A stretch of 64,000 bases of DNA. Source: Pseudomonadota bacterium (GTDB lineage: Bacteria > Pseudomonadota > Gammaproteobacteria > Xanthomonadales > Rhodanobacteraceae). A program made the position numbers and the translations under genes. The notes beneath the pieces are model-generated. The model was not told the origin of the DNA. It searched no databases and saw only the letters and a program-made list of their open reading frames with translations. The stretch is taken from NCBI GenBank assembly GCA_021827205.1, contig JAKAWV010000009.1, positions 1 through 64,000 on the forward strand, given 5' to 3'. Position 1 is the first letter of the stretch; every line of letters begins with the position of its first letter. This document shows, piece after piece, positions 1-64,000 of this stretch.

Positions 1-579
1 AGGCCATCGATGCAAAACGCACCCAGCCGACGCCAGGCACCTGAGTAGGCGACCGGCGCACCCGAACCACTATCTGACTGCGGTGCTTCCGACATGACTT
101 CCCCCCCTTGGAGTCAAACGTGCCGCATGATTACCGTTGCAGTCTATCTCCCCCGGCCATCACGCCGGGCGCGTTCCGAAAAACATCAATGTCGACGCCA
201 GTGCCGGCTTCGGGCCGCACTGTGCCACTCCGGAGAATGCGGCGCCAGTGGCCGCTGGGATCTCCCTCCCGATGTCGGAAGACTCCGCACAGCAGTCGAC
301 TCGATCGATCGGATGGATGATCCGCGCCCTGCCGCGACGCAGTGCTTGATGCGCGTGCCGGTCGTGCTTGCCAGCACGGGCGCCGATGCGCCGTGCCCCT
401 CATACCCCTGCGCCGCTGCCCGGACCGCGGCGCGCATTGTTTCGTTTTGGCGACACAACCCCGAAATCAGCGACATTTTTTGCGGGCCGAACATGGCCGG
501 AGTAGCTGTTCACATTCGCGACGGCTGATCCGACCGCAATTCCGCGCCCGGGCGCGCCGCGTGTGTGGGGAGTCGCACC
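1..579. other. No supported gene at left edge
   Basis: This stretch carries several overlapping ORFs in all frames (for example 94-528 plus and the upstream part of 400-1377 minus). None has a recognisable domain, a convincing ribosome binding site or low-complexity-free coding character, and in GC-rich DNA such open frames arise by chance. I see no tRNA, repeat or clear terminator. The last part presumably holds the promoter of the secreted protein starting at 580, but I cannot point to good -35/-10 boxes. Confidence 0.5.
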
Positions 580-1356
580 ATGAACAAGAACAATGCAGTG
601 CGTCGATGGCTCGTCGTGGTGGGTTTGGCAATGGCGGCGGCGGCCGGCGCCGTGCACGCCGAGGACAGCGGAGCGGTATCGCGGATGTGGCTGGCCGAGG
701 TGACGCCAGCGCAGGATCAGGCCTTCCGCGAAGGCATCAAGACCTACGCGCAGTGCCTGCATCAGCACGGTGCCAGGCAAACCGTGTGGGCCTGGAGCGC
801 GCAGACCGGCGATGTCGGTCGCTATGCCTTTGTGGTCGACGCCAAGACCTGGGCCGGCCTCGACTTCATGGACCCGGCCGACAAGGGCTGCGATCCCGTG
901 TTCAATGCCAGCGTCCTGCCGCATACCGGCAAGTGGACCAGTTGGGTCGCCGAACGCATGCCCAAGCTCAGTCACATGGCCGCGGATGGCGAGGCCGTTC
1001 CCGCTTTCGCGTACGTATACTACGTGCGCATCAAGCCCGGATACGGCCCGGCGCTGATGCAAGCCATGGAGAAATACGCCAGCGCCGCGCGTAGCAGCAA
1101 GTGGCAGGGGCAGTGGTTCGTGCGCCAGAACAGCGGCGGCGGACGCGGCATGTCCGACTTCAGCATCATCTGGCCCAACGCGTCCTGGGCCGAGATCGGC
1201 AAGGAGCCCAATCCGTCGCTGAAGGCGATGATGGAAAAGGTCTACGGCAAGGCGCAGGCGGCGGCCATTCGCAAGCAATTCATGGACGCCATCGCCGAAC
1301 AGTGGGACGGCGTCTGGCGCGCCAGCAAGGAACTCAGCTACATCCCCGCCAGTTGA
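580..1356 (+). CDS. Secreted hypothetical protein, 258 aa
   Basis: The ORF track starts at a GTG (565), but the ATG at 580 is preferred because it follows the purine-rich GGGGAG and opens directly into a signal peptide: a basic start (MNKNNAVRR), a hydrophobic stretch and an AVHA|ED type cleavage site near residue 27. The mature protein seems to contain two similar alpha/beta halves (around residues 35-105 and 145-205), each beginning with a strand rich in aromatic/hydrophobic residues followed by a helix. This resembles a duplicated dimeric alpha/beta-barrel fold; that is an inference from pattern only. No catalytic motif is visible. It is probably periplasmic. The 60-bp gap to the convergent hslR holds a GACGCCG/CGGCGTC stem without a T tract. 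Confidence 0.75.
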   Translation: MNKNNAVRRWLVVVGLAMAAAAGAVHAEDSGAVSRMWLAEVTPAQDQAFREGIKTYAQCLHQHGARQTVWAWSAQTGDVGRYAFVVDAKTWAGLDFMDPADKGCDPVFNASVLPHTGKWTSWVAERMPKLSHMAADGEAVPAFAYVYYVRIKPGYGPALMQAMEKYASAARSSKWQGQWFVRQNSGGGRGMSDFSIIWPNASWAEIGKEPNPSLKAMMEKVYGKAQAAAIRKQFMDAIAEQWDGVWRASKELSYIPAS

Positions 1357-1416
1357 GTACGGCGACAGCACGCGCACTCTGAAACTTTCGACGCGACGCC
1401 GGGCCGAAGCACGGCG

Positions 1417-1821
1417 TCAGTCCTCACCGAGGATCTGCTTGAAGGCGTGGATGCGGCGCCGATCGCGCTTGCCGGGACGCGCGGGCGGCGGCCGCGGCGT
1501 GCCGGCTTGCTGCAGGCGCCGCTGCTCGCGCTGCGCGGCACGCGCGGCGAGGCTGGCTTCGGTTTCGCGATACAGCGTTTGCGCCACGGCGGCAGGGCCG
1601 CGCGTGTTGTCCAGCGCCAGCACCTCGATCTCGAAACGTTCATCGCCACGCGCGATGTGCAACATCTCGCCCGCGCGCAGCGTGCGCGCCGGCTTGCAGG
1701 CCACGCCGGCACAGGTGATCTTGCCGGCACCCAGCGCCCGCTTGGCCAGTGCACGGGTTTTGAAGAACCGCGCCGCCCACAGCCAGATGTCGGCGCGCAC
1801 ACCGGGCGGCGCGGTGTCCAT
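1417..1821 (-). CDS. hslR: Heat shock protein 15, S4-domain RNA-binding protein
   Basis: A 134-aa basic protein beginning with an S4 RNA-binding domain (about residues 8-70; motif IRADIWLW-like start RADIWLWAARFFKTR, then GAGKITCAG). In E. coli Hsp15 binds the 50S subunit carrying a stalled peptidyl-tRNA and helps recycle it. The C-terminal third is rich in Arg/Pro (RPPPARPGKRDRRR), as in the family, and probably contacts rRNA. Length is typical. The gene lies two bases downstream of htpG on the same strand and is probably cotranscribed with it as part of the heat-shock group htpX-htpG-hslR. Confidence 0.9.
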   Translation of the reverse strand: MDTAPPGVRADIWLWAARFFKTRALAKRALGAGKITCAGVACKPARTLRAGEMLHIARGDERFEIEVLALDNTRGPAAVAQTLYRETEASLAARAAQREQRRLQQAGTPRPPPARPGKRDRRRIHAFKQILGED

Positions 1822-1823
1822 GT

Positions 1824-3710
1824 TTATGCGGTCGTGCCCAGCAGCAGCCGGTTCACGCGCTTGATGAAGGCAGCCGGATCATCGAGTTGCGCGCCTTCGG
1901 CTACCTCGGCCTGTTCCAGCAGCAGCAGCGCCAGATCCGCGCCGCGCGCGCTGTCGGTTTCCGCCGCATAGCGCTGCAGCAACGGATGCGCGGCGTTGAT
2001 CTCCAGCACCGGCTTGGCCGTCGGCATGGCGTGCCCGGCCTCGGCCATCAGCCGTCGGGTATGCAAGGCCATGTCGTGCGCTTCCAGCACCAGACAGGCC
2101 GGCGACTCGGTCAGACGATGGCTGAGGCGCACCGCCGACACGCGCTCGCCCAGCGCCTGCTTGAGCTTGTCCAGCAGCGGTGCGGCGTCTTTTTCGGCGG
2201 CCTCGCGGCGTTCCTTCTCGGCGGCGTCCAGCGGCAGGTCCAGTTCGCCCTTGCCGGCGTGGCGGAAGGTCTTGCCCTGGTATTCGCTGAGGTAACCCAT
2301 CATCCACTCGTCGATGCGTTCGCTCATCAGCAGCACCTCGATGCCGCGCGCGGCCAGCGCCTCGATCTGCGCGCTGTGGCGCGCCGCCACCCAGGATTCG
2401 GCGGTGAGGTAGTAAATGGACTCCTGCCCGACCTGCATGCGACCGATGTAGTCATCCAGCGACACGTTCTGCGTGGCGTCGCTGTGATGCGTGGAGGCGA
2501 AGCGCAACAGCCCGGCGATGCGCTCGCGATTGTCGTTGTCCTCGACGATGCCTTCCTTGAGCACGTTGCCGAAGGATTGGTAGAACCCGGCGTAGCGCGG
2601 CGCCTCGTCGCTGGCCAGCTTGCCCAGCAAATCCAGCGTGCGCTTGCTGCAGGCGGCGCGGATCTGGCTGACCAGGCGGTTCTCCTGCAGGATCTCGCGA
2701 CTGACATTCAGCGGCAGGTCGTCGGAATCGACCACGCCGCGCACGAAGCGCAGGTAGGCCGGCAGCAGTTGCTCGCTGGCGTCCATGATGAACACGCGAC
2801 GGATATACAGCTTGAGTCCCTTGCGCTCGTCGCGGCCGCTGAACATGGCCTCGAACGGCGGCTTCTCCGGCACGTACAGCAGCAGCGTGTAGCTCTGCTT
2901 GCCCTCGACGCGGTTGTGCGTCCACGCCAGCGGCGCGTTGAAGTCGTGGGTGAGGGTCTTGTAGAAGTTCTGGTAATCCTCGTCCTGCAGCTCGCTCTTC
3001 GGCTGCGTCCACAACGCGCTGGCGTGGTTGACCGTTTCCAGCTCGTCGCCGGGCTTGCCATCAACGAGCCTCGGCATGCGGATCGGAAAGCCGATGTGCT
3101 CGGAGTATTTCTTGACCAGCTCGCGCAGGTGCCAGGGCTCGACGAATTCGTCTTCATCGGGCTTGAGGTGCAGCGTCAGGGTGGTGCCGCGCGCGGCGCG
3201 TTCGGTGCTTTCCAGCGTGTACGCGCTGCTGCCGTCCGAAACCCAGCGCACGCCCTCCGCGGCAGGCGCGCTGGCGCGGCGAGTTTCCAGGGTGACGCGA
3301 TCGGCCACCACGAAGGCCGAGTAGAAGCCCACGCCGAACTGGCCGATCAGGCGCGAATCCTGGCGCGCATCGCCGGACAGCGCCTCGAGAAACTTGCGCG
3401 TCCCCGAACGCGCGATGGTGCCGATGTTCTCGATCACCTCATCGCGGCTCATGCCGATGCCGTTGTCGCTGATGCGCAGCGTGCGCGCGTCGGCATCCCA
3501 GCGAATCTCGATGCCCAGCTCGCCGCCCTCGCCCATCAGTTCGGGCTTGGCGATGGCCTCGAAGCGCAGCTTGTCGCAGGCGTCCGAGGCATTGGAGATC
3601 AACTCGCGCAGGAATACTTCCTTGTGCGAGTACAGCGCGTGCGTGACCAGGTGCAGCACCTGGCTGACTTCGGCTTCAAAACTGCGGGTTTCGGTGGCGG
3701 TGTCGGTCAT
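1824..3710 (-). CDS. htpG: Molecular chaperone HtpG (Hsp90)
   Basis: A 628-aa protein matching the usual length of bacterial Hsp90. The N-terminal GHKL ATPase domain shows the expected boxes in order: ELISNASDACDKLR (about 36-49, with the catalytic Glu), DNGIGM (about 82-87) and GQFGVGFYSAF (about 122-132). Middle and C-terminal dimerisation domains follow. It is a cytosolic ATP-dependent chaperone for stress-labile clients. It sits between htpX, whose terminator lies just upstream, and hslR, which follows after two bases. A 648-aa ORF runs antisense to it (1887-3833) and is a GC-bias shadow. No base-composition anomaly was noted. Confidence 0.97.
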   Translation of the reverse strand: MTDTATETRSFEAEVSQVLHLVTHALYSHKEVFLRELISNASDACDKLRFEAIAKPELMGEGGELGIEIRWDADARTLRISDNGIGMSRDEVIENIGTIARSGTRKFLEALSGDARQDSRLIGQFGVGFYSAFVVADRVTLETRRASAPAAEGVRWVSDGSSAYTLESTERAARGTTLTLHLKPDEDEFVEPWHLRELVKKYSEHIGFPIRMPRLVDGKPGDELETVNHASALWTQPKSELQDEDYQNFYKTLTHDFNAPLAWTHNRVEGKQSYTLLLYVPEKPPFEAMFSGRDERKGLKLYIRRVFIMDASEQLLPAYLRFVRGVVDSDDLPLNVSREILQENRLVSQIRAACSKRTLDLLGKLASDEAPRYAGFYQSFGNVLKEGIVEDNDNRERIAGLLRFASTHHSDATQNVSLDDYIGRMQVGQESIYYLTAESWVAARHSAQIEALAARGIEVLLMSERIDEWMMGYLSEYQGKTFRHAGKGELDLPLDAAEKERREAAEKDAAPLLDKLKQALGERVSAVRLSHRLTESPACLVLEAHDMALHTRRLMAEAGHAMPTAKPVLEINAAHPLLQRYAAETDSARGADLALLLLEQAEVAEGAQLDDPAAFIKRVNRLLLGTTA

Positions 3711-3721
3711 GCTCGGGCTCC

Positions 3722-3748
3722 AAAAAGAAAGCCGCGCTTGCGCGCGGC
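3722..3748 (-). terminator. Rho-independent terminator after htpX
   Basis: Read on the minus strand, GCCGCGC-GCAA-GCGCGGC forms a perfect 7-bp stem followed immediately by TTTCTTTTT. It starts about 30 bp after the htpX stop and lies before the htpG start at 3710, so it should end the htpX transcript and give htpG its own promoter or reduced read-through. Confidence 0.8.
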
Positions 3749-3777
3749 ATCATGCAAGGTGACTGGCAAGTGGGGGC

Positions 3778-4668
3778 TCAGCCGGCGACACGCAAGGCCG
3801 CGATGCGCTCCTCGATCGGTGGGTGGCTCATGAACAGGCGCTTCAAGCCGTGCGCCACGCGCCCGGAGATGCCGAAAGCCTGGATGGTCTTGGGCAGGGT
3901 CGATTCGCCATAAGTGGCGCTGAGCCGCTGCAGCGCCGAGATCATCGCGCCGCGGCCGGCCAGCCGGGCGCCGGCGGCATCGGCGCGGAATTCGCGCCAG
4001 CGCGAGAACGCCATCACGATCATCGAGGCAAAGATGCCGAACACGATCTCCAGCACCAGCACGGTGACGAAATAACCGATGCCGACGCCACTGTTTTCGC
4101 GCTCGCGCCCGCCCGACATCCACGAATCGACGATACGCCCGACGATGCGCGCGGCCACGATGACGAAGGTGTTGAGCACGCCCTGGATCAGGGTCAGCGT
4201 GACCATGTCGCCATTGGCGACGTGGCCGATCTCGTGGCCCAGCACCGCGCGCACCTGCTCACGGTCCATGTCCTGCAGCAACCCGGTGCTGACCGCAACC
4301 AGCGCGTGGTTGCGATTCATGCCGGTGGCGAAGGCGTTCATTTCCGGACCTTCGTAAATGGCCACCTCGGGCATGCCGATGCCGGCCGCGCGCGCGTGCT
4401 CGGCCACGGTCGCCAGCAACCAGCGTTCGGCCTCGCTCTGCGGCTCGGCGATGATCCTGGCATGGGTCTGCCACTTGGCGATGGTCTTGGACAAGGCCAG
4501 GGAAATGAACGCGCCACCCATGCCGAACACCGCGGCAAACACCAGCAGGCCGCCGAAACTGACGCCATTGGCCGCGGCGTATTGATCGATGCCGAAGATC
4601 CGGGCGATGAGGGTGAACAACACCAGGACCGCGAGATTGGTGGCAACAAACAGCAAGACGCGCTTCAT
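3778..4668 (-). CDS. htpX: Membrane zinc metalloprotease HtpX
   Basis: A 296-aa M48 peptidase. Start chosen at the ATG at 4668 ([12 protein letters not shown]), which begins directly with the first transmembrane helix; the track start at 4686 adds six residues. Two N-terminal membrane segments (about 4-24 and 36-58) are followed by the catalytic HEIGH motif (residues 145-149), two further hydrophobic segments (about 155-210), and the third zinc ligand Glu within REFRADAAG. HtpX degrades misfolded inner-membrane proteins with FtsH. It lies upstream of htpG on the same strand but is separated by a terminator, and is divergent from gluQ. Confidence 0.95.
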
Positions 4669-4760
4669 GCAGATGGGTTCCCGCAAAACGGCACATGCCG
4701 CTGGCTGATTCTCGGGATGCCATGGCCGGTTTCAAGAGTGACCAATGGCATGATGAAGCC

Positions 4761-5690
4761 ATGGTTTATGTCGGCCGTTTCGCGCCTTCGCCCACCGGCG
4801 CCCTGCATCTCGGCTCGCTGCTGGCGGCGCTGGGCAGTTGGCTGGATGCGCGTGCGGCCGGCGGATGCTGGCTGCTGCGCATCGAGGACATCGACCCGCC
4901 ACGCGCAGTCCGCGGCGCGGCGCGCGCGCAGTTGCAAACCCTGCGGCGATTCGGGCTGCTGCCCGATGCCGATCCCTGGCGGCAAAGCGCACGCGCGGCT
5001 GCTTACGCGGTTGCGCTGCGGCAACTGGCCGCTGCCGGTCACGCCTATCCCTGTGCCTGCACGCGCGCCGATCTGGAGGCGCACGGTGGCATCCATCCGC
5101 CGCGCTGCGTGCGTCCGGCGCGCGCGGATGGCGCGCACGCCTGGCGTCTGCGCGTGCCGCGCGGCGTGATCGCATTCGCAGATCGTCTGCAGGGACCACG
5201 GCAGCAGGACGTACACGCCGAGGTCGGCGACTTCGTGCTGCGCCGCGCCGACGGCCTGTGGGCCTACCAGCTCGCGGTGGTGGTGGATGACGCCGCGCAA
5301 GGCGTCAGCGACGTGGTGCGCGGCGCCGATCTGCTCGACTCCACGCCGCGGCAAATCATGCTGCAGCGCTTGCTGATGTTGCCCACGCCGCGTTATCTGC
5401 ATCTGCCGGTGGTCGTCGACACCGCGGGTCTGAAGCTGTCCAAAGCGCGCGGCTCCGCGGCGCTGCCATCCGACGCGCTGGACGCGCTGCGTCAGGCGCT
5501 GACGCTGCTGGGGCAACGCGAGTCGGCCGCGCGTCCCGCACGCAGCACCACGCACTTGCTGGAGCACGCGCTCACCCACTACCGCGCCGATCTGTTGCCG
5601 CGCAGCCGTGCGATTGCTGCGCCGCAATCCGCTGACGCGGGTGCCCCGCGTACACTCGCCGACGATCATTCCACGAGGAGCGCAACATGA
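4761..5690 (+). CDS. gluQ: Glutamyl-Q tRNA(Asp) synthetase
   Basis: A 309-aa truncated relative of glutamyl-tRNA synthetase lacking the anticodon-binding domain. It charges glutamate onto queuosine in tRNA-Asp. The ATG at 4761 is chosen because conserved sequence begins at once ([18 protein letters not shown]), containing the HIGH-like HLGS signature; the track start at 4695 adds 22 unsupported residues. A zinc site is visible as CACTR (about 97-101) plus the later PPRCV, and the class I KMSKS equivalent is LKLSK. The stop overlaps the next start as ATGA (5687-5690), so translation is coupled to the reductase downstream. Confidence 0.93.
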
Positions 5691-6427
5691 CTGCACGCAT
5701 TGCCCTGGTCACCGGCGGAACCGGCGGCATCGGGACCGCCATCGTGCAGCGTCTGGTGCGTGAAGGACACCGCGTCGCCACCAATTACCGCGACGCCGAC
5801 AAGGCCGAGGCGTGGCGCCAGAAAATGATCGCCGCCGGTTGTCCGGTGACCCTGGTACCCGGCGATGTCAGCAATCCCGAGACCGCCGCGGACATGGTGC
5901 GTGCGATCGAGAAGGCACTCGGCCATGTCGACATTCTGGTCAACAATGCCGGCATCACCCGCGACACCACTTTCCACAAGATGACCTACCAGCAGTGGAT
6001 GGACGTGGTGAACACCAATCTCAATGCGTGCTTCAACGTCACCCGCCCGGTGATCGAATCGATGCGCGAACGCAAGTGGGGGCGCATCGTGCAGATCAGC
6101 TCGATCAACGGCCAGAAGGGCCAGTATGGCCAGGCCAACTACGCCGCGGCCAAGGCCGGCATGCACGGCTTCACCATTTCGCTGGCGCAGGAAAACGCGC
6201 GCTTCGGCATCACCGTCAATACCGTATCGCCCGGCTACGTGGGCACCGACATGGTGATGGCCGTGCCCGAGGACGTGCGCGCCAAGATCGTCGCGCAGAT
6301 TCCGCTGGGACGCCTCGGCAAGCCGGAGGAAATCGCCTATGCGGTGAACTTCTTCCTCAGCGAGGAAGCCGCCTGGATCACCGGTGCCAACCTCGCCATC
6401 AACGGCGGCCACTACATGGGTTGGTAA
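5687..6427 (+). CDS. phbB: Acetoacetyl-CoA reductase (SDR family), copy 1
   Basis: A 246-aa short-chain dehydrogenase with the NADP-binding motif TGGTGGIG near the N terminus, NNAGITRD, the catalytic Ser in QISSING and the YAAAKAG catalytic Tyr/Lys pair. The pattern [19 protein letters not shown] is typical of PhbB/PhaB, which reduces acetoacetyl-CoA to (R)-3-hydroxybutyryl-CoA for polyhydroxyalkanoate synthesis. A second similar reductase lies at 7541-8287, with phaR between them. A FabG-like role cannot be excluded, but the phaR neighbour favours PHA metabolism. GAGGAG lies just ahead of the start. Confidence 0.88.
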
Positions 6428-6429
6428 TG

Positions 6430-6793
6430 CGCATGCCCTGAAGCTGCCAGTGGCAGCTTCAATGCGCGTTACCAGGTGAGGCATGGATGCCGAACGGGCC
6501 GCGTTCCAAGGACGGCTGCTTGCCCAACCCTCCGGGCCGCGCATGCGACATGCCATGAATGGCATGTCGCGCGGCGTTCACCAGGTGAGGCAGGATGCCG
6601 AACGGGCCGCGCCCCAGGGACGGCTGCTTGCACCACCCTCCGTGGACGCATGCCCTGAAGCTGCCAGTGGCAGCTTCAATGCGCGTTACCAGGTGAGGCA
6701 TGGATGCCGAACGGGCCGCGTTCCAAGGACGGCTGCTTGCCCAACCCTCCGGGCCGCGCATGCGACATGCCATGAATGGCATGTCGCGCGGCG
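6430..6793. repeat. Structured repeat cluster upstream of phaR
   Basis: Two direct copies of a 147-bp sequence (6430-6576 and 6647-6793, 217 bp apart, apparently identical by eye) flank a third, diverged copy of the core block (about 6578-6646). Each long copy contains two perfect hairpins: GAAGCTGCC-AGT-GGCAGCTTC (6440-6460 and 6657-6677) and GCGACATGCCA-TGAA-TGGCATGTCGC. The core block is recognisable by AGGTGAGGCA, GGATGCCGAACGGGCCGCG and GGCTGCTTGC. The cluster occupies almost the whole phbB-phaR intergenic region; short ORFs across it are repeat translations, not genes. Confidence 0.9.
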
Positions 6794-6892
6794 CTGCCGG
6801 GATAGAGGTTCGCTCGACAGGCATGGATTCGCGCGCATTGCTGCGCAGCATCGTAAGTGGTGCATCGCAAAACAATCTGCTAAGTTTGCCGC

Positions 6893-7465
6893 ATGGCAAC
6901 ATCCAATCGCATCATCAAGAAATACCCCAACCGGCGTCTGTACGACACCGAGATCTCCAGTTACATCACGCTGGAAGAGGTACGCCAGCTGGTACTCGAC
7001 GGCGAGATCTTCGAGGTGCGCGACGCCAAGACCAACGACGACCTCACGCGCAGCGTGCTCTTGCAGATCATCGCCGAACATGAGCAGCAGGGCGCGCCGA
7101 TGTTCTCGGTGCCGTTGCTGACGCAGATCATCCGCTTCTACGGCGATGCCCTGCAGGGCCTGATGGGGCCTTACCTCGAGCGCAGCATGCAGGTGTTCCT
7201 GGAACAGCAGCAGCAGTTCCGCAAACAGCTCACCAGCGTGGTCGGGCAAACGCCCTGGGCCATGCTCAACGATCTGACCACGCGCAACATGGACCTGTGG
7301 CAGAACCTGCAGCGCAGTCTGGTGGAAAGCGCCAACGCGCGCACCGCCGCCAAGCCGGCGCCCGATGGCAACGCCGCCGCCGGCAACAGCGGTGCGGGTC
7401 ACGCGCACGGCGGCGCCCCGCCGCGTCCGGTCGGCGCGAAGTCCGGCGGCAAATCCCCGCGCTGA
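6893..7465 (+). CDS. phaR: Polyhydroxyalkanoate synthesis repressor PhaR
   Basis: A 190-aa regulator. The N-terminal PHA/PHB accumulation regulator DNA-binding domain is clear (IIKKYPNRRLYDTEISSYI, about residues 6-24, then EEVRQLVLDGEIFEV). A second PHB-associated segment follows (about 70-125: FSVPLLTQIIRFYG, EQQQQFRKQL). The C-terminal tail is rich in Ala, Gly and Pro. In other bacteria PhaR binds PHA granules and represses phasin and its own gene. It sits between two acetoacetyl-CoA reductase genes; no PHA synthase (phaC) or phasin gene is in this window. The upstream region is filled with the structured repeat cluster. Confidence 0.93.
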   Translation: MATSNRIIKKYPNRRLYDTEISSYITLEEVRQLVLDGEIFEVRDAKTNDDLTRSVLLQIIAEHEQQGAPMFSVPLLTQIIRFYGDALQGLMGPYLERSMQVFLEQQQQFRKQLTSVVGQTPWAMLNDLTTRNMDLWQNLQRSLVESANARTAAKPAPDGNAAAGNSGAGHAHGGAPPRPVGAKSGGKSPR

Positions 7466-7540
7466 GTTTGTTCCTCCGTTTGATCTTTTCTCACCGCCCG
7501 CGCGGCGCGTGTGTGCCCGCGTCTTGTCCAGGAGTCAGCC

Positions 7541-8287
7541 ATGAGTGAACGCATCGCCATCGTCACCGGCGGTATCGGCGGCCTCGGCAGCGCCATCTGC
7601 CGCCAGTTGGCCCGCCAGGGCGCGCGCGTGATCGCCGCCGATCTGCCCAACCGCAGCGAGCGTCTGGCCGCCTTCCGTCAGGAAATGGCCGAGTTCGGCG
7701 AGCGCGTCTCTTTCAGCACGCTCGATGTCACCGATTTCGAGTCCTGCAAGCACCTCATCGCCGAAACCGAAGCCAGCCACGACCGCGTCGACATCCTGAT
7801 CAACGTCGCCGGCATCACCCGCGATGCCAGCCTGCGCAAGATGGAAAAAGCGCAGTGGGACCAGTTGATGGCGGTCAATCTGGACGGCATCTTCCACATG
7901 AGCCGCGCGGTGATCGAGGGCATGCTGGCGCGCGGTTTCGGACGCATCGTCAACATCAGCTCGGTCAACGGCCAGACCGGCCAGTTCGGGCAGACCAACT
8001 ACTCGGCGGCCAAGGCCGGCGTGCACGGCTTCAGCATGGCGCTGGCGCGCGAAGTCGCGGCCAAGGGCATCACCGTCAATACCGTGTCGCCGGGCTATTG
8101 TCAGACCGAGTTGGTGATGGCGGTACCGGAGGTCATCCGCGAAAAGATCGTCGCGCAGATCCCGGTCGGGCGCCTCGGCGCACCGGACGACATCGGCCGC
8201 GCCGTGGCGTTTCTGGCCGCCGATGACAATGGCTACATCACCGGCGCCAACCTGCCCGTGAACGGCGGCTATTTCATGAGTTTTTAA
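7541..8287 (+). CDS. phbB: Acetoacetyl-CoA reductase (SDR family), copy 2
   Basis: A 248-aa short-chain dehydrogenase. The ATG at 7541 is preceded by AGGAG at the right distance and opens on SERIAIVTGGIGGLG, the NADP-binding motif; the track start at 7511 adds ten residues. NVAGITRD, NISSVNG and YSAAKAG give the catalytic Asn/Ser/Tyr/Lys set, and GQTGQFGQTNYSAAKAGVHG closely parallels copy 1. It probably performs the same or a related 3-ketoacyl-CoA reduction in PHA metabolism. In one module with phaR and copy 1, it may serve a different chain length or growth condition; this is inference. Confidence 0.87.
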   Translation: MSERIAIVTGGIGGLGSAICRQLARQGARVIAADLPNRSERLAAFRQEMAEFGERVSFSTLDVTDFESCKHLIAETEASHDRVDILINVAGITRDASLRKMEKAQWDQLMAVNLDGIFHMSRAVIEGMLARGFGRIVNISSVNGQTGQFGQTNYSAAKAGVHGFSMALAREVAAKGITVNTVSPGYCQTELVMAVPEVIREKIVAQIPVGRLGAPDDIGRAVAFLAADDNGYITGANLPVNGGYFMSF

Positions 8288-8394
8288 TGACAGTGCGGTC
8301 ATACCCCGGATGGTGCGGGGCAGTCGCCAAGTGTTCATGCTTCGCTGCGACAAGATGCGTATAACGGCCGCTCTCCTCTGGACACTTCAGCCCA

Positions 8395-9756
8395 ATGAGC
8401 ACCCAGGCCACGGCGGTTGATCGGTTGACTCGTGCCGACTCACACGACTATCACGCCATGCCGGGCGATCGCTACTACCGGCTGGCGATATTGCTGGGCC
8501 TGGGGCTGCTGATCCTGGCGAGTTGGCATCTGCAGGTCTTCCACGGCGTGATCCACATGGCGCGCGAGTACGGCTGGGCCTCGCTCATCGTGCGCCCGGC
8601 GATACTGTGGGCGGCGATGGGCTCGCTGATGCTGCTGTTTCGCACCCTGCTCTGGTATCGCTACCGCACACCACCTAGCGCGGATATGCAACAGGCGCCG
8701 CCGTTGACCGTGATCATCCCCGCCTACAACGAGGGGCCGATGGTGGCGCGTTCGATCCATTCGGTGGCGCAGGCTCATTACCCGCGTGAACGGCTGGAAA
8801 TCATCGTCGTCGACGATGGCAGCAATGACGACACCTGGTTGCACATCGAACAGACCGCGGCACTGTACCCGGGCCTGGTCACCACGCTGCGTTTCGAGCG
8901 CAACCGGGGCAAACGCGCCGCGCTGGAAGCCGGATTCCGCCGCGCCCGCGGCGAGGTGCTGGTGACGATCGATTCCGACAGCGTGATCGAGCCGGGCACC
9001 TTGCTGGCCATGGCCGGTCCGTTCCGTGATCCGCGCATCGGCGCGGTCGCCGGCAAGGTCAGCGTGTACAACCGCGAACAAGGCCTGATCCCGCGCATGC
9101 TCAAGGTGCGCTACGCGCTGTCGTTCGATTTCCTGCGCGCGGTGCAAAGCACCTACGGCACCGTCTATTGCTGCCCGGGCGCGCTCGCGGCCTATCGCGC
9201 CGCGGTGGTGCATCGCGTGCTCGATGCCTGGATCGGGCAGCGCTTTCTCGGCCGCGCCTGCACCTTCGGCGAGGATCGCGCGCTGACCAACGCCATCCTC
9301 GAACAGGGCCACGACTGCGTCTATCAGCGCGCCGCCATCGTGCATACCCTGGTGCCGACGCGCTATCGCCAGTTATGCAAGATGTTTTTGCGCTGGGACC
9401 GCAGCTACGTGCGCGAGGAACTGCGTTTCGCGCGCCATATCGTCTGGAAGCGGCCGCTGCGGGCACGGCTGATCGCGCTGCTGGATCTGGTCATCACCAA
9501 CCTGCGCTATCCCGTCGGCTGGGCGGTTCTGACGCTGCTCGTGGTCATGCTGCCGGGCCACCCGGATCTGCTGCTGAGATTCTGCTCCGTGCTGATGCTG
9601 GTGTCCGCGTTCAACATGCTGTACTACCTGCGCGGCGAGCGCTCATGGGATTTCGTCTACGGCATCGGCTACTCGTATTTCTCCGCATTCGCGCTGTTCT
9701 GGATTTTCCCCTACGCGTTGCTCACCGCGCGCACGCAGGGCTGGTTGACGCGCTAA
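8395..9756 (+). CDS. Membrane glycosyltransferase family 2, hyaluronan/NodC-like
   Basis: A 453-aa processive-type glycosyltransferase. Two N-terminal membrane helices (about 28-46 and 60-84) precede a cytosolic GT-A domain with PAYNEG, DDGSND and the metal-binding IDSDS. The GEDR motif (like GDDR of NodC and hyaluronan synthases) and RWDRSY (QxxRW-like) follow, then about four C-terminal membrane segments from residue 365. This set is that of enzymes that polymerise beta-linked hexosamine-containing chains while exporting them. The exact product cannot be told. It is monocistronic in appearance and its 3' end overlaps the convergent gene by four bases. Confidence 0.85.
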   Translation: MSTQATAVDRLTRADSHDYHAMPGDRYYRLAILLGLGLLILASWHLQVFHGVIHMAREYGWASLIVRPAILWAAMGSLMLLFRTLLWYRYRTPPSADMQQAPPLTVIIPAYNEGPMVARSIHSVAQAHYPRERLEIIVVDDGSNDDTWLHIEQTAALYPGLVTTLRFERNRGKRAALEAGFRRARGEVLVTIDSDSVIEPGTLLAMAGPFRDPRIGAVAGKVSVYNREQGLIPRMLKVRYALSFDFLRAVQSTYGTVYCCPGALAAYRAAVVHRVLDAWIGQRFLGRACTFGEDRALTNAILEQGHDCVYQRAAIVHTLVPTRYRQLCKMFLRWDRSYVREELRFARHIVWKRPLRARLIALLDLVITNLRYPVGWAVLTLLVVMLPGHPDLLLRFCSVLMLVSAFNMLYYLRGERSWDFVYGIGYSYFSAFALFWIFPYALLTARTQGWLTR

Positions 9757-11477
9757 TCCGGCAATCCGACGGCGCCTTGCTGGCGGCACTGGAGCGCCGC
9801 CGCAACCGTTGCGGCCGGCGCCGCCTGCCGCTGCGCCGGCAGAGCCAGCAGCGCCGCCGGATCCAGACCACGCTGGATCGCCGGCGCCCACAGCAGCAGA
9901 TACGGGCCGGCCTGTGGCACTTCCAGCGTGTGGCAACCACGCGTCAAGGCCACCGCGCCAGCGACGGCGCGCCCATCGATGCGCGCGGCGACGCTGCGGC
10001 CCTGTGCATCCAGCAGCACGTAACGCTGCGGGATCGCGATCGGCAGCAGCACCGGCTGCCGCGCCCGCGCCACCGTGAAGCGTTGGCCCAGCACGCGCAC
10101 GTTGCCCAGCAGCGGCAGATAGTTGCGCGCGATGAATGGTTCGGCGCTGTCCGGCATGCGGTGGTCGATCACCATGGACGTGCCGGTGCGCTCAAGATGG
10201 GCACGTACCCGCGGGTGCAGCAGCCCATGCGCGATGCGGAACTCGGCGATGTCCTCGAATACCCAGAACACCGGACGCTTGCGGAAGATGGCCGCGCCCT
10301 TGGCGTCCATCACGAAATCATCCGGACGCGTTAGGCGCAGCACCAGCGCCAGTTCGCGCTCCTGCCGCTGCAACAGCAGGTCGCGCCAAGGGGGACGCGT
10401 CGCCAGGATCGTCAGCAGTTCCAGCGCCAATGCCAGCGCAAAGCCCCATCCGATACGCCGCGTGTGGACAAGCCGCGTGCCGCTCGCTCCGAGCATCAGC
10501 AACGGCACTACCGGCAGCAGATCCTGCAGGGTCAGTAGCGGCCAATAGCTGAGCAGCGCCGCGAGGTACAACGCCGCGCCATCGAACATCGCCAACCGGC
10601 GCAACGTCAACGCGGCATCGGTGCTGGCGCGCAGCCGCCGCCAGGACACCATCGCCACCAGCGCGGACACCGTCGGAAACAGCAGATATTGCAAACGGCT
10701 GCCGGTCCATGGCCCCATCCCCGGCACGATGTTGTACGTCACCCAGAAGTACCACGCCTGGGGCAGCGCATCGTGCAACGCGAAGAACACCGCGAAAGCG
10801 CCCAGTGGCAGGATCAGACCCAGAAGCCAGCCCGGCGTGGCGCGCAACCACACACGCCAGGCGATGGCGCGACCCTGCAATCGCCAGAACAACGCCAGCA
10901 TGGCCAACGCCAGCAACTGGGTGATGAGCAGCGGCGTGGTCTTCATCGATACCGCGAAGCTCAGTCCCATCAGCATCCCTGCCGCGGCCAGCCGGCGGCG
11001 ATCCGGCGCTCCCAGCACCGCGACCGCGACACCCGCCACCCACATCACCCACCACAGATCGTCGGTGCGGAACTGCACGCTGGACAGATAGGTCAGCGGA
11101 AACAGTGCCGTCAGCACCATCGCGGTCCACGCCACGCGGACGTTCCACAGCCGCCGTCCCAGCCACCAGGTCAGCGCTAGACCCAGCGCCCAGATCGGAA
11201 TCGTCGCGGTGCGCATGCACGGCACGATATCGGCGCGCGCGCCCAGCAGCGCCAGCAGCGGCGACATCAGCAACTGGAACAGCGGCGTATGGTTGTCGAA
11301 CACGTTGCGGTAAGGCAGCAAACCCTGCGTCCACGCCCACACCACATGCAAGTGCTGCGGCTCATCCGAGTCCACGCGCAGCGACCAGGCCGAGGCCAGA
11401 CGCAACGCCAGCAGAGCCAGCACGCCGAGCACGGCGTAAGCAAACTGCGCGCGGCGGCGCCTGATGCGCTGATTCAT
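9753..11477 (-). CDS. GT-C type glycosyltransferase-like membrane protein
   Basis: A 574-aa protein with about ten to twelve predicted membrane helices (from residue 15 to about 400) and a C-terminal soluble domain of about 170 residues. The first external loop carries acidic residues (DSDEPQHLH) and then GLLPYRNVFDNHTP, a pattern seen in PMT/ArnT (GT39-like) transferases using polyprenyl-linked sugars. Start is probably the ATG at 11477 (MNQRIRRRR, basic cytoplasmic N terminus) rather than 11504. It converges with the hyaluronan-synthase-like gene and the two stops overlap. A role in modifying an exported glycan or lipid A-like acceptor is plausible but not shown. Confidence 0.72.
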   Translation of the reverse strand: MNQRIRRRRAQFAYAVLGVLALLALRLASAWSLRVDSDEPQHLHVVWAWTQGLLPYRNVFDNHTPLFQLLMSPLLALLGARADIVPCMRTATIPIWALGLALTWWLGRRLWNVRVAWTAMVLTALFPLTYLSSVQFRTDDLWWVMWVAGVAVAVLGAPDRRRLAAAGMLMGLSFAVSMKTTPLLITQLLALAMLALFWRLQGRAIAWRVWLRATPGWLLGLILPLGAFAVFFALHDALPQAWYFWVTYNIVPGMGPWTGSRLQYLLFPTVSALVAMVSWRRLRASTDAALTLRRLAMFDGAALYLAALLSYWPLLTLQDLLPVVPLLMLGASGTRLVHTRRIGWGFALALALELLTILATRPPWRDLLLQRQERELALVLRLTRPDDFVMDAKGAAIFRKRPVFWVFEDIAEFRIAHGLLHPRVRAHLERTGTSMVIDHRMPDSAEPFIARNYLPLLGNVRVLGQRFTVARARQPVLLPIAIPQRYVLLDAQGRSVAARIDGRAVAGAVALTRGCHTLEVPQAGPYLLLWAPAIQRGLDPAALLALPAQRQAAPAATVAAALQCRQQGAVGLPD

Positions 11478-11680
11478 GGAGTATCGCTTGGTATAAGTAC
11501 GCATTGGACCGCGCCGGCAAGGTCAACGCTTCGCCGGTGGCTTGCGGGTCTTGAACAATTGCCCAAGGCTGGACCTGCGCCGTGCCCGGACGGGTCGATT
11601 ATCGGACAGCACGCGCCCTCTGAACAGCCGCGCCCGGTACGTCTGTTGCCCTCGCGTTTAGCGCCACATGCGCGCGCAGG

Positions 11681-11694
11681 CTTGACAAGTCAAG
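11681..11694 (+). promoter_or_regulatory. Possible thr operon promoter / palindrome
   Basis: CTTGACAAGTCAAG is an inverted repeat containing a consensus -35 hexamer TTGACA (11682-11687), 30 bp before the thr leader peptide start. A matching -10 at 17 bp spacing is not convincing, so this is a weak promoter call; the palindrome could also bind a regulator. Confidence 0.35.
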
Positions 11695-11716
11695 CCGACA
11701 CCGCTTGACTGCGGCC

Positions 11717-11866
11717 ATGCCCATGCGCACCGCCCCGTCCAAATCCAGCCGAAAAGTTCGTGTCGCGGGCTTGCCGCACAGTGGCGCGGCGACGCTCCAC
11801 AACCGCACCACCACGACCACCACGATGACTACCGTGAACCGCGGCGGTCGCTGGTGCATGCCTTGA
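11717..11866 (+). CDS. thrL: thr operon leader peptide (attenuation control)
   Basis: A 49-codon ORF (47 if the second ATG at 11723 is used) not listed in the ORF track. Its codons 31-39 read Thr six times, Met, Thr, Thr: eight threonine codons in nine positions (11807-11833). It ends 90 bp before thrA and just before two mutually exclusive hairpins. This is the design of the E. coli thr attenuator: ribosome stalling at Thr codons when charged tRNA-Thr is scarce changes leader RNA folding and lets transcription continue into thrABC. The sequence beyond the Thr run has no independent function that I can see. Confidence 0.88.
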   Translation: MPMRTAPSKSSRKVRVAGLPHSGAATLHNRTTTTTTMTTVNRGGRWCMP

Positions 11867-11887
11867 GTTGAACTGAACCATGCCCCC

Positions 11888-11940
11888 GACCCCGCCGATC
11901 TGCGCAGCGGGGTTCGGCGCCGCGGCGCAGCGGCGGGGTC
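11888..11940 (+). promoter_or_regulatory. thr attenuator hairpins
   Basis: GACCCCGCC (11888-11896) pairs perfectly with GGCGGGGTC (11932-11940), extended by CTGCGC with GCGCAG inside. The same 5' arm can instead pair locally as CCCCGC (11890-11895) with GCGGGG (11907-11912). The two structures exclude each other, as expected for an attenuation switch. There is no T run after the long stem, so it may not be a textbook intrinsic terminator; it ends a few bases before the thrA ribosome binding site and could also affect translation. Confidence 0.65.
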
Positions 11941-11956
11941 TCTGCGGAGATCCATC

Positions 11957-14422
11957 ATGTCCTCGACGTTCCCGGCATCGCTGCCGCAAGGCAGTCCCTG
12001 CGTACACAAATTCGGCGGATCAAGCCTTGCCGATGCCGCCTGCCTGGCGCGCGTCAGCCGCATCCTGGGCGAGGCGGCCGAGCCGGCGCAGCTCATCGTG
12101 GTGTCCGCGCTGCAGGGCGTGACCAACGCGCTGGTGGCACTGACGGATAGCATCGACGACCCCAGCCCAGCGCTCGCGGCCTTGCTCCAGCGCCATCTCG
12201 CGCTGGCTGCAGCGATCGGCGACGCCGAGTTGCACGCCTGGCTGGAACTGGACTTCGGCGCCTGCGCGACGCAATTGGCGCTGGCGCGTGCCGCGGGCTG
12301 GAGCGCGGCGACGCGTGCGCAGATCCATGGCCGCGGCGAGCTGTGGAGCGCGCGCTGTCTGCACTCGCGCCTGCGCCATGATGGCCGCGATTGCGCCCTG
12401 CTCGATGCGCGCGCGGTGCTTACGGTGCGTCAGCACGACCTTGGCGCGCAGGTCGACTGGCCGCGCAGCCAGGCGGCGTGGGCGGCATGGCGCGGGCAAC
12501 ACGCACAGGTGCATGTCGTGGTCACCGGCTTCATCGCTCGCGATGCAAGTGGCGCCGACACCACGCTCGGCCGCAACGGCAGCGATTACTCCGCGGCGAT
12601 CTTCGCCGCACTGTCCGGCGCGCGCGAACTCACCCTGTGGGGCGACACCGATGGCGTGCTCAGCGCCGATCCGCGCCTGGTGGACGAAGCCGTGTCGTTG
12701 CCGCGACTCAGCTACGCCGAAGCCTGCGAGCTGGCCTATTTCGGCGCCCAGGTCATTCACCCGCAAACCATGATCCCGGCGATGCAGCGCGCGCTGCCGA
12801 TCCGCATCCGCAACAGCTTCAAGCCCGCGCATCCGGGCACACGCATCGACCAGAGCAGCCAGCGCGAGGTCGCGGTCAAGGGCTTGAGCGCGATGCTCGG
12901 CATGGCGCTTGTCAATCTCGAGGGCGCCGGCATGCTCGGCGTGCCCGGCACCGCCGAGCGCGTGTTCGGCGCGCTGCGCGCAGCGGGTGTTTCAGTAAGC
13001 ATGATCTCGCAAGGCTCGTCCGAGCATTCGATCTGCTGCGTGATCCGCGACGCCGACGCCGCGCGCGCGCAGCATGCCCTGACCCAGGCCTTCGCCACCG
13101 AAATCGCCGCTGGCAGCATCCAGGGCGTGGCGCTGACCCGCGACATCGGCGTGCTCGCCGCGGTCGGCGACGGCATGATCGGCCGGCCCGGCGTGGCCGC
13201 GCGCCTGCTGTCCGGCATCGCGCGCGCGCAGGTCAGCGTGCGCGCCATCGCGCAGGGCGCCAGCGAACGCAGCATCTCGGTCGCGATCGGCGCCGACGAA
13301 ACCACGCGCGCGTTGCGCGCCGCGCACGCGGCGTTTCTGCTCTCCGAGCAAACCCTCAGCATCGGCATCATCGGCCCCGGACAGATCGGCGCCGCGTTGC
13401 TGGAGCAACTGCGCGCAGCGCAGCCGCGCCTGCGCTGCGCGCACCGCATCGACCTGCGCGTGCGCGCCATCGCCGACAGTCGCCGGCAGTGGCTGGACGC
13501 GGGCACGGAACTGCCCGCCGACTGGCGCCTGCGCGTGCATGAAGGCGCGGCCACGGACCTTGCCGCCTTCGCCGCGCACGTGCATCCCGGCCACCTGCCG
13601 CATGCCGTGATCATCGACTGCAGCGCCAGCGATGCGCTGGCCGATGCTTACCCCGGTTGGCTGCGCGCCGGCATCCACGTGATCACCCCGAGCAAGCGCG
13701 CCGCCTCAGGACCAGTCGCGCGCTGGCTGAACATTCGCGCCGCGGCGGCGGCCAGCGGCGCGCAACTGCGCTACGAAGCCAGCGTCGGCGCCGGTCTGCC
13801 GGTGGTGCAGACCCTGCGCGATCTGATCGACACCGGCGATGCGTTGCTCGCCATCGAAGGCATTCTCTCCGGCACGCTGTCGTGGCTGTTCAACCACTAT
13901 GACGGCAGCCGACCGTTTTCCGCGCTGCTGCGCGAGGCGCACGCGCTGGGCTATACCGAGCCCGATCCGCGCGACGACCTTGCCGGCATGGATGTGGCGC
14001 GCAAACTGGTGATCCTCGCGCGCGAGGCCGGACTGACACTGGAAGTCGAGCAGGTCGCGGTCGAAAGTCTGGTGCCCGCGGCACTGATGGACCTTGAGCG
14101 CGCGCAGTTCATGGCGCGACTCGATGAGCTCGACGCGGCCATGGCCGCGCGCCATGCGCAGGCGCGGCGCAACGCCTGCCGGCTGCGCTATCTGGCGCGC
14201 CTCGACGCGCACGGCGCGGCGACGGTGAGCTTGCTGGAGGTCGCGGAAACGCACGCCGCGGCGCACCTGCGCGCCACCGACAATCTCGTGCAGTTCAGCA
14301 CGCGCCGCTACTGCGACAATCCGCTGATCGTGCAAGGCCCCGGCGCCGGACCTGAAGTGACCGCAGCCGGGGTCTTCGCCGATTTGCTGCGCGTGGCGGG
14401 CAATCTGCGGAGCAGCCCATGA
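11957..14422 (+). CDS. thrA: Bifunctional aspartokinase I / homoserine dehydrogenase I
   Basis: An 821-aa fused enzyme of normal length. The aspartokinase part starts with KFGGSSLADA (about 17-26) and has the GRNGSDYSA nucleotide-binding motif (about 200). Two ACT regulatory segments follow (SQGSSEHSICCVI about 350 and AQGASERSISVAI about 430), then a homoserine dehydrogenase domain beginning with the Rossmann motif GIIGPGQIG near 470 and containing TPSKRA and the GILSGTLSWLF region. It catalyses the first and third steps from aspartate to threonine. Start at 11957 with CGGAGA upstream. Its stop overlaps the thrB start (ATGA). Control by the upstream Thr-rich leader is likely. Confidence 0.97.
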   Translation: MSSTFPASLPQGSPCVHKFGGSSLADAACLARVSRILGEAAEPAQLIVVSALQGVTNALVALTDSIDDPSPALAALLQRHLALAAAIGDAELHAWLELDFGACATQLALARAAGWSAATRAQIHGRGELWSARCLHSRLRHDGRDCALLDARAVLTVRQHDLGAQVDWPRSQAAWAAWRGQHAQVHVVVTGFIARDASGADTTLGRNGSDYSAAIFAALSGARELTLWGDTDGVLSADPRLVDEAVSLPRLSYAEACELAYFGAQVIHPQTMIPAMQRALPIRIRNSFKPAHPGTRIDQSSQREVAVKGLSAMLGMALVNLEGAGMLGVPGTAERVFGALRAAGVSVSMISQGSSEHSICCVIRDADAARAQHALTQAFATEIAAGSIQGVALTRDIGVLAAVGDGMIGRPGVAARLLSGIARAQVSVRAIAQGASERSISVAIGADETTRALRAAHAAFLLSEQTLSIGIIGPGQIGAALLEQLRAAQPRLRCAHRIDLRVRAIADSRRQWLDAGTELPADWRLRVHEGAATDLAAFAAHVHPGHLPHAVIIDCSASDALADAYPGWLRAGIHVITPSKRAASGPVARWLNIRAAAAASGAQLRYEASVGAGLPVVQTLRDLIDTGDALLAIEGILSGTLSWLFNHYDGSRPFSALLREAHALGYTEPDPRDDLAGMDVARKLVILAREAGLTLEVEQVAVESLVPAALMDLERAQFMARLDELDAAMAARHAQARRNACRLRYLARLDAHGAATVSLLEVAETHAAAHLRATDNLVQFSTRRYCDNPLIVQGPGAGPEVTAAGVFADLLRVAGNLRSSP

Positions 14423-15369
14423 ACGGAGCGGCCTCGATGAATACCTGGGCGCGCGCGCGCGCGCCGGCCAGCGTCGGCAACGTCGCCGCAGGCTTCGACC
14501 TGCTCGGCCACACTTTCGCCGGACCCGCCGACGAAGTTCTGGTGCGGCGCGTGCCGACGCCGGGCGTGCGCATCCACGCGATCCACGGCAGCGCGGCGCC
14601 GCTGCCGCGCGACGCCGCGCGCAATACCGCGGGCGCCGCGCTGCTGGCGTTGGGCACGGCCTTGCACCTGGATTTCGGTTTCGAGATCGAGATCCACAAG
14701 GGCATCGCCTACGCCGCGGGTCTGGGCGGCTCGGCGGCATCGAGCGTGGCCGCCGTGGTCGCCGCCAATGCGCTGCTGCCCGCGCCACTGACGCCGCAGC
14801 GGTTGTATCCGCACGCGGTTAGCGGCGAGGCGGTCGCCAGCGGCGCGCGCCACGGTGACAACGTCGGTCCGATGCTGCTGGGCGGACTGGTGCTGGCCAG
14901 CGCCGAGCGCTTGCTGCGCGTGCCGGTGCCCACTGGCCTGCACTGCGCGGTGGTGCATCCGCGGTGCGTGCTGGAAACGCGCGCCGCGCGCGCGGTGCTG
15001 GCCGCGCCATATGCGCTGCATGACTTCGTCGCGCAAAGCACTTATCTGGCGCTGCTGCTGGCGGCTTGTTATCGCGGCGAGATCGAGCTGCTGCGCGAGG
15101 GCCTGCACGATGTGCTGGTCGAGCCGCGCCGCGCCGCGCTGATCCCGGGCTTTGCCAGCGTGCGCGCGGCGCTGCTCGATGCCGGCGCGCTCGGCGGCAG
15201 TCTGTCCGGCGCCGGCCCCAGCGTGTTCGCCTGGTGCCGCGATACCGCCTCGGCGCACACGGTGCTGGCGGCCATGCGCGCCGCCTTCGCCGGCCACGGC
15301 ATCGACAGCGAGGGCTGGGTGGCACCGGTCGACGGCCCCTGCGCGGAGGTTGTCGAATGCGGTTCCTGA
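14419..15369 (+). CDS. thrB: Homoserine kinase
   Basis: A 316-aa GHMP-family kinase that phosphorylates homoserine. Visible motifs are APASVGNVAAGFD (N-terminal substrate-binding segment), GLGGSAASSVAAV (GHMP ATP-binding loop, about residues 95-108) and GGSLSGAGPSVFAW near the C terminus. The start overlaps the thrA stop by four bases; an internal ATG at 14437 (MNTWARARAP) fits the family N terminus equally well. The 3' end overlaps thrC by 13 bases. Second enzyme-coding gene of the thrABC operon. Confidence 0.96.
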   Translation: MNGAASMNTWARARAPASVGNVAAGFDLLGHTFAGPADEVLVRRVPTPGVRIHAIHGSAAPLPRDAARNTAGAALLALGTALHLDFGFEIEIHKGIAYAAGLGGSAASSVAAVVAANALLPAPLTPQRLYPHAVSGEAVASGARHGDNVGPMLLGGLVLASAERLLRVPVPTGLHCAVVHPRCVLETRAARAVLAAPYALHDFVAQSTYLALLLAACYRGEIELLREGLHDVLVEPRRAALIPGFASVRAALLDAGALGGSLSGAGPSVFAWCRDTASAHTVLAAMRAAFAGHGIDSEGWVAPVDGPCAEVVECGS

Positions 15370-16664
15370 GCACGCGCGGCGCGGCGCCGGCAGCCGATCT
15401 CGTGCACGCGCTGGCGGTCGGGCTGGCGCCCGATGGCGGTCTGTATCTGCCCGCAACGCTGCCGCGCATCGACCTCGCGACGCTGGCCGCCGCGCCCACG
15501 CCGGCCGCGGTCTGCGCCGAATTGCTGCGACCCTTTTTCGCCGACAGCCCTCTCGCAACTGATCTGCCCGCGCTGTGTGGCGAAGCCTATGCACAGGTGC
15601 TGCCGCTACGCGCGCTGGCCGCTGCGGATGACTACGTGCTGGAGTTGTTTCACGGACCGACCGCAGCGTTCAAGGACATCGGCGCGCGCTTTCTGGCCGC
15701 CGCCCTGCAGCGCTTGCGCGCACCCGGCACGCCGCCGCTGACCATTCTCGTGGCCACCTCGGGCGACACCGGCGCCGCCGTGGCCGCGGCCTTCCATCAC
15801 CGCAGCGGCTTTCGCGTGGTGATCCTGTATCCGCGGGACGGCGTGTCCGCGCGCCAGGCGCACCAGCTCGGCGCCTTCGGCGACAACGTGCTCACGCTGC
15901 GCGTCGCCGGCAGCTTCGACGACTGCCAGCGCATGGCCAAGCGCGCGCTGGGCGATGCGGCGCTGCGCGCGGCGCTACCGCTGGCTTCGGCCAACAGCAT
16001 CAGCCTTGGCCGGCTGCTGCCGCAGGCCGGCTATTACGCCTGGGCCGCGCTGCAATACTGGCGCCAGCACGCGCGCGCGCTGTCCTTCATCGTGCCCACC
16101 GGCAATCTCGGCAACGCGTTGGCCTGCGTCATCGCGCGGCGCATGGGCCTGCCCATCGGCCGCATCGTGCTGGCCTGCAACGCCAACGACACCTTGCCGC
16201 GCTATTTCGCCGGCGAACCCTATGCCGCGCAGCCCAGCCGCCGCACCCTGGCCAACGCCATGGACGTGGGCGCGCCGAGCAATTTCGAACGCCTGCGCGC
16301 GTTGTATGCCGACGATGCAGCGCTGCGCGCGGATCTCACCGCGCACGCGGTCAGCGATGCCGACATCCGCGCCACGCTGCGCACCGCGCACGCGCGCCAC
16401 GGCTTGCTGCCTTGTCCGCATACCGCCACCGCGCTGCACGTGCTGCAACGGCTGCGCGCCGCCGGCGACACGCAGCCGTTCGCGATCGTCGCCACCGCGC
16501 ATGCGGCCAAGTTTGCCGAGGTCGTCGAGCCCGAATTCGGACACGCCGCCGCCATACCCAAGCCGCTGGCCGCGCTGCTCGCGCGCCCCAGCCACAGCGA
16601 AACGCTCACCGCCGGCGACGACGCGCTGCTCGCGCGCCTGCGGCAGTTGCATCACATCGGCTGA
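15357..16664 (+). CDS. thrC: Threonine synthase
   Basis: A 435-aa PLP enzyme converting O-phosphohomoserine to threonine. The open frame extends far upstream (15066) but the real start is the ATG at 15357, where the conserved N terminus begins (MRFLSTRGAAP, then LAPDGGLYLP). The PLP lysine lies in HGPTAAFKDIGARF (about residue 110), and ATSGDTGAAVA is the phosphate-binding segment. It ends 11 bp before the convergent proA stop; no terminator stem with a T run is visible in that short gap. Confidence 0.96.
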   Translation: MRFLSTRGAAPAADLVHALAVGLAPDGGLYLPATLPRIDLATLAAAPTPAAVCAELLRPFFADSPLATDLPALCGEAYAQVLPLRALAAADDYVLELFHGPTAAFKDIGARFLAAALQRLRAPGTPPLTILVATSGDTGAAVAAAFHHRSGFRVVILYPRDGVSARQAHQLGAFGDNVLTLRVAGSFDDCQRMAKRALGDAALRAALPLASANSISLGRLLPQAGYYAWAALQYWRQHARALSFIVPTGNLGNALACVIARRMGLPIGRIVLACNANDTLPRYFAGEPYAAQPSRRTLANAMDVGAPSNFERLRALYADDAALRADLTAHAVSDADIRATLRTAHARHGLLPCPHTATALHVLQRLRAAGDTQPFAIVATAHAAKFAEVVEPEFGHAAAIPKPLAALLARPSHSETLTAGDDALLARLRQLHHIG

Positions 16665-16675
16665 CTCGATACTGC

Positions 16676-17935
16676 TCAGCCGCGCGGTCGCACCTGACCG
16701 GTGCCGCGCACCACGTAGCGCTCGATGGTCAGCGCCTCGGCACCCATCGGGCCGTAGGCGTGCAGGCGCGTGGTGGAAATGCCGATCTCCGCGCCCAGGC
16801 CCAGCTCGCCGCCATCATTGAAGCGCGACGAGGCATTGACCATCACCGCCGCGCTGCGCGTGCCCTGCACGAAACGCTCGGCGGCGGCGGCATCGGCCGT
16901 GACGATGACCTCGGTGTGGTCCGAGCCGTACTGCGCGATATGCGCCAACGCGGCATCGAGGTCATCGACCACGCGCACGGCGAGGATCAGATCGAGAAAC
17001 TCGGCGGCGTAGTCGTCGTCGCCGGCGGCGCGCACCGCGTCGGCATAGGCACGGGTGCGCGCGCAACCGCGCACTTCCACGCCATGCGCGGCAAGCGCGG
17101 TCAATGCCGCGGGCAGGAACCGCGGCGCGATGTCGGCGTGCACCAGCAACGTTTCGATGGCGTTGCACACGCCGGGGCGCGAGGTCTTGCCATCCAGCAG
17201 CAGCGCCAGCGCCCGCGCCGGATCGGCGGCGCGGTCCACGTACAGATGACACACGCCCTGGTAGTGCTTGATCACCGGCACGCGCGCATGTTCGGCGACG
17301 AAGCGGATCAGGCTCTCGCCACCACGCGGAATGGCCAGATCGATCAAATCGCTGAGCTGCAGCAATTCCAGCACGTGCTCGCGCGCGGGGTCGCCGATCA
17401 CGCTCACCGCCGCCTCGGGCAAACCAGCCCCGCGCAATGCCGCGTGCAGGCAGGCGGCGATGGCGGCATTGCTGGCGCGCGCCTCACTGCCACCACGCAA
17501 CAACACCGCGTTGCCAGCCTTGAGGCACAGCGCGGCGGCATCGGCGGTGACGTTGGGACGCGCCTCGTAGATCATCGCCACCAAACCCAGAGCAATGCGC
17601 TGGCGTTCGACGACCAGACCGTTGGGCCGCGTCTCGCGGCGCGTGATCTGACCCAGCGGATCGGGCTGCGCGGCGATCGCGTCCAGTGCGCGCGCAACGG
17701 CCTCGACGCGCGCGGCATCGAGGCGCAAGCGGTCACGCGCGACCGCGGACAATCCCGTCGCATCAGCACGCGCAAGATCCTCGCGGTTGGCCGTCAGCAC
17801 CGCCGCGACACTGGCGCGCAGTTGCGCGGCCATGGCCTCGAGCAAGTCGCGCCGCGCGACGGGCGTGAGCGCGGCAATGGCCGGCTGCGCCGCGCGCGCG
17901 GCCAACGCCAGCGCGCGCACCGGAGCGGCGCTCAT
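16676..17935 (-). CDS. proA: Gamma-glutamyl phosphate reductase
   Basis: A 419-aa aldehyde-dehydrogenase-fold enzyme, the second step of proline synthesis, reducing glutamyl-5-phosphate with NADPH. Motifs include [23 protein letters not shown]-like region (only part quoted), [12 protein letters not shown] and [14 protein letters not shown], which holds the active-site Cys (about 250). Its start overlaps the proB stop as ATGA, so the two are translationally coupled. Located at the 3' end of the long minus-strand arg/pro block and convergent with thrC. Confidence 0.96.
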
Positions 17936-19098
17936 GGCATCGGTCCGTGCACCAGCAACACCAGATCGTCGCGATGGATCACCGCCTCGCCGTAGCGGAA
18001 GCCGAGGATGCTCTCGATGTCACCGCTCTTGCGTCCGGCGATGCGCCGCAGTTCGGCGGCGTTGTACTGGGCGAGGCCGCGCGCCAGCGGCTGCGCTGGA
18101 TGCGCGGAAGCACGCACCTCGATCACATCACCGCGGTGGAACTCGCCCGCGACCGCAACCACGCCACCGGGCAACAGCGAGGCGCCTTGCGCGCACAGCG
18201 CGGCAGCCGCACCGGCATCCACCGTCAGTTGCCCCGTCGCGGGTGCGTGCCGCAACCATTGCTTGCGCGCGCTGAGCGTGTTGTCGGCGCGCTCGATCAG
18301 CGTGCCATGCAGGCGATCTGCGCGCAGCGCCGCCACGACCTCGGCATCGCGGCCACAGAACAGCGCGGTGGCGATGCCGGCCGTGGCCGCCTTGGCCGCA
18401 GCTTCGAGCTTGGTGCGCATGCCGCCGGTACCGATGCGCCCGGCAGCGCCGGCCGCGGCCAGCAAGTGCGGCGTGATGTGCGCGATGCGCGGCTGCGGCG
18501 CGGCCCGCGCGTCGCGCGCCGGATCGGCGCTGTACAAGCCGCCGATGTCGGTGGCGATCAACAGCAGGTCGGCATCGACCAGCGAGGCTGTGGCGGCGGC
18601 AAGGTTGTCGTTGTCGCCCAGCTTGAGTTCGTCCACCGCCACGGTGTCGTTTTCGTTGATCAGCGGCAGCGCGCCCAGGCGCAGCAGCTCGCGCAACGTG
18701 GCGCGCGCGTTGAGATAGCGACGGCGATCGCGCAGGTCGTCGTGACTGAGCAGCACCTGCGCCACCGGCACGCTCAGCAACGCCTGCCAGAACCCGATCA
18801 ACTGCGTCTGGCCCAGCGCAGCCAGCGCTTGACGCAACACCAGACCTTCACCTGCGGAGGCGACGCGCGCGCGCCCGGCCGCGACCGCGCCCGAGGACAC
18901 CAGCACCACTTCGCGCCCGGCCGCGCGCGCGGCCTGCACGAAATGCGCAAGATCACGCGCGTGGTGCGCGTCTAGACCGCCATCGCCATCGGCAAAACCC
19001 GCCAGCAGGCTGCTGCCTACTTTCAGCACGGCGCGCCGCCACGGCGGCAGCGGCTGCGCGGGGAAGTCGCGCAACGGATTACGCTCCACGTGGCTCAT
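17932..19098 (-). CDS. proB: Glutamate 5-kinase
   Basis: A 388-aa amino-acid kinase plus C-terminal PUA domain. The ATG at 19098 ([12 protein letters not shown]) is chosen; the track ORF start at 19215 runs through an intergenic inverted repeat whose translation is the familiar spurious PACAGM. Motifs: [11 protein letters not shown] (about 31-41), [18 protein letters not shown] (catalytic/Mg region) and [11 protein letters not shown]. The PUA domain covers roughly the last 90 residues. It phosphorylates glutamate for proline synthesis and is feedback-inhibited by proline in related species. Confidence 0.95.
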
Positions 19099-19185
19099 GG
19101 CACAGACTCGCGGACGTTCATCGTCGCCTCGGCACATGCTGATCGCGCCACACGCACGCGCAGCCATCACCCATCGCCTGGCCGC

Positions 19186-19248
19186 CATGCCCGCGCAGGC
19201 GGGCATCCAGCGCATTGCGGATTCTGGATGCCCGCCTGCGCGGGCATG
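19186..19248. repeat. 25-bp perfect inverted repeat between argH and proB
   Basis: The arm at 19186-19210 (CATGCCCGCGCAGGCGGGC plus ATCCAG) is the exact reverse complement of the arm at 19224-19248, with a 13-bp spacer. Each arm contains its own small stem (CCCGC-GCAG-GCGGG). It belongs to the widespread short palindromic repeats of proteobacterial intergenic regions. In RNA it would form a very stable hairpin and may separate argH from proBA transcripts or protect the RNA end; no T tract follows. Confidence 0.85.
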
Positions 19249-19269
19249 ACGAGGGCGAAAGGTGCGGTT

Positions 19270-20577
19270 TCATGACGCGCGACGACTGGCCAGTTGCGCG
19301 AGGCGCTGCTGCAATTCATCCAGGCGCAGATCGCCCGCCGCGCCCGGCGAGACGCGTGCGGCGAGGCTTTGCTCGGGCGTGCGTCCGGCGCCGGCGCCGG
19401 CGGCGTCCCGCGCGGCCTTGCGATAAGCATCGCGGAATGGCACGCCGCTGGCGGCGGCCTCGATGGCGACATCGGTGGCATGCATCGACGGCTCGATCGC
19501 GGCGCGCATGCGCGCCGCGTTCCACTCGAGCCGCGCCAGCAAATCGGGCAGCAGCGCCAGCGCCGGCAGGCCCTGGCCGAAGCCGTGGAACAGCGCGCCC
19601 TTGCTGATCTGCAGATCGCGCTGGTAGCCCGATGGCAAGGACAGCAGTTGCTCGATCTCGGTGCGCGCCGCGGCCACGCTGGCGTAGCGCGCGCGCATCA
19701 GTTCGATCACGTCCGGGTTGCGCTTGTTGGGCATGATCGAGCTGCCGGTGGTGTACTCCACGGGCAGCGTGACGAAGCCGAACTCGGCGGTGGTGAACAG
19801 ACTGAGATCCCAGGCCAGGCGGCGCAGGTCGAGCATGGCCGAAGCCAGCGCCTCCAGCGCCGCCAGCTCGAACTTGCCGCGCGAGAGCTGCGCGTAGGTG
19901 ACCGCGACCTGCAGCCGCGCGAAGCCCAGCGCACGCGTGGTGTGCTCGCGATCCAGCGGCAGATTGACGCCGTAGCCGGCGGCGCTGCCCAGCGGGTTGG
20001 CGTCGATCCAGATGCGCGTGTCCAGCGCGCGTTGCGCGTCGTCGATGAAGGCCTCGGCATAGCCTGCCCACCACATCGCGGTGGAGGACACCACCGCGCG
20101 CTGCAAGTGCGTGTAGCCGGGCATCGGCAACGCTTCGCGACCGGCGCGCGCCAGGCACACCGCGGCGATGGCATGACCATGCGCGGCCAGCTCGGCCAGG
20201 CGCTGCTTCAGCCACAGGCGCGTGGCGACGAGGATCTGGTCGTTGCGGCTGCGCCCGGTGTGCACCTTGCGCCCGGCATCACCCAAGCGCTCGGTGAGAC
20301 GCGCCTCGATGGCGCTGTGGCCGTCCTCGTGACGCGCATCGAGCACGAAGGCGCCGCTGCGGAAATCCGCGGCCAGTGCGTCCAGCTCGCGCAGCAGCGC
20401 GACGCATTCGTCATCACCCAGCAAACCGATGCGCGCCAAGCCCTCGACGTGCGCCTTGCTGGCGGTGATGTCGTACAGAAAAAACTCGCGGTCCAGCAGC
20501 ACGTCGTCGCCGGCGGTGAACTGCATGATGCGCGCATCGATCTGCGCGCCATCCTTGCTCCACAAAACATCGCTCAT
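19270..20577 (-). CDS. argH: Argininosuccinate lyase
   Basis: A 435-aa fumarase/aspartase superfamily enzyme for the last step of arginine synthesis. The signature [13 protein letters not shown] (about 280) with the catalytic Ser is intact, as are [10 protein letters not shown] (about 105) and the TAEFG region. Start at 20577 ([14 protein letters not shown]). It lies about 105 bp downstream of argC on the same strand and about 170 bp upstream of proB, with a strong inverted repeat in the latter gap. Confidence 0.96.
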
Positions 20578-20682
20578 GGTTCGGTCCTGCCGGTGATGGA
20601 GTTCGTTGCTGCTTGTTCAAGCGAGATCCGTCGCTGCGCCCAGCGACAACGTAGCGCGGAAGTCATATCGCCCGCTCCCTGC

Positions 20683-21657
20683 TCACGTCTCAGCCAACGG
20701 CGGAATTCCATCGAACTCCGCCAACCCCAGCGCCAGATTGAGATTCTGCAGCGCCTGCGTGGCGGCGCCCTTGAGCAGATTGTCCAGTATCACCACCAGC
20801 ACCGCGCGGCGTCCATCGGCGCCCAGCGCGAAGCCGCCGATCTCGACGTGATGCCGGCCGGCGATGCGGCTGACCCATGGCGCCGCATCCAGCACGTGCA
20901 ACAGTGGCTCGCGCGCATAGCGCGCTCGATACAGCGCGCGCAGCGTTTCCACATCCGCCAGCGCCCGCGCCAGCGACACGTGCGCGGTCAGGGTGATGCC
21001 GCGAAAGTACGCCGCGACGTGCGGCATGAGCGCCACCGGCAGCCCTAACTGATGGCTGGCCTCGCGCTCGTGCACGTGTCCGGTGAGCTGATACGGCATC
21101 AGATTGTCGCGCAACTTGTCCGCGTCGTTCTTGTCCGAGGGCGTGGTGCCGGCACCGGAATAGCCCGACACGCCGAAGCACACCGGCATGCCGGCCAGAT
21201 GCTCGCGCAGCGGCGCCAGCGCCAGTTGCATCGCTGTGGCGTAGCAGCCGGGGTTGCTGATGCGGCGCTGCCCGGCGTAGCGCGCGCGGGTCAACTCGGG
21301 CAGGCCGTAATACCAGGCGTCGTCGAAGCGATGGTCGGCGCTGAGATCGACGATCACGGTCCGCGGCGCCTGCGCATCGATCGCCGCGACATACGGCGCG
21401 GCCTTGCCGTTGGGCAAGGCCAGAATCACCGCGTCGGCACCACGCGCGGCCGTCGCCGCGGCATCGAGATTTTCGTAGCGCAGCGCGCCGGCGAATTCCG
21501 GCACGTGCTCGGCTACGCGCTGACCGCCCAGTTCGCGCGAGGACACGAACGCCAGCTGCAGGCGCGGATGCGCGGCGAGCAAGCGGATCAGCTCCGCCCC
21601 CGTGTAACCGCGCGCGCCGATGAGGCCGATGCGCTTGCGTGTCCGTGGTTCACTCAT
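20683..21657 (-). CDS. argC: N-acetyl-gamma-glutamyl-phosphate reductase
   Basis: A 324-aa enzyme for the third step of the acetylated arginine route. The ATG at 21657 ([11 protein letters not shown]) is preferred; the track start at 21687 adds ten residues. The Rossmann start [15 protein letters not shown], the active-site Cys in [12 protein letters not shown] (about 145) and the later [12 protein letters not shown] region support the call. About 180 bp separate it from argBA and contain repeat remnants. Type I ArgC length. Confidence 0.95.
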
Positions 21658-21838
21658 GCTGTCGTTGCTCGTCATAACGCCCTGCACAAAACCGGTCTTT
21701 CAGTTGTCATCCCGAGCGCAGCGATGGATCTCGGCGCCATGCTGACGCCATGTGCTGCAAACCGCGCTGCACTGGTGGGTAGCGCCGATCCTTCGCCATG
21801 CCCAGTAACAGCAACACTCCCGAGTCCCGAGTTCCTGC
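21658..21838. repeat. Repeat remnants between argBA and argC
   Basis: This intergenic segment includes GTCATCCCGAGCGCAGCGA, a sequence of the short dispersed palindromic type, and near 21819-21833 about two units of the heptamer CCGAGTC that also forms the argG/argE arrays. No ORF or T-tract terminator was seen. It breaks the otherwise tight coupling of the arg genes. Confidence 0.55.
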
Positions 21839-23158
21839 CTAGCTTTTCAGCGTCGCCGGTCGCGTGCGGCAGTGCTCGACGCAGGCCGCGATCGCCTCCC
21901 AGCCTTCGATGCCATACCAGAACGCGGTCCAGCGCGATTCCTTGAAACAGCCATCGGCCTCGGCGAAGTAAAACTCGTTGTTGACCGGATTGCCGTGGCG
22001 CGAGCGCCAGAACAGGCGCGGATTGTCGGCGCGCATCACCTGCCACGCGGCGCGGCCGAGGCCCTCGCCCTGCGCGTCCTCGGCCACCGCGAATTTGTCC
22101 AGATACGGCACGCCATTTTCCTGGGTGAGAATCAGCGCGGCGCGGTAGTTGGTGCTGAGGTAGGCGCGATACAGACGCGTGCGCTCGAAATAATCCGGCA
22201 GCAACTTGCGGCCGAAGCTGGATTCGATCAGCGCGCGCAGGCGCGGCGTATCGATCTGGCTCCAGCGCGTCACCCGGCGCACGCGCTCGCCGCGGCGCAC
22301 CAGCGTGCCCGAACCGCGATGCGTGAACAGCTCCTTGGCCAGCTCGGCGGGCTTGGTGATCGAAACCGAGGAAGTCAACGGCAGGCGATCCAGCAGTGCC
22401 TTGATCTGCTCGATCTTGACGCGCATGCCCGAGTGCAGCCACGGCTGCGCCATGAGGTTGGCGTAATCGGTGCCGAGGTTGATCGAGTCGATCACGTGCC
22501 CGCCATCGTCCAGCAGCCCGCCGGTGCCGGTGAGGAAAATGATCTTGTACGGCTGCAGCGCCTGCACCAGCTCGTTGGCGGCGAAATCGGCATTGACGTT
22601 GAGGATCTGCCCGCCCGCGGTTTCGCCCAGCGAGGCGATCACCGGAATCGACTCGGCGTTGAGGCTGGCCTCGATCGGCGCCAGGTTCACGCGCGTCACC
22701 TTGCCGACCAGACCATAGCTGCGGCGGCCAAGGAAATCGGACTCGAACACGCCGGACAGCACCGAGGTGGCGCGTGCGCCGAACTGCTGCAGTGCCTCGA
22801 CCAGGCGCAGGTTCTCGCCCTGCGTCACGCGGCGCACGATGGCCAGCGCTGCCGGCGAGGTCACGCGCAAACCCTTGACGGTTTTCTTGACGATGCCGGC
22901 GGCGCCCAGTTCGACATCGAGCTGCGGCCCGGCGCCGTGCACCACGATCGGGGTCAGCCCGACCTGCTGCAGAAACGCCAGCGAGCTGGTCAGTGCCTCG
23001 AGATCGTCGCGCAGCACCGCACCGCCGACCTTGACCACGGCGAAGCGCTTGGCGTCGAGCTGGCTGAAGCGCTTGAGGTACTGCTGGATCTCCTTGGCGC
23101 TGGCCATGTTCGAGAGCAGGCGCACGATGGTCTGGCGCAGATTCTTGTGCGCGTCCAT
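21839..23158 (-). CDS. argB: Bifunctional acetylglutamate kinase / N-acetylglutamate synthase
   Basis: A 439-aa fusion. Residues about 35-290 form an amino-acid kinase domain ([35 protein letters not shown]), and the C-terminal 140 residues form a GNAT-like acetyltransferase of the vertebrate NAGS type ([33 protein letters not shown]). In Xanthomonas this ArgB-ArgA type enzyme performs the first two steps of arginine synthesis, and the C-terminal domain explains why no separate argA is needed. Start at 23158, overlapping the argE stop (TGATG), so expression is coupled to argE. Confidence 0.92.
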
Positions 23159-24537
23159 CAGGCCAGTCCTCGCGCGATGATGCGCTGTACGTGGGCGGCA
23201 TAGGCCGCGAGCTGCTCCAGCGCCACCCATTCGTCGGCGCCGTGCGCCTGGGCGATGTCGCCGGGTCCGAACACGAAGCTGGTGTAACCGGCCTGCGAAA
23301 ACAGCGCGGCCTCGGTCCAGAAATCCACCGCGTTGCCCACCGGAAGATCCAGCTCGTCGGCGAGATCGCGCGCGGCCAGGCGTCGCGCCTCGGCGTCGGC
23401 GATATCGCCAGCCGGCAGCGGCGCGCCGCGGAAGGTTTCCTCGAACTGCGCCGGCGCCGGATCGGCCAGCGCGCGCAACTGCGCCAGGATCGCATCGCTA
23501 TCCATCGATGGCAGCGGGCGCAAGCCGAAGCGTAGCTCGGTGCTGGGCGCGATCACGTTGGCCTTGATGCCACCCTCGACGCGGCCGATGTTGAAGCGCA
23601 GCCCGGTGAGCCCGGCGAAGCGCTGATGGGCTTGCGTGTCTACCCAATCCAGCGCGCGCGATCCCCAGCGCAAGGCCTGATGCAGCGCGCTGCTGGATGC
23701 CTGTTGCACGCCCGCGGCGTGACCGGCCACGCCGGCGAAACGCAGCAGCACCGAGCTGATGCCGCGATGCGCCAGCACCACTTCGCCGCGCGTGGGCTCG
23801 GCCACGATGATTGCTGCAAAGCCCCTCTCCCGCCGGGAGATGGGTTGGGGTGAGGGTCGAGGTTGCTGTGCTGACGCGATGCCTTGAGTGGCATCGCGTG
23901 CAGCGACCGAGCAGGAGGTAGGATGCCGACTGGTGTCTGCTCCATGGATGGAAGCTTGCGGCGTCCCCGAACCCTCGCCCGCCCTGCGCGCATCCTTCGA
24001 CGAGCTCAGGACGGGCTCCTCTCCCGGTGGGCGGGGGGAACAAGCGCGCAGGAACGCGGGCACGCAGCGCGCATCGTTGGCTTCCTCATCGCTGCTGAAC
24101 AGGAACGCGCAGGCGCCGTCGCTGTGTGCCGCCGCGGCCAGCAGCGCCGCCGCAGCGCCCTTGATGTCGCAGGCGCCGAGGCCGATGGCGCGGTCGCCGG
24201 TCACGCGCAATGCAAATGGGCTGGCGCTCCACTGCGGCGAATCGGGCACGGTATCCAGATGCACGTTGAACAGCAGCCGCGGCGCGCCGCGCACCGCCAG
24301 CAGGCTGACCGCGCCGGCGCCATGGTCGGTCAGCGTGCAATCGAATCCTGGTAGTTGCGCCTGCAGGTAGGCGAAGATGCCGCCACCGTCGATCGCGCGC
24401 GGCGGATTGCGCGTGTCGAAAGCGACCAGGGCGCGCAGGTGACCGAGGGTCGCGGCGAGCAATGCCGGGACTCGGGACTCGGGACTCGGGACTCGGGAAG
24501 AGCCCCCTCCGTGCGCGGGTGTTTCTTGGTGGGTCAT
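23158..24537 (-). CDS. argE: N-acetylcitrulline/acetylornithine deacetylase with in-frame repeat insert
   Basis: A 459-aa M20 metallopeptidase-like deacetylase, longer than the roughly 360-380 aa usual for this family. Catalytic features are intact: [18 protein letters not shown], the EE pair in SSDEEAND and the C-terminal [16 protein letters not shown]. The extra length is a low-complexity stretch of about 74 residues after VPAFLRA ([20 protein letters not shown] to [11 protein letters not shown]), encoded by repeat elements. The N terminus (codons 13-25) is encoded by a heptamer array; start at 24537 has no clear ribosome binding site, and a TTG at 24462 is an alternative beyond the array. 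With argF' in the cluster the substrate is probably N-acetylcitrulline. Confidence 0.85.
23822..24042. repeat. Repeat element inserted in frame in argE
   Basis: About 220 bp of non-family sequence within argE. One end carries CTCTCCCGCCGGGAGATGGG and the other CTCCTCTCCCGGTGGGCGGG, typical of dispersed genomic repeats. The middle contains the palindrome ACGCGATGCC-TTGAGT-GGCATCGCGT (about 23875-23900), followed by AGGATGCCGA and, after 24 bases, GCTTGC. That order and spacing match the repeat units upstream of phaR. The insert keeps the reading frame open and has no stop in the argE frame. Confidence 0.8.
24466..24498. repeat. Heptamer tandem array CGGGACT in argE 5' end
   Basis: Four complete and one partial copy of CGGGACT in perfect tandem. 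If argE starts at 24537, the array lies in codons 13-25, between the start codon and the catalytic domain. A gain or loss of one 7-bp unit would shift the reading frame. Confidence 0.9.
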
Positions 24538-24609
24538 ATCGACAAGGCCAGACGGCAGCCGGACGACGTGTGAAATGCGGCCATATCCTTTCCCTTTCGC
24601 CCTTTGCCT

Positions 24610-25869
24610 TCAGCCGAGTCCCGAGTCCCGAGTCCCGAGTCCCGATGTTGTCGAGCCCCGAGTCCCGGCTTTCCCCGCTTCCCGATTCACTTCCGCCCAC
24701 AGCGTGCTGCTCATGCCGTACAGGCGGATGAAACCTTCGGCTTCGGCCACGCCCCAGTCGGCCGACTGCGCGTAGGTGGCGCCCTTGGCGTTGAGCAGAT
24801 GCGGCGAGCGCACCGCCACCGCCTGCACGCTGCCACCGTGGGTTTCCAGCACGACCTCGCCGTTGACCATGCGCTGGCTGCTGGCCAAAAACGCTTCAAG
24901 ATCGGTCTTCAAGGGATCGTGGAAGAAGCCTTCGTAGACCAGCTCCACCCACTTGCGCGCGGCTTCGGGCTTGAAACGGTTTTGCGCCTTGCTCAGCACG
25001 GCCTCTTCCAGCGCGCGGTGCGCGGCCAGCAGCGCGGTCAGCCCCGGCGCCTCGAACACGATGCGGCCCTTGAGGCCGATGGTGGTGTCACCGGTGTACA
25101 TGCCACGGCCCACGCCATACGCCGCGAACAGCCTGTTGAGCCTGGCTAGCAGCGTGTGGCCAGGCATGACCTCGCCATCGAGCGCCACCGTTTCGCCATG
25201 GACGAAACGCAGCGTCGCGCGCAGCGGTCGCGGCGGCCATTCCGCGCGCGGCGCGCACCATCCGCGCGCTTCCGCGCCCGGCGCTTCCCAGCGGTCGATC
25301 TCGGCGCCGGACATGGTCAGGCCGAGCAGGTTCTCGTTGATGGTGTACTGCTTTTGTTTGGCGCGCACGGCGTAGCCGCGCTGCTCCAGATAGGCCTGCT
25401 CCCAAGCGCGCGTCTGCGTGTGCTCCTTCTGGATTTCACGAATCGGCGCCACGATGGTCAGATCGGACAGCGCCTTCACCGTCAGATCGAAGCGCACTTG
25501 ATCGTTGCCCATGCCGGTGCAGCCGTGCGCGATGGCGCGCGCGCCCAATTCCCGCGCGCGACGCAACGTCGCGGCGACAATCAGATAGCGATCGGATACC
25601 AGCAGCGGGTACTGACCTTGATAGCCTTCGCCGGCCCACACGAACGGCTTGACGAAGCCCTCCCATAGCGCCGGTCCACCGTCGATGGTGACGTGGCTGG
25701 CCACGCCCAGCTCCCGCGCGCGCGCCTCGATGGTGGCGCGCTCGGCGGCATCCACGCCGCCGGTATCGGCGAACACGGTATGCACCGCATAACCCTGCTC
25801 GCGCAGATACGGCACGCAGAAACTGGTGTCGAGGCCACCGGAGAAGGCGAGGACGATGTCTTGGCTCAT
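24610..25869 (-). CDS. argG: Argininosuccinate synthase
   Basis: A 419-aa ATP-dependent ligase joining citrulline and aspartate. The ATG at 25869 ([17 protein letters not shown]) is chosen because the P-loop motif SGGLDTS follows at once; the track start at 25914 adds 15 residues. The [14 protein letters not shown] and [14 protein letters not shown] regions are conserved. The last roughly 15 residues ([12 protein letters not shown]) are translated from a heptanucleotide repeat and are not expected in the family. The stop is inside that array, and argE follows after about 70 bp. Confidence 0.95.
24614..24645. repeat. Heptamer tandem array CCGAGTC at argG 3' end
   Basis: Four full copies plus CCGA. 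It is the reverse complement of the CGGGACT array in argE, 115 bp away, so the transcript could form a long imperfect hairpin spanning the argG-argE junction. It encodes the last residues of ArgG; length change here would only alter the tail. Confidence 0.9.
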
Positions 25870-25900
25870 GGCTGTTGAAATCCTGCGGGGAAAAGAAGCG

Positions 25901-26374
25901 TCAAACGGGGGCAACCACGATGCGCGGGTGGCAGCGCACCGGGAAATTCACGGAGTTGGCGATGAAGCAGGCGTGATGCGCCGCCTCGTGCGCGGTTTCG
26001 GCCTTGGCCGGGTCGCTGGCGGCGCTGACCGTCACCGTGGGACGCAGCACCACTTCGACGAAGCGGCCGCCATCGCCTTCGGTGGCCATCGTGCCTTCGG
26101 CGGCATCGATGTACGCCGTCACCACGACGCCGGCCACGGTGGCCATGTGCAGATACGACAGCATGTGGCAGGTCGACAGGGCGGCCACCAGCATGTCCTC
26201 GGGATTGTGCTTCGCGGCATCACCGCGGAACGTGGGGTCGGAGGAACCGGCGATCACCGGCTTGCCGTCGATGCGGATCACGTGGTCGCGGCTGTAGTTG
26301 CGATAGCCGTCCGTGCCGCCGCCGAGATTGCCGGTCCATTCCACGTCGACGCGATAGCGATGCCGATGGTTCAC
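25901..26374 (-). CDS. OsmC family peroxiredoxin-like protein
   Basis: A 157-aa OsmC/Ohr-type protein. The open frame extends to 26593, but conserved sequence starts at [13 protein letters not shown], so a GTG at 26374 is the likely start; it overlaps the stop of the upstream gene as GTGA, indicating coupling. The two redox cysteines are visible in [11 protein letters not shown] (about 65) and [14 protein letters not shown] (about 134). Such proteins reduce organic hydroperoxides. Its position within the arg cluster, between the PaiB-like gene and argG, is not explained by function. Confidence 0.86.
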
Positions 26375-26997
26375 GCTTTCGATGCCTCTTGCTGAGTCAT
26401 CCATGCGGCCAGTTCCGCGTCGCCGTCGGCATCGCGCTGCCGCAGGCCGTGAATCACGCCCAGGCGATTGGCTTCGGGATGGTTCTGGCTCAGCTTGAAC
26501 TTGCCCTCGATGCGATCGATCGAGACTTCGAGGCCGACGATCGCGCGCAGCGACTTCTCGATGTGGTCTTCCGGCGCATCGCCGATCTTCCACGGCTGCG
26601 GCTGGCCCGCTTCATGGCGATCGGTCAAAGTTTCCAGCAGGCGACGCAGCCAGGTCGCGTCATCGATCACGCGCAGGCGGCCGCGCACCTCGACCACGGC
26701 GTAATTCCAGGTCGGCACCTCGCGTCCGCTGGCGTGTTTGCCGGGGTACCAGTTGGGGCTGACATAGCCTTGCGGGCCGTGGAACAGCAGCAGCACATCG
26801 GCACCGTCGGCTCGAGCCAGTTCGTTGCCGCGCGCGACATGGCCGAACAATCGTTGCGCTCCATCCAGCTCGAACGGCACCCAGTTGGCCACGACCCCGT
26901 CCGCGCCACCCAGCAACACCGTCGCCAACGGATAGGCGCGCAACAAGGCATCGAGCACGTCGCGTCGATTCTCGGCAAATGCTTTCGGCAGATACAT
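26371..26997 (-). CDS. PaiB-like FMN-binding protein
   Basis: A 208-aa protein matching the FMN-binding split-barrel PaiB family: MYLPKAFAENRRDVL at the N terminus, then FHGPQGYVSPNWYPGK and VPTWNYAVVEVRGRL, with GLEVSIDRIEGKFKLSQNHP toward the C terminus. Family members were described as negative transcriptional regulators in Bacillus, but the fold is that of flavin-binding oxidoreductases, so the real activity is uncertain. It starts 13 bp after the argF' stop and overlaps the OsmC start, so all three are probably in one transcript. Confidence 0.85.
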   Translation of the reverse strand: MYLPKAFAENRRDVLDALLRAYPLATVLLGGADGVVANWVPFELDGAQRLFGHVARGNELARADGADVLLLFHGPQGYVSPNWYPGKHASGREVPTWNYAVVEVRGRLRVIDDATWLRRLLETLTDRHEAGQPQPWKIGDAPEDHIEKSLRAIVGLEVSIDRIEGKFKLSQNHPEANRLGVIHGLRQRDADGDAELAAWMTQQEASKA

Positions 26998-27010
26998 CAG
27001 GGCGCTCCGC

Positions 27011-28018
27011 TCAGGCCTGCGCGACCAGCCTGGCCATCACTGCTTTTTGCACGTGCAGGCGATTTTCGGCTTCGTCGATGGCCATGCAATACGGTGCGTC
27101 CATGACCGCGTCGGTGGCCTTGACGTTGCGCCGCAGCGGCAGGCAGTGGCTGAACAGACCGTGGTCGGTCAGCGCCATCTTGGCTTCATCGACGATGAAG
27201 TGCCGGTGCGCGTCGCGGATGGGCTTTTCCTGCTCCCAGCGGCCGAAATACGGCAGCGCGCCCCAGCTCTTGGCATACACCACCTGCGCGCCGCGGTAGG
27301 CGGATTCGATGTCGTGCGAGACCTGCAGCGAGCCGCCGTTCGCGGCGGCGTTCTGGCGCGCAGCGTCCATGTAACGCGGGTCCAGCACATACTCGGGCGT
27401 GGGACACAGCAGGGTCACGTCCATGCCCATGCGCGTGGCGATCAGCAGGGCCGAGTTGGCCACGGCGGTGTTCAGCGCCCTGGGGTGATAAGTCCAGGTG
27501 AGCACGTACTTGCGCCCGCGCAGTTCGCCCAGGCGCTCGCGCATGGCCATGGCATGCGCCAGTTCCTGGCAGGGGTGCGTGATCGTCTCCAGGTTGATCA
27601 CCGGCACGCTGGCGTGCTTGGCGAAGCCCTGCAGCACGCGGTCCTGACGGTCCACGTTCCAATCCTGAAACTTCGGGAACGCGCGCACGCCGATCAGGTT
27701 CACGTAGCGGCTGAGCACGCGCGCGACCTCGGCGATGTGCTCCTCGGCCTCGCCGTCCATCACCGTGCCGACGTCGAACTCGATCGGCCAGGCGTCGCGC
27801 CCGGGACTGAGCACGATGGCGAGCCCGCCCATCTGCTGCGCGCCCAGTTCGAAGCTGGTGCGGGTGCGCATCGAGTTGTTGAAAAACAGCAGCGCGATCG
27901 ACTTGCCGCGCAATTCGTGGCCCAGACGCTGGCGCTTGCAGGCCTCGGCCTGCAGCAGCAGGTCATCGAGTTCCGCGCGGCTCCAGTCCTGGGTGCTCAG
28001 AAAATGGCGCAGGCTCAT
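27011..28018 (-). CDS. argF': N-acetylornithine carbamoyltransferase
   Basis: A 335-aa carbamoyltransferase. The ATG at 28018 (MSLRHFLSTQDWSR) is used; the track start at 28105 runs through a leader hairpin. FFNNSMRTRTSFELG carries the carbamoyl-phosphate motif SxRTRTSFE, while FPKFQDW and HCLPLRRNVKATD are characteristic of the acetylornithine-specific enzyme of Xanthomonas rather than classical ornithine carbamoyltransferase. It makes N-acetylcitrulline. It leads the arg minus-strand block; the upstream region holds a short ORF and a terminator-like hairpin on the same strand. Confidence 0.93.
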   Translation of the reverse strand: MSLRHFLSTQDWSRAELDDLLLQAEACKRQRLGHELRGKSIALLFFNNSMRTRTSFELGAQQMGGLAIVLSPGRDAWPIEFDVGTVMDGEAEEHIAEVARVLSRYVNLIGVRAFPKFQDWNVDRQDRVLQGFAKHASVPVINLETITHPCQELAHAMAMRERLGELRGRKYVLTWTYHPRALNTAVANSALLIATRMGMDVTLLCPTPEYVLDPRYMDAARQNAAANGGSLQVSHDIESAYRGAQVVYAKSWGALPYFGRWEQEKPIRDAHRHFIVDEAKMALTDHGLFSHCLPLRRNVKATDAVMDAPYCMAIDEAENRLHVQKAVMARLVAQA

Positions 28019-28351
28019 GGCGTTGCCTCGGTGGGTGCCGGCGTGACCGGCGCGAGTGGAAGGGAATCGGCGTCCTGCCGGAATTCGTGCAGCGGTGAAA
28101 CGCAAAAGCCCGGCGCGGGGCCGGGCTTGATGCTGCTTGCGTCGTGTGGCAACGCGGGCACTAGCCGGCCGGGAATGCGGATTCCGGTCGGCGCGCGCGG
28201 GAGGTCATGCCAGCCGCCATGCGGGCGCTGGTCAGGACATCGGCGGTGCATGCATGCGAGGACATGGGCTAGAGCGTGGGGCGACCGGGCGGATCATGGC
28301 ACGGCACGATTGTGCCCCGCAACACGCGCGCGGCGCGACGTGTTGTCCCGC
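28019..28351. other. argF' leader region
   Basis: This 333-bp gap contains, on the minus strand, a 34-codon ORF (28265-28161) with three Arg codons in four positions near its end (SRARRP), a near-palindrome at 28165-28191 around ATTCC, and the terminator-like hairpin at 28106-28128. The arrangement could be an attenuator, or the hairpin could end transcripts from the upstream glycine-zipper gene. No protein-coding gene is supported. Confidence 0.5.
28106..28128 (-). terminator. Terminator-like hairpin upstream of argF'
   Basis: On the minus strand AAGCCCGGC and GCCGGGCTT form a perfect 9-bp stem around a 5-nt loop, followed by TTGCGTTTC (four T in a row including the stem end). It lies 88 bp before argF' and 224 bp after the preceding gene. 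Either an attenuator of the arg cluster or a terminator. Confidence 0.65.
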
Positions 28352-28888
28352 TTACTCGGCGGGGTTGATGCTGATGCGGATACGCAGGCGATCGCCCGGA
28401 TCGTAGTTCAGGCGCGACACGTACACGTCGCCGTGGTAGCGGTATTCGACGGTGTAGCCGGCAATGCGACGCTGCTCGGACACGCGCTCGCCGACCTGCT
28501 CGCAGCGCGTCTGATCGACCGTGCGTTCACCGGAACTGGCGTTGTTGCCAACCAGGCCGCCGACCACCGCGCCACCGATGGTGGCCGCGGCATTGCCGCG
28601 CCCCTGCCCGATCTGGTGGCCCAGCGCGCCGCCGATGACGGCGCCCAACAAGGTGCCGGCCGTGCTGCCGCCGCTCTGCTGCACGACTTGCTGCTGGTAG
28701 CAACGCTGCTGCGGGTAGCTGTTCCGCACCACGTCGTAGATCGGGTCGACGCGCAGCACGTCGGCCCATGCGTAATGCACGTTACCGCGCTCGGGCGGCG
28801 GTGTGTCGCGGTAATAGCCGCCATTCTGGGCGAAGGCCGTGGTCGTCAACAGACTGAGCAGAAGAACCGGAAGCATTGATTTGCGCAT
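28352..28888 (-). CDS. Glycine-zipper 2TM-domain envelope protein
   Basis: A 178-aa exported protein. The ATG at 28888 (MRKSMLPVLLLSLL) begins a signal peptide ending near AFA|QN, without a lipobox Cys. After a Tyr/Gln-rich stretch, residues about 78-115 form a glycine zipper (TLLGAVIGGALGHQIGQGRG, GGAVVGGLVG), the pattern of the Rickettsia 17-kDa antigen/SlyB group that inserts into or spans the envelope. The C-terminal part (RIAGYTVEYRYHGDVYVSRL) is conserved in this subgroup. Function is not known. Divergent from cysS. Confidence 0.83.
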   Translation of the reverse strand: MRKSMLPVLLLSLLTTTAFAQNGGYYRDTPPPERGNVHYAWADVLRVDPIYDVVRNSYPQQRCYQQQVVQQSGGSTAGTLLGAVIGGALGHQIGQGRGNAAATIGGAVVGGLVGNNASSGERTVDQTRCEQVGERVSEQRRIAGYTVEYRYHGDVYVSRLNYDPGDRLRIRISINPAE

Positions 28889-29014
28889 GACAACCTCTCG
28901 GGGCATGGGCCACTGCTGCGGCCTCTATACACGGATTTAAGCAAAGCGCGGCTGAATCGCGGCGTAAAGGAACACCGCTGATAAACTCGAAAACCCCGGA
29001 CTTGCACGCGTTCC

Positions 29015-30454
29015 ATGGCCTTGCATCTGCACAACAGCCTCACCCGTCGCAGCGAACCCTTCGTGCCGCTGGACCCGGCGCGCGTCAGCATGTATCTGTG
29101 CGGACCCACCGTTTACAGCTACGTGCACATCGGCAACGCGCGCCCGGCGGTGGTGTTCGACCTGCTGGCGAGGCTGCTGCGCCGGCAGTACCCACAGGTG
29201 CTGTTCGCGCGCAACATCACCGACGTCGACGACAAGATCAACGCCGCCGCGCAGGCCGCCGGCGTGCCCATCGCCACGATCACCACACGCTACGCCGAGG
29301 CTTGGCGCGCGGACATCGCGCGCCTGGGCGTGGCCGCGCCGGACATTGAACCCTGTGCCACCGCGCATATCGTGCCGATCATCGCCATGTGCCAGCGCCT
29401 GATCGGCAGCGGTCATGCCTATGCGGCCGCGGGCCACGTGCTGTTCGATGTCGCCAGTTTCACCGATTACGGCAAGTTGGCCGGGCGCAGCGTGGACGAG
29501 CTGATCGCCGGCGCGCGCGTCGAGGTGGCGCCGTACAAACGCAACCCCGCCGACTTCGTGTTGTGGAAGCCGTCCCCGCCCGAACTGCCGGGCTGGGACA
29601 GCCCCTGGGGCCGCGGTCGCCCGGGATGGCACATCGAGTGCTCGGCCATGGCCGAAACACATTTGGGCGAGACCATCGACATCCATGCCGGCGGCATCGA
29701 CCTGCAGTTTCCGCACCACGAGAACGAGATCGCGCAGAGCACCTGCGCGCATCCCGACCCGGAGCATCCCGGCAAAGGCAAGCCCCTGGCGCGCTACTGG
29801 CTGCACAACGGCATGCTCACCCTCGACGGGCGCAAGATGTCCAAATCGCTGGGCAATGTGCTGGTGTTGCATGATCTGCTGCAACAACACCCGCCCGAGG
29901 TGCTGCGCCTGGTGCTGCTCAAGGCGCATTACCGGCAGCCGCTGGACTGGTCCGACGCCGCCGTGCAGCAGGCGCGCGCCACGCTGGATGGCTGGTATGG
30001 CGTGCTGCGCGATCTTGGCGATGTGGACGCAGCCGAGATCGGCGATGCCGACGCGCTGTGGACGGATCACGATGGGCTTGCCCGCCTCTACGCCGCGCTG
30101 TGCGACGACCTCAATACGCCCGAGGCGTTCGTCGCCATGGCGAACCTCGCCAGCAACGCACGTTGGGCCGTCTCCGCCACGACCGAACACCGACGCGCGG
30201 CGAAAGCCCCGCTGCTCGCTGCCGGCCGTCTGCTGGGTTTTCTGCAGCAAGACCCGGAAACCTGGTTCAAGCAGGCCGCGCCGGGCAGCACGCTGGATGC
30301 GGCGCGCATCGAGGCGCTGATCGCACAACGCAACACCGCCCGCGCCGCGCGCGACTTTGCCCGCGCCGATGCCGTGCGCGGCGAGTTGGCCGCGCTGGGC
30401 ATCGCCATCGAGGACGGCCCGCAAGGCACGCGCTGGAAAGTGACCGCGTCCTGA
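29015..30454 (+). CDS. cysS: Cysteinyl-tRNA synthetase
   Basis: A 479-aa class I synthetase of normal size. The zinc-binding Cys in MYLCGPTVY (about 28) and the HIGH-type HIGNARP motif begin the catalytic domain; GWHIECSAM and HHENEIAQS give the other zinc ligands, and KMSKSLGN (about 270) is the ATP motif. The DALR and C-terminal domains follow. It charges tRNA-Cys. The gene is followed after 27 bp by sufE. Confidence 0.97.
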
Positions 30455-30481
30455 TTTCCTTGCTCGGAACCCCTGCCTACC

Positions 30482-30934
30482 ATGACATCGCCGACACCAC
30501 CCGCCCCGCAAGAATCCACCGCAGCAGCCGCCGCGCAAGCCATCGTCGAGGAGTTCGCCCTGTTCGGCGACTGGTCCGAGCGCTATCAGTACCTGATCGA
30601 CCTTGGCAAGAAACTGCCGGACTTGCCCGCGGAGCTGAAGACCGAGGAGCACCGCGTGCAGGGCTGCCAGTCGCTGGTGTGGATGCAGGGCCACGGCGAT
30701 GCCACGCGCCTGGACTTCGAGGCGATCAGCGATTCAGCCATCGTCTCCGGCCTGATCGCGCTGCTGCTGCGCGTGTATTCGGGGCGCTGCGCGCGCGAAA
30801 TCATGAACACCGAACCCGAGTTCATCCGCGCGATCGGTCTGGCCAAGGCGCTGTCACCCACGCGCGCCAATGGCCTGGCGGCGATGCTGAAGAAAATCCG
30901 CGCGCAGGCCGCGGCGCAATTGCAATCGAATTGA
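30482..30934 (+). CDS. sufE: SufE-like cysteine desulfuration protein
   Basis: A 150-aa SufE/CsdE family protein. The persulfide-accepting Cys lies in RVQGCQSLVWM (about residue 60), and the EEFALFGDWSERYQYLIDLGKKLP segment is typical of the family. It takes sulfur from a SufS-type cysteine desulfurase and activates it for Fe-S cluster assembly. Other suf genes are not in the window. Lying 27 bp after cysS, it is probably cotranscribed; both deal with cysteine. Confidence 0.9.
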   Translation: MTSPTPPAPQESTAAAAAQAIVEEFALFGDWSERYQYLIDLGKKLPDLPAELKTEEHRVQGCQSLVWMQGHGDATRLDFEAISDSAIVSGLIALLLRVYSGRCAREIMNTEPEFIRAIGLAKALSPTRANGLAAMLKKIRAQAAAQLQSN

Positions 30935-30976
30935 CCGAGCCCCGCGCACACCCGCATCGCCATGCGCGCGCGCATC

Positions 30977-31054
30977 ATCGTCATGCCCGCGCAGAGCCTG
31001 CCCCCACAGAACACCGGATCCCCGGTTCGCGCAAGCACGTCCGCGAATGACGAT
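30977..31054. repeat. Dispersed intergenic repeat, CGTCAT...CCCGCGCAGAGCCTG type
   Basis: Begins ATCGTCATGCCCGCGCAGAG and ends in ATGACGAT, the inverse of its first eight bases. It is one of at least four copies in this window (also 33234-33280, 46418-46552 and 55097-55142), always between genes. Confidence 0.75.
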
Positions 31055-31221
31055 GCGGCGTAATCGATCGCCACGGGCTCGCCACGAGTCACGCATCACA
31101 AGTCCCGGCTACCGGCGGTGCCGTCCGCGCCTCGACGTCCCATCACGGCGCGCTGACAGGATCGCAAAGCCGGGGCATGCAAACGCATGCCATCATGCGC
31201 CGCCTGCATCGAGGAGCGACC

Positions 31222-33231
31222 ATGTCCAGCCTGCCGCCTGAAAAGCCGCTGCTGCCCGAACGCTGGTGGGCGCCGCTGGGTCTGCTCGCGGTGCTGCTGA
31301 TCGCGCTGTGGGCCTACTGGCCGGGCCTCAAGGGGCCGTTTCTGTTCGATGATTTCGGCACCCTGCCCGCGCTGGGCGAATTCGGCCCGGTGCATACCTG
31401 GGCCATTTTCTGGCGCTATCTCACCTCCGGCGGCGGTGATCCCACCGGGCGGCCGATCGCGTTGCTGAGTTTTCTCATCGACGCGCGCAACTGGCCGGCC
31501 GCGCCGTGGCCGTTCAAGTTCACCAACCTGCTGCTGCAACTGATCAACGGCACGCTGCTGGCGACGCTGTTGTGGAGGTTGGGTCGCGTGATCGAGCCGC
31601 AGGGTACGCGCGCGGTGCGCGCGGCGGTACTGGGCGCGGCGCTGTGGCTGCTGCATCCGCTACTGGTTTCAACCACGTTGTACGTGGTGCAGCGCGAGGC
31701 CATGCTGGCGGCGTTTTTCGTCCTGCTGGGCCTGCTGGCCTACACGCGCGGGCGGCGTCTGATGCTCGCCGGGCGCAACAAACGCGGCATCGCCTGGGCA
31801 CTGCTCGGGCTGGTGGGCTGCACGTTTCTGGCGACGTTTTCCAAGGCCAACGGCGCGCTGCTGCCGGCGCTGGCGCTGGTGCTGGAAGCGACCCTGTTCA
31901 CCCGCGCGCCGATGATCGGCACGCAACGCCGCGACTGGCGCCTGATGCTGTGGATTTTCGCGGCGCTGCCGGCGCTGCTGCTGCTGGCTTATCTGCTGTG
32001 GACCGGCGTGCAGGCCACCTTGCATCACCCCGAGGTGCGCCGCTGGACCGAGCTGCAGCGCCTGCTCACCGAGCCGCGCGCGCTGTTCGATTATCTGAAG
32101 CTGCTGTGGCTGCCGCGGCCGTTCACGACCGGGCTGTTCAACGATGCCTTCGTGGTCTCGCGCAATCTGTGGCATCCGGCGGATACGCTGCCCGCGCTGC
32201 TCGGCATCATCGCGCTGATCGTGCTCGGCTGGCGCTGGCGCATCACCCATCCGCTGCTGGCGCTGGCCATCCTGTTCTATTTCACCGGCATGGCCATGGA
32301 ATCGACCACGATTCCGCTGGAGTTGTACTTCGAACACCGCAATTACCTGCCGGCACTGCCGATGTTCTGGCCGCTGGCGTGGTGGCTCAGCGATCTGCGC
32401 CGCCTGCGCGGCTTCAAGGCCACGCTGACCCTGGCGTTGCCTGTGCTGCTGGCGCTGCTGACCCTGCAGCGCGCCACGTTGTGGGGCCACGCCGACCAGC
32501 AGGCCATGTTGTGGGCGAAAATCAATCCTGCTTCCGCGCGCGCGCAGGCTTACGCCGCGCAGTTCGAGGCCGGCAACGGCCAGCCCGCGGATGCGCAGCG
32601 GCGTCTGCTGCCGCTGCTGGCCGCGCATCCCGATCAAGTGCAACTGGCGTTCAACCTGCTCAACGTGCAGTGCCAACTGGGTGGCGTGACCGCCGCCGCC
32701 GCGCAGAGCGCGCGCACGGCGATGGCCACCATGCGCAACCCCGGCACGCTGCTGACCAGTTGGTTCGGGCGCGCGCTGGGCGTGGCGCAGGCCGCGCACT
32801 GTCCGGGTTTTGATGTGCCGCTGTTGCAAAGCCTGGTGGATGCCGGCCTGGGCAACACGCGGCTGCGCGGCAATCCGGGGCGCCAGCAGGATCTCTATTA
32901 CATCGACGGCCAGATCGCGCTGGCGCGCGGTGCCGCCGCCGCGGCGCAGGGCGATTTCGAGCGTGCGCTGGGCTTCGACGTGCGCCCCGGATTCGCCGCC
33001 GAGGCCGCCGCGCAACTGGGCTCGGCGGGTCATCCGCGCCGTGCGCTGGCGCTGCTCGATCGCTACCGGCGAGTCGCCGCGCAAGCGCCTGCGCCCGGCC
33101 TCGGCATGGGCATGATCCACGCCTGGGTGCTGCGCGAGCAGGACTACTGGCCACGCGAACTGGCGCACCTGCGCGCGGCGCTTGCAGCCGCTGCCGCACG
33201 GCCCGATGTCGATGTGCATTCAACCCAATGA
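31222..33231 (+). CDS. TMTC-like membrane protein with TPR-like tail, copy 1
   Basis: A 669-aa protein. The ATG at 31222 follows GAGGAG; the track start is 45 bases earlier. About ten membrane helices fill residues 15-425. The first external loop has GPFLFDDFGTLP, followed by GRPIALLSFLIDA and KFTNLLLQLINGTLL: the DD, RP and Asn/His-type motifs of the TMTC/PMT branch of GT-C glycosyltransferases. The C-terminal 220 residues are Ala-rich helical repeats resembling TPR. A lipid-linked-sugar-dependent transferase in the inner membrane is likely; substrate unknown. A paralog follows at 33394. Confidence 0.75.
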   Translation: MSSLPPEKPLLPERWWAPLGLLAVLLIALWAYWPGLKGPFLFDDFGTLPALGEFGPVHTWAIFWRYLTSGGGDPTGRPIALLSFLIDARNWPAAPWPFKFTNLLLQLINGTLLATLLWRLGRVIEPQGTRAVRAAVLGAALWLLHPLLVSTTLYVVQREAMLAAFFVLLGLLAYTRGRRLMLAGRNKRGIAWALLGLVGCTFLATFSKANGALLPALALVLEATLFTRAPMIGTQRRDWRLMLWIFAALPALLLLAYLLWTGVQATLHHPEVRRWTELQRLLTEPRALFDYLKLLWLPRPFTTGLFNDAFVVSRNLWHPADTLPALLGIIALIVLGWRWRITHPLLALAILFYFTGMAMESTTIPLELYFEHRNYLPALPMFWPLAWWLSDLRRLRGFKATLTLALPVLLALLTLQRATLWGHADQQAMLWAKINPASARAQAYAAQFEAGNGQPADAQRRLLPLLAAHPDQVQLAFNLLNVQCQLGGVTAAAAQSARTAMATMRNPGTLLTSWFGRALGVAQAAHCPGFDVPLLQSLVDAGLGNTRLRGNPGRQQDLYYIDGQIALARGAAAAAQGDFERALGFDVRPGFAAEAAAQLGSAGHPRRALALLDRYRRVAAQAPAPGLGMGMIHAWVLREQDYWPRELAHLRAALAAAAARPDVDVHSTQ

Positions 33232-33233
33232 GA

Positions 33234-33280
33234 TTCATCCCCCGCCTGCGCGGGGGCAGGCTCTGCGCGGGAATGACGAA
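33234..33280. repeat. Dispersed intergenic repeat copy
   Basis: TTCATCCCCCGCCTGCGCGG through GCGGGAATGACGAA: the reverse orientation of the repeat seen at 30977 and 55097. It lies between the two TMTC-like paralogs. Confidence 0.75.
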
Positions 33281-33393
33281 AGCGACACGGCCATGTGTCC
33301 GATGGCAGCGCAAGCGCTCGCGATCGGCGCGTGCCGCATGGCACACTTGAGTCCACACACGCCTGCGCGCGTACCGGTCTTCGGAGCCCCGCC

Positions 33394-35334
33394 TTGAGTT
33401 CGCACAACAGCCTGCGCCAGCGCCTGACCCCGTTCCTGTTTCCGCTGTTCATGCTGCTGACGCTGGCGGTGTACTGGCCGGGTTTGTACGGCGGCTACAC
33501 CTTCGACGACTACCCCAATATCGTCGACAACAGCGCGCTGCGTCCGGCGCATGTGGACTTCAAATCCCTGCTGGCGGCGGCGTTGTCCTCGCCATCCAGC
33601 CAGTTCAAGCGTCCGCTGTCCTCGCTGACCTTTACCGCCAATTGGCTGCTGACCGGCATGGACCCGTTCTGGTTCAAGCTGACCAACGTGCTGATCCACC
33701 TCGGCAACGGCGTGCTGCTGTTCTGGCTGACGCGGCGTCTGCTGCGCGCGGCCAGGCCCAGCATCGAACCACTGCATGAGATGTGGGTGGCGGCGCTGAT
33801 CGCCGGCGGCTGGCTGCTGCTGCCGATCAACCTCACCGCGGTGCTGTACGTGGTGCAGCGCATGGAGAGCCTAGGCAACCTGTTCGTGCTGGCCGCGTTG
33901 CTGGGTTATGTGCGCGGGCGCATGCGCATGCAGCGCGACGGACGCGGCTTCTGGGGCGCGGCGATCGCGCTGGCGGTGTTCACCGCGATCGGTTTCACCG
34001 CCAAGGAAGACGCGGCGATGGCGCCGTTCTACGCGCTGCTGATCGAATGGCTGTTGTTCCACGGCCGCAGTTTCACGGACCAGCGCCGCGATCACCGCGT
34101 GGACTGGCTATTCGTGGTCGTGCTGGTGCTGCCCGGCGTGATCGGCCTGGCCTGGCTGCTGCCCGGGATCATGGACCCGGTGACCTGGGCCACGCGCGAT
34201 TTCACCCTCAGCCAGCGCCTGATGACCGAAGCGCGCATCGTCATGGATTACATCGGCTGGATCATCGTGCCGACGCCGCACGGACTGAGCTTCTACCACG
34301 ACGACATCCACATCTCGGCCGGACTGCTCAGCCCGTGGACCACGCTGGCGTCGATGGCCGGCATCGCCGCGCTGATCGCCTTCGCGTTGGCGGTGCGCAA
34401 GCGCCTGCCGCTGCTCGCGCTGGGCATCGCGCTGTTTTTCGGCGCGCAGTTGATGACCGGCACGGTGATTCCGCTGGAACTGGTGTTCGAGCAGCGCAAC
34501 TACTTCGCCAGCTTCGCCGTGCTGCTGGCCATCGTGCCGCTGCTGGCCGCGCGCGGTGCGCCGCTGCCGCTGGCGCGCGGCGCCCTGCTGGGCGCGCTGT
34601 TCGCGCTGTGGATCGGCATGACCGCGCTCACATCCTGGGCCTGGGGCAATCCGCTGCGCCTCGCGCAACAACTGGTGCTGCGCGCGCCGGATTCACCGCG
34701 CGCCCAGTACGAACTGGGCCGCACCTACATCGTGATGTCCAACTACAACCCCGACTCGCCCTACACGCCGCTGGCCTACGCGCCGCTGGAACGCGCCATG
34801 CGCCTGCCGGATTCGTCGATCCTGCCCGAGCAGGCGCTGATCTTTTTCAACGCGCGCCTGCACCGCCCGATCCGGCAGGAATGGTGGACGCGCATGATCA
34901 CGCATCTTACCGATCACACCCCCGGCGTGCAGGAGGAAAGCTCGCTGCAGGCGCTTACGACGTGCGCGCGCCAGAGCCTGTGCGACCTACCCAAACATGA
35001 GATGGTGGCCGCGTTCAACGCCGCGCTCAACCACCACCGCCAGTCCGGGCGCATCTTGGAGGTTTATGGCGATTACACCCTCAACGTGTTGCGCGACACG
35101 CCCGCAGCACTGGCGTTGTTCCGGCGCGCGGTGCGGGTATCGCCCGGCGAACCGATTTACCGCGTGACCCTGGTGCGTCTGCTGGCCGTCACCGGACACC
35201 TCGATGCCGCGCGCAGCGAGTTCGGCAAGATTCGCTCCGATCAGCGCCTGATGCTCGGCCCCAGCACCGTGCACCAGCTCGAACGCTGCCTGGCGCCGGA
35301 ACAAAACGGCGCGGGCTGCGCCAATGCCAACTGA
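33394..35334 (+). CDS. TMTC-like membrane protein with TPR-like tail, copy 2
   Basis: A 646-aa paralog of the preceding gene. A TTG at 33394 with GGAG seven bases upstream is the best start; the GTG at 33295 used by the track adds 33 residues read through intergenic DNA. The first loop has GGYTFDDYPNIVDN, then KRPLSSLTFTANW and FKLTNVLIHLGNGVLL, matching copy 1 and the GT-C TMTC motifs more closely. About eleven membrane helices are followed by a helical-repeat domain from about residue 420. Its stop overlaps the next gene by 11 bp, so it belongs to the glycan operon. Confidence 0.75.
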   Translation: MSSHNSLRQRLTPFLFPLFMLLTLAVYWPGLYGGYTFDDYPNIVDNSALRPAHVDFKSLLAAALSSPSSQFKRPLSSLTFTANWLLTGMDPFWFKLTNVLIHLGNGVLLFWLTRRLLRAARPSIEPLHEMWVAALIAGGWLLLPINLTAVLYVVQRMESLGNLFVLAALLGYVRGRMRMQRDGRGFWGAAIALAVFTAIGFTAKEDAAMAPFYALLIEWLLFHGRSFTDQRRDHRVDWLFVVVLVLPGVIGLAWLLPGIMDPVTWATRDFTLSQRLMTEARIVMDYIGWIIVPTPHGLSFYHDDIHISAGLLSPWTTLASMAGIAALIAFALAVRKRLPLLALGIALFFGAQLMTGTVIPLELVFEQRNYFASFAVLLAIVPLLAARGAPLPLARGALLGALFALWIGMTALTSWAWGNPLRLAQQLVLRAPDSPRAQYELGRTYIVMSNYNPDSPYTPLAYAPLERAMRLPDSSILPEQALIFFNARLHRPIRQEWWTRMITHLTDHTPGVQEESSLQALTTCARQSLCDLPKHEMVAAFNAALNHHRQSGRILEVYGDYTLNVLRDTPAALALFRRAVRVSPGEPIYRVTLVRLLAVTGHLDAARSEFGKIRSDQRLMLGPSTVHQLERCLAPEQNGAGCANAN

Positions 35335-36493
35335 GGCAAACCGCGTGACGGAGACCAGCGCTGCCACGCGGCGACTCTCCGTCCTGATGGTTGCCACCTC
35401 CTATCCCGCGAACCTCGGCGACTGGCGCGGGTTGTTCATCCGCCATCTGGCCGACGCGCTGGGGCGGCGCCGTGATCTGCGCGTGGCTTTGTGGGCACCA
35501 CCGGGCGAGCGCACTGCCGCGGTGACCGATGCCGCCACGCCGGATGAATCGCGCTGGCTGGGCGATTTGATGCAGTCCGGGGGCATTGCCCATGTCCTGC
35601 GCAGCAACCGTCTGCGCGGTGGCTGGCTGGCGCTGAGGCTGCTGCGGCATTTGCGCCGGGCCTGCAAACGCCACGCCGGACAACTCGACCTGCTGCACTG
35701 CAACTGGCTGCAGACCATGCTGCCGGCACCGCGCAAGCTGCCGGTGCTGGTCACGGTACTGGGCACCGACATGCAGTTGCTCAAGCTGCCGCTGATGCCC
35801 GCCTTGCTGCGCTGGGCCATGCGCGCGAGACCGGTTGCCATCTGCCCCAATGCCGACTGGATGGAGGCGCCGCTGCGCACGCTGTTCGGCAAGGTGGCGC
35901 GCGTGCAAACCGTGCCCTTCGGCATCGATGCGGCGTGGTTCAATCTGCAGCGCCGCGTCGATTTCACAGCGGCCTCGCGCTGGCTGGTGGTGTCGCGGCT
36001 GACCCGCGACAAGCTCGGCTCGCTGCTGGAATGGGGCGAGCCGCTGTTCAAGGATCAATTGCGCGAACTGCACCTGTTCGGCCCCATGCAGGAACAGATC
36101 GACCTGCCGCCCTGGGTGCGCTACCACGGCCCCGCTACTCCCGCGGAGCTTTGCGAAACCTGGTTTCCGCTGGCGCACGGCCTCATCACGCTCAGCCGTC
36201 ACAGCGAAGGCCGCCCGCAGGTGATGCTCGAGTCCATGGCCGCCGGGCTGCCCATCATCGCCTCGCAACTGCCCGCCCACGCCGATCTGATCTCGCACGA
36301 GAACACCGGCTTGCTGTGCGACAGTCCAACGACCTTCCAAGCCTGCATCGAACGGCTGGAAAACCTCGACCAGAACAAGCGCATCGGTGCCGCCGCGCGT
36401 GCCTGGGTGCGCGCAAGCATCGGTACCTGGGACGATTGCGCCACGCGCTATGTCACGCTGTATCGCAAACTCGTCGCGGAGGCGGCAAAGTGA
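35324..36493 (+). CDS. Glycosyltransferase family 1 (GT-B)
   Basis: A 389-aa cytosolic GT-B transferase. The N-terminal domain starts SVLMVATSYPANLGDWRG; the C-terminal donor-binding domain has the EX7E motif SEGRPQVMLE and then AAGLPIIAS, typical of retaining GT4-like enzymes of surface-polysaccharide clusters. It overlaps both neighbours (11 bp with the TMTC-like gene, TGATG with the epimerase), so it is in the middle of a tight operon. Donor and acceptor sugars cannot be read from sequence. Confidence 0.87.
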   Translation: MPTEANRVTETSAATRRLSVLMVATSYPANLGDWRGLFIRHLADALGRRRDLRVALWAPPGERTAAVTDAATPDESRWLGDLMQSGGIAHVLRSNRLRGGWLALRLLRHLRRACKRHAGQLDLLHCNWLQTMLPAPRKLPVLVTVLGTDMQLLKLPLMPALLRWAMRARPVAICPNADWMEAPLRTLFGKVARVQTVPFGIDAAWFNLQRRVDFTAASRWLVVSRLTRDKLGSLLEWGEPLFKDQLRELHLFGPMQEQIDLPPWVRYHGPATPAELCETWFPLAHGLITLSRHSEGRPQVMLESMAAGLPIIASQLPAHADLISHENTGLLCDSPTTFQACIERLENLDQNKRIGAAARAWVRASIGTWDDCATRYVTLYRKLVAEAAK

Positions 36494-37401
36494 TGCGCAA
36501 AGTGCTCGTGGTGGGTGCGGCGGGGTTCATCGGCCAGCATCTGGTGCGCGCGCTCGCGGCTGGCGGAGTGAGCGTGATCGCGCAGGTTCACCAGCGGCAG
36601 GGCGACTTCGGTCCCGGCGTGCAAACCGTCATCGCCGACACTGCCGCGGAGACGCTGCTGCAGGGCTGCGATGCGGTGGCGTGGTTGGCGTCCGGCACCA
36701 CGCCAGCGGGCTCGGCGTCCGACCCGCTGCTGGAACTGCGCAGCAACCTCGCTCCCCTGCTCAAGCTGTTGCATACCCTGCAATCGCGGCCCGATTGCCA
36801 TCTGCTGTATGTGTCCTCCGGCGGCACGCTGTATGGCGATGTGGATCGACCGGCATCGGAGTCGCTGGCCGCGCACCCGCGCTCGTACTACGCCGCGGGC
36901 AAGGCGGCAGCGGAGCATTTCATCGAAGCCTGGTGCCAGCAACATTCCGGCACCGCCACGGTGCTGCGCCCGTCCAACGTATACGGGCCGGGGCAAACGC
37001 TGCACGGCGGCTTCGGCGTCATTCCGGCGGCGATGGCCTGTCTGCGTGACGGCAAACCCATGACCCTGTGGGGCGATGGCGAAAGCTTGCGCGACTATCT
37101 CTACATCGACGACTTCATCGCCGCCTGCATGGCTGTGCTGCAGCGGCCGTCACCCCAAGGCCTGCGCGTGTTCAACGTCTGCAGCGGGCAGGCCACCAGC
37201 CTCCGGCAGTTGCTCGCGCTCATCGAACAAGTCGCCGGTCGCACCCTGCAGCGCGACCAGCGCCCGGCGCGCGCGGTGGATCTGCGCCGCGTACTGCTCG
37301 ATGGCACACGCATCCGGGAGGCACTGGGCTGGGCGCCGCGCACCAGCCTGCATGATGGTTTGCAACGCACCTGGCGATGGCTCAACGCGGCCCAGCCTTG
37401 A
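36493..37401 (+). CDS. NAD-dependent sugar epimerase/dehydratase
   Basis: A 302-aa extended short-chain dehydrogenase. The open frame begins at 35935, but the real start is the ATG at 36493, where the Rossmann motif VLVVGAAGFIGQH begins. The catalytic YYAAGKAAAEHF (YxxxK) and SSGGTLYGD are present. It probably makes or interconverts a nucleotide sugar (UDP-glucose 4-epimerase-like) for the glycan made by the flanking transferases. Overlaps the next gene by 25 bp. Confidence 0.86.
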   Translation: MRKVLVVGAAGFIGQHLVRALAAGGVSVIAQVHQRQGDFGPGVQTVIADTAAETLLQGCDAVAWLASGTTPAGSASDPLLELRSNLAPLLKLLHTLQSRPDCHLLYVSSGGTLYGDVDRPASESLAAHPRSYYAAGKAAAEHFIEAWCQQHSGTATVLRPSNVYGPGQTLHGGFGVIPAAMACLRDGKPMTLWGDGESLRDYLYIDDFIAACMAVLQRPSPQGLRVFNVCSGQATSLRQLLALIEQVAGRTLQRDQRPARAVDLRRVLLDGTRIREALGWAPRTSLHDGLQRTWRWLNAAQP

Positions 37402-38420
37402 ACCCCGACCTGCCGCCGCGCATTTCCGTGTGCATCGCCAACTACAACGGCGTGAACGTGCTTGGCGATTGCATCGATTCGGTGCTGGCGCAAACGACGG
37501 ATGCGCCCGTCGAAATCATCGTGCACGACGACGCCTCCACCGATGGCTCGCTGCAACTGCTGCACGAGCGTTATCCGCAAGTCGCGCTCATCGCCAGCAG
37601 TGCCAACGTCGGCTTCTGTATCGCCAACAACCGCATGGTGGCGCAGGCGCAAGGCGAGTTCGTGCTGCTGCTCAACAACGACGCCGCGCTCGCGCCCGAC
37701 GCACTCGCCACCCTGCTGCGCGAAGCCGGTCAGCAGCAACCGCAAGGCATTCTCGCCCTGCCCCAGTACGACTGGGAAAGCAGCGCACTGGTCGATCGCG
37801 GCTGCCTGCTCGATCCGTTCTACAACCCCGTGCCCAACACCGACCCGCAGCGGCGTGACGTGGCCATGGTCATCGGCGCCTGCCTGTGGATACCGCGCGT
37901 CCTGTGGCACGAACTCGGCGGTTTTCCCGAGTGGTTCGAGTCCATCGGCGAAGACCTGTACCTGTGCTGCCGCGCGCGATTGGCGGGCTACCCGGTGCAA
38001 GTGCCCGCCGCCAGCGGCTACCGCCATCGCCAGGGCGCCAGTTTCGGCGGCAACCGCGCCGATGCTCGCGGGCTATCCACCACGTATCGCCGCCGTCGCC
38101 TGAGCGAGCGCAACAAGACCTTCGCCATGGCCATCTGTACGCCCGGCGCGGCACTCTGGCTGCTGCTGCCGCTGCACTTGCTCGCACTCACCCTGGAGGG
38201 CTTCGTGCTCAGCCTGCTGCGCCGCGATGCACGCCTGTGGCGCGAGGTCTATGCGGGTGTATGGCGGGCTTCGTGGGCGCAGCGAAAGCAACTCCACACG
38301 CAGCGCCACGCCGTTCAGTCGGCGCCGCATCCATTGCCCCGCCGCTATTTCAGCGGTTTTGTCCTACGCCTGCGCAAGCTCGACATGCTGCTGCGCCACG
38401 GTGCGCCGGACATCCGCTGA
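37377..38420 (+). CDS. Glycosyltransferase family 2
   Basis: A 347-aa GT-A transferase with VCIANYNGVN, HDDAST and LLNNDA (DxD equivalent), GEDLYLCCRARLAGY as the acceptor-side catalytic region, and one C-terminal hydrophobic stretch (about 258-285) before a basic tail. Such WbbL-like enzymes usually add rhamnose or a related sugar to a lipid-linked chain. It is the last gene of the plus-strand glycan operon. Its last 54 bp occur again, diverged, at 39254-39307 beyond the toxin-antitoxin module. Confidence 0.86.
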   Translation: MAQRGPALNPDLPPRISVCIANYNGVNVLGDCIDSVLAQTTDAPVEIIVHDDASTDGSLQLLHERYPQVALIASSANVGFCIANNRMVAQAQGEFVLLLNNDAALAPDALATLLREAGQQQPQGILALPQYDWESSALVDRGCLLDPFYNPVPNTDPQRRDVAMVIGACLWIPRVLWHELGGFPEWFESIGEDLYLCCRARLAGYPVQVPAASGYRHRQGASFGGNRADARGLSTTYRRRRLSERNKTFAMAICTPGAALWLLLPLHLLALTLEGFVLSLLRRDARLWREVYAGVWRASWAQRKQLHTQRHAVQSAPHPLPRRYFSGFVLRLRKLDMLLRHGAPDIR

Positions 38421-38427
38421 TGCAGCC

Positions 38428-38862
38428 TCACTCGTCCATGGTTTGCAAAAACGCGGCGGGCGTCAAAATGGGCACACCGTGCCAGGGGTGCAAGACGAGC
38501 AGATCGGCATCGCTGGTCATCAAGGCCACGGCCTGACACGCCAGCGCAAGTGCCAGAAACTTGGCATCCTTGGCGTCTCGACACGCGCCAGAAGCGGTCT
38601 GCTCGCTCGCTGCATCAACTTCTACAAGGCGCGAGTGCCTTGAGATCAAAGCCAAAAAATCCAGCCGGGCTTGCAAAGGCGCGTAGTTGTCGAACTTGGG
38701 GCGCTGCAAAACCTCGCGCAGCTCCTCCAAGGTGGCAACGCAAGCACAAAGTTCGTAGCTGCTGAGCGCAGTCAGCAGCGCCTGCCGCGGCAGCGAGTCA
38801 GGGCGCAGGAGGGCGCCAATCAGTGTGCTGGTATCGATGACGACCCGTTGCCGGTCGCTCAC
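38428..38862 (-). CDS. PIN-domain toxin (VapC-like)
   Basis: A 144-aa PIN-domain ribonuclease-like protein. Acidic residues of the active site are in VVIDTSTLIGALL (N terminus), ATLEEL (about 45), DAKDAKFLALA (about 97) and TSDADLL (about 115). It belongs to the PIN branch often annotated as putative toxin of COG1569 type. Its start overlaps the stop of the antitoxin gene as ATGA. It is convergent with, and seven bases from, the glycosyltransferase gene. Confidence 0.85.
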   Translation of the reverse strand: MSDRQRVVIDTSTLIGALLRPDSLPRQALLTALSSYELCACVATLEELREVLQRPKFDNYAPLQARLDFLALISRHSRLVEVDAASEQTASGACRDAKDAKFLALALACQAVALMTSDADLLVLHPWHGVPILTPAAFLQTMDE

Positions 38863-39143
38863 CGCGATTTTTTGACCAGGCGCAGCACGTCTTCATCGGT
38901 CAACGACCGCGCGGCGGGTGTGATCTGGGCATCGCTCTTGGCGAATGCGGCCTCGAACTCCGCCACCGCAGCGCTGCGCTTGCGCCGCGCTACCTGCAGC
39001 GCCTGCAAATCCTGCATGTCTTGCGGCGACACGATGAACGCCGCTGCACGCCCGTGCCGGGTGATGACCACCGGCTCGCGCTGCACGGTATCCAGCAACT
39101 GCCCAAAGCGGCTCTGGGCTTCGACCGAAGTGACGGTGATCAT
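38859..39143 (-). CDS. Phd/YefM-type antitoxin
   Basis: A 94-aa protein. The N-terminal Phd/YefM fold is visible as VTSVEAQSRFGQLLDTVQREPVVITRHGRAAAFIVSP; the tail (KSDAQITPAARSL, ending LRLVKKSR) is the flexible toxin-binding part. It neutralises the adjoining PIN toxin and probably represses the pair. Upstream, TATACT (near 39182) is a good -10 for this gene and lies in the imperfect palindrome GCTAATATGCTCAGTATAGC, a candidate operator. Confidence 0.85.
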   Translation of the reverse strand: MITVTSVEAQSRFGQLLDTVQREPVVITRHGRAAAFIVSPQDMQDLQALQVARRKRSAAVAEFEAAFAKSDAQITPAARSLTDEDVLRLVKKSR

Positions 39144-39253
39144 GGCAAGGCTCCCACATGAATTGGCTAATATGCTCAGTATAGCTATGTTGGGCGGTAT
39201 GGTTGCCTACACGACACGGAGGCCGCGCTGTGATCGTCATGGCATCGGCTTTC

Positions 39254-39307
39254 CGCCTGCGCAAGCTCGACATGCTGCTGCGTCACGGCACGCCGGAAAT
39301 CCGCTGA
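39254..39307 (+). pseudogene. Duplicated 3' end of the family 2 glycosyltransferase gene
   Basis: 54 bp match the end of the gene at 37377-38420 (38367-38420) with four mismatches, including the stop codon; it would read LRKLDMLLRHGTPEIR. Two of the changes are synonymous, so this looks like the remnant of a second, paralogous transferase gene rather than a fresh insertion duplication. Nothing upstream of it matches the transferase. Confidence 0.8.
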
Positions 39308-39393
39308 ATCCGCGGGTCGCTCAGCCTTCATCCACGGATTCTTTCAAACTGAATCCGGCCACTGCGGTTGAAACGGGGCGGTTTCGTCCATAA

Positions 39394-39411
39394 CATACAG
39401 AAATCTGTATG
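39394..39411 (+). promoter_or_regulatory. Candidate vapB operator
   Basis: CATACAGA-AA-TCTGTATG is a perfect inverted repeat 15 bp before the vapB start. Ribbon-helix-helix antitoxins bind such sites to autoregulate their operon. Confidence 0.6.
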
Positions 39412-39425
39412 CTGCTGGCAGGCCG

Positions 39426-39671
39426 ATGAAAACCACACTCAATTTGAAAGATGCCCTGCTGACGCAGGCCAAGACGCTGGCGGCGCAGCAGCGCACCAGT
39501 CTAACGCGCTTGATCGAGGAGGGGCTGCAATTGCGTTTGCGCGAGGATCGGGCTCCGACCAAGGCCAAGGCCATCCGCATCCCGGTCTATCGCGGCAAAG
39601 GCGGGTTGACTCCGGGGCTCGACGGACTGAGCAACAAGGCCCTGCTGGATGCCGCGGACCGTGACGCCTGA
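39426..39671 (+). CDS. vapB: VapB-type antitoxin, ribbon-helix-helix
   Basis: An 81-aa protein starting MKTTLNLKDALLTQAK, a ribbon-helix-helix DNA-binding domain (DUF2191 type), with TSLTRLIEEGLQLRL following. The C-terminal half (VYRGKGGLTPGLDGLSNKALLD) is the toxin-binding tail. Overlaps the PIN toxin gene by 23 bp. A perfect palindrome lies just upstream. Confidence 0.85.
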   Translation: MKTTLNLKDALLTQAKTLAAQQRTSLTRLIEEGLQLRLREDRAPTKAKAIRIPVYRGKGGLTPGLDGLSNKALLDAADRDA

Positions 39672-40098
39672 CGTCAACGTGCTGGTCGCCGCCTCGCGCA
39701 GCGACCATCCGCATTACGACGTGGCCCGGTCCTGGCTCGAGCGGGCAGTCGCCAACGCCACGCATGGGGTCGTGCTGACGCTGCAACCCATGGTGATCGC
39801 AAGCTTCCTGCGGCTGGTGACGCATCCGAAAGTGTTCGTGCAACCGACCCCGATGCTTGATGCCCTGCGCTTCATCGATGCTCTGCTCGCCGCGCCCGGC
39901 GTGCAGCAGTCCACTTTGGGCGGCGAATGGCAGGCGCTGCGCAAACTGTGCGCCGACAAGACCCTCAGCGCCAACGACGTGCCCGATGCCTGGCTGGCGG
40001 CTGCCGTCGTGCATCAGGGCGAGCATCTGGTCAGCTTTGACGCCGACTTCAAACATCTATTGCCGCGCAACCAGTTCACCCGGCTTGCAGCGGCGTGA
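39649..40098 (+). CDS. vapC: VapC-type PIN-domain toxin
   Basis: A 149-aa PIN nuclease. VTPDVNVLVAASRSDHPHY gives the first acidic site; NDVPDAWLAAAVVHQ and SFDADFKHL give the C-terminal acidic residues, and FLRLVTHPKVF is typical of the TIGR00028-like group described first in Mycobacterium. Likely cleaves a specific tRNA or rRNA when free of VapB. Start at 39649 overlaps vapB; a GTG at 39661 is a possible alternative. Confidence 0.87.
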   Translation: MPRTVTPDVNVLVAASRSDHPHYDVARSWLERAVANATHGVVLTLQPMVIASFLRLVTHPKVFVQPTPMLDALRFIDALLAAPGVQQSTLGGEWQALRKLCADKTLSANDVPDAWLAAAVVHQGEHLVSFDADFKHLLPRNQFTRLAAA

Positions 40099-40118
40099 CG
40101 CTGGCGTGATCACGCCGC

Positions 40119-40146
40119 TTGACAAGCGTAGCTTGTGGGCTACACT
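40119..40146 (+). promoter_or_regulatory. Promoter and operator of the third TA module
   Basis: TTGACA (40119-40124), a 16-bp spacer and TACACT (40141-40146) make a strong sigma-70 promoter. The spacer contains the inverted repeat ACAAGC-GTA-GCTTGT (40122-40136), and a 14-bp perfect palindrome GGCGTGATCACGCC lies just upstream (40103-40116). The expected transcription start coincides with the ATG at 40153. Confidence 0.75.
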
Positions 40147-40152
40147 TGCCGC

Positions 40153-40446
40153 ATGCGCGTCGACGAGACAGAAACCTACCGCGAATGGATCAATGCGCTC
40201 AAGGATCGCGCGGGCAGAGCCAGAATCCAGGTTCGTGTGGACCGTTTGATCCACGGAAACCCAGGCCAACATCGCGCCCTGACAGGCGGCGTATCGGAAC
40301 TGAAAATCGACTTTGGGCCTGGATACCGCGTGTACTACACACAGCGAGGATCCCGACTCCTGCTATTGCTTGCTGGCGGAGACAAGTCAACGCAGCAGAG
40401 CGACATCGAGATGGCGATCGATTTGGCCAGGAATTTTCAGGAGTAG
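40153..40446 (+). CDS. RelE/HigB-like toxin (addiction-module killer protein)
   Basis: A 97-aa RelE/ParE-superfamily toxin. YREWINALKDRAGRARIQVRV and GVSELKIDFGPGYRVYYTQ are the conserved segments of the phage-Gp49-like group. It would cut mRNA or otherwise block growth. The ATG at 40153 is chosen: the GTG at 40135 used by the track falls within the promoter spacer. The transcript probably starts at or next to this ATG and would be leaderless. Toxin comes first, antitoxin second. Confidence 0.86.
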   Translation: MRVDETETYREWINALKDRAGRARIQVRVDRLIHGNPGQHRALTGGVSELKIDFGPGYRVYYTQRGSRLLLLLAGGDKSTQQSDIEMAIDLARNFQE

Positions 40447-40452
40447 CACTTC

Positions 40453-40770
40453 ATGCCCAAGACTGTAACGAAGAAACCCATGAAAACCAGAACCATGCCC
40501 TACGATGTTGCGCAACAACTTCGCACCGCCGAAGAAATGGCCGCCTATCTCGATGCCTGGCTGAACGAGGCACCTGATGATGCCGCCGGGATTGCCCGGG
40601 CCCTTGGCGACATCGCGCGTGCAAAAGGAATGACCCAAGTCGCCAAGGATGCCGGGCTCAGTCGCGAAAGTCTGTATCGGGCACTCAGCGCCGACGGCAA
40701 TCCGAGCTTCGCGACCGTACTCAAGGTGGCACGCGCGCTGGGGGTCAAACTTCACGCCGAGGCGGCTTAG
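40453..40770 (+). CDS. HigA-like antidote, helix-turn-helix
   Basis: A 105-aa antitoxin of the putative addiction-module antidote group: AEEMAAYLDAWLNE, then GDIARAKGMTQVAKDAGLSRESLYRALS, an HTH, and GNPSFATVLKVARALGV. It starts six bases after the toxin stop. It should neutralise the toxin and bind the palindromes upstream. Confidence 0.87.
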   Translation: MPKTVTKKPMKTRTMPYDVAQQLRTAEEMAAYLDAWLNEAPDDAAGIARALGDIARAKGMTQVAKDAGLSRESLYRALSADGNPSFATVLKVARALGVKLHAEAA

Positions 40771-40812
40771 GCCGAGCGGCCACTGCGGTTGTTGCTGTAG
40801 ATCGAGCTGGCC

Positions 40813-41733
40813 TCACCCCCGCCACGGCCCCATGCGACCGCGCAGGCCGTCCCAAAGACCGCGCGCGGCCATGCGCAAGGCCGCCAGGCGCTGCTGGCCG
40901 AACACGGTTTGCGTGTAGACAACGCCAACGATGTACCAGCCATTGCGCAACTTCCAGCGCCAACGGATGGATGGCAGGCGGCACAGCGCCACGAAGTTGC
41001 GAATGCGGTAGTAAACGCGCACCGGGCTGTACGCGCTCTCCTGCCGCCAGCCGAAATACCACACCCGCAGCGCGTGCTCGCCCATGCTGTGAAACATCAC
41101 CGCCGCGCCCACGCCGAACAGTGAAAAACCCGCCGCACGGGCGCGGTGACTCCATTCGATGTCCACGTGGTCGATGAAAAAATCCTCGCGCATGGGTCCG
41201 ACTTCGCGCAGCACCGACGCGGGAATCAGGGTGCCGGAAGTGATCAACGTCAATGCCTCGATGGTGGGATGCGTCGCATCGGGTCGCCGGTGGCCGTAGA
41301 AAAACTTGCCCTGCACCTCGGTCTGGAAGGGAAAGGTGATACCGGTATGGCGGTCGGTGTAGGTGGGGCCGACGGCACCAACGCGCCGCCCCGCACGCGT
41401 CAGCGCATCCTGCGCGCGCAGTAATTCGGCCACCATGTCGGGCGCGGGCAGGCTGTCCTGATCGCTCAGCAGCACATGCGTGGCCTCCGCGGCCAAGGCC
41501 GCGTCGATGCCCACGTTCAATGCATGGGCGATACCAAGGTTTTCTCCCAGACGGATCAAGCGCAGCGCATCTTGGGGGAATGCCGCGCACAACGTCTCCA
41601 CGCGCCGGTCGTCCGCTGGTGTGTTGTCCACCACGAGCACCCCCGCGGTTTGCGCAAGCAGCGCATCGAGCAGTGCGCGCAACACCTCGGTGTCGGGTTG
41701 ATACGAAACGACGACTGGAAATACACGTGGCAT
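40813..41733 (-). CDS. Glycosyltransferase family 2, rhamnosyltransferase-like
   Basis: A 306-aa GT-A transferase resembling RfbF-type rhamnosyltransferases. VVVSYQPD opens the nucleotide-binding fold, VDNTPADD and LSDQDS follow (metal site), and the catalytic region is DFFIDHVDIEWSHRA. No membrane helices. It ends the minus-strand half of the glycan locus (flippase - acetyltransferase - this gene), which converges on the toxin-antitoxin island. Eight bases separate it from the acetyltransferase stop. Confidence 0.88.
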   Translation of the reverse strand: MPRVFPVVVSYQPDTEVLRALLDALLAQTAGVLVVDNTPADDRRVETLCAAFPQDALRLIRLGENLGIAHALNVGIDAALAAEATHVLLSDQDSLPAPDMVAELLRAQDALTRAGRRVGAVGPTYTDRHTGITFPFQTEVQGKFFYGHRRPDATHPTIEALTLITSGTLIPASVLREVGPMREDFFIDHVDIEWSHRARAAGFSLFGVGAAVMFHSMGEHALRVWYFGWRQESAYSPVRVYYRIRNFVALCRLPSIRWRWKLRNGWYIVGVVYTQTVFGQQRLAALRMAARGLWDGLRGRMGPWRG

Positions 41734-41741
41734 GGCAATGA

Positions 41742-42359
41742 TTACCTTGAAACCACACGTGCTGGATTGCCGGCGACAACAGCGCCCGACTCAACGCTTT
41801 TTGTAACTACAGCGTTCGCTCCAATTACTGCCCCAACGCCGATGGATACTCCAGGCATGATACAAACGCCATCGCCTATCCAAACCCTTTCTCCGATGGT
41901 GACCCTACCGTGAGAATTCAAGTCGCGCAATGCAGGATGTGTATCTTTGGCTTGTGGCTCATCAAAACCTGGTTTCCCGTGGAAATGATCGGTTATCAGA
42001 ACATTACTGCCAATCAAGACATCGTCCGCAATTTCAATATTGTTGATTGCTGCAATGTGAACGCGGTTCATGAAAATTACGTTGCTGCCGATCACTATTT
42101 GAGGGTTGTATATTATACGCCCATACGCGGAAATCGCTTCTATCCAAAAATCATCGCCAGCTCTAAAATTACGCCCCAAACTGATAAACTTAACGCCCCT
42201 GATTTTGGATTTCCTGCCGATGGAAATATTATCCGAAGCAAAAACTTTGGAGTAAATTGCTGATCTCAATGACTCGGCGAATATCTCCTTGGCGCGTATA
42301 AGAGTCATTAATGCACCATTTTCGGCGCTGAAGCCTCTCAATCGTTTATATATGCCCAT
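41742..42359 (-). CDS. WcaF-like hexapeptide acetyltransferase
   Basis: A 205-aa left-handed beta-helix acetyltransferase. The track ORF (41742-43787) joins it to a shadow frame; the real start is probably the ATG at 42359 (MGIYKRLRGFS). Hexapeptide repeats are clear (IGSNVIFMN, IADDVLIGSNVLI, VTIGERVWIGDGVCIMPG), with DHFH as the catalytic His segment and AGNPARVV at the end. It would O-acetylate a sugar of the surface polysaccharide. The gene is visibly richer in A and T than its neighbours, which suggests recent acquisition. Confidence 0.88.
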   Translation of the reverse strand: MGIYKRLRGFSAENGALMTLIRAKEIFAESLRSAIYSKVFASDNISIGRKSKIRGVKFISLGRNFRAGDDFWIEAISAYGRIIYNPQIVIGSNVIFMNRVHIAAINNIEIADDVLIGSNVLITDHFHGKPGFDEPQAKDTHPALRDLNSHGRVTIGERVWIGDGVCIMPGVSIGVGAVIGANAVVTKSVESGAVVAGNPARVVSR

Positions 42360-42364
42360 ATGAC

Positions 42365-43816
42365 TCAGCCAGTTCCAGACTTGCGAAAAACAACTAATAA
42401 AACGCGTAGAAATGTAGCGGCGGAATAAATAACAACTAGGCACACTAGCGCAATTTGCACTATTCCGTGAAGTACATAAATTGCAAATAATAGAATTGTC
42501 GTCGCCAGGCACAGCAACCCCGCGCCTCTCGCCAGCACCGCGCGCTGTGGGCGATGCAGCCACCACGCGGTGAAGTACAGCAGCGCGGTATCCAGTGCCA
42601 CGCGCAGCGTCCACGCCAGCGCTGCACCGGTGATGCCGAACCAGTGCACGCCAGCGACCAGCAGCGCAGCGAACACCGGCAATTCCAGCAGGTGCAGTTT
42701 GGCGGTCAGGTCCGAACGGCCATGCGCTTGCAGCAGGGCATAGGGCAGATGTGCTGCGCTGTTGAGGAAAATGCCGATCAGCAGCAGTTGCAGCACGGGG
42801 GCGGCGGGACCTGCGAAATGCACGTTCAGCCACAAGGCCAGCAGGGGGTGTGCGAATACCGCCACCACGAGCACCGCCGGCAACACCAGCACGACCACGG
42901 CGCGCATGGCCAGCGCCAGCAGCCGAGCAGAGTCGTCGGACCGTGCCTGTGTTTCCGCCAGCGCCGGGAACAACGCGTTCATCGCGGTTTGCGGCAGCGA
43001 CGTGGCGCGAAACGAGGTATCGAACGGCACCGTGTAATACGCCACCATCGCCGGCGGAAACAGACTGGCCAGATAAAAACGGTCGGCGTAGACCATCAGC
43101 GGGCCGATCAGGTTGCTCACCGACAGCCAGCCGCCGAAGTGCAACGCATGGCGCAGGTCCGCGCGGCTGGACGTTACGCCCGGCTCGCGCGGCAACAGGC
43201 GGTGCAATTGCGTGAGCCACAGCAGCATCCACACCACGCGCGTGACGGCCAGCGCCGCGATTACCCAGCCCACATCGGGGCGAATCAGCGCCACCAGTAC
43301 CGGCAGGCCGAACTGCAGCACGCTCATCGGCATGCGCCACAGGCTGAGCAGGCGGAATTGCTGCAAGCCTTCCAGCGTGCCCATGGCCCCGGTGGCGGCC
43401 AGCGCGAACGGAATGGACAGCGCCAGCGCGCGCAAACCGAAGATGGTTTCGCGCGCCATCTCGCCACTGAGCGAAAACAGCCGGTCCACCAGGAACGGCG
43501 CCGCCCACCACAGCGCGACCAGCCAAAACACGCCAAAGCCCGCGAGTAGACCGATGACGCGCCACACCAGCGCCGCCATCTGGGCACGCGAGCGCCCCAT
43601 TCCCAGGCTGCTGGAGACGGTTTGCGTGAGCGCACGGCTGAGGCCCAGATCGAACAGCCCGGAAAATCCGATCAACCCCAGCGCCAGGGTGAACACGCCC
43701 AGCCGCGCCGCGCCCAGCGCGTGCAGCAGGATGGGCAACGCCACCAGCCCCACGCCCAGCGACACCAGTTGCCCGCCGACGTTCCACAGGGCGTTATGGG
43801 CGACCTTGCGGCTCAT
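42365..43816 (-). CDS. Wzx-like oligosaccharide flippase
   Basis: A 483-aa polysaccharide-transporter family protein with about twelve to fourteen membrane helices, starting at the ATG at 43816 (MSRKVAHNALWNVGGQLVSLG); the track start lies 141 bases upstream. It flips lipid-linked repeat units across the inner membrane. Its last roughly 40 codons (42365-42500) become AT-rich like the adjoining acetyltransferase, while the rest is GC-rich, so a recombination border may run through its 3' end. Confidence 0.87.
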   Translation of the reverse strand: MSRKVAHNALWNVGGQLVSLGVGLVALPILLHALGAARLGVFTLALGLIGFSGLFDLGLSRALTQTVSSSLGMGRSRAQMAALVWRVIGLLAGFGVFWLVALWWAAPFLVDRLFSLSGEMARETIFGLRALALSIPFALAATGAMGTLEGLQQFRLLSLWRMPMSVLQFGLPVLVALIRPDVGWVIAALAVTRVVWMLLWLTQLHRLLPREPGVTSSRADLRHALHFGGWLSVSNLIGPLMVYADRFYLASLFPPAMVAYYTVPFDTSFRATSLPQTAMNALFPALAETQARSDDSARLLALAMRAVVVLVLPAVLVVAVFAHPLLALWLNVHFAGPAAPVLQLLLIGIFLNSAAHLPYALLQAHGRSDLTAKLHLLELPVFAALLVAGVHWFGITGAALAWTLRVALDTALLYFTAWWLHRPQRAVLARGAGLLCLATTILLFAIYVLHGIVQIALVCLVVIYSAATFLRVLLVVFRKSGTG

Positions 43817-43853
43817 GGCCTGGAGACGTCGGTGGCGTGCTGTGCCACCCGGT

Positions 43854-44330
43854 TTACGCCCAACCCCGGCGCCCAGCCTCGTCAAGGAGACGCTGGGCCG
43901 TTTCAAGCAGCACCGGGACATAACGATGCCCAGCTTGGAGATTGCCGGCCAGCACATGCAGATCGTCGACGTATTCGTGAATCATCTGGTTGCGCAAGCG
44001 GCGTGCTTCGATCCATGCGTCTGCGGATATGACCCAGCCCAGGCGCTCTGCGCGGTCCAGGTTGTCGATCACTGCCCCGACGGGCTCCTGCAAGGCTTGC
44101 AGCAGCGCCGGCACGAGCTTGTCGCCCAACGTGTCCTGCAGGCGTGCAAAGCGTGCCACGAATGCATCCATCTGCTCTGCCTGCGCAGGATCGCTATCCA
44201 TCGACTGCAGGCGCTCCGGCGTCAGCGGCGAGGCAAAAAGCCGCTCGTCGGTGGCGCGCAGGTGCAGGGACTCGCGTTGCACGATTTTCACCAGGAATCG
44301 CAGGCGTTCCAGATTGCCGGGCACATTCAC
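43854..44330 (-). CDS. HEPN-domain protein (HepT-like toxin)
   Basis: A 158-aa all-helical protein with the HEPN RNase motif Rx4-6H in ARRLRNQMIHEY (about residues 110-121). It pairs with the nucleotidyltransferase gene just upstream (ATGA overlap), giving the HEPN/MNT arrangement in which the MNT protein modifies and silences the HEPN RNase. It is slightly longer than minimal HepT. Located between the flippase and the vapBC-like pair. Confidence 0.82.
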   Translation of the reverse strand: MNVPGNLERLRFLVKIVQRESLHLRATDERLFASPLTPERLQSMDSDPAQAEQMDAFVARFARLQDTLGDKLVPALLQALQEPVGAVIDNLDRAERLGWVISADAWIEARRLRNQMIHEYVDDLHVLAGNLQAGHRYVPVLLETAQRLLDEAGRRGWA

Positions 44331-44626
44331 AGCAGCACCCCTTCGCGCCGAGCGACCTCATGGATCGATTGCGTGCGCAGGTTGGGCGCAGCCAGCAGCA
44401 CGTCGACCTTGCGCCCGTTCATCGCGCGGCTCACGCGCACTGAAAACCTTGCACTGGCCACGCCAGGCTCGGCCACCGGCGCATCAAGCTCGACCAGCAG
44501 ATCCACGTCGCCGCCGCGCGCGGCGTCATCCACGCGCGAACCGAACAGCCGTACCCGCACGTCGGCGCCGAATTGCTCGGCGGCCAGTTGCTTGATCGCG
44601 GCGACGTGTTGCGGGTTCAGGCGCAT
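44327..44626 (-). CDS. MNT-domain nucleotidyltransferase antitoxin
   Basis: A 99-aa minimal nucleotidyltransferase. RVRLFGSRVDDAARGGDVDLLVE contains the GSx10DxD active site. Start is probably the ATG at 44626 (MRLNPQHV) rather than 44659. As partner of the HEPN gene it likely transfers nucleotides to the toxin to inactivate it, as shown for MntA/HepT systems. Confidence 0.83.
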   Translation of the reverse strand: MRLNPQHVAAIKQLAAEQFGADVRVRLFGSRVDDAARGGDVDLLVELDAPVAEPGVASARFSVRVSRAMNGRKVDVLLAAPNLRTQSIHEVARREGVLL

Positions 44627-44791
44627 CGGAATCCGATCGGTGGGGCGAGCAGCGCGCAAGTCAATTCGGCAGGGCGCCGCCGCAAGCGTAATGTGTCACC
44701 CGGCGCGGAGCCACCAACTCGCTCCGTGGCCAGGGTGAAAGATCGCCTTGCCTGCTCTCATGCATCTTCCGGCGCGATCAGCCGCAGCGTT

Positions 44792-45178
44792 CTATGCCAG
44801 AACCTCGATCCCGAATTCGGGCATGACGGCATCGACGCTGATGAGCGGCACGCGCTCGACGCTGGCTTGTGCTGCAAGCAGGCGGTCGAACGGGTCGCGG
44901 TGCGTGATGGCCCAGCTCCCGGCTTTGAGCGCATGCGCGGCGGTGATGGGGAGTTCGCAGACGCCGAGCTCTCCCAGGACGAAGGCGTACTGCTTCAACA
45001 ACTGCGCGGCACCGGGGAGCTTGCCCAGGCGGTGTTTGGTGGCAATTTCGAAGGCCGACGCCGCGCTGGTCAGCAGGGTGTTGTCGGCATTTTCGAGCAT
45101 GTCGCGCAGATGCGGGCGCAGTCGTGCGGGCTCCAGGGCGGCCCAGAGCAGGATGTGCGTGTCGAGCAGCAGCCTCAT
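44792..45178 (-). CDS. PIN-domain toxin (VapC-like), third PIN gene
   Basis: A 128-aa PIN nuclease of the COG3744 type: MRLLLDTHILLWAALEP at the N terminus, SAFEIATKHRLGKL in the middle and HRDPFDRLLAAQA with the C-terminal acidic pair. Start at 45178 overlaps the antitoxin stop (ATGA). It is the downstream gene of its module. Confidence 0.88.
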   Translation of the reverse strand: MRLLLDTHILLWAALEPARLRPHLRDMLENADNTLLTSAASAFEIATKHRLGKLPGAAQLLKQYAFVLGELGVCELPITAAHALKAGSWAITHRDPFDRLLAAQASVERVPLISVDAVMPEFGIEVLA

Positions 45179-45402
45179 GCCTCCCATGCCTTGAGTTCTG
45201 CTTCCGGCAAGGGATCGAAGAAGCTGTCGTCCACATGTCCCGGGAGGATGCCCAGGCGGCGCTTTGCGGGAGCCGCCAGCGGCATGAGCCGCGCATAGGG
45301 CTTGCCCGCCTTGGCGAGAATGATTTCTTCACCCGCGTGAGCCTGATCGATCAGGCGCGACAGATGGGTTTTGGCGTCGTGGACGTTGACGATCTGCGAC
45401 AT
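45175..45402 (-). CDS. Phd/YefM-type antitoxin
   Basis: A 75-aa antitoxin: VNVHDAKTHLSRLIDQAHAGEEIILAKAGKPYARL is the Phd/YefM fold; LGILPGHVDDSFFDPLPE is the toxin-binding tail common in partners of COG3744 PIN toxins. Two direct repeats upstream may be its operator. Confidence 0.88.
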   Translation of the reverse strand: MSQIVNVHDAKTHLSRLIDQAHAGEEIILAKAGKPYARLMPLAAPAKRRLGILPGHVDDSFFDPLPEAELKAWEA

Positions 45403-45410
45403 GGCATTGT

Positions 45411-45432
45411 CTTGGCTAAATTGCTTGGCTAA
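45411..45432 (-). promoter_or_regulatory. Direct repeats upstream of the antitoxin
   Basis: CTTGGCTAA occurs twice with a 4-bp spacer (45411-45419 and 45424-45432), just upstream of the Phd-type antitoxin start. Likely binding sites for autoregulation; TAGACT beside them on the minus strand may be a -10 box. Confidence 0.5.
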
Positions 45433-45456
45433 GTCTAGCGCGTAGGGGGGCAGGTG

Positions 45457-46305
45457 TCAGCCATCGCGCTTGTACGTGAGGTTGGTGATCTGCTCGGAGA
45501 TCAGCCCGATCAGGAACACGATGACCGCGGCGCTCCACAGCAGCGTACTCATGTTGGTCAGGCGGCCGGTGTCGATGTAGGTGTGCAGGTAGTTGATCAG
45601 GCCGAGCACGAAAAACAGCGCGCTGACCGGCAGGAACAGCTTCAGCGGCGAGTACAGCGTGGCGATCTTGAAGATGATCAGCAGGAAGCGCACGCCGTCG
45701 CGCAGCGGTTTGATGTGGCTTTTGCCGACGCGCCTGGCGACCGCGATCGGCTCGTAGGCCACGGCGTAAGCGCTGCGAAAAAACGCCATGGTGCTGGTGG
45801 TCGGGTACGAAAATCCATTCGGCAGCAGGTGCAGGAACTCGCGAAACTTGTCCGCGCGCACGGCACGGAATCCGCTGGTCAGGTCCAGCACCTTGTGCCC
45901 GGTCATCCAACTGGCCATGCGGTTGTAGAAGCCGTTAGCCAGGCCGCGCCCGACCCCGGCCTGACCGGACCAGGCGCGCGCGCCCACGACCATGTCGTAG
46001 CCTGCGTCGAGACGCGCGAGCAGGCGCGCGATGTCGGCGGGATCGTGCTGGCCATCGCCGTCCATGAACACCAGCAGGTCGCCGCGCGCCGCGCGCGCGC
46101 CGCGCTTGATCGCGGCGCCGTTGCCCATCGAGTAGGGCGAACTGAGGCAAGTCACGCCGTGCTGTGCGCACAGCGCGCGGGTAGCGTCGGTGGAGCCGTC
46201 GTCGATGACCAGGATTTCGGCCGCGGGCTGCGCCGCGCGCAGGCGCGGCAACAAGTCGGCGAGCGCCGGCGCCTCGTTCTTGGCGGGCAGGATGATGCTG
46301 AGCAA
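45457..46305 (-). CDS. Dolichyl-phosphate-mannose-synthase-like glycosyltransferase
   Basis: A 282-aa family 2 transferase: IILPAKNEAPAL, VIDDGSTDATR, MDGDGQHDP and DLTSGFRAVRA are the expected motifs of polyprenyl-phosphate glycosyltransferases. Two C-terminal membrane helices (about 212-233 and 245-265). It would make a polyprenyl-phosphate sugar, the donor type that GT-C enzymes such as the TMTC-like proteins at 31-35 kb or the one at 9.7 kb need. That link is inference. Confidence 0.88.
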   Translation of the reverse strand: MLSIILPAKNEAPALADLLPRLRAAQPAAEILVIDDGSTDATRALCAQHGVTCLSSPYSMGNGAAIKRGARAARGDLLVFMDGDGQHDPADIARLLARLDAGYDMVVGARAWSGQAGVGRGLANGFYNRMASWMTGHKVLDLTSGFRAVRADKFREFLHLLPNGFSYPTTSTMAFFRSAYAVAYEPIAVARRVGKSHIKPLRDGVRFLLIIFKIATLYSPLKLFLPVSALFFVLGLINYLHTYIDTGRLTNMSTLLWSAAVIVFLIGLISEQITNLTYKRDG

Positions 46306-46816
46306 GACGATCCCCGGTGGCAGGCGCGGCGATGATACGCGATGACCGCCCGGATCGGCGCACGCAAGCGTCGCCGCCAGCCTGCGAACCGGTGCCGCGC
46401 GCGCGGACGGCGCTTGCCGTCATCCCCGCGCAGAGCCTGCCCCCGCGAAGGCAGGGTTGACTCGTCATCCCCGCGAAAGCGGGGCTCCAGTGACTTCAGC
46501 AAGCGCTGGATTCCCGCGCAGAGCCTGTCCCCGCGAAGGCGGGGGCGGGGATCGCCTCATCGGCAAAACGTGCACGTCATCGCACACGAGTGAGGCCCGT
46601 CTGCATCCCGGCTCGGCGCTGCGCGCCGTCCGGGATGACGAGTGACAAGACCACGCCGCCCATGGATGACGAATCAGGGCGTGATTCGCGTTGCATAAGG
46701 TGACGCGCATCATGCTTGCGCGGCGATCTTGGAAAAAGTCGGGGGTGCGGGATGCCCCAGTGGCCTGCGTTTTGCGGTAGATTCGCAGCAACGACGGGGG
46801 GTTAGACCGGATTCTT
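46306..46816. other. Intergenic region upstream of pilB with repeats
   Basis: About 510 bp without a supported gene. It holds the repeat cluster described separately. Downstream of this (46555-46816) no repeat or gene was recognised; the pilB promoter must lie here but is not evident. Short ORFs across the repeats translate to the spurious SPPAP/RGQALRGN type. Confidence 0.6.
46418..46552. repeat. Cluster of dispersed intergenic repeats
   Basis: Three partial to complete units in a row: CGTCATCCCCGCGCAGAGCC, CGTCATCCCCGCGAAAGCGG and GATTCCCGCGCAGAGCCTGT. They are the same family as those at 30977, 33234 and 55097. Confidence 0.8.
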
Positions 46817-48562
<1,746 letters not shown>

Positions 48563-48573
48563 GGGGAACACCG

Positions 48574-49839
48574 ATGGCCACCGCAGCAACCGCAAAAAAA
48601 CGCCCGGACATGGGTGCCGCGCGCGCCGAAATCTCGCGCCTGACCACCTACTCATGGGAAGCGCTGGACAAGCGCGGCCAGAAGATGCGCGGCGAGATGC
48701 CGTCCAAGAACGCCAGCCTGGTCAAGGCCGAGTTGCGCCGTCAGGGCATGAACCCGCAGAAGGTGAAGGAAAAAGCCAAGCCGCTGTTCGGCGCCGCCGG
48801 CAGCAGCATCAAGCCGCGCGACATCTCCATCTTCAGCCGCCAGATCGCGACGATGATGAAATCGGGCGTGCCCATGGTGCAGGCCTTCGAGATCATCGCC
48901 GGCGGCCAGCGCAACGTGCGCATGAAAAACCTGCTGATCGACATCAAGACCTCGCTCGAAGGCGGCATTTCGCTGCACGAGGCACTGGCGCGACATCCAG
49001 TGCAGTTCGACGAACTGTATTGCAATCTGGTCAAGGCCGGCGAGGCGGCCGGCGTGCTCGATACCGTGCTGGATACGGTCGCCACCTACAAGGAACGCAT
49101 GGAGGCGATGAAGTCCAAGATCAAGAAAGCCCTGTTTTATCCGGCCATGGTGTTCTCGGTGGCGATCATCGTCAGCCTGGTGCTGCTGATCTTCGTGGTG
49201 CCGGTGTTCTCGAAGGTGTTCAAGGACGCCGGCGCGGCCATGCCGGCGTTCACGCAGATGATCATCAACGCCTCGGATTTCGTGAAAAACAACGGCATCT
49301 TCATCCTGCTGGTCCTGGTCGCGACCATTGTCGGACTGGTGATGCTGTACAAGCGTTCGACGGCCTTCGCGCAAAACCTGGATCGCCTGTCGCTGAAGCT
49401 CCCGATCATCGGCAACATCCTGCGCGAATCGGCCATCGCGCGCTTCGCGCGCACGCTCGGCGTCACCTTCAAGGCCGGCGTGCCGCTGGTCGAGGCGCTG
49501 GATGCCGTGGCCGGCGCCACCGGCAGCGTGGTGTACGGCAACGCGGTCAGGAAAATGCGCGAGGACATCTCGGTGGGCCACAAGCTGGAACTGGCCATGC
49601 GCCAGACCGACCTGTTCCCCAACATGGTGGTGCAGATGACCGCCATCGGTGAGGAATCCGGCGCGCTGGACACCATGCTGTACAAGATCGCCGAGTTCTA
49701 CGAGGAAGAGGTGAACAACGCCGTCGATACCCTGAGCACGCTGCTGGAACCGCTGATCATGGTGGTCATCGGCATCCTCGTCGGCGGCATGGTGATCGGC
49801 TTGTACCTGCCCATCTTCAAGCTGGCCGGCACGTTCTGA
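48574..49839 (+). CDS. pilC: Type IV pilus inner-membrane platform protein PilC
   Basis: A 421-aa T2SSF protein with two homologous cytoplasmic domains (about 80-200 and 285-405; ISIFSRQIATMMKSGVPMVQAF and RFARTLGVTFKAGVPLVEAL) and three membrane segments (about 185-212, 235-255 and 390-410). It couples PilB motion to pilin insertion. Length is normal. It is separated from pilD by a GC-rich hairpin. Confidence 0.96.
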   Translation: MATAATAKKRPDMGAARAEISRLTTYSWEALDKRGQKMRGEMPSKNASLVKAELRRQGMNPQKVKEKAKPLFGAAGSSIKPRDISIFSRQIATMMKSGVPMVQAFEIIAGGQRNVRMKNLLIDIKTSLEGGISLHEALARHPVQFDELYCNLVKAGEAAGVLDTVLDTVATYKERMEAMKSKIKKALFYPAMVFSVAIIVSLVLLIFVVPVFSKVFKDAGAAMPAFTQMIINASDFVKNNGIFILLVLVATIVGLVMLYKRSTAFAQNLDRLSLKLPIIGNILRESAIARFARTLGVTFKAGVPLVEALDAVAGATGSVVYGNAVRKMREDISVGHKLELAMRQTDLFPNMVVQMTAIGEESGALDTMLYKIAEFYEEEVNNAVDTLSTLLEPLIMVVIGILVGGMVIGLYLPIFKLAGTF

Positions 49840-49863
49840 TTCGCCGCCTCGCTCAACCTTTCC

Positions 49864-49892
49864 GGGCCCGCCGCGCGCGGGCCCGCGCTTTT
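49864..49892 (+). terminator. Terminator-like hairpin between pilC and pilD
   Basis: GGGCCCGC-CGCGC-GCGGGCCC followed by GCGCTTTT. It lies 25 bp after the pilC stop and 20 bp before pilD; it may reduce read-through into pilD-coaE. The short T run starts four bases past the stem. Confidence 0.55.
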
Positions 49893-49903
49893 GGAGCGCA
49901 TGC

Positions 49904-50800
49904 ATGACCTCGCTCGATGCCCTGCCCACCGTTGACTGGATTGTCGCTGCCGGCGTGCTCGGACTGCTGGTCGGCAGTTTCCTCAATGTGGTGATCCTGC
50001 GCCTGCCCGAACGACTGCTGCACGGCTGGCGCCGCGAGGCCGAGGCGATCCTCGCCGAAGCGCGCGGCGAAACCGAGTCGCCGGCGGCGCCGGAACCCGC
50101 CGCCGACAGGCCGCCCGGCATCGTGCGTGAGCCCTCGCATTGCCCGCAGTGCAAGCATCGCCTCGCCGCGCGGGACAACATCCCGCTGCTGTCCTGGCTG
50201 CTGCTGCGCGGGCGTTGCCGTTACTGCAAGGCGCCGATCTCCATTCAGTATCCGCTGGTCGAATTGCTCACCGGCGTGCTCAGCGCCGTGACTCTGTGGC
50301 ATTTCGGCGCCAATGCACAGGGCGCGGCCGCGGTGGTGTTCACCTGGGTGCTGATCGCGGCGTCCGGCATCGACCTGCGCACGCAGTTGCTGCCCGATCA
50401 GCTCACCCTGCCGTTGCTGTGGCTGGGCCTGCTGCTGGCGCTGGCGCCGGTGTTCGTGGCACCTGAGCAGGCGATCCTCGGCGCGGCGCTGGGTTATCTG
50501 GCGCTGTGGGGTGTGTACTGGGCGTTCAAGCTGCTCACCGGCAAGGAAGGCATGGGCTACGGCGATTTCAAGCTGCTCGCCGCGCTGGGCGCGTGGATGG
50601 GTGCATGGGCGCTGCTGCCGATCGTGCTGATCTCGTCCATCGTTGGCGCGCTGATCGGCTCGCTGTATCTGGCGCTCAGCCGCAAAGGCCATGGCGTGCC
50701 GATTCCGTTCGGTCCGTATCTGGCCATCGCCGGCTGGATCTGGCTGCTGGCCGGCACCATGCTCACGCACTGGTATCTGGGCTTTTTCATGCATGGTTGA
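49904..50800 (+). CDS. pilD: Prepilin peptidase / N-methyltransferase PilD
   Basis: A 298-aa polytopic membrane protein with about eight helices. The cytoplasmic loop carries two zinc-binding CxxC pairs (CPQCKHR and CRYCKAP). The catalytic aspartates are in IDLRTQLLPDQLT (about 155) and GYGDFKLLAALGAW (about 220), the GxGD site. It cleaves the leader of prepilins and methylates the new N terminus. Stop overlaps coaE by 8 bp. The order pilB-pilC-pilD-coaE is standard for this group. Confidence 0.96.
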   Translation: MTSLDALPTVDWIVAAGVLGLLVGSFLNVVILRLPERLLHGWRREAEAILAEARGETESPAAPEPAADRPPGIVREPSHCPQCKHRLAARDNIPLLSWLLLRGRCRYCKAPISIQYPLVELLTGVLSAVTLWHFGANAQGAAAVVFTWVLIAASGIDLRTQLLPDQLTLPLLWLGLLLALAPVFVAPEQAILGAALGYLALWGVYWAFKLLTGKEGMGYGDFKLLAALGAWMGAWALLPIVLISSIVGALIGSLYLALSRKGHGVPIPFGPYLAIAGWIWLLAGTMLTHWYLGFFMHG

Positions 50801-51428
50801 ACGCAGCGCGCTGGCGGCTTCACGTCCCTGGGCCGTGGGCCTGACCGGGGGCGTCGCCGCGGGCAAGAGCACCGTGGCGGCGGCCTTCGCCGCGCTGGAC
50901 GTGCCGGTGCTGGATGCCGATCACGCCGCGCGCGAGGTACTGACGCCGGGCAGCGCCGGCCTTGACGCCGTCATCGAGCGCTTCGGCGCTGACGTGCTGC
51001 GCGGCGACGGCAGCCTCGACCGCGCCGCGTTGCGCCGCCAGGTGTTCGCCGATGCCGAAGCGCGGCGCGCGCTGGAAGCCATCGTGCATCCGCGCGTGCG
51101 CATCTGGCTGCATGAACATCTGCGGGCCGTCGATGCGCCGTACGCGCTGCTGGCGATCCCGCTGCTGCGCGAGACCTGGCCTGCTTATGACTGGCTGGAC
51201 CGCGTGCTGGTGGTGGATGCGCCCGAGGCGCTGCAACGCGCACGGCTGCTGCTGCGCGACGGCATCGACGCGGCGCTGGCCGAGGCCATGCTGGCCGCCC
51301 AAGCCGATCGCAGCACGCGCCTGGCGCTGGCCCACGACGTGCTCGATAACCGCGGCACGCGCGCGGACTTGCGGGCGCGCGTGGCCGCGCTGCACGTCGA
51401 CTACCTGCACCGCGCCGCCGCGCGCTGA
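50793..51428 (+). CDS. coaE: Dephospho-CoA kinase
   Basis: A 211-aa P-loop kinase for the last step of coenzyme A synthesis. The ATG at 50793 (MVERSALAAS), overlapping the pilD end, is chosen; the track start at 50691 lies inside pilD. Motifs: VGLTGGVAAGKSTVAAAF (P-loop), VLDADHAAREVL and HPRVRIWL. The truncated NRDE gene begins three bases after its stop. Confidence 0.94.
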   Translation: MVERSALAASRPWAVGLTGGVAAGKSTVAAAFAALDVPVLDADHAAREVLTPGSAGLDAVIERFGADVLRGDGSLDRAALRRQVFADAEARRALEAIVHPRVRIWLHEHLRAVDAPYALLAIPLLRETWPAYDWLDRVLVVDAPEALQRARLLLRDGIDAALAEAMLAAQADRSTRLALAHDVLDNRGTRADLRARVAALHVDYLHRAAAR

Positions 51429-51431
51429 ACC

Positions 51432-51597
51432 ATGTGCCTGGCCTTGCTCGCCATTCATGCGCTGCCCGATACACCGCTGCTGGTGCTGGGCAATCGCGAC
51501 GAGTTTCACGCGCGCCCCAGGGTATCCGCGGCGCCATGGCGCGAGGATGCGCGCATCCTCGGCGGCCGCGATTTCGTATGCGCGGGGTATTTGCCGA
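51432..51597 (+). pseudogene. Truncated NRDE (TANGO2-type) gene
   Basis: Starts MCLALLAIHALPDTPLLVLG with the NRDEF motif (residues 21-25) and ARILGGRD, the N terminus of the NRDE protein family, normally about 250 aa. Similarity stops near residue 48; the frame then runs on antisense to the neighbouring gene, which ends only 20 bases beyond. So only about a fifth of the gene remains. It sits directly after coaE. Confidence 0.75.
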
Positions 51598-51618
51598 AAT
51601 GCGCAAGCCACGCCGCAA

Positions 51619-52569
51619 TCAGGCCGCAGCCATGCCTGGCCAGAAACCGCGAATCCCGGCCACGCCCTGCGCCCCGAGCGCGCGCACGCGCTCGTGATCG
51701 GCGGGTGTCAGGCCACCGAGGGCGTACACCGGCAACGCGGCCGTGGCGCACAGCGCGGCAAAGCGCGGCCAGCCCAGCGCCGGGGCGCCCGGATGGCTCG
51801 GCGTCGGCAGCACCGGACCCAGCACGGCGAAGTCGCAGTCCAGCACCGTGGCACGCGCCAGATCCTGCGCGTTGTGACACGACGCCCCGCACAATTGTGA
51901 TTCCGGCAGCGGCCGCGCGCTCAGCGTCGCCAGTTGCCGTGCGCTCAATTGCAGCCCGCAACCGAGCCGCTGCGCGCCGTCGATATCGCCGCCCAGCAAC
52001 ACGTCGCCATGGCGGGCCTGCGCGCGTGCCAGCAACTGCGCTGCGAGCGCACGCGACTCGACCTGCGGCAGTCGCGGCAGGCGCAGGCGCAACAGGCAGC
52101 GTGGCCCGGCCAGCGCGCGCTGCGCGGCGTCGGCCAACGCGCGCAGATCGCTGCTGTCGGGCGTGATCAGCAATCGCGGCGGCAGGCGCAAGGCGCGCAC
52201 CGCCGACCAGTCGGCCGCCGGCATGCTGTCGCGCGTCAGCGCCGCCAGCGGCGACCAGCGCAGCGCCTGGCCCTCCTGCGCCTGTACCGTGCCTTGCCAG
52301 CGCTCAACCGTGTACACATCGAGCCGCACCGCCTTGTGCGCGTATTGCCAAGACACGCGGATCAACGGCGAGCATTCCCGCGCGCCGACACCCAATTCCT
52401 CGCGCAGCTCGCGCACCAACGCCGACTCGGCGGATTCATCAGCCTCGCGCTTGCCGCCGGGAAACTCCCACAGACCGGCCAGATCGCCGCCCGGCCTGCG
52501 CTGCGCCAGCAGTACCTGACCCTGGGGATTGCGCAGCACGCCGGCGACGACTTCAAGCGCCGCGCTCAT
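51619..52569 (-). CDS. Nudix hydrolase - thiamine phosphate synthase-like fusion
   Basis: A 316-aa two-domain protein. The ATG at 52569 overlaps the folA stop (ATGA). Residues 1-130 form a MutT-like Nudix domain with the box GGKREADESAESALVRELREELGV in full, which sanitises oxidised nucleotides. Residues about 145-316 resemble ThiE/TenI (HGDVLLGGDIDG, GASCHN, GPVLPTPSHPG, PVYALGGL). This MutT-ThiE arrangement is common in gammaproteobacteria; whether the second half makes thiamine phosphate is uncertain. Its 3' end meets the broken NRDE gene. Confidence 0.88.
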   Translation of the reverse strand: MSAALEVVAGVLRNPQGQVLLAQRRPGGDLAGLWEFPGGKREADESAESALVRELREELGVGARECSPLIRVSWQYAHKAVRLDVYTVERWQGTVQAQEGQALRWSPLAALTRDSMPAADWSAVRALRLPPRLLITPDSSDLRALADAAQRALAGPRCLLRLRLPRLPQVESRALAAQLLARAQARHGDVLLGGDIDGAQRLGCGLQLSARQLATLSARPLPESQLCGASCHNAQDLARATVLDCDFAVLGPVLPTPSHPGAPALGWPRFAALCATAALPVYALGGLTPADHERVRALGAQGVAGIRGFWPGMAAA

Positions 52570-53075
52570 GCCCCGCATCGCATGCAATCGACAAAACTGA
52601 AAGCCCAGCGATGACGCGCATCCGGCGCGTGCGCGATGCGGCCCACCTCGATCCAGTCCCCGTGCGCAAGCGCGGGAAAGTGCGCATCGGCACCTTCGAT
52701 CTCGGTGTCGATCTCGGTCAGATGCAGGACGCGCGCATGCGGCAGCGCCAGCGCAAATACCTCGCCGCCACCGATCACGCACAGATCGCGCTCGGCGGCG
52801 CACACGGCATCGAAATCGCGCACGATCTCCTGCCCGGCGAACGGCGCGTCGTGCATGCGGCTCAGTACCAGATTGCGCCGCCCCGGCAACGCGCGGCCGA
52901 TGGACAACGCGGTGCGGTAACCCATCAGCAGCGGGCGGCCCAGGGTCAGCGCCTTGAAGCGTTTGAGGTCATCCGGCAGATGCCAGGGCAATGTGTCACC
53001 ACGCCCGATCGCGCGTCTGCGGTCGTAGGCCGCGATCACGCTCAGCCCCAGCGCACTCAACACCGGCGCGCTCAT
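52566..53075 (-). CDS. folA: Dihydrofolate reductase
   Basis: A 169-aa enzyme. The open frame extends to 53621 but the conserved protein starts at the ATG at 53075 ([21 protein letters not shown]), overlapping the thyA stop (ATGA). [24 protein letters not shown] is the substrate/cofactor site and [12 protein letters not shown] the nucleotide-binding turn. It regenerates tetrahydrofolate consumed by the neighbouring thyA product. Confidence 0.95.
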
Positions 53076-53866
53076 ACCGCCACCGACGCCCTGATCGCGG
53101 GATGCGGCGCGTAATCGTGCAGCACGATGTCCTCGGCGCTGAACGCAAACAGATCGCGCACATCGGGATTCAACGCCAGACGCGGCAGCGGCCTGGGCGT
53201 GCGTGTGAGTTGCTCGCGCGCCTGATCGAGATGATTGAGGTACAGGTGCGCGTCGCCCAGCGTGTGCACGAAGGTGCCCGGTCGCAAGCCAGTGACCTGC
53301 GCGATCAAATGCGTGAGCAACGCGTAGCTGGCGATGTTGAAGGGCACGCCGAGAAACACATCGCCCGAACGCTGATAAAGCTGGCACGACAGCTTGCCCT
53401 CGGCCACATAAAACTGGAACAACGCGTGACAGGGCGCCAGCGCCATTTGCGGCAGCTCGCCCACGTTCCAGGCACTGACCAGGAGCCGACGCGAATCGGG
53501 ATTGCGGCGAATTTCCTGCACCACGCCGGCGATCTGATCGACCACGCCACCCTCGGCGCAGCCCCATGCACGCCACTGCTTGCCATACACCGGACCCAGC
53601 TCGCCGGTGGCGTCGGCCCACTCATTCCAGATGCTCACGCCGTGCTGCTGCAAGTAGGCAATGTTGGTATCGCCGCGCAGGAACCACAGCAACTCGTGCA
53701 GCACCGATTTCCAGTGCACGCGTTTGGTGGTGACCAGCGGGAACCCGGCGTCCAGATCGAAACGCATCTGCCAGCCGAACAGGCTGAGTGTTCCGGTGCC
53801 GGTGCGGTCGTGCTTGCGCGTGCCGCGCGTCAGCACCTGATCGAGCAATTCGAGGTAGGCCTGCAT
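53072..53866 (-). CDS. thyA: Thymidylate synthase
   Basis: A 264-aa ThyA of standard length. The ATG at 53866 ([12 protein letters not shown]) is preferred to the track start 48 bases upstream. Catalytic Cys in [12 protein letters not shown] (about 146), [19 protein letters not shown] near the start and [19 protein letters not shown] are all intact. It makes dTMP with methylene-tetrahydrofolate. Coupled by overlap to folA; lgt lies 63 bp upstream on the same strand. Confidence 0.97.
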
Positions 53867-53929
53867 GCGTCGATTATCGCCTATCGACCGGGCTCGGGTC
53901 CGCCTTGGTGTCATGCTCGCGCAGTGCGC

Positions 53930-54925
53930 TCAGGCCTCCGTCACCGGCACGCTCGCCAAAACCGGAACCGGAACCGGTGGCGCCGGTTGCCGCCGCGACA
54001 GCCACAGCAGGAACAGACCCGCCACGATCAGCGGCATCGACAGCAGTTGACCCATGGTCATCCAGCCGGTGCCCAGCAGATAACCAAGCTGCGGGTCGGG
54101 ATCGCGGATGAACTCGACGCTGAAACGGAACACGCCGTACAACAGCGCGAACCAGCCCGAGATCGCATAGCGCTTGCGCGGCTTGCGCGAGTAGATCCAC
54201 AAAAACACGAACAACACGAAACCTTCGAGAAAGCACTCCATCAACTGCGAGGGCTCGCGCGCGAAACTGTTGAGCGCGCCGGTGCGCCATAGCGCGCGAA
54301 ACTGGGCATCGCTGAACCCGGCGAACTGCCCCGCCTCGTGCAACTGCGCCGGCGTGTAGTGCGCGCACACCCAGTTCTTGGCGATCTGCCGCGGACTCAT
54401 CGCCGCGCATTGCGAGGCCTCGCGCAACGCGCGCGGAAAAATCATGCCCCAGGGCTTGTCGGTCAAGTGTCCCCACAGCTCACCGTTGATGAAGTTGCCG
54501 ATGCGCCCCAGACCGAGGCCGATCGGCACCAGCGGCGCGATGAAATCCACCGCGTCAAAAAATGGCACGCGGTATTTGTGCGACCAGTACAGTCCGCCGG
54601 CCAGCACGCCCAGCAAGCCGCCGTGAAAGCTCATGCCGCCGTCCCACAGCGCGAACATCTGCAGCGGATGCGCCATGTACAGCGGCAGGTTGTAAAACAC
54701 GATGTAGCCGATGCGTCCGCCCAGGATCACACCGAGCATGCCGAAGAACAGCAGGTCGGCGAAGCCGTCGCGACTGACCGGCAGCCGGCCCTGCTTGCGC
54801 CGATGCTCGCCCAGCAACCAGGCAGCGATGAACCCGCCCAGATACATCAGCCCATACCAGTGCACCGGGATCGGGCCGATGTGGAAGGCGATGGCGTCGA
54901 ACGCGTCGAAATAGGGCAAGTGCAT
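53930..54925 (-). CDS. lgt: Prolipoprotein diacylglyceryl transferase
   Basis: A 331-aa inner-membrane enzyme with about seven helices. GGRIGYIVFYN, HGGLLGVLAGG and the signature GRIGNFINGELWG are present. Between PRALREASQ and REPSQLMECFLEG there is a loop of about 50 residues longer than in E. coli Lgt, which explains the greater length. It transfers diacylglycerol to the lipobox Cys of prolipoproteins, the first step of lipoprotein maturation. Confidence 0.95.
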   Translation of the reverse strand: MHLPYFDAFDAIAFHIGPIPVHWYGLMYLGGFIAAWLLGEHRRKQGRLPVSRDGFADLLFFGMLGVILGGRIGYIVFYNLPLYMAHPLQMFALWDGGMSFHGGLLGVLAGGLYWSHKYRVPFFDAVDFIAPLVPIGLGLGRIGNFINGELWGHLTDKPWGMIFPRALREASQCAAMSPRQIAKNWVCAHYTPAQLHEAGQFAGFSDAQFRALWRTGALNSFAREPSQLMECFLEGFVLFVFLWIYSRKPRKRYAISGWFALLYGVFRFSVEFIRDPDPQLGYLLGTGWMTMGQLLSMPLIVAGLFLLWLSRRQPAPPVPVPVLASVPVTEA

Positions 54926-55096
54926 GGATACGGGCTGGGTCAGGAAGGGAATCAGGGAATCGGACCACGGCGACGGCCGAAAGTGCCGCAGAGATGCCGG
55001 GAGCGGGTAATCGGTAACGGAAGTTGGGCGTTTGAAGTCGGTGTCGCAAGGCGAGCGATCCTGGCGCTGTCATTCCGAGCACGCCGCTCTTCTTGT

Positions 55097-55142
55097 CGTC
55101 ATTGCCGCGCAAAGCCTGCCCCCGCGAAGGCGCGGGCGGGGA
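55097..55142. repeat. Dispersed intergenic repeat copy
   Basis: CGTCATTGCCGCGCAAAGCC followed by CCCCCGCGAAGG: same family as 30977. It sits in the 291-bp gap between the RlmI-like gene and lgt, where no gene is supported; the ORF at 54555-55151 is an antisense/repeat shadow. Confidence 0.8.
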
Positions 55143-55216
55143 GTGCTTCACAACAGCGAAGCTGGTGATCCAGTCGCGGGTCGGTTACCCACTACCGGTT
55201 ACCAGTTGACAGGCGC

Positions 55217-56431
55217 TCAAGCCGGCAGCACCCGGCACAGGTAACCCTTGAGGTAATCGGTCTCGGGGATGGCCGGGTGGATCGGATGGTCCGGCCCTTG
55301 CTGCAGCACTTCCAGCACCTGCACCTGGCGCTCCAGTTCGCGCGCCCCGGCCTGGATCGCGCCCAGCAATTCGCCGCGCGCAAGGTGATGCGAGCACGAA
55401 CAACTCACCAGAATGCCATCGGGCGCCAGCAACTGCATCGCCGCCATGTTGATGCGGCGGTAGGCCAGCCGGCCTTGCGCGAGGTCTTTCTTGCGCTTGA
55501 CGAAGGCCGGCGGATCGACCACCACCACATCAAAGCGCTCGCGCGCGGCGCGCAGCGCCTTGAGCACATCGAACGCATCGCCGTGCGCGCTGTGCATGCG
55601 CTGGGCCAGGCCATTCGCGGCGGCCGCCGCATCGAGCCTGTGCAATGCCGCCTGCGATGCATCCACGCACAGCACTTCGCGCGCGCCGCTGGCCGCCGCG
55701 CGCAGACCCCAGGCACCGAGATAACTGAACACATCGAGCACGCGCTTGCCGGCCACGTAATGCACGAAGCGATCGCGGTTGGCATGTTGATCGTAAAACC
55801 AGCCGGTCTTCTGCCCGCCCAGCACATCGAGCTCGAAACGCAGCTCGCCCTCGCGCGCGATCACCGGCGCCTGCAGGTCGCCGAAAGCAATGTCGGCGTA
55901 CAGGGGCAGATTCTCCAGCACGCGGATGCCGGCGTCGTTTTTCCAGATCATGGCGCGCGGCTTGAGCACTTTTTGCACCGCGGCCTCGACCTCGGGCTTC
56001 AGTCGCTCGATGCCGGCCGTGGTGGCCTGCGCCACGATCACGTCATCGAAACGATCCAGCGTGAGCCCCGGCACACCGTCGCTCTCGCCATACAGCAGCC
56101 GATAAAACGGCTCGGCATACAGGCGCTGGCGCAAAGCCAGCGCCACATTGAGCCGGTGCACCAGCAGAGATCGATCGAGCGCATGCGCGCTGCCACGCAC
56201 CATCAGTCGCGCCGTGATCAATGAGGCTGGATTGGCGTAGCCCACACCCAGCGCGCGATCCGCGGCATCAACGATCACGCAGGGCACGCCCGGCTCGAAC
56301 GCAGTCAGCGGACTGCGCTTGGTATCCACCTCGTTGGAGAACACCCACAGGTGCCCGGCGCGCAGGCGCGCATCCTCGCCGCGCTTGAGATAAAGCGGCG
56401 GCAAGGTGGTATCGTCACTGGCAGGCTGCAT
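55217..56431 (-). CDS. rlmI: RlmI-like 23S rRNA (cytosine-C5) methyltransferase
   Basis: A 404-aa protein: N-terminal PUA domain (YLKRGEDARLRAGHLWVFSNEV), a central domain, then a SAM-dependent methyltransferase fold (VLDVFSYLGAWGL, about 225; VVVDPPAFVKRKKDL, about 300; the Cys region SCSCSHHL). In E. coli RlmI methylates C1962 of 23S rRNA. The ATG at 56431 (MQPASDDTTLPP) is favoured over 56497. Divergent from the first S9 peptidase. Confidence 0.9.
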   Translation of the reverse strand: MQPASDDTTLPPLYLKRGEDARLRAGHLWVFSNEVDTKRSPLTAFEPGVPCVIVDAADRALGVGYANPASLITARLMVRGSAHALDRSLLVHRLNVALALRQRLYAEPFYRLLYGESDGVPGLTLDRFDDVIVAQATTAGIERLKPEVEAAVQKVLKPRAMIWKNDAGIRVLENLPLYADIAFGDLQAPVIAREGELRFELDVLGGQKTGWFYDQHANRDRFVHYVAGKRVLDVFSYLGAWGLRAAASGAREVLCVDASQAALHRLDAAAAANGLAQRMHSAHGDAFDVLKALRAARERFDVVVVDPPAFVKRKKDLAQGRLAYRRINMAAMQLLAPDGILVSCSCSHHLARGELLGAIQAGARELERQVQVLEVLQQGPDHPIHPAIPETDYLKGYLCRVLPA

Positions 56432-56614
56432 CGGCAATACGAATTCCCATGTACGCTCGAGCGTAACAGGTGCGGCACACGGCACCGTGATCGCCAATCC
56501 GCCATGACGGTCGTTTCAAAGAGCTTGATATTACGCAAAGGTAAGAAACGAAGAAGACCGCGTGCGGTCTATGCATGGACGGCCCGAGGGGGCTGCACGG
56601 AGCGCAAAGTCGCC

Positions 56615-58681
56615 ATGAAGACACATCATTCCACCCTTTTCGCCCTGGGTATGGGCCTCGCCATGTGCTTGGGTACGATTGCGCCGAGTCTGGCCGCCGA
56701 CGCACCGGTCGTGGCACCGGTACCGCAACTGCCCGTCAATGATTTCGCCCGGTTCCCGTTACTGCGCGACGTGGTGATGTCGCCGGATGGCAAGTACCTG
56801 GCTGGATCGTACGAAGTGGATCAAACCGCTGGCACCAACAGCAAGTTCCAGTTGATCGTATTTGCCTTGCCCAGTCTCAAGGTCACGGCGCGCCTGAACT
56901 TTGCGCCATGGCACATGCCCGGACTGATCACCTGGGTCGGCTCCACGCGGCTGGTCGTGTCCGAGAACAAGGTGACAGGTTCGCTGGCGGCGGAACAGCC
57001 AACCGGGGACATCATCGCGTTGAACGCCGACGGTTCGCAGCAACGCACGCTGTACAGCATCGCCGCGCGCGGCACCCCGGGGGCTTCATTCAACATGATG
57101 GACATGGTCGACGGCAACCCGACCGTGGTCGGTCCCACGCACGGGATGAACGGACATGTGTTCATCGAACTGCATCCGTTCCCGATGAACGTCAGCACGC
57201 GCAACGAGAGCGCGCACCGCACCATTCTCTATGACGTCGACAGTATTAGCGGCTATCCCAGGCAGGTAGCCGAAATCGGCCATGGTCAGGCACAGTTCTT
57301 CATGCACGGCGACCAGCCGATCTACGCACTGGGCCATGACCGGCGGCTACGGGAAGTGGTGTATCTGCCGAATGGCCACGGCGGCTGGAAGCCGGCGCCC
57401 GCCGGTGTCTTCGGAAAAGTGTTCGATCCGCTCTGGGTTACGCCTGGCGGTCGCGGCGTGTATGCGCAGTACAGCGCCGATGGCGGGCCGAACGAGCTGA
57501 TCCGCTGCAAGCTCGATGGTAGCGACAAGCAGGTGTTGGCCGGCGATGCCTACGGCTCGGTCAACCGCATCCTGTGGAGTCCACGCGATCACCGCGTGCC
57601 GATCGGCGTGACCTTCACCGCCACCTTCAAGGGCGGCGTACCGGCGGTGGACTACCTCAGCAACGATCGCTGGGCGCAGATCCACCGGGCGCTGATGCAA
57701 GCCTTTCCCGGCGAATACATCGACTTCGCCGGCATGAGCACGCATGGCAACACGATCCTGCTGTTCGCCTTCAGCAACAGCGACCCCGGCGAGTATGCGC
57801 TGTTCGACAGCAAGACCATGCACGTGCAGCCGCTGATGCAAGTGATGCCATGGTTCAAGCCCGGACAGTTGGCGGCGCGCGAACCGATCCGCTTCAAAAA
57901 CAGCGTCGGCATGGAGTTGGACGGCTATCTCAGCTTTCCAGTCGGTGTGCCGCACAAGAACCTGCCGCTGGTGCTGCTGCCCCATGGCGGACCCATCGGT
58001 ATCCGCGATCGCTGGGCCTATCTCGATGATGCCGAGCAACTGGCCGGATTTCTGGCCAATCGCGGTTATGCGGTGCTGCAGGTCAACTATCGCGGCTCGG
58101 GCGGGCGCGGGCAGAACTTCGCGCGCCTGGGCTGGCGGCAATTCGCCACCGGCATACAAAGCGACCTGGTCGACGGCGTGAAGTGGGCCATCGCCAAAGG
58201 CTATGTCGATCCGCACCGCATCTGTGTGTTCGGCGCCAGTTTCGGCGGTTATTCCTCGCTGATGCAGCCCATCGTGGCGCCAAAGCTCTACAAGTGCGCC
58301 ATCGATTATGCCGGTGTATCCGACTGGCGCATCGAGATGGATCGCAGCGTGTACTCGCATCTGCGCAGCGGCAACACGTCCTTCGCGCAGTACGTCGGCG
58401 ATCGCGCCGACGCCAAGGCGATCTCGCCGCTATTCATGCTCGATCGCTTCAATGTCCCGGTGCTGATCATGCAGGGCGGCGCCGACAATATCGTGCCGCC
58501 ACAGAATGCCGAACGCTTGCGCGACAAACTCGAAGCCATGCACAAGCCCTACGAATGGCTGTGGTTCGGCAACGAGTACCACGGCTTCCAGACCGAGCCG
58601 CATCTCGTGGCCATGTTCAACAAGGTGCAAGCTTTCCTCGCGCGTTACCTCGGCCCCGGCGCAGGCACTACCACGCACTGA
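56615..58681 (+). CDS. Exported prolyl-oligopeptidase family (S9) peptidase, copy 1
   Basis: A 688-aa peptidase. The ATG at 56615 (MKTHHSTLFALGMGLAMCLG) starts a signal peptide ending near SLAA|D; the longer track frame is not supported. A beta-propeller-like N-terminal part (from SPDGKYLAG) precedes the alpha/beta-hydrolase domain with nucleophile GASFGGYSSL (about 545), Asp in GGADNIVPPQNAERL and His in NEYHGF. It likely degrades peptides in the periplasm. The next gene is a clear paralog. Confidence 0.9.
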   Translation: MKTHHSTLFALGMGLAMCLGTIAPSLAADAPVVAPVPQLPVNDFARFPLLRDVVMSPDGKYLAGSYEVDQTAGTNSKFQLIVFALPSLKVTARLNFAPWHMPGLITWVGSTRLVVSENKVTGSLAAEQPTGDIIALNADGSQQRTLYSIAARGTPGASFNMMDMVDGNPTVVGPTHGMNGHVFIELHPFPMNVSTRNESAHRTILYDVDSISGYPRQVAEIGHGQAQFFMHGDQPIYALGHDRRLREVVYLPNGHGGWKPAPAGVFGKVFDPLWVTPGGRGVYAQYSADGGPNELIRCKLDGSDKQVLAGDAYGSVNRILWSPRDHRVPIGVTFTATFKGGVPAVDYLSNDRWAQIHRALMQAFPGEYIDFAGMSTHGNTILLFAFSNSDPGEYALFDSKTMHVQPLMQVMPWFKPGQLAAREPIRFKNSVGMELDGYLSFPVGVPHKNLPLVLLPHGGPIGIRDRWAYLDDAEQLAGFLANRGYAVLQVNYRGSGGRGQNFARLGWRQFATGIQSDLVDGVKWAIAKGYVDPHRICVFGASFGGYSSLMQPIVAPKLYKCAIDYAGVSDWRIEMDRSVYSHLRSGNTSFAQYVGDRADAKAISPLFMLDRFNVPVLIMQGGADNIVPPQNAERLRDKLEAMHKPYEWLWFGNEYHGFQTEPHLVAMFNKVQAFLARYLGPGAGTTTH

Positions 58682-58854
58682 GCCGATGCTTTGCGCGGCG
58701 GCGATGCGCGCCGCCGCGCAGGACGCATGACTTTCGACCCGGGCCGCGCCCGCGGGCGACACCTAGACTGATTTCCTGATGCAGGCGACGGCGGGGACCG
58801 TTGTCTGCCATGGCGGGCCGCAAGGCCCAGGGAAACTCGCAAGGGGAGATCGTC

Positions 58855-60888
58855 ATGCTGCGCCATTACCGCCTGCTGCTGGGCGTCATTCTGATGTGCG
58901 CCGGCTTTGCCGCCAGCGCCGCCGGGCTGCTGCCGGCCATGGATTTCGCGCGCCATCCGCCGATCCGCAATCCGGTGATCTCGCCGGACGGCAAGCACCT
59001 GGCCGTGTCGTTGACCGTGGACGAAGGCAAGAGCGATGCCGTCCGCCACGAACTGGCGATCATGCAGTTGCCCAGCCTGCGCATCACCGCGCGCCTCGGT
59101 TTCGCCGCGCACACGCTGGCCGGGCAGATGGTGTGGGTCGGCGACAAGCGCCTGCTGGTGTCCGAGGCGCGCGAGTCCGGCTCGCTGGATGCGCCGGGTT
59201 TGATCGGCGAGCTGGTGGCCATCGACGCCGACGGCAAGAACCAGCGCGTGATCTACAGTTTTCTGGATCGCGGCAAGTCGATCCGCGCGCAGATGAACAT
59301 CCTGGCGCTACCACGCGCCTACCCGGACATCGCCGGACTGCCGCGCGAACTCAACGGGCACGTGTTCCTGTCGTTCTCGATCATGCCCGAGAACACCAAC
59401 GGCCAGTCCCATGACGCCGTGCGCACCGAGCTGTACGATGTGGATACCGCCACCGGCAAGCCGACCAAGGTCGCCCGGATCGATCGCGGCGACATGAGTT
59501 TTCTGGTGCACAGGGATCGCGCGTTATTCGCCTATGGCGCTGATGACGAATTCAACCCCCTGATCTACGCGCGCGATGCCCAGGGCGGCTGGACCCAGCT
59601 CGATTCCACGCAGTTCGGCAAGGAATTCCGCCCGCTGGACGTGGCTCCGGACGACACCCATCTGTACGCCATGTACAGCGCGCAGGGTGGGCCCGTGCAG
59701 CTGGTCGAAACCGATCTCAGCGGCGCCCATCGCAAGCTGCTGGCCGGCAACGACTTCGGCTCGGTCGACGGTGTGTTATCCACGCCACGCAATGCGCGTC
59801 AGCCTTTTGCGGTGGCGTTTACCGATGTGTTCGATGGCCAGCGCCCGGCTGTCACCTATCTCGACGACAGCCGCTGGACGCGGATGCACCAGCAATTGAT
59901 GCGCCAGTTCCCGGATTTCTTCATCGACTTCGCCGGCATGAGCCGCGACGGCAGCGTGGTGCTGGTGCATGCCTACAGCGGGCGCGATCCGGGCACCTGG
60001 GCGCTGCTGGATACCGCCAGCATGAGGCTGACGCCGCTGTTTCAGACCCTGCCGTGGATCAAGGCCATGGACATTGGCGAGCGCAAGCCGATCCGCTTCA
60101 AGAATCGCGGCGGCACCGAGTTGGCCGGTTATCTCACCCTGCCGCGGGGCGGGACGGCGAAGAACCTGCCGCTGGTGCTGATCCCGCACGGCGGCCCGCT
60201 AGGCCCCAGCGATGCGTGGACCTACGATTCCGACGCCGCGTTCCTGGCCAATCGCGGCTACGCGGTGCTGCAGATCAATTACCGTGGCTCCGGTGGGCGC
60301 GGTTTCAACTTCCTGCACTCCGGTTACGGCCAGTTCGCCAGCGGCATCCAGGACGATCTGATCGACGGCGTGAAGTGGACCATCGCGCAGGGCTACGTGG
60401 ACCCGAATCGCATCGGTGTGTATGGCGGCAGCTTCGGCGGCTACTCCGCGCTGATGCAACCGATCCTGGCGCCCGATCTGTACAAGGCGGCCATCGATTA
60501 CGTCGGCGTTTCGGACTGGACCATCGAGTTCGACCGCGCCGACACGCGCCGCACCAAGGGTGGGCGCATCTTCTATGCGCAAGCCATCGGCAACGAGACC
60601 GAGGCGCGCGCGCAGTCACCCATCACCCTGCTGGACAAGTTCAATGTGCCGGTGCTGATCGTGCACGGCGGCTCCGACCCGCGTGTGCCGATCCAGAACG
60701 CCGATGTGTTGCGCGACAAGCTGGAAAAAATGGGCAAGCCCTACGAGTGGCTGGTGTATCCCAAGGAAGGCCACGGCTTCTACACCGAGGAACACCGCGA
60801 GGCGCTGTACCAGAAAATGGAGGCCTTCCTCGGGCGCTATCTCGGCGGCGGCGCCAGCGCGGAGCCCGCGGCTGCCAGCTCACCCTGA
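58855..60888 (+). CDS. Exported prolyl-oligopeptidase family (S9) peptidase, copy 2
   Basis: A 677-aa paralog of the preceding peptidase. The ATG at 58855 (MLRHYRLLLGVILMCAGFAA) follows AGGGGAG and begins a signal peptide with a SAA|G type site. The same landmarks are present: SPDGKHLAV, GGSFGGYSALM (nucleophile), GGSDPRVPIQNADVLRDK and EGHGFYTEEH (His). Separated from copy 1 by 173 bp, so the two may be transcribed together or separately; a strong terminator follows. Confidence 0.91.
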   Translation: MLRHYRLLLGVILMCAGFAASAAGLLPAMDFARHPPIRNPVISPDGKHLAVSLTVDEGKSDAVRHELAIMQLPSLRITARLGFAAHTLAGQMVWVGDKRLLVSEARESGSLDAPGLIGELVAIDADGKNQRVIYSFLDRGKSIRAQMNILALPRAYPDIAGLPRELNGHVFLSFSIMPENTNGQSHDAVRTELYDVDTATGKPTKVARIDRGDMSFLVHRDRALFAYGADDEFNPLIYARDAQGGWTQLDSTQFGKEFRPLDVAPDDTHLYAMYSAQGGPVQLVETDLSGAHRKLLAGNDFGSVDGVLSTPRNARQPFAVAFTDVFDGQRPAVTYLDDSRWTRMHQQLMRQFPDFFIDFAGMSRDGSVVLVHAYSGRDPGTWALLDTASMRLTPLFQTLPWIKAMDIGERKPIRFKNRGGTELAGYLTLPRGGTAKNLPLVLIPHGGPLGPSDAWTYDSDAAFLANRGYAVLQINYRGSGGRGFNFLHSGYGQFASGIQDDLIDGVKWTIAQGYVDPNRIGVYGGSFGGYSALMQPILAPDLYKAAIDYVGVSDWTIEFDRADTRRTKGGRIFYAQAIGNETEARAQSPITLLDKFNVPVLIVHGGSDPRVPIQNADVLRDKLEKMGKPYEWLVYPKEGHGFYTEEHREALYQKMEAFLGRYLGGGASAEPAAASSP

Positions 60889-60914
60889 GGTTCGCTTCCA
60901 GTCGCGCCCAATAA

Positions 60915-60939
60915 CGCCCGGCCGCGCGCCGGGCGTTTT
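60915..60939 (+). terminator. Rho-independent terminator after S9 peptidase copy 2
   Basis: CGCCCGGC-CGCGC-GCCGGGCG followed by TTTTGCTTTTT. An 8-bp GC stem with a long T tract, 26 bp after the stop. Confidence 0.92.
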
Positions 60940-60976
60940 GCTTTTTACCTCACGCCAACTGTGCGAGGCTTGGGGC

Positions 60977-62992
<2,016 letters not shown>

Positions 62993-62995
62993 GCC

Positions 62996-63391
62996 TCACC
63001 GCACCAGCAGGCGCGGCCCGAGGATCAGCGCCCAGGTGGCGATGACGTTGAGCATCAGCACGAACACCGCGGCCGAACCCATGTCCTTGGCGCGACCGGC
63101 CAGTTCGTGGTGTTCGGCGCCGTAGCGCTCGATCACGGCCTCGATCGCGGAATTCAGCAGTTCGGCGGCCAGCACCAGCAACAGACAGCCAAGCAGCAGC
63201 GCCTTCTGCACGCCACCCTGCCCCAGCCACAGCGCCAGCGGCGCCAGCACCACGAACAGATACACCTCGAGCCGGAACGAGCTTTCCACTTTCCAGGTGA
63301 TGGCCAGCCCTTGCAGCGACCAGCGCAGCGCACGCCACATGCCACGCGGACCGCGCGGCAGCAGGCTCGCGCCCGAACGCAGATCAGGCAT
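62996..63391 (-). CDS. dgkA: Diacylglycerol kinase
   Basis: A 131-aa small membrane kinase with three helices. SSFRLEVYLFV, ELLNSAIEAVIERYG and AKDMGSAAVF are the signature segments of DgkA, which recycles diacylglycerol into phosphatidate during envelope glycan synthesis. Stop is four bases from the convergent YyaL stop; gcvPB lies just upstream on the same strand. Confidence 0.94.
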   Translation of the reverse strand: MPDLRSGASLLPRGPRGMWRALRWSLQGLAITWKVESSFRLEVYLFVVLAPLALWLGQGGVQKALLLGCLLLVLAAELLNSAIEAVIERYGAEHHELAGRAKDMGSAAVFVLMLNVIATWALILGPRLLVR

Positions 63392-63402
63392 GCCGCGCGT
63401 GC

Positions 63403-64000
63403 TCAGGCGGCAGCCGGGCCACGCCAGGCGACGTCAAGTTCCTTCACCGCCTTGACGTCATCCAGCCGGCGCACCGGCGTGGTGCGCGGCGCCTGCTGCA
63501 GCGCCTCGGGGTCGTCCTTGGCCTGCGCCAGCAGACTCGCCATGACCGCAACGAACCGATCCAGCGTGTCCTTGCTCTCGGTCTCGGTCGGCTCGATCAG
63601 CAGGCACTCGGGCACCAGCAGCGGAAAATAATTGGTCGGCGCATGGATGCCGTGGTCGAGCAGCGCCTTGCTGAAGTCCAGCGCGGTGACGCCGCTGCGT
63701 TTTTTCTGCGGCGCCACGGTGACGATGAACTCATGGCTGGCGCGGCGCGCCGGATAGGCCAGGGTAAAACCGGCCTTGCGCAGCTCGACCGCCAGATAGT
63801 TGGCGTTGAGCGTGGCGTATTCGGCCACGCGGCGCATGCCTTCGCGACCCAACAAGCGCGCGTAGATGTAGGCGCGCAGCAGCACGCCGGCGTTGCCGGC
63901 GAAGGCCGACAAACGTCCGATGGTCAGCGGGCGATCCTTCTTGCGCGCGTAGCCATAGCGGCCATCGGCGCGCTTCTCCACGATGGGAATGGGCAGGAAC
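63403..64000 (-). CDS. gcvPB: Glycine dehydrogenase (decarboxylating) subunit 2, C-terminal part
   Basis: About 198 residues of the C-terminal half of the PLP-dependent P-protein beta subunit. GRLSAFAGNAGVLLRAYIYARLLG, ASHEFIVTV and IHAPTNYFPLLVPECLLIEPTETE are characteristic of the glycine-cleavage P-protein. The 5' end lies beyond position 64000; the track Met at 63981 is not the start, since the frame stays open through PIPIVEKRADG. The split-subunit form (gcvPA/gcvPB) is used in Xanthomonas relatives. Confidence 0.92.
   Translation of the reverse strand, partial: FLPIPIVEKRADGRYGYARKKDRPLTIGRLSAFAGNAGVLLRAYIYARLLGREGMRRVAEYATLNANYLAVELRKAGFTLAYPARRASHEFIVTVAPQKKRSGVTALDFSKALLDHGIHAPTNYFPLLVPECLLIEPTETESKDTLDRFVAVMASLLAQAKDDPEALQQAPRTTPVRRLDDVKAVKELDVAWRGPAAA

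Follow-up and report, generated by a model that had tools for sequence, protein, structure and literature searches.

The gap between a phbB-like gene and a phaR-like gene in a Rhodanobacteraceae genome is filled with repeated hairpins, and this raises the question of what these repeats are, how they came to lie there and what they might do in the transcripts that carry them. The window, by which we mean the whole stretch of 64,000 nucleotides that was analysed, had been described in a first-pass annotation as carrying two 147-bp direct copies and a diverged third core in this gap. A repeat search of the window recovered the two direct copies, which are fully identical (100%), at 6430-6576 and 6647-6793; the third core is also real, as a 50-nt core occurs three times (6485, 6593 and 6702), the middle one at 90%. 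A fourth unit, of which only half is present, lies at 6753-6792 and had been missed. The gap thus holds units in tandem.

Each unit is about 92-95 nt long and contains, from 5' to 3', a GGT junction and three hairpins, H1, H2 and H3. H1 is long and differs in sequence at each site; its outer stem measures about 11 bp and is followed by a small bulge on the 5' side, often cTTG, and by an inner stem that closes as TGCC-loop-GGCA. The short hairpins H2 and H3 have covarying stems of only 3-4 bp and A(N)GGA(N) loops; H2 has the form (GT/AC, AG/CT, GG/CC or GC/GC)-(GA/GA)-GGC-A(N)GGA(N)-GCC and H3 the form NCC-ANGGAN-GGN'. The features of the gap are as follows.

5687 to 6427, + strand: phbB-like acetoacetyl-CoA reductase of 246 aa, the host gene (open reading frame list; short-chain reductase sequence, name inferred)
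6419 to 6518, + strand: unit 1, complete (covariance model match of 63.3 bits, E 1.8e-12; within the exact 147-bp repeat)
6422 to 6474, + strand: H1 of unit 1 (RNA fold)
6476 to 6495, + strand: H2 of unit 1, GT-(GA)-GGC-ATGGAT-GCC-(GA)-AC, with the first A(N)GGA loop (alignment and pair counts)
6505 to 6516, + strand: H3 of unit 1, CC-AAGGAC-GG, with the second A(N)GGA loop (alignment and pair counts)
6534 to 6626, + strand: unit 2, complete, with its H1 inner hairpin at 6545-6570 (model match of 74.6 bits, E 3.9e-15)
6641 to 6735, + strand: unit 3, complete, a copy of unit 1 (model match of 53.8 bits, E 3.2e-10; exact repeat)
6753 to 6792, + strand: unit 4, half, H1 only (model match of 31 bits, model positions 11-50)
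6837 to 6895, + strand: conserved region, inferred to be the phaR promoter, with the palindrome TGCTGCGCAGCA and then TAAGTGG...CTAAGTTTGCCGCATG (13 genus members compared)
6893 to 7465, + strand: phaR-like gene of 190 aa (open reading frame list; a single match in each of 13 genus members)

The first-pass annotation had paired a perfect hairpin, GCGACATGCCAT/ATGGCATGTCGC, with a conserved block in each copy. This hairpin is indeed perfect at 6545-6570 and 6762-6787, but H1 is longer than was described; in unit 1 it comprises an outer stem TGGTAATGCGCAT/ATGCGCGTTACCA (6422-6434 with 6462-6474), a 5' bulge GCCC, an inner stem (6439-6448 with 6452-6461) and the loop AGT. The GGT junction of this unit is 6423-6425, and the outer pair of its H3 is broken (T-C). 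A second hairpin, GAAGCTGCC-AGT-GGCAGCTTC, is likewise perfect at 6440-6460 and 6657-6677, but it is not a separate element linked to the long copies, as had been proposed: the two hairpins are two versions of H1 that alternate between successive units. The conserved block resolves into the two small hairpins H2 and H3. The GCTTGC motif noted in that block is found, as TGCTTGC after H3, in about half of the copies, including the units of the window, but is mostly missing from those linked to tRNA genes.

A covariance model was built on 32 diverse units, and matches were counted at E <= 0.001. Changes on both sides were found in 20 of 27 pairs, and 90.3% of cells were paired, compared with 70.1% after shuffling and at most 38% after sliding. 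In a second set of 45 copies from genomes, which is biased toward the model because the copies were found with it, 23 of 27 pairs covary and 90.8% are paired. The H2 stems of this set are GGC/GCC (29) or GCC/GGC (9), and those of H3 are GCC/GGC (12), ACC/GGT (9), TTC/GAA (3), TCC/GGA (2) and GAC/GTC (2); despite these compensatory changes, the loops ANGGAN/AGGAN are retained in most of the 45 matches. The closing pairs of H2, which no search pattern constrained, are GT/AC in 10 of the 32 units, AG/CT in 5, GG/CC in 5 and GC/GC in 4, and in 39 of 54 units the two bases of the outer H3 pair match, where 18.7 would be expected under independence. The distance from GGA to GGA is 24-26 nt in all 54. 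Within H1, one given pair varies as T-A, C-G and T.G among G005, G007 and our own genome, G000. In H1, 35 G.U pairs stand against 16 A.C mismatches, suggesting that the + strand is likely the folded one. Near-perfect long hairpins can also be maintained by template-switch correction in DNA, so that H2 and H3 weigh more for function than H1. The four full units in the window gave E values from 3e-20 to 3e-10 in 467 kb, far beyond chance; two of them were in the training set of the model, and evidence independent of the window units comes from the covariation in the second set and from a reversed control pattern, which had no match in any of 399 genomes of the order. That the units form a structured dispersed family is, in our judgement, virtually certain.

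The array had been read as lying upstream of phaR. It does occupy the phbB-phaR gap, but it is better seen as the 3' end of phbB, because the phbB stop codon (6425-6427) falls within H1 of unit 1 and the array precedes the conserved region in front of phaR. This region is kept in genus members both with and without units, a promoter or operator role for it is inferred, and its TGCTGCGCAGCA palindrome presumably resembles a PhaR operator. From the sequence, the array most likely belongs to the phbB 3' region, upstream of a separate phaR promoter. A sequence scan of 6421-6900 met nowhere with four T in succession, and thus there is no intrinsic, classical terminator in this stretch. Among the genus members, nine carry units in this gap and four others lack them there, as judged by DNA similarity and a phaR search. 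A plausible history is that the GGT at the end of phbB received a unit, after which the array would have grown through tandem duplication of a 217-bp block of two units. Two phbB-like reductase genes (5687-6427 and 7511-8287) flank phaR, and their DNA is about 71-76% identical over long stretches.

The first-pass annotation had suggested a covariance-model search of the genome and its relatives, and held that the family would be refuted if no further copies and no stem covariation were found. Neither was the case: the search returned 11 copies in G000, and 39 of 120 relatives had matches. Copy number ranges from 15 to 29 in some genomes (G036 15, G007 17, G369 18, G004 19, G295 20 and G394 29), while further genomes of the same family lack units. 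When 84,980 species genomes were scanned with an exact pattern, 42 stretches came up, all from Lysobacterales (Rhodanobacteraceae, Dokdonella, Rudaea, Mizugakiibacter, Rehaibacterium and Lysobacter) or from genomes classified only to phylum or class. Within the order, the strict pattern occurred in 16 of 399 genomes and a looser one in 20, a few of which did not hold true units. Within the scans made, the dispersed family is limited to Lysobacterales. It had not been recognised as a named family, in agreement with the absence of any Rfam match above the gathering threshold in the window; only sub-threshold, chance-like matches were seen otherwise, nor was a Lysobacterales repeat of like kind described in the literature searched, which comprised openly licensed papers only.

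Many copies adjoin tRNA genes. The site at the end of phbB is occupied in the genus of the window, at locus L097 and in G232 and G360, and a site at the end of efpL is occupied in G036, G369, G232, G388, G013, G004 and G009. A copy within argE, also claimed before, was confirmed by a model match.

23855 to 23954, + strand: unit in argE, complete, the top match of the window (model 96.3 bits, E 3.1e-20), antisense to argE
23158 to 24537, - strand: argE/dapE-like deacetylase open reading frame of 459 aa (open reading frame list; name inferred)

This reading frame stays open across the unit and the adjoining repeats. The composite insert (23818-24050) consists of the unit and, beside it, one repeat of the CCCTCTCCCGCCGGGAG type and one of the CTTCGACGAGCTCAGGACGG type. 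Near the start of argE, CGGGACT tandem repeats at 24466-24496 and 24614-24644 face each other as perfect 31-bp inverted arms. Another dispersed palindromic repeat of the window, TCGTCATTCCCGCGCAGAGCCTGCCCCCGCGAAGGCGGGG (19183-19251, 30978-31005, 33239-33279, 46418-46456, 46510-46545 and 55096-55136), resembles the known CGTC-tagged REP type. Elsewhere in G000, two paralogous genes (L310 on contig C13 and L311 on C32) each carry a unit at the same position, and their reading frame is disturbed; we take them to be integron-integrase-type tyrosine recombinases from the motif HTLRHSFATHL..DIRTV.ELLG, without a family search. A further unit (L312, C37:55758-55860) lies between the end of a tuf-like gene, whose stop codon is at the base of H1, and tRNA-Trp; a clear GGT junction is missing there.

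The junctions indicate how the units arrived. In nearly all cases the unit starts directly 3' of GGT, and the junction reads GGT|CGA or GGT followed by other bases. The tRNA sites show one orientation throughout: the 5' part of the tRNA up to the GGT of the D-loop, the unit, a short leader and then the intact tRNA. The duplicated target, counted from the H3 3' arm up to where the duplication stops and read by eye, is usually 43-48 bp long (43 nt at L075, 44 at L316, 45 at L098 and L321, 46 at L324 and 48 at L105), with longer cases of 54 nt at L100 and about 98 at L081, an anticodon-side insertion. The typical target is the tRNA 5' end up to the D-loop and sometimes a gene start such as that of pgk; at L313 in our own genome, the start of a phosphoglycerate-kinase-like gene is present on both sides of the unit, and at L319 in G369 a coding stretch of about 40 bp is duplicated. 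Ten of about 41 tested copies exceeded the 99th percentile of random flank pairs, where about 0.4 would be expected; for about three quarters of those tested, no significant target duplication was detected by this comparison, perhaps reflecting decay. A GGT left junction is nearly general, and target duplications are present at a subset of sites. The presence of the target before and after the unit implies insertion, and through the duplication essential tRNAs and genes would remain intact downstream. The protein end is also preserved at efpL, which without a unit mostly ends GGC CGC GCC TGA and with a unit in most cases GGT CGA GC(C/T) TGA. Where units are inserted at tRNAs, it is the duplicated target that supplies the 3' arm of H3, and this arm nevertheless pairs with the NCC of the unit; between close relatives among the units, N and N' change together. 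Either targets are picked by pairing or pairing is soon restored afterwards. In G035 (L031/L043, C1:2120322-2120981), a 202-bp tandem array of at least four copies contains a diverged unit and a purA-like gene start, and it is an amplified duplication of the tRNA type.

Selection on structure or a mobile element had been offered as explanations, and both halves hold, given the covarying stems, the copies in relatives and the target duplications. We consider it likely, with mobility as an inference, that the unit is a small non-autonomous mobile element of Lysobacterales. The strongest alternative is that the units are an old cis-acting RNA that is not mobile now, RsmA-binding or RNA-stabilising, kept by selection at fixed places (the 3' ends of phbB and efpL and the tRNA-His and tRNA-Ser leaders), having spread vertically as well as by horizontal transfer. 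The phbB and efpL ends are indeed filled in several genera of two families, the stop codon lies within H1 at both, and the H1 of G012 and G009 is unlike that of G000 and still pairs with TGGTRA. Against it stand copies inside genes and antisense to them (argE and hutF), those in both integron-integrase-type genes of G000, the target duplications at new sites and the uneven copy numbers within one family, and we regard it as unlikely.

If the element moves, the enzyme that moves it has to be sought. Two proposals fare equally, and both appear improbable to us. The first makes the unit a REP or IS200/IS605-like element that travels as single-stranded DNA, mobilised by a Y1 transposase through recognition of the hairpin and a short GGT tag. 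Like REP elements with RAYT transposases, the units are small dispersed hairpins, non-coding and sometimes within genes, with a short 5' tag by an imperfect, bulged hairpin and a one-strand choice of target site. However, the tag is GGT rather than GTAG/GGAG or CGTC, and the units differ from REP in having three hairpins, about 95 nt, 1-29 copies and target duplications, the last at many sites, whereas IS200/IS605 transposition makes none. No covariance-model match lay within 1.5 kb of 30 Y1 loci, so no Y1 gene among these is flanked by units, and no Y1 match was found in G004 (19 copies) or G007 (17 copies), both of them incomplete genomes. The second proposal is a SINE-like retroelement, in which the unit RNA would be turned into DNA at the 3' end of a nicked GGT. 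This would suit the structured RNA, the tRNA targets and the long, variable target duplications that end at one defined strand position, but no reverse transcriptase (PF00078) was found in G000, which is 99% complete, and none is listed for the copy-rich G036, G369, G394 and G295. A mobiliser encoded as a recurrent neighbour was not seen either, since the clusters of open reading frames within 3 kb of 42 loci contained only the host genes of shared sites. The units also recall MITEs and rickettsial palindromic elements, which are non-coding, non-autonomous and dispersed and some of whose insertions keep a reading frame open, but the ends of the six units inspected show no terminal inverted repeats spanning the unit, and the usual target duplication is 43-48 bp rather than a few bp. 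Finally, chromosomal integrons are common in Lysobacterales, and an attC site or relic would match the variable sequence, the conserved fold and the frequent position right after a stop codon, but it is hardly credible and was rejected because none of the 32 units has the RYYYAAC ... GTTRRRY core sites and the units are flanked by housekeeping genes rather than by cassettes.

What the small non-autonomous element might contribute to its hosts is suggested by its loops. RsmA/CsrA sites have at their core a hairpin loop with CA(N)GGA(N)G, and the A(N)GGA loops of H2 and H3, 24-26 nt apart, have the sequence signature of paired sites. A published consensus for such sites is ACARGGAUG (PMC3937308). 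Two loops at a fixed spacing, stems free to vary while the loops are held, and the presence of csrA (at G000:C22:90192 and in 36 of 41 genomes searched, our own included) resemble a site for an RsmA dimer. A(N)GGA hairpins with stems of at least 5 bp were not clearly enriched in 400 kb of our own genome, which counts against the reading, as do the H2 and H3 stems of only 3-4 bp; it also ties the signature to the repeat family rather than to a general habit of the genome. Without binding data, whether the RNA of the unit binds RsmA/CsrA is inferred from sequence alone, and we judge the chances to be even. The copies in argE and hutF run antisense to the genes that hold them, which means that some copies cannot act in host mRNA. 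A real effect on phb expression, for which there are no transcription data, seems unlikely to us. The units are like RsmX/Y/Z, CsrB-type RNAs and the RsmA/CsrA sites of mRNAs in having short, variable-stemmed hairpins that carry C-A(N)GGA(N)-G loops, and like these RNAs they have more than one site in bacteria that encode csrA. Unlike RsmX/Y/Z and CsrB-type RNAs, they have only two sites and sit in a dispersed repeat within other transcripts; a sponge sRNA of the CsrB/RsmZ type would be free-standing, with its own promoter and intrinsic terminator, neither of which has been identified for the units. They have no Rfam match, and binding is only predicted.

The architecture of the unit, its covariation and its dispersal across the order are observed. 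On this basis, the explanation that we favour, with some but not strong confidence, is that the array represents repeated copies of a small mobile element of Lysobacterales that is non-autonomous and inserts 3' of GGT, and whose RNA carries RsmA sites. A single strand of the element would fold into H1-H2-H3, and a trans-acting enzyme would insert copies 3' of GGT and duplicate usually 43-48 bp of the target. In RNA, H2 and H3 would each present a CA(N)GGA(N)G loop, and the pair would bind one RsmA/CsrA dimer. Each insertion would then put an RsmA site into a transcript, either in a 3' UTR or in a tRNA precursor, and may alter the stability of that transcript or titrate RsmA. It is only a tentative idea, and one we lean against, that the units represent a hitherto undescribed class of small, mobile, RNA-like elements with an unknown enzyme, GGT insertion and a duplication of about 45 bp, which spreads twin RsmA/CsrA sites across the transcriptome and rewires or buffers the RsmA regulon.

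The covariance model can be used now to annotate the family. Insertions in tRNA D-loops, in which the tRNA 5' end is duplicated although no enzyme has been recognised, raise the question of how such small elements move. On the tentative idea just given, the pairing of the target-derived H3 3' arm with the unit would mean that target pairing is part of the insertion mechanism. To our knowledge, CsrB-type sponges are hard to find in Lysobacterales. In Azotobacter, RsmA binds the phbBAC and phbR mRNAs and directly represses both (PMC7204398), and a Xanthomonas study noted that no rsmB homologs had been identified in Xanthomonas genomes (PMC3937308); a candidate site linked to phb in this order is therefore directly testable. 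If the units do bind RsmA, a mobile repeat would be distributing the sites of a global post-transcriptional regulator, and the reach of that regulator could change by insertion.
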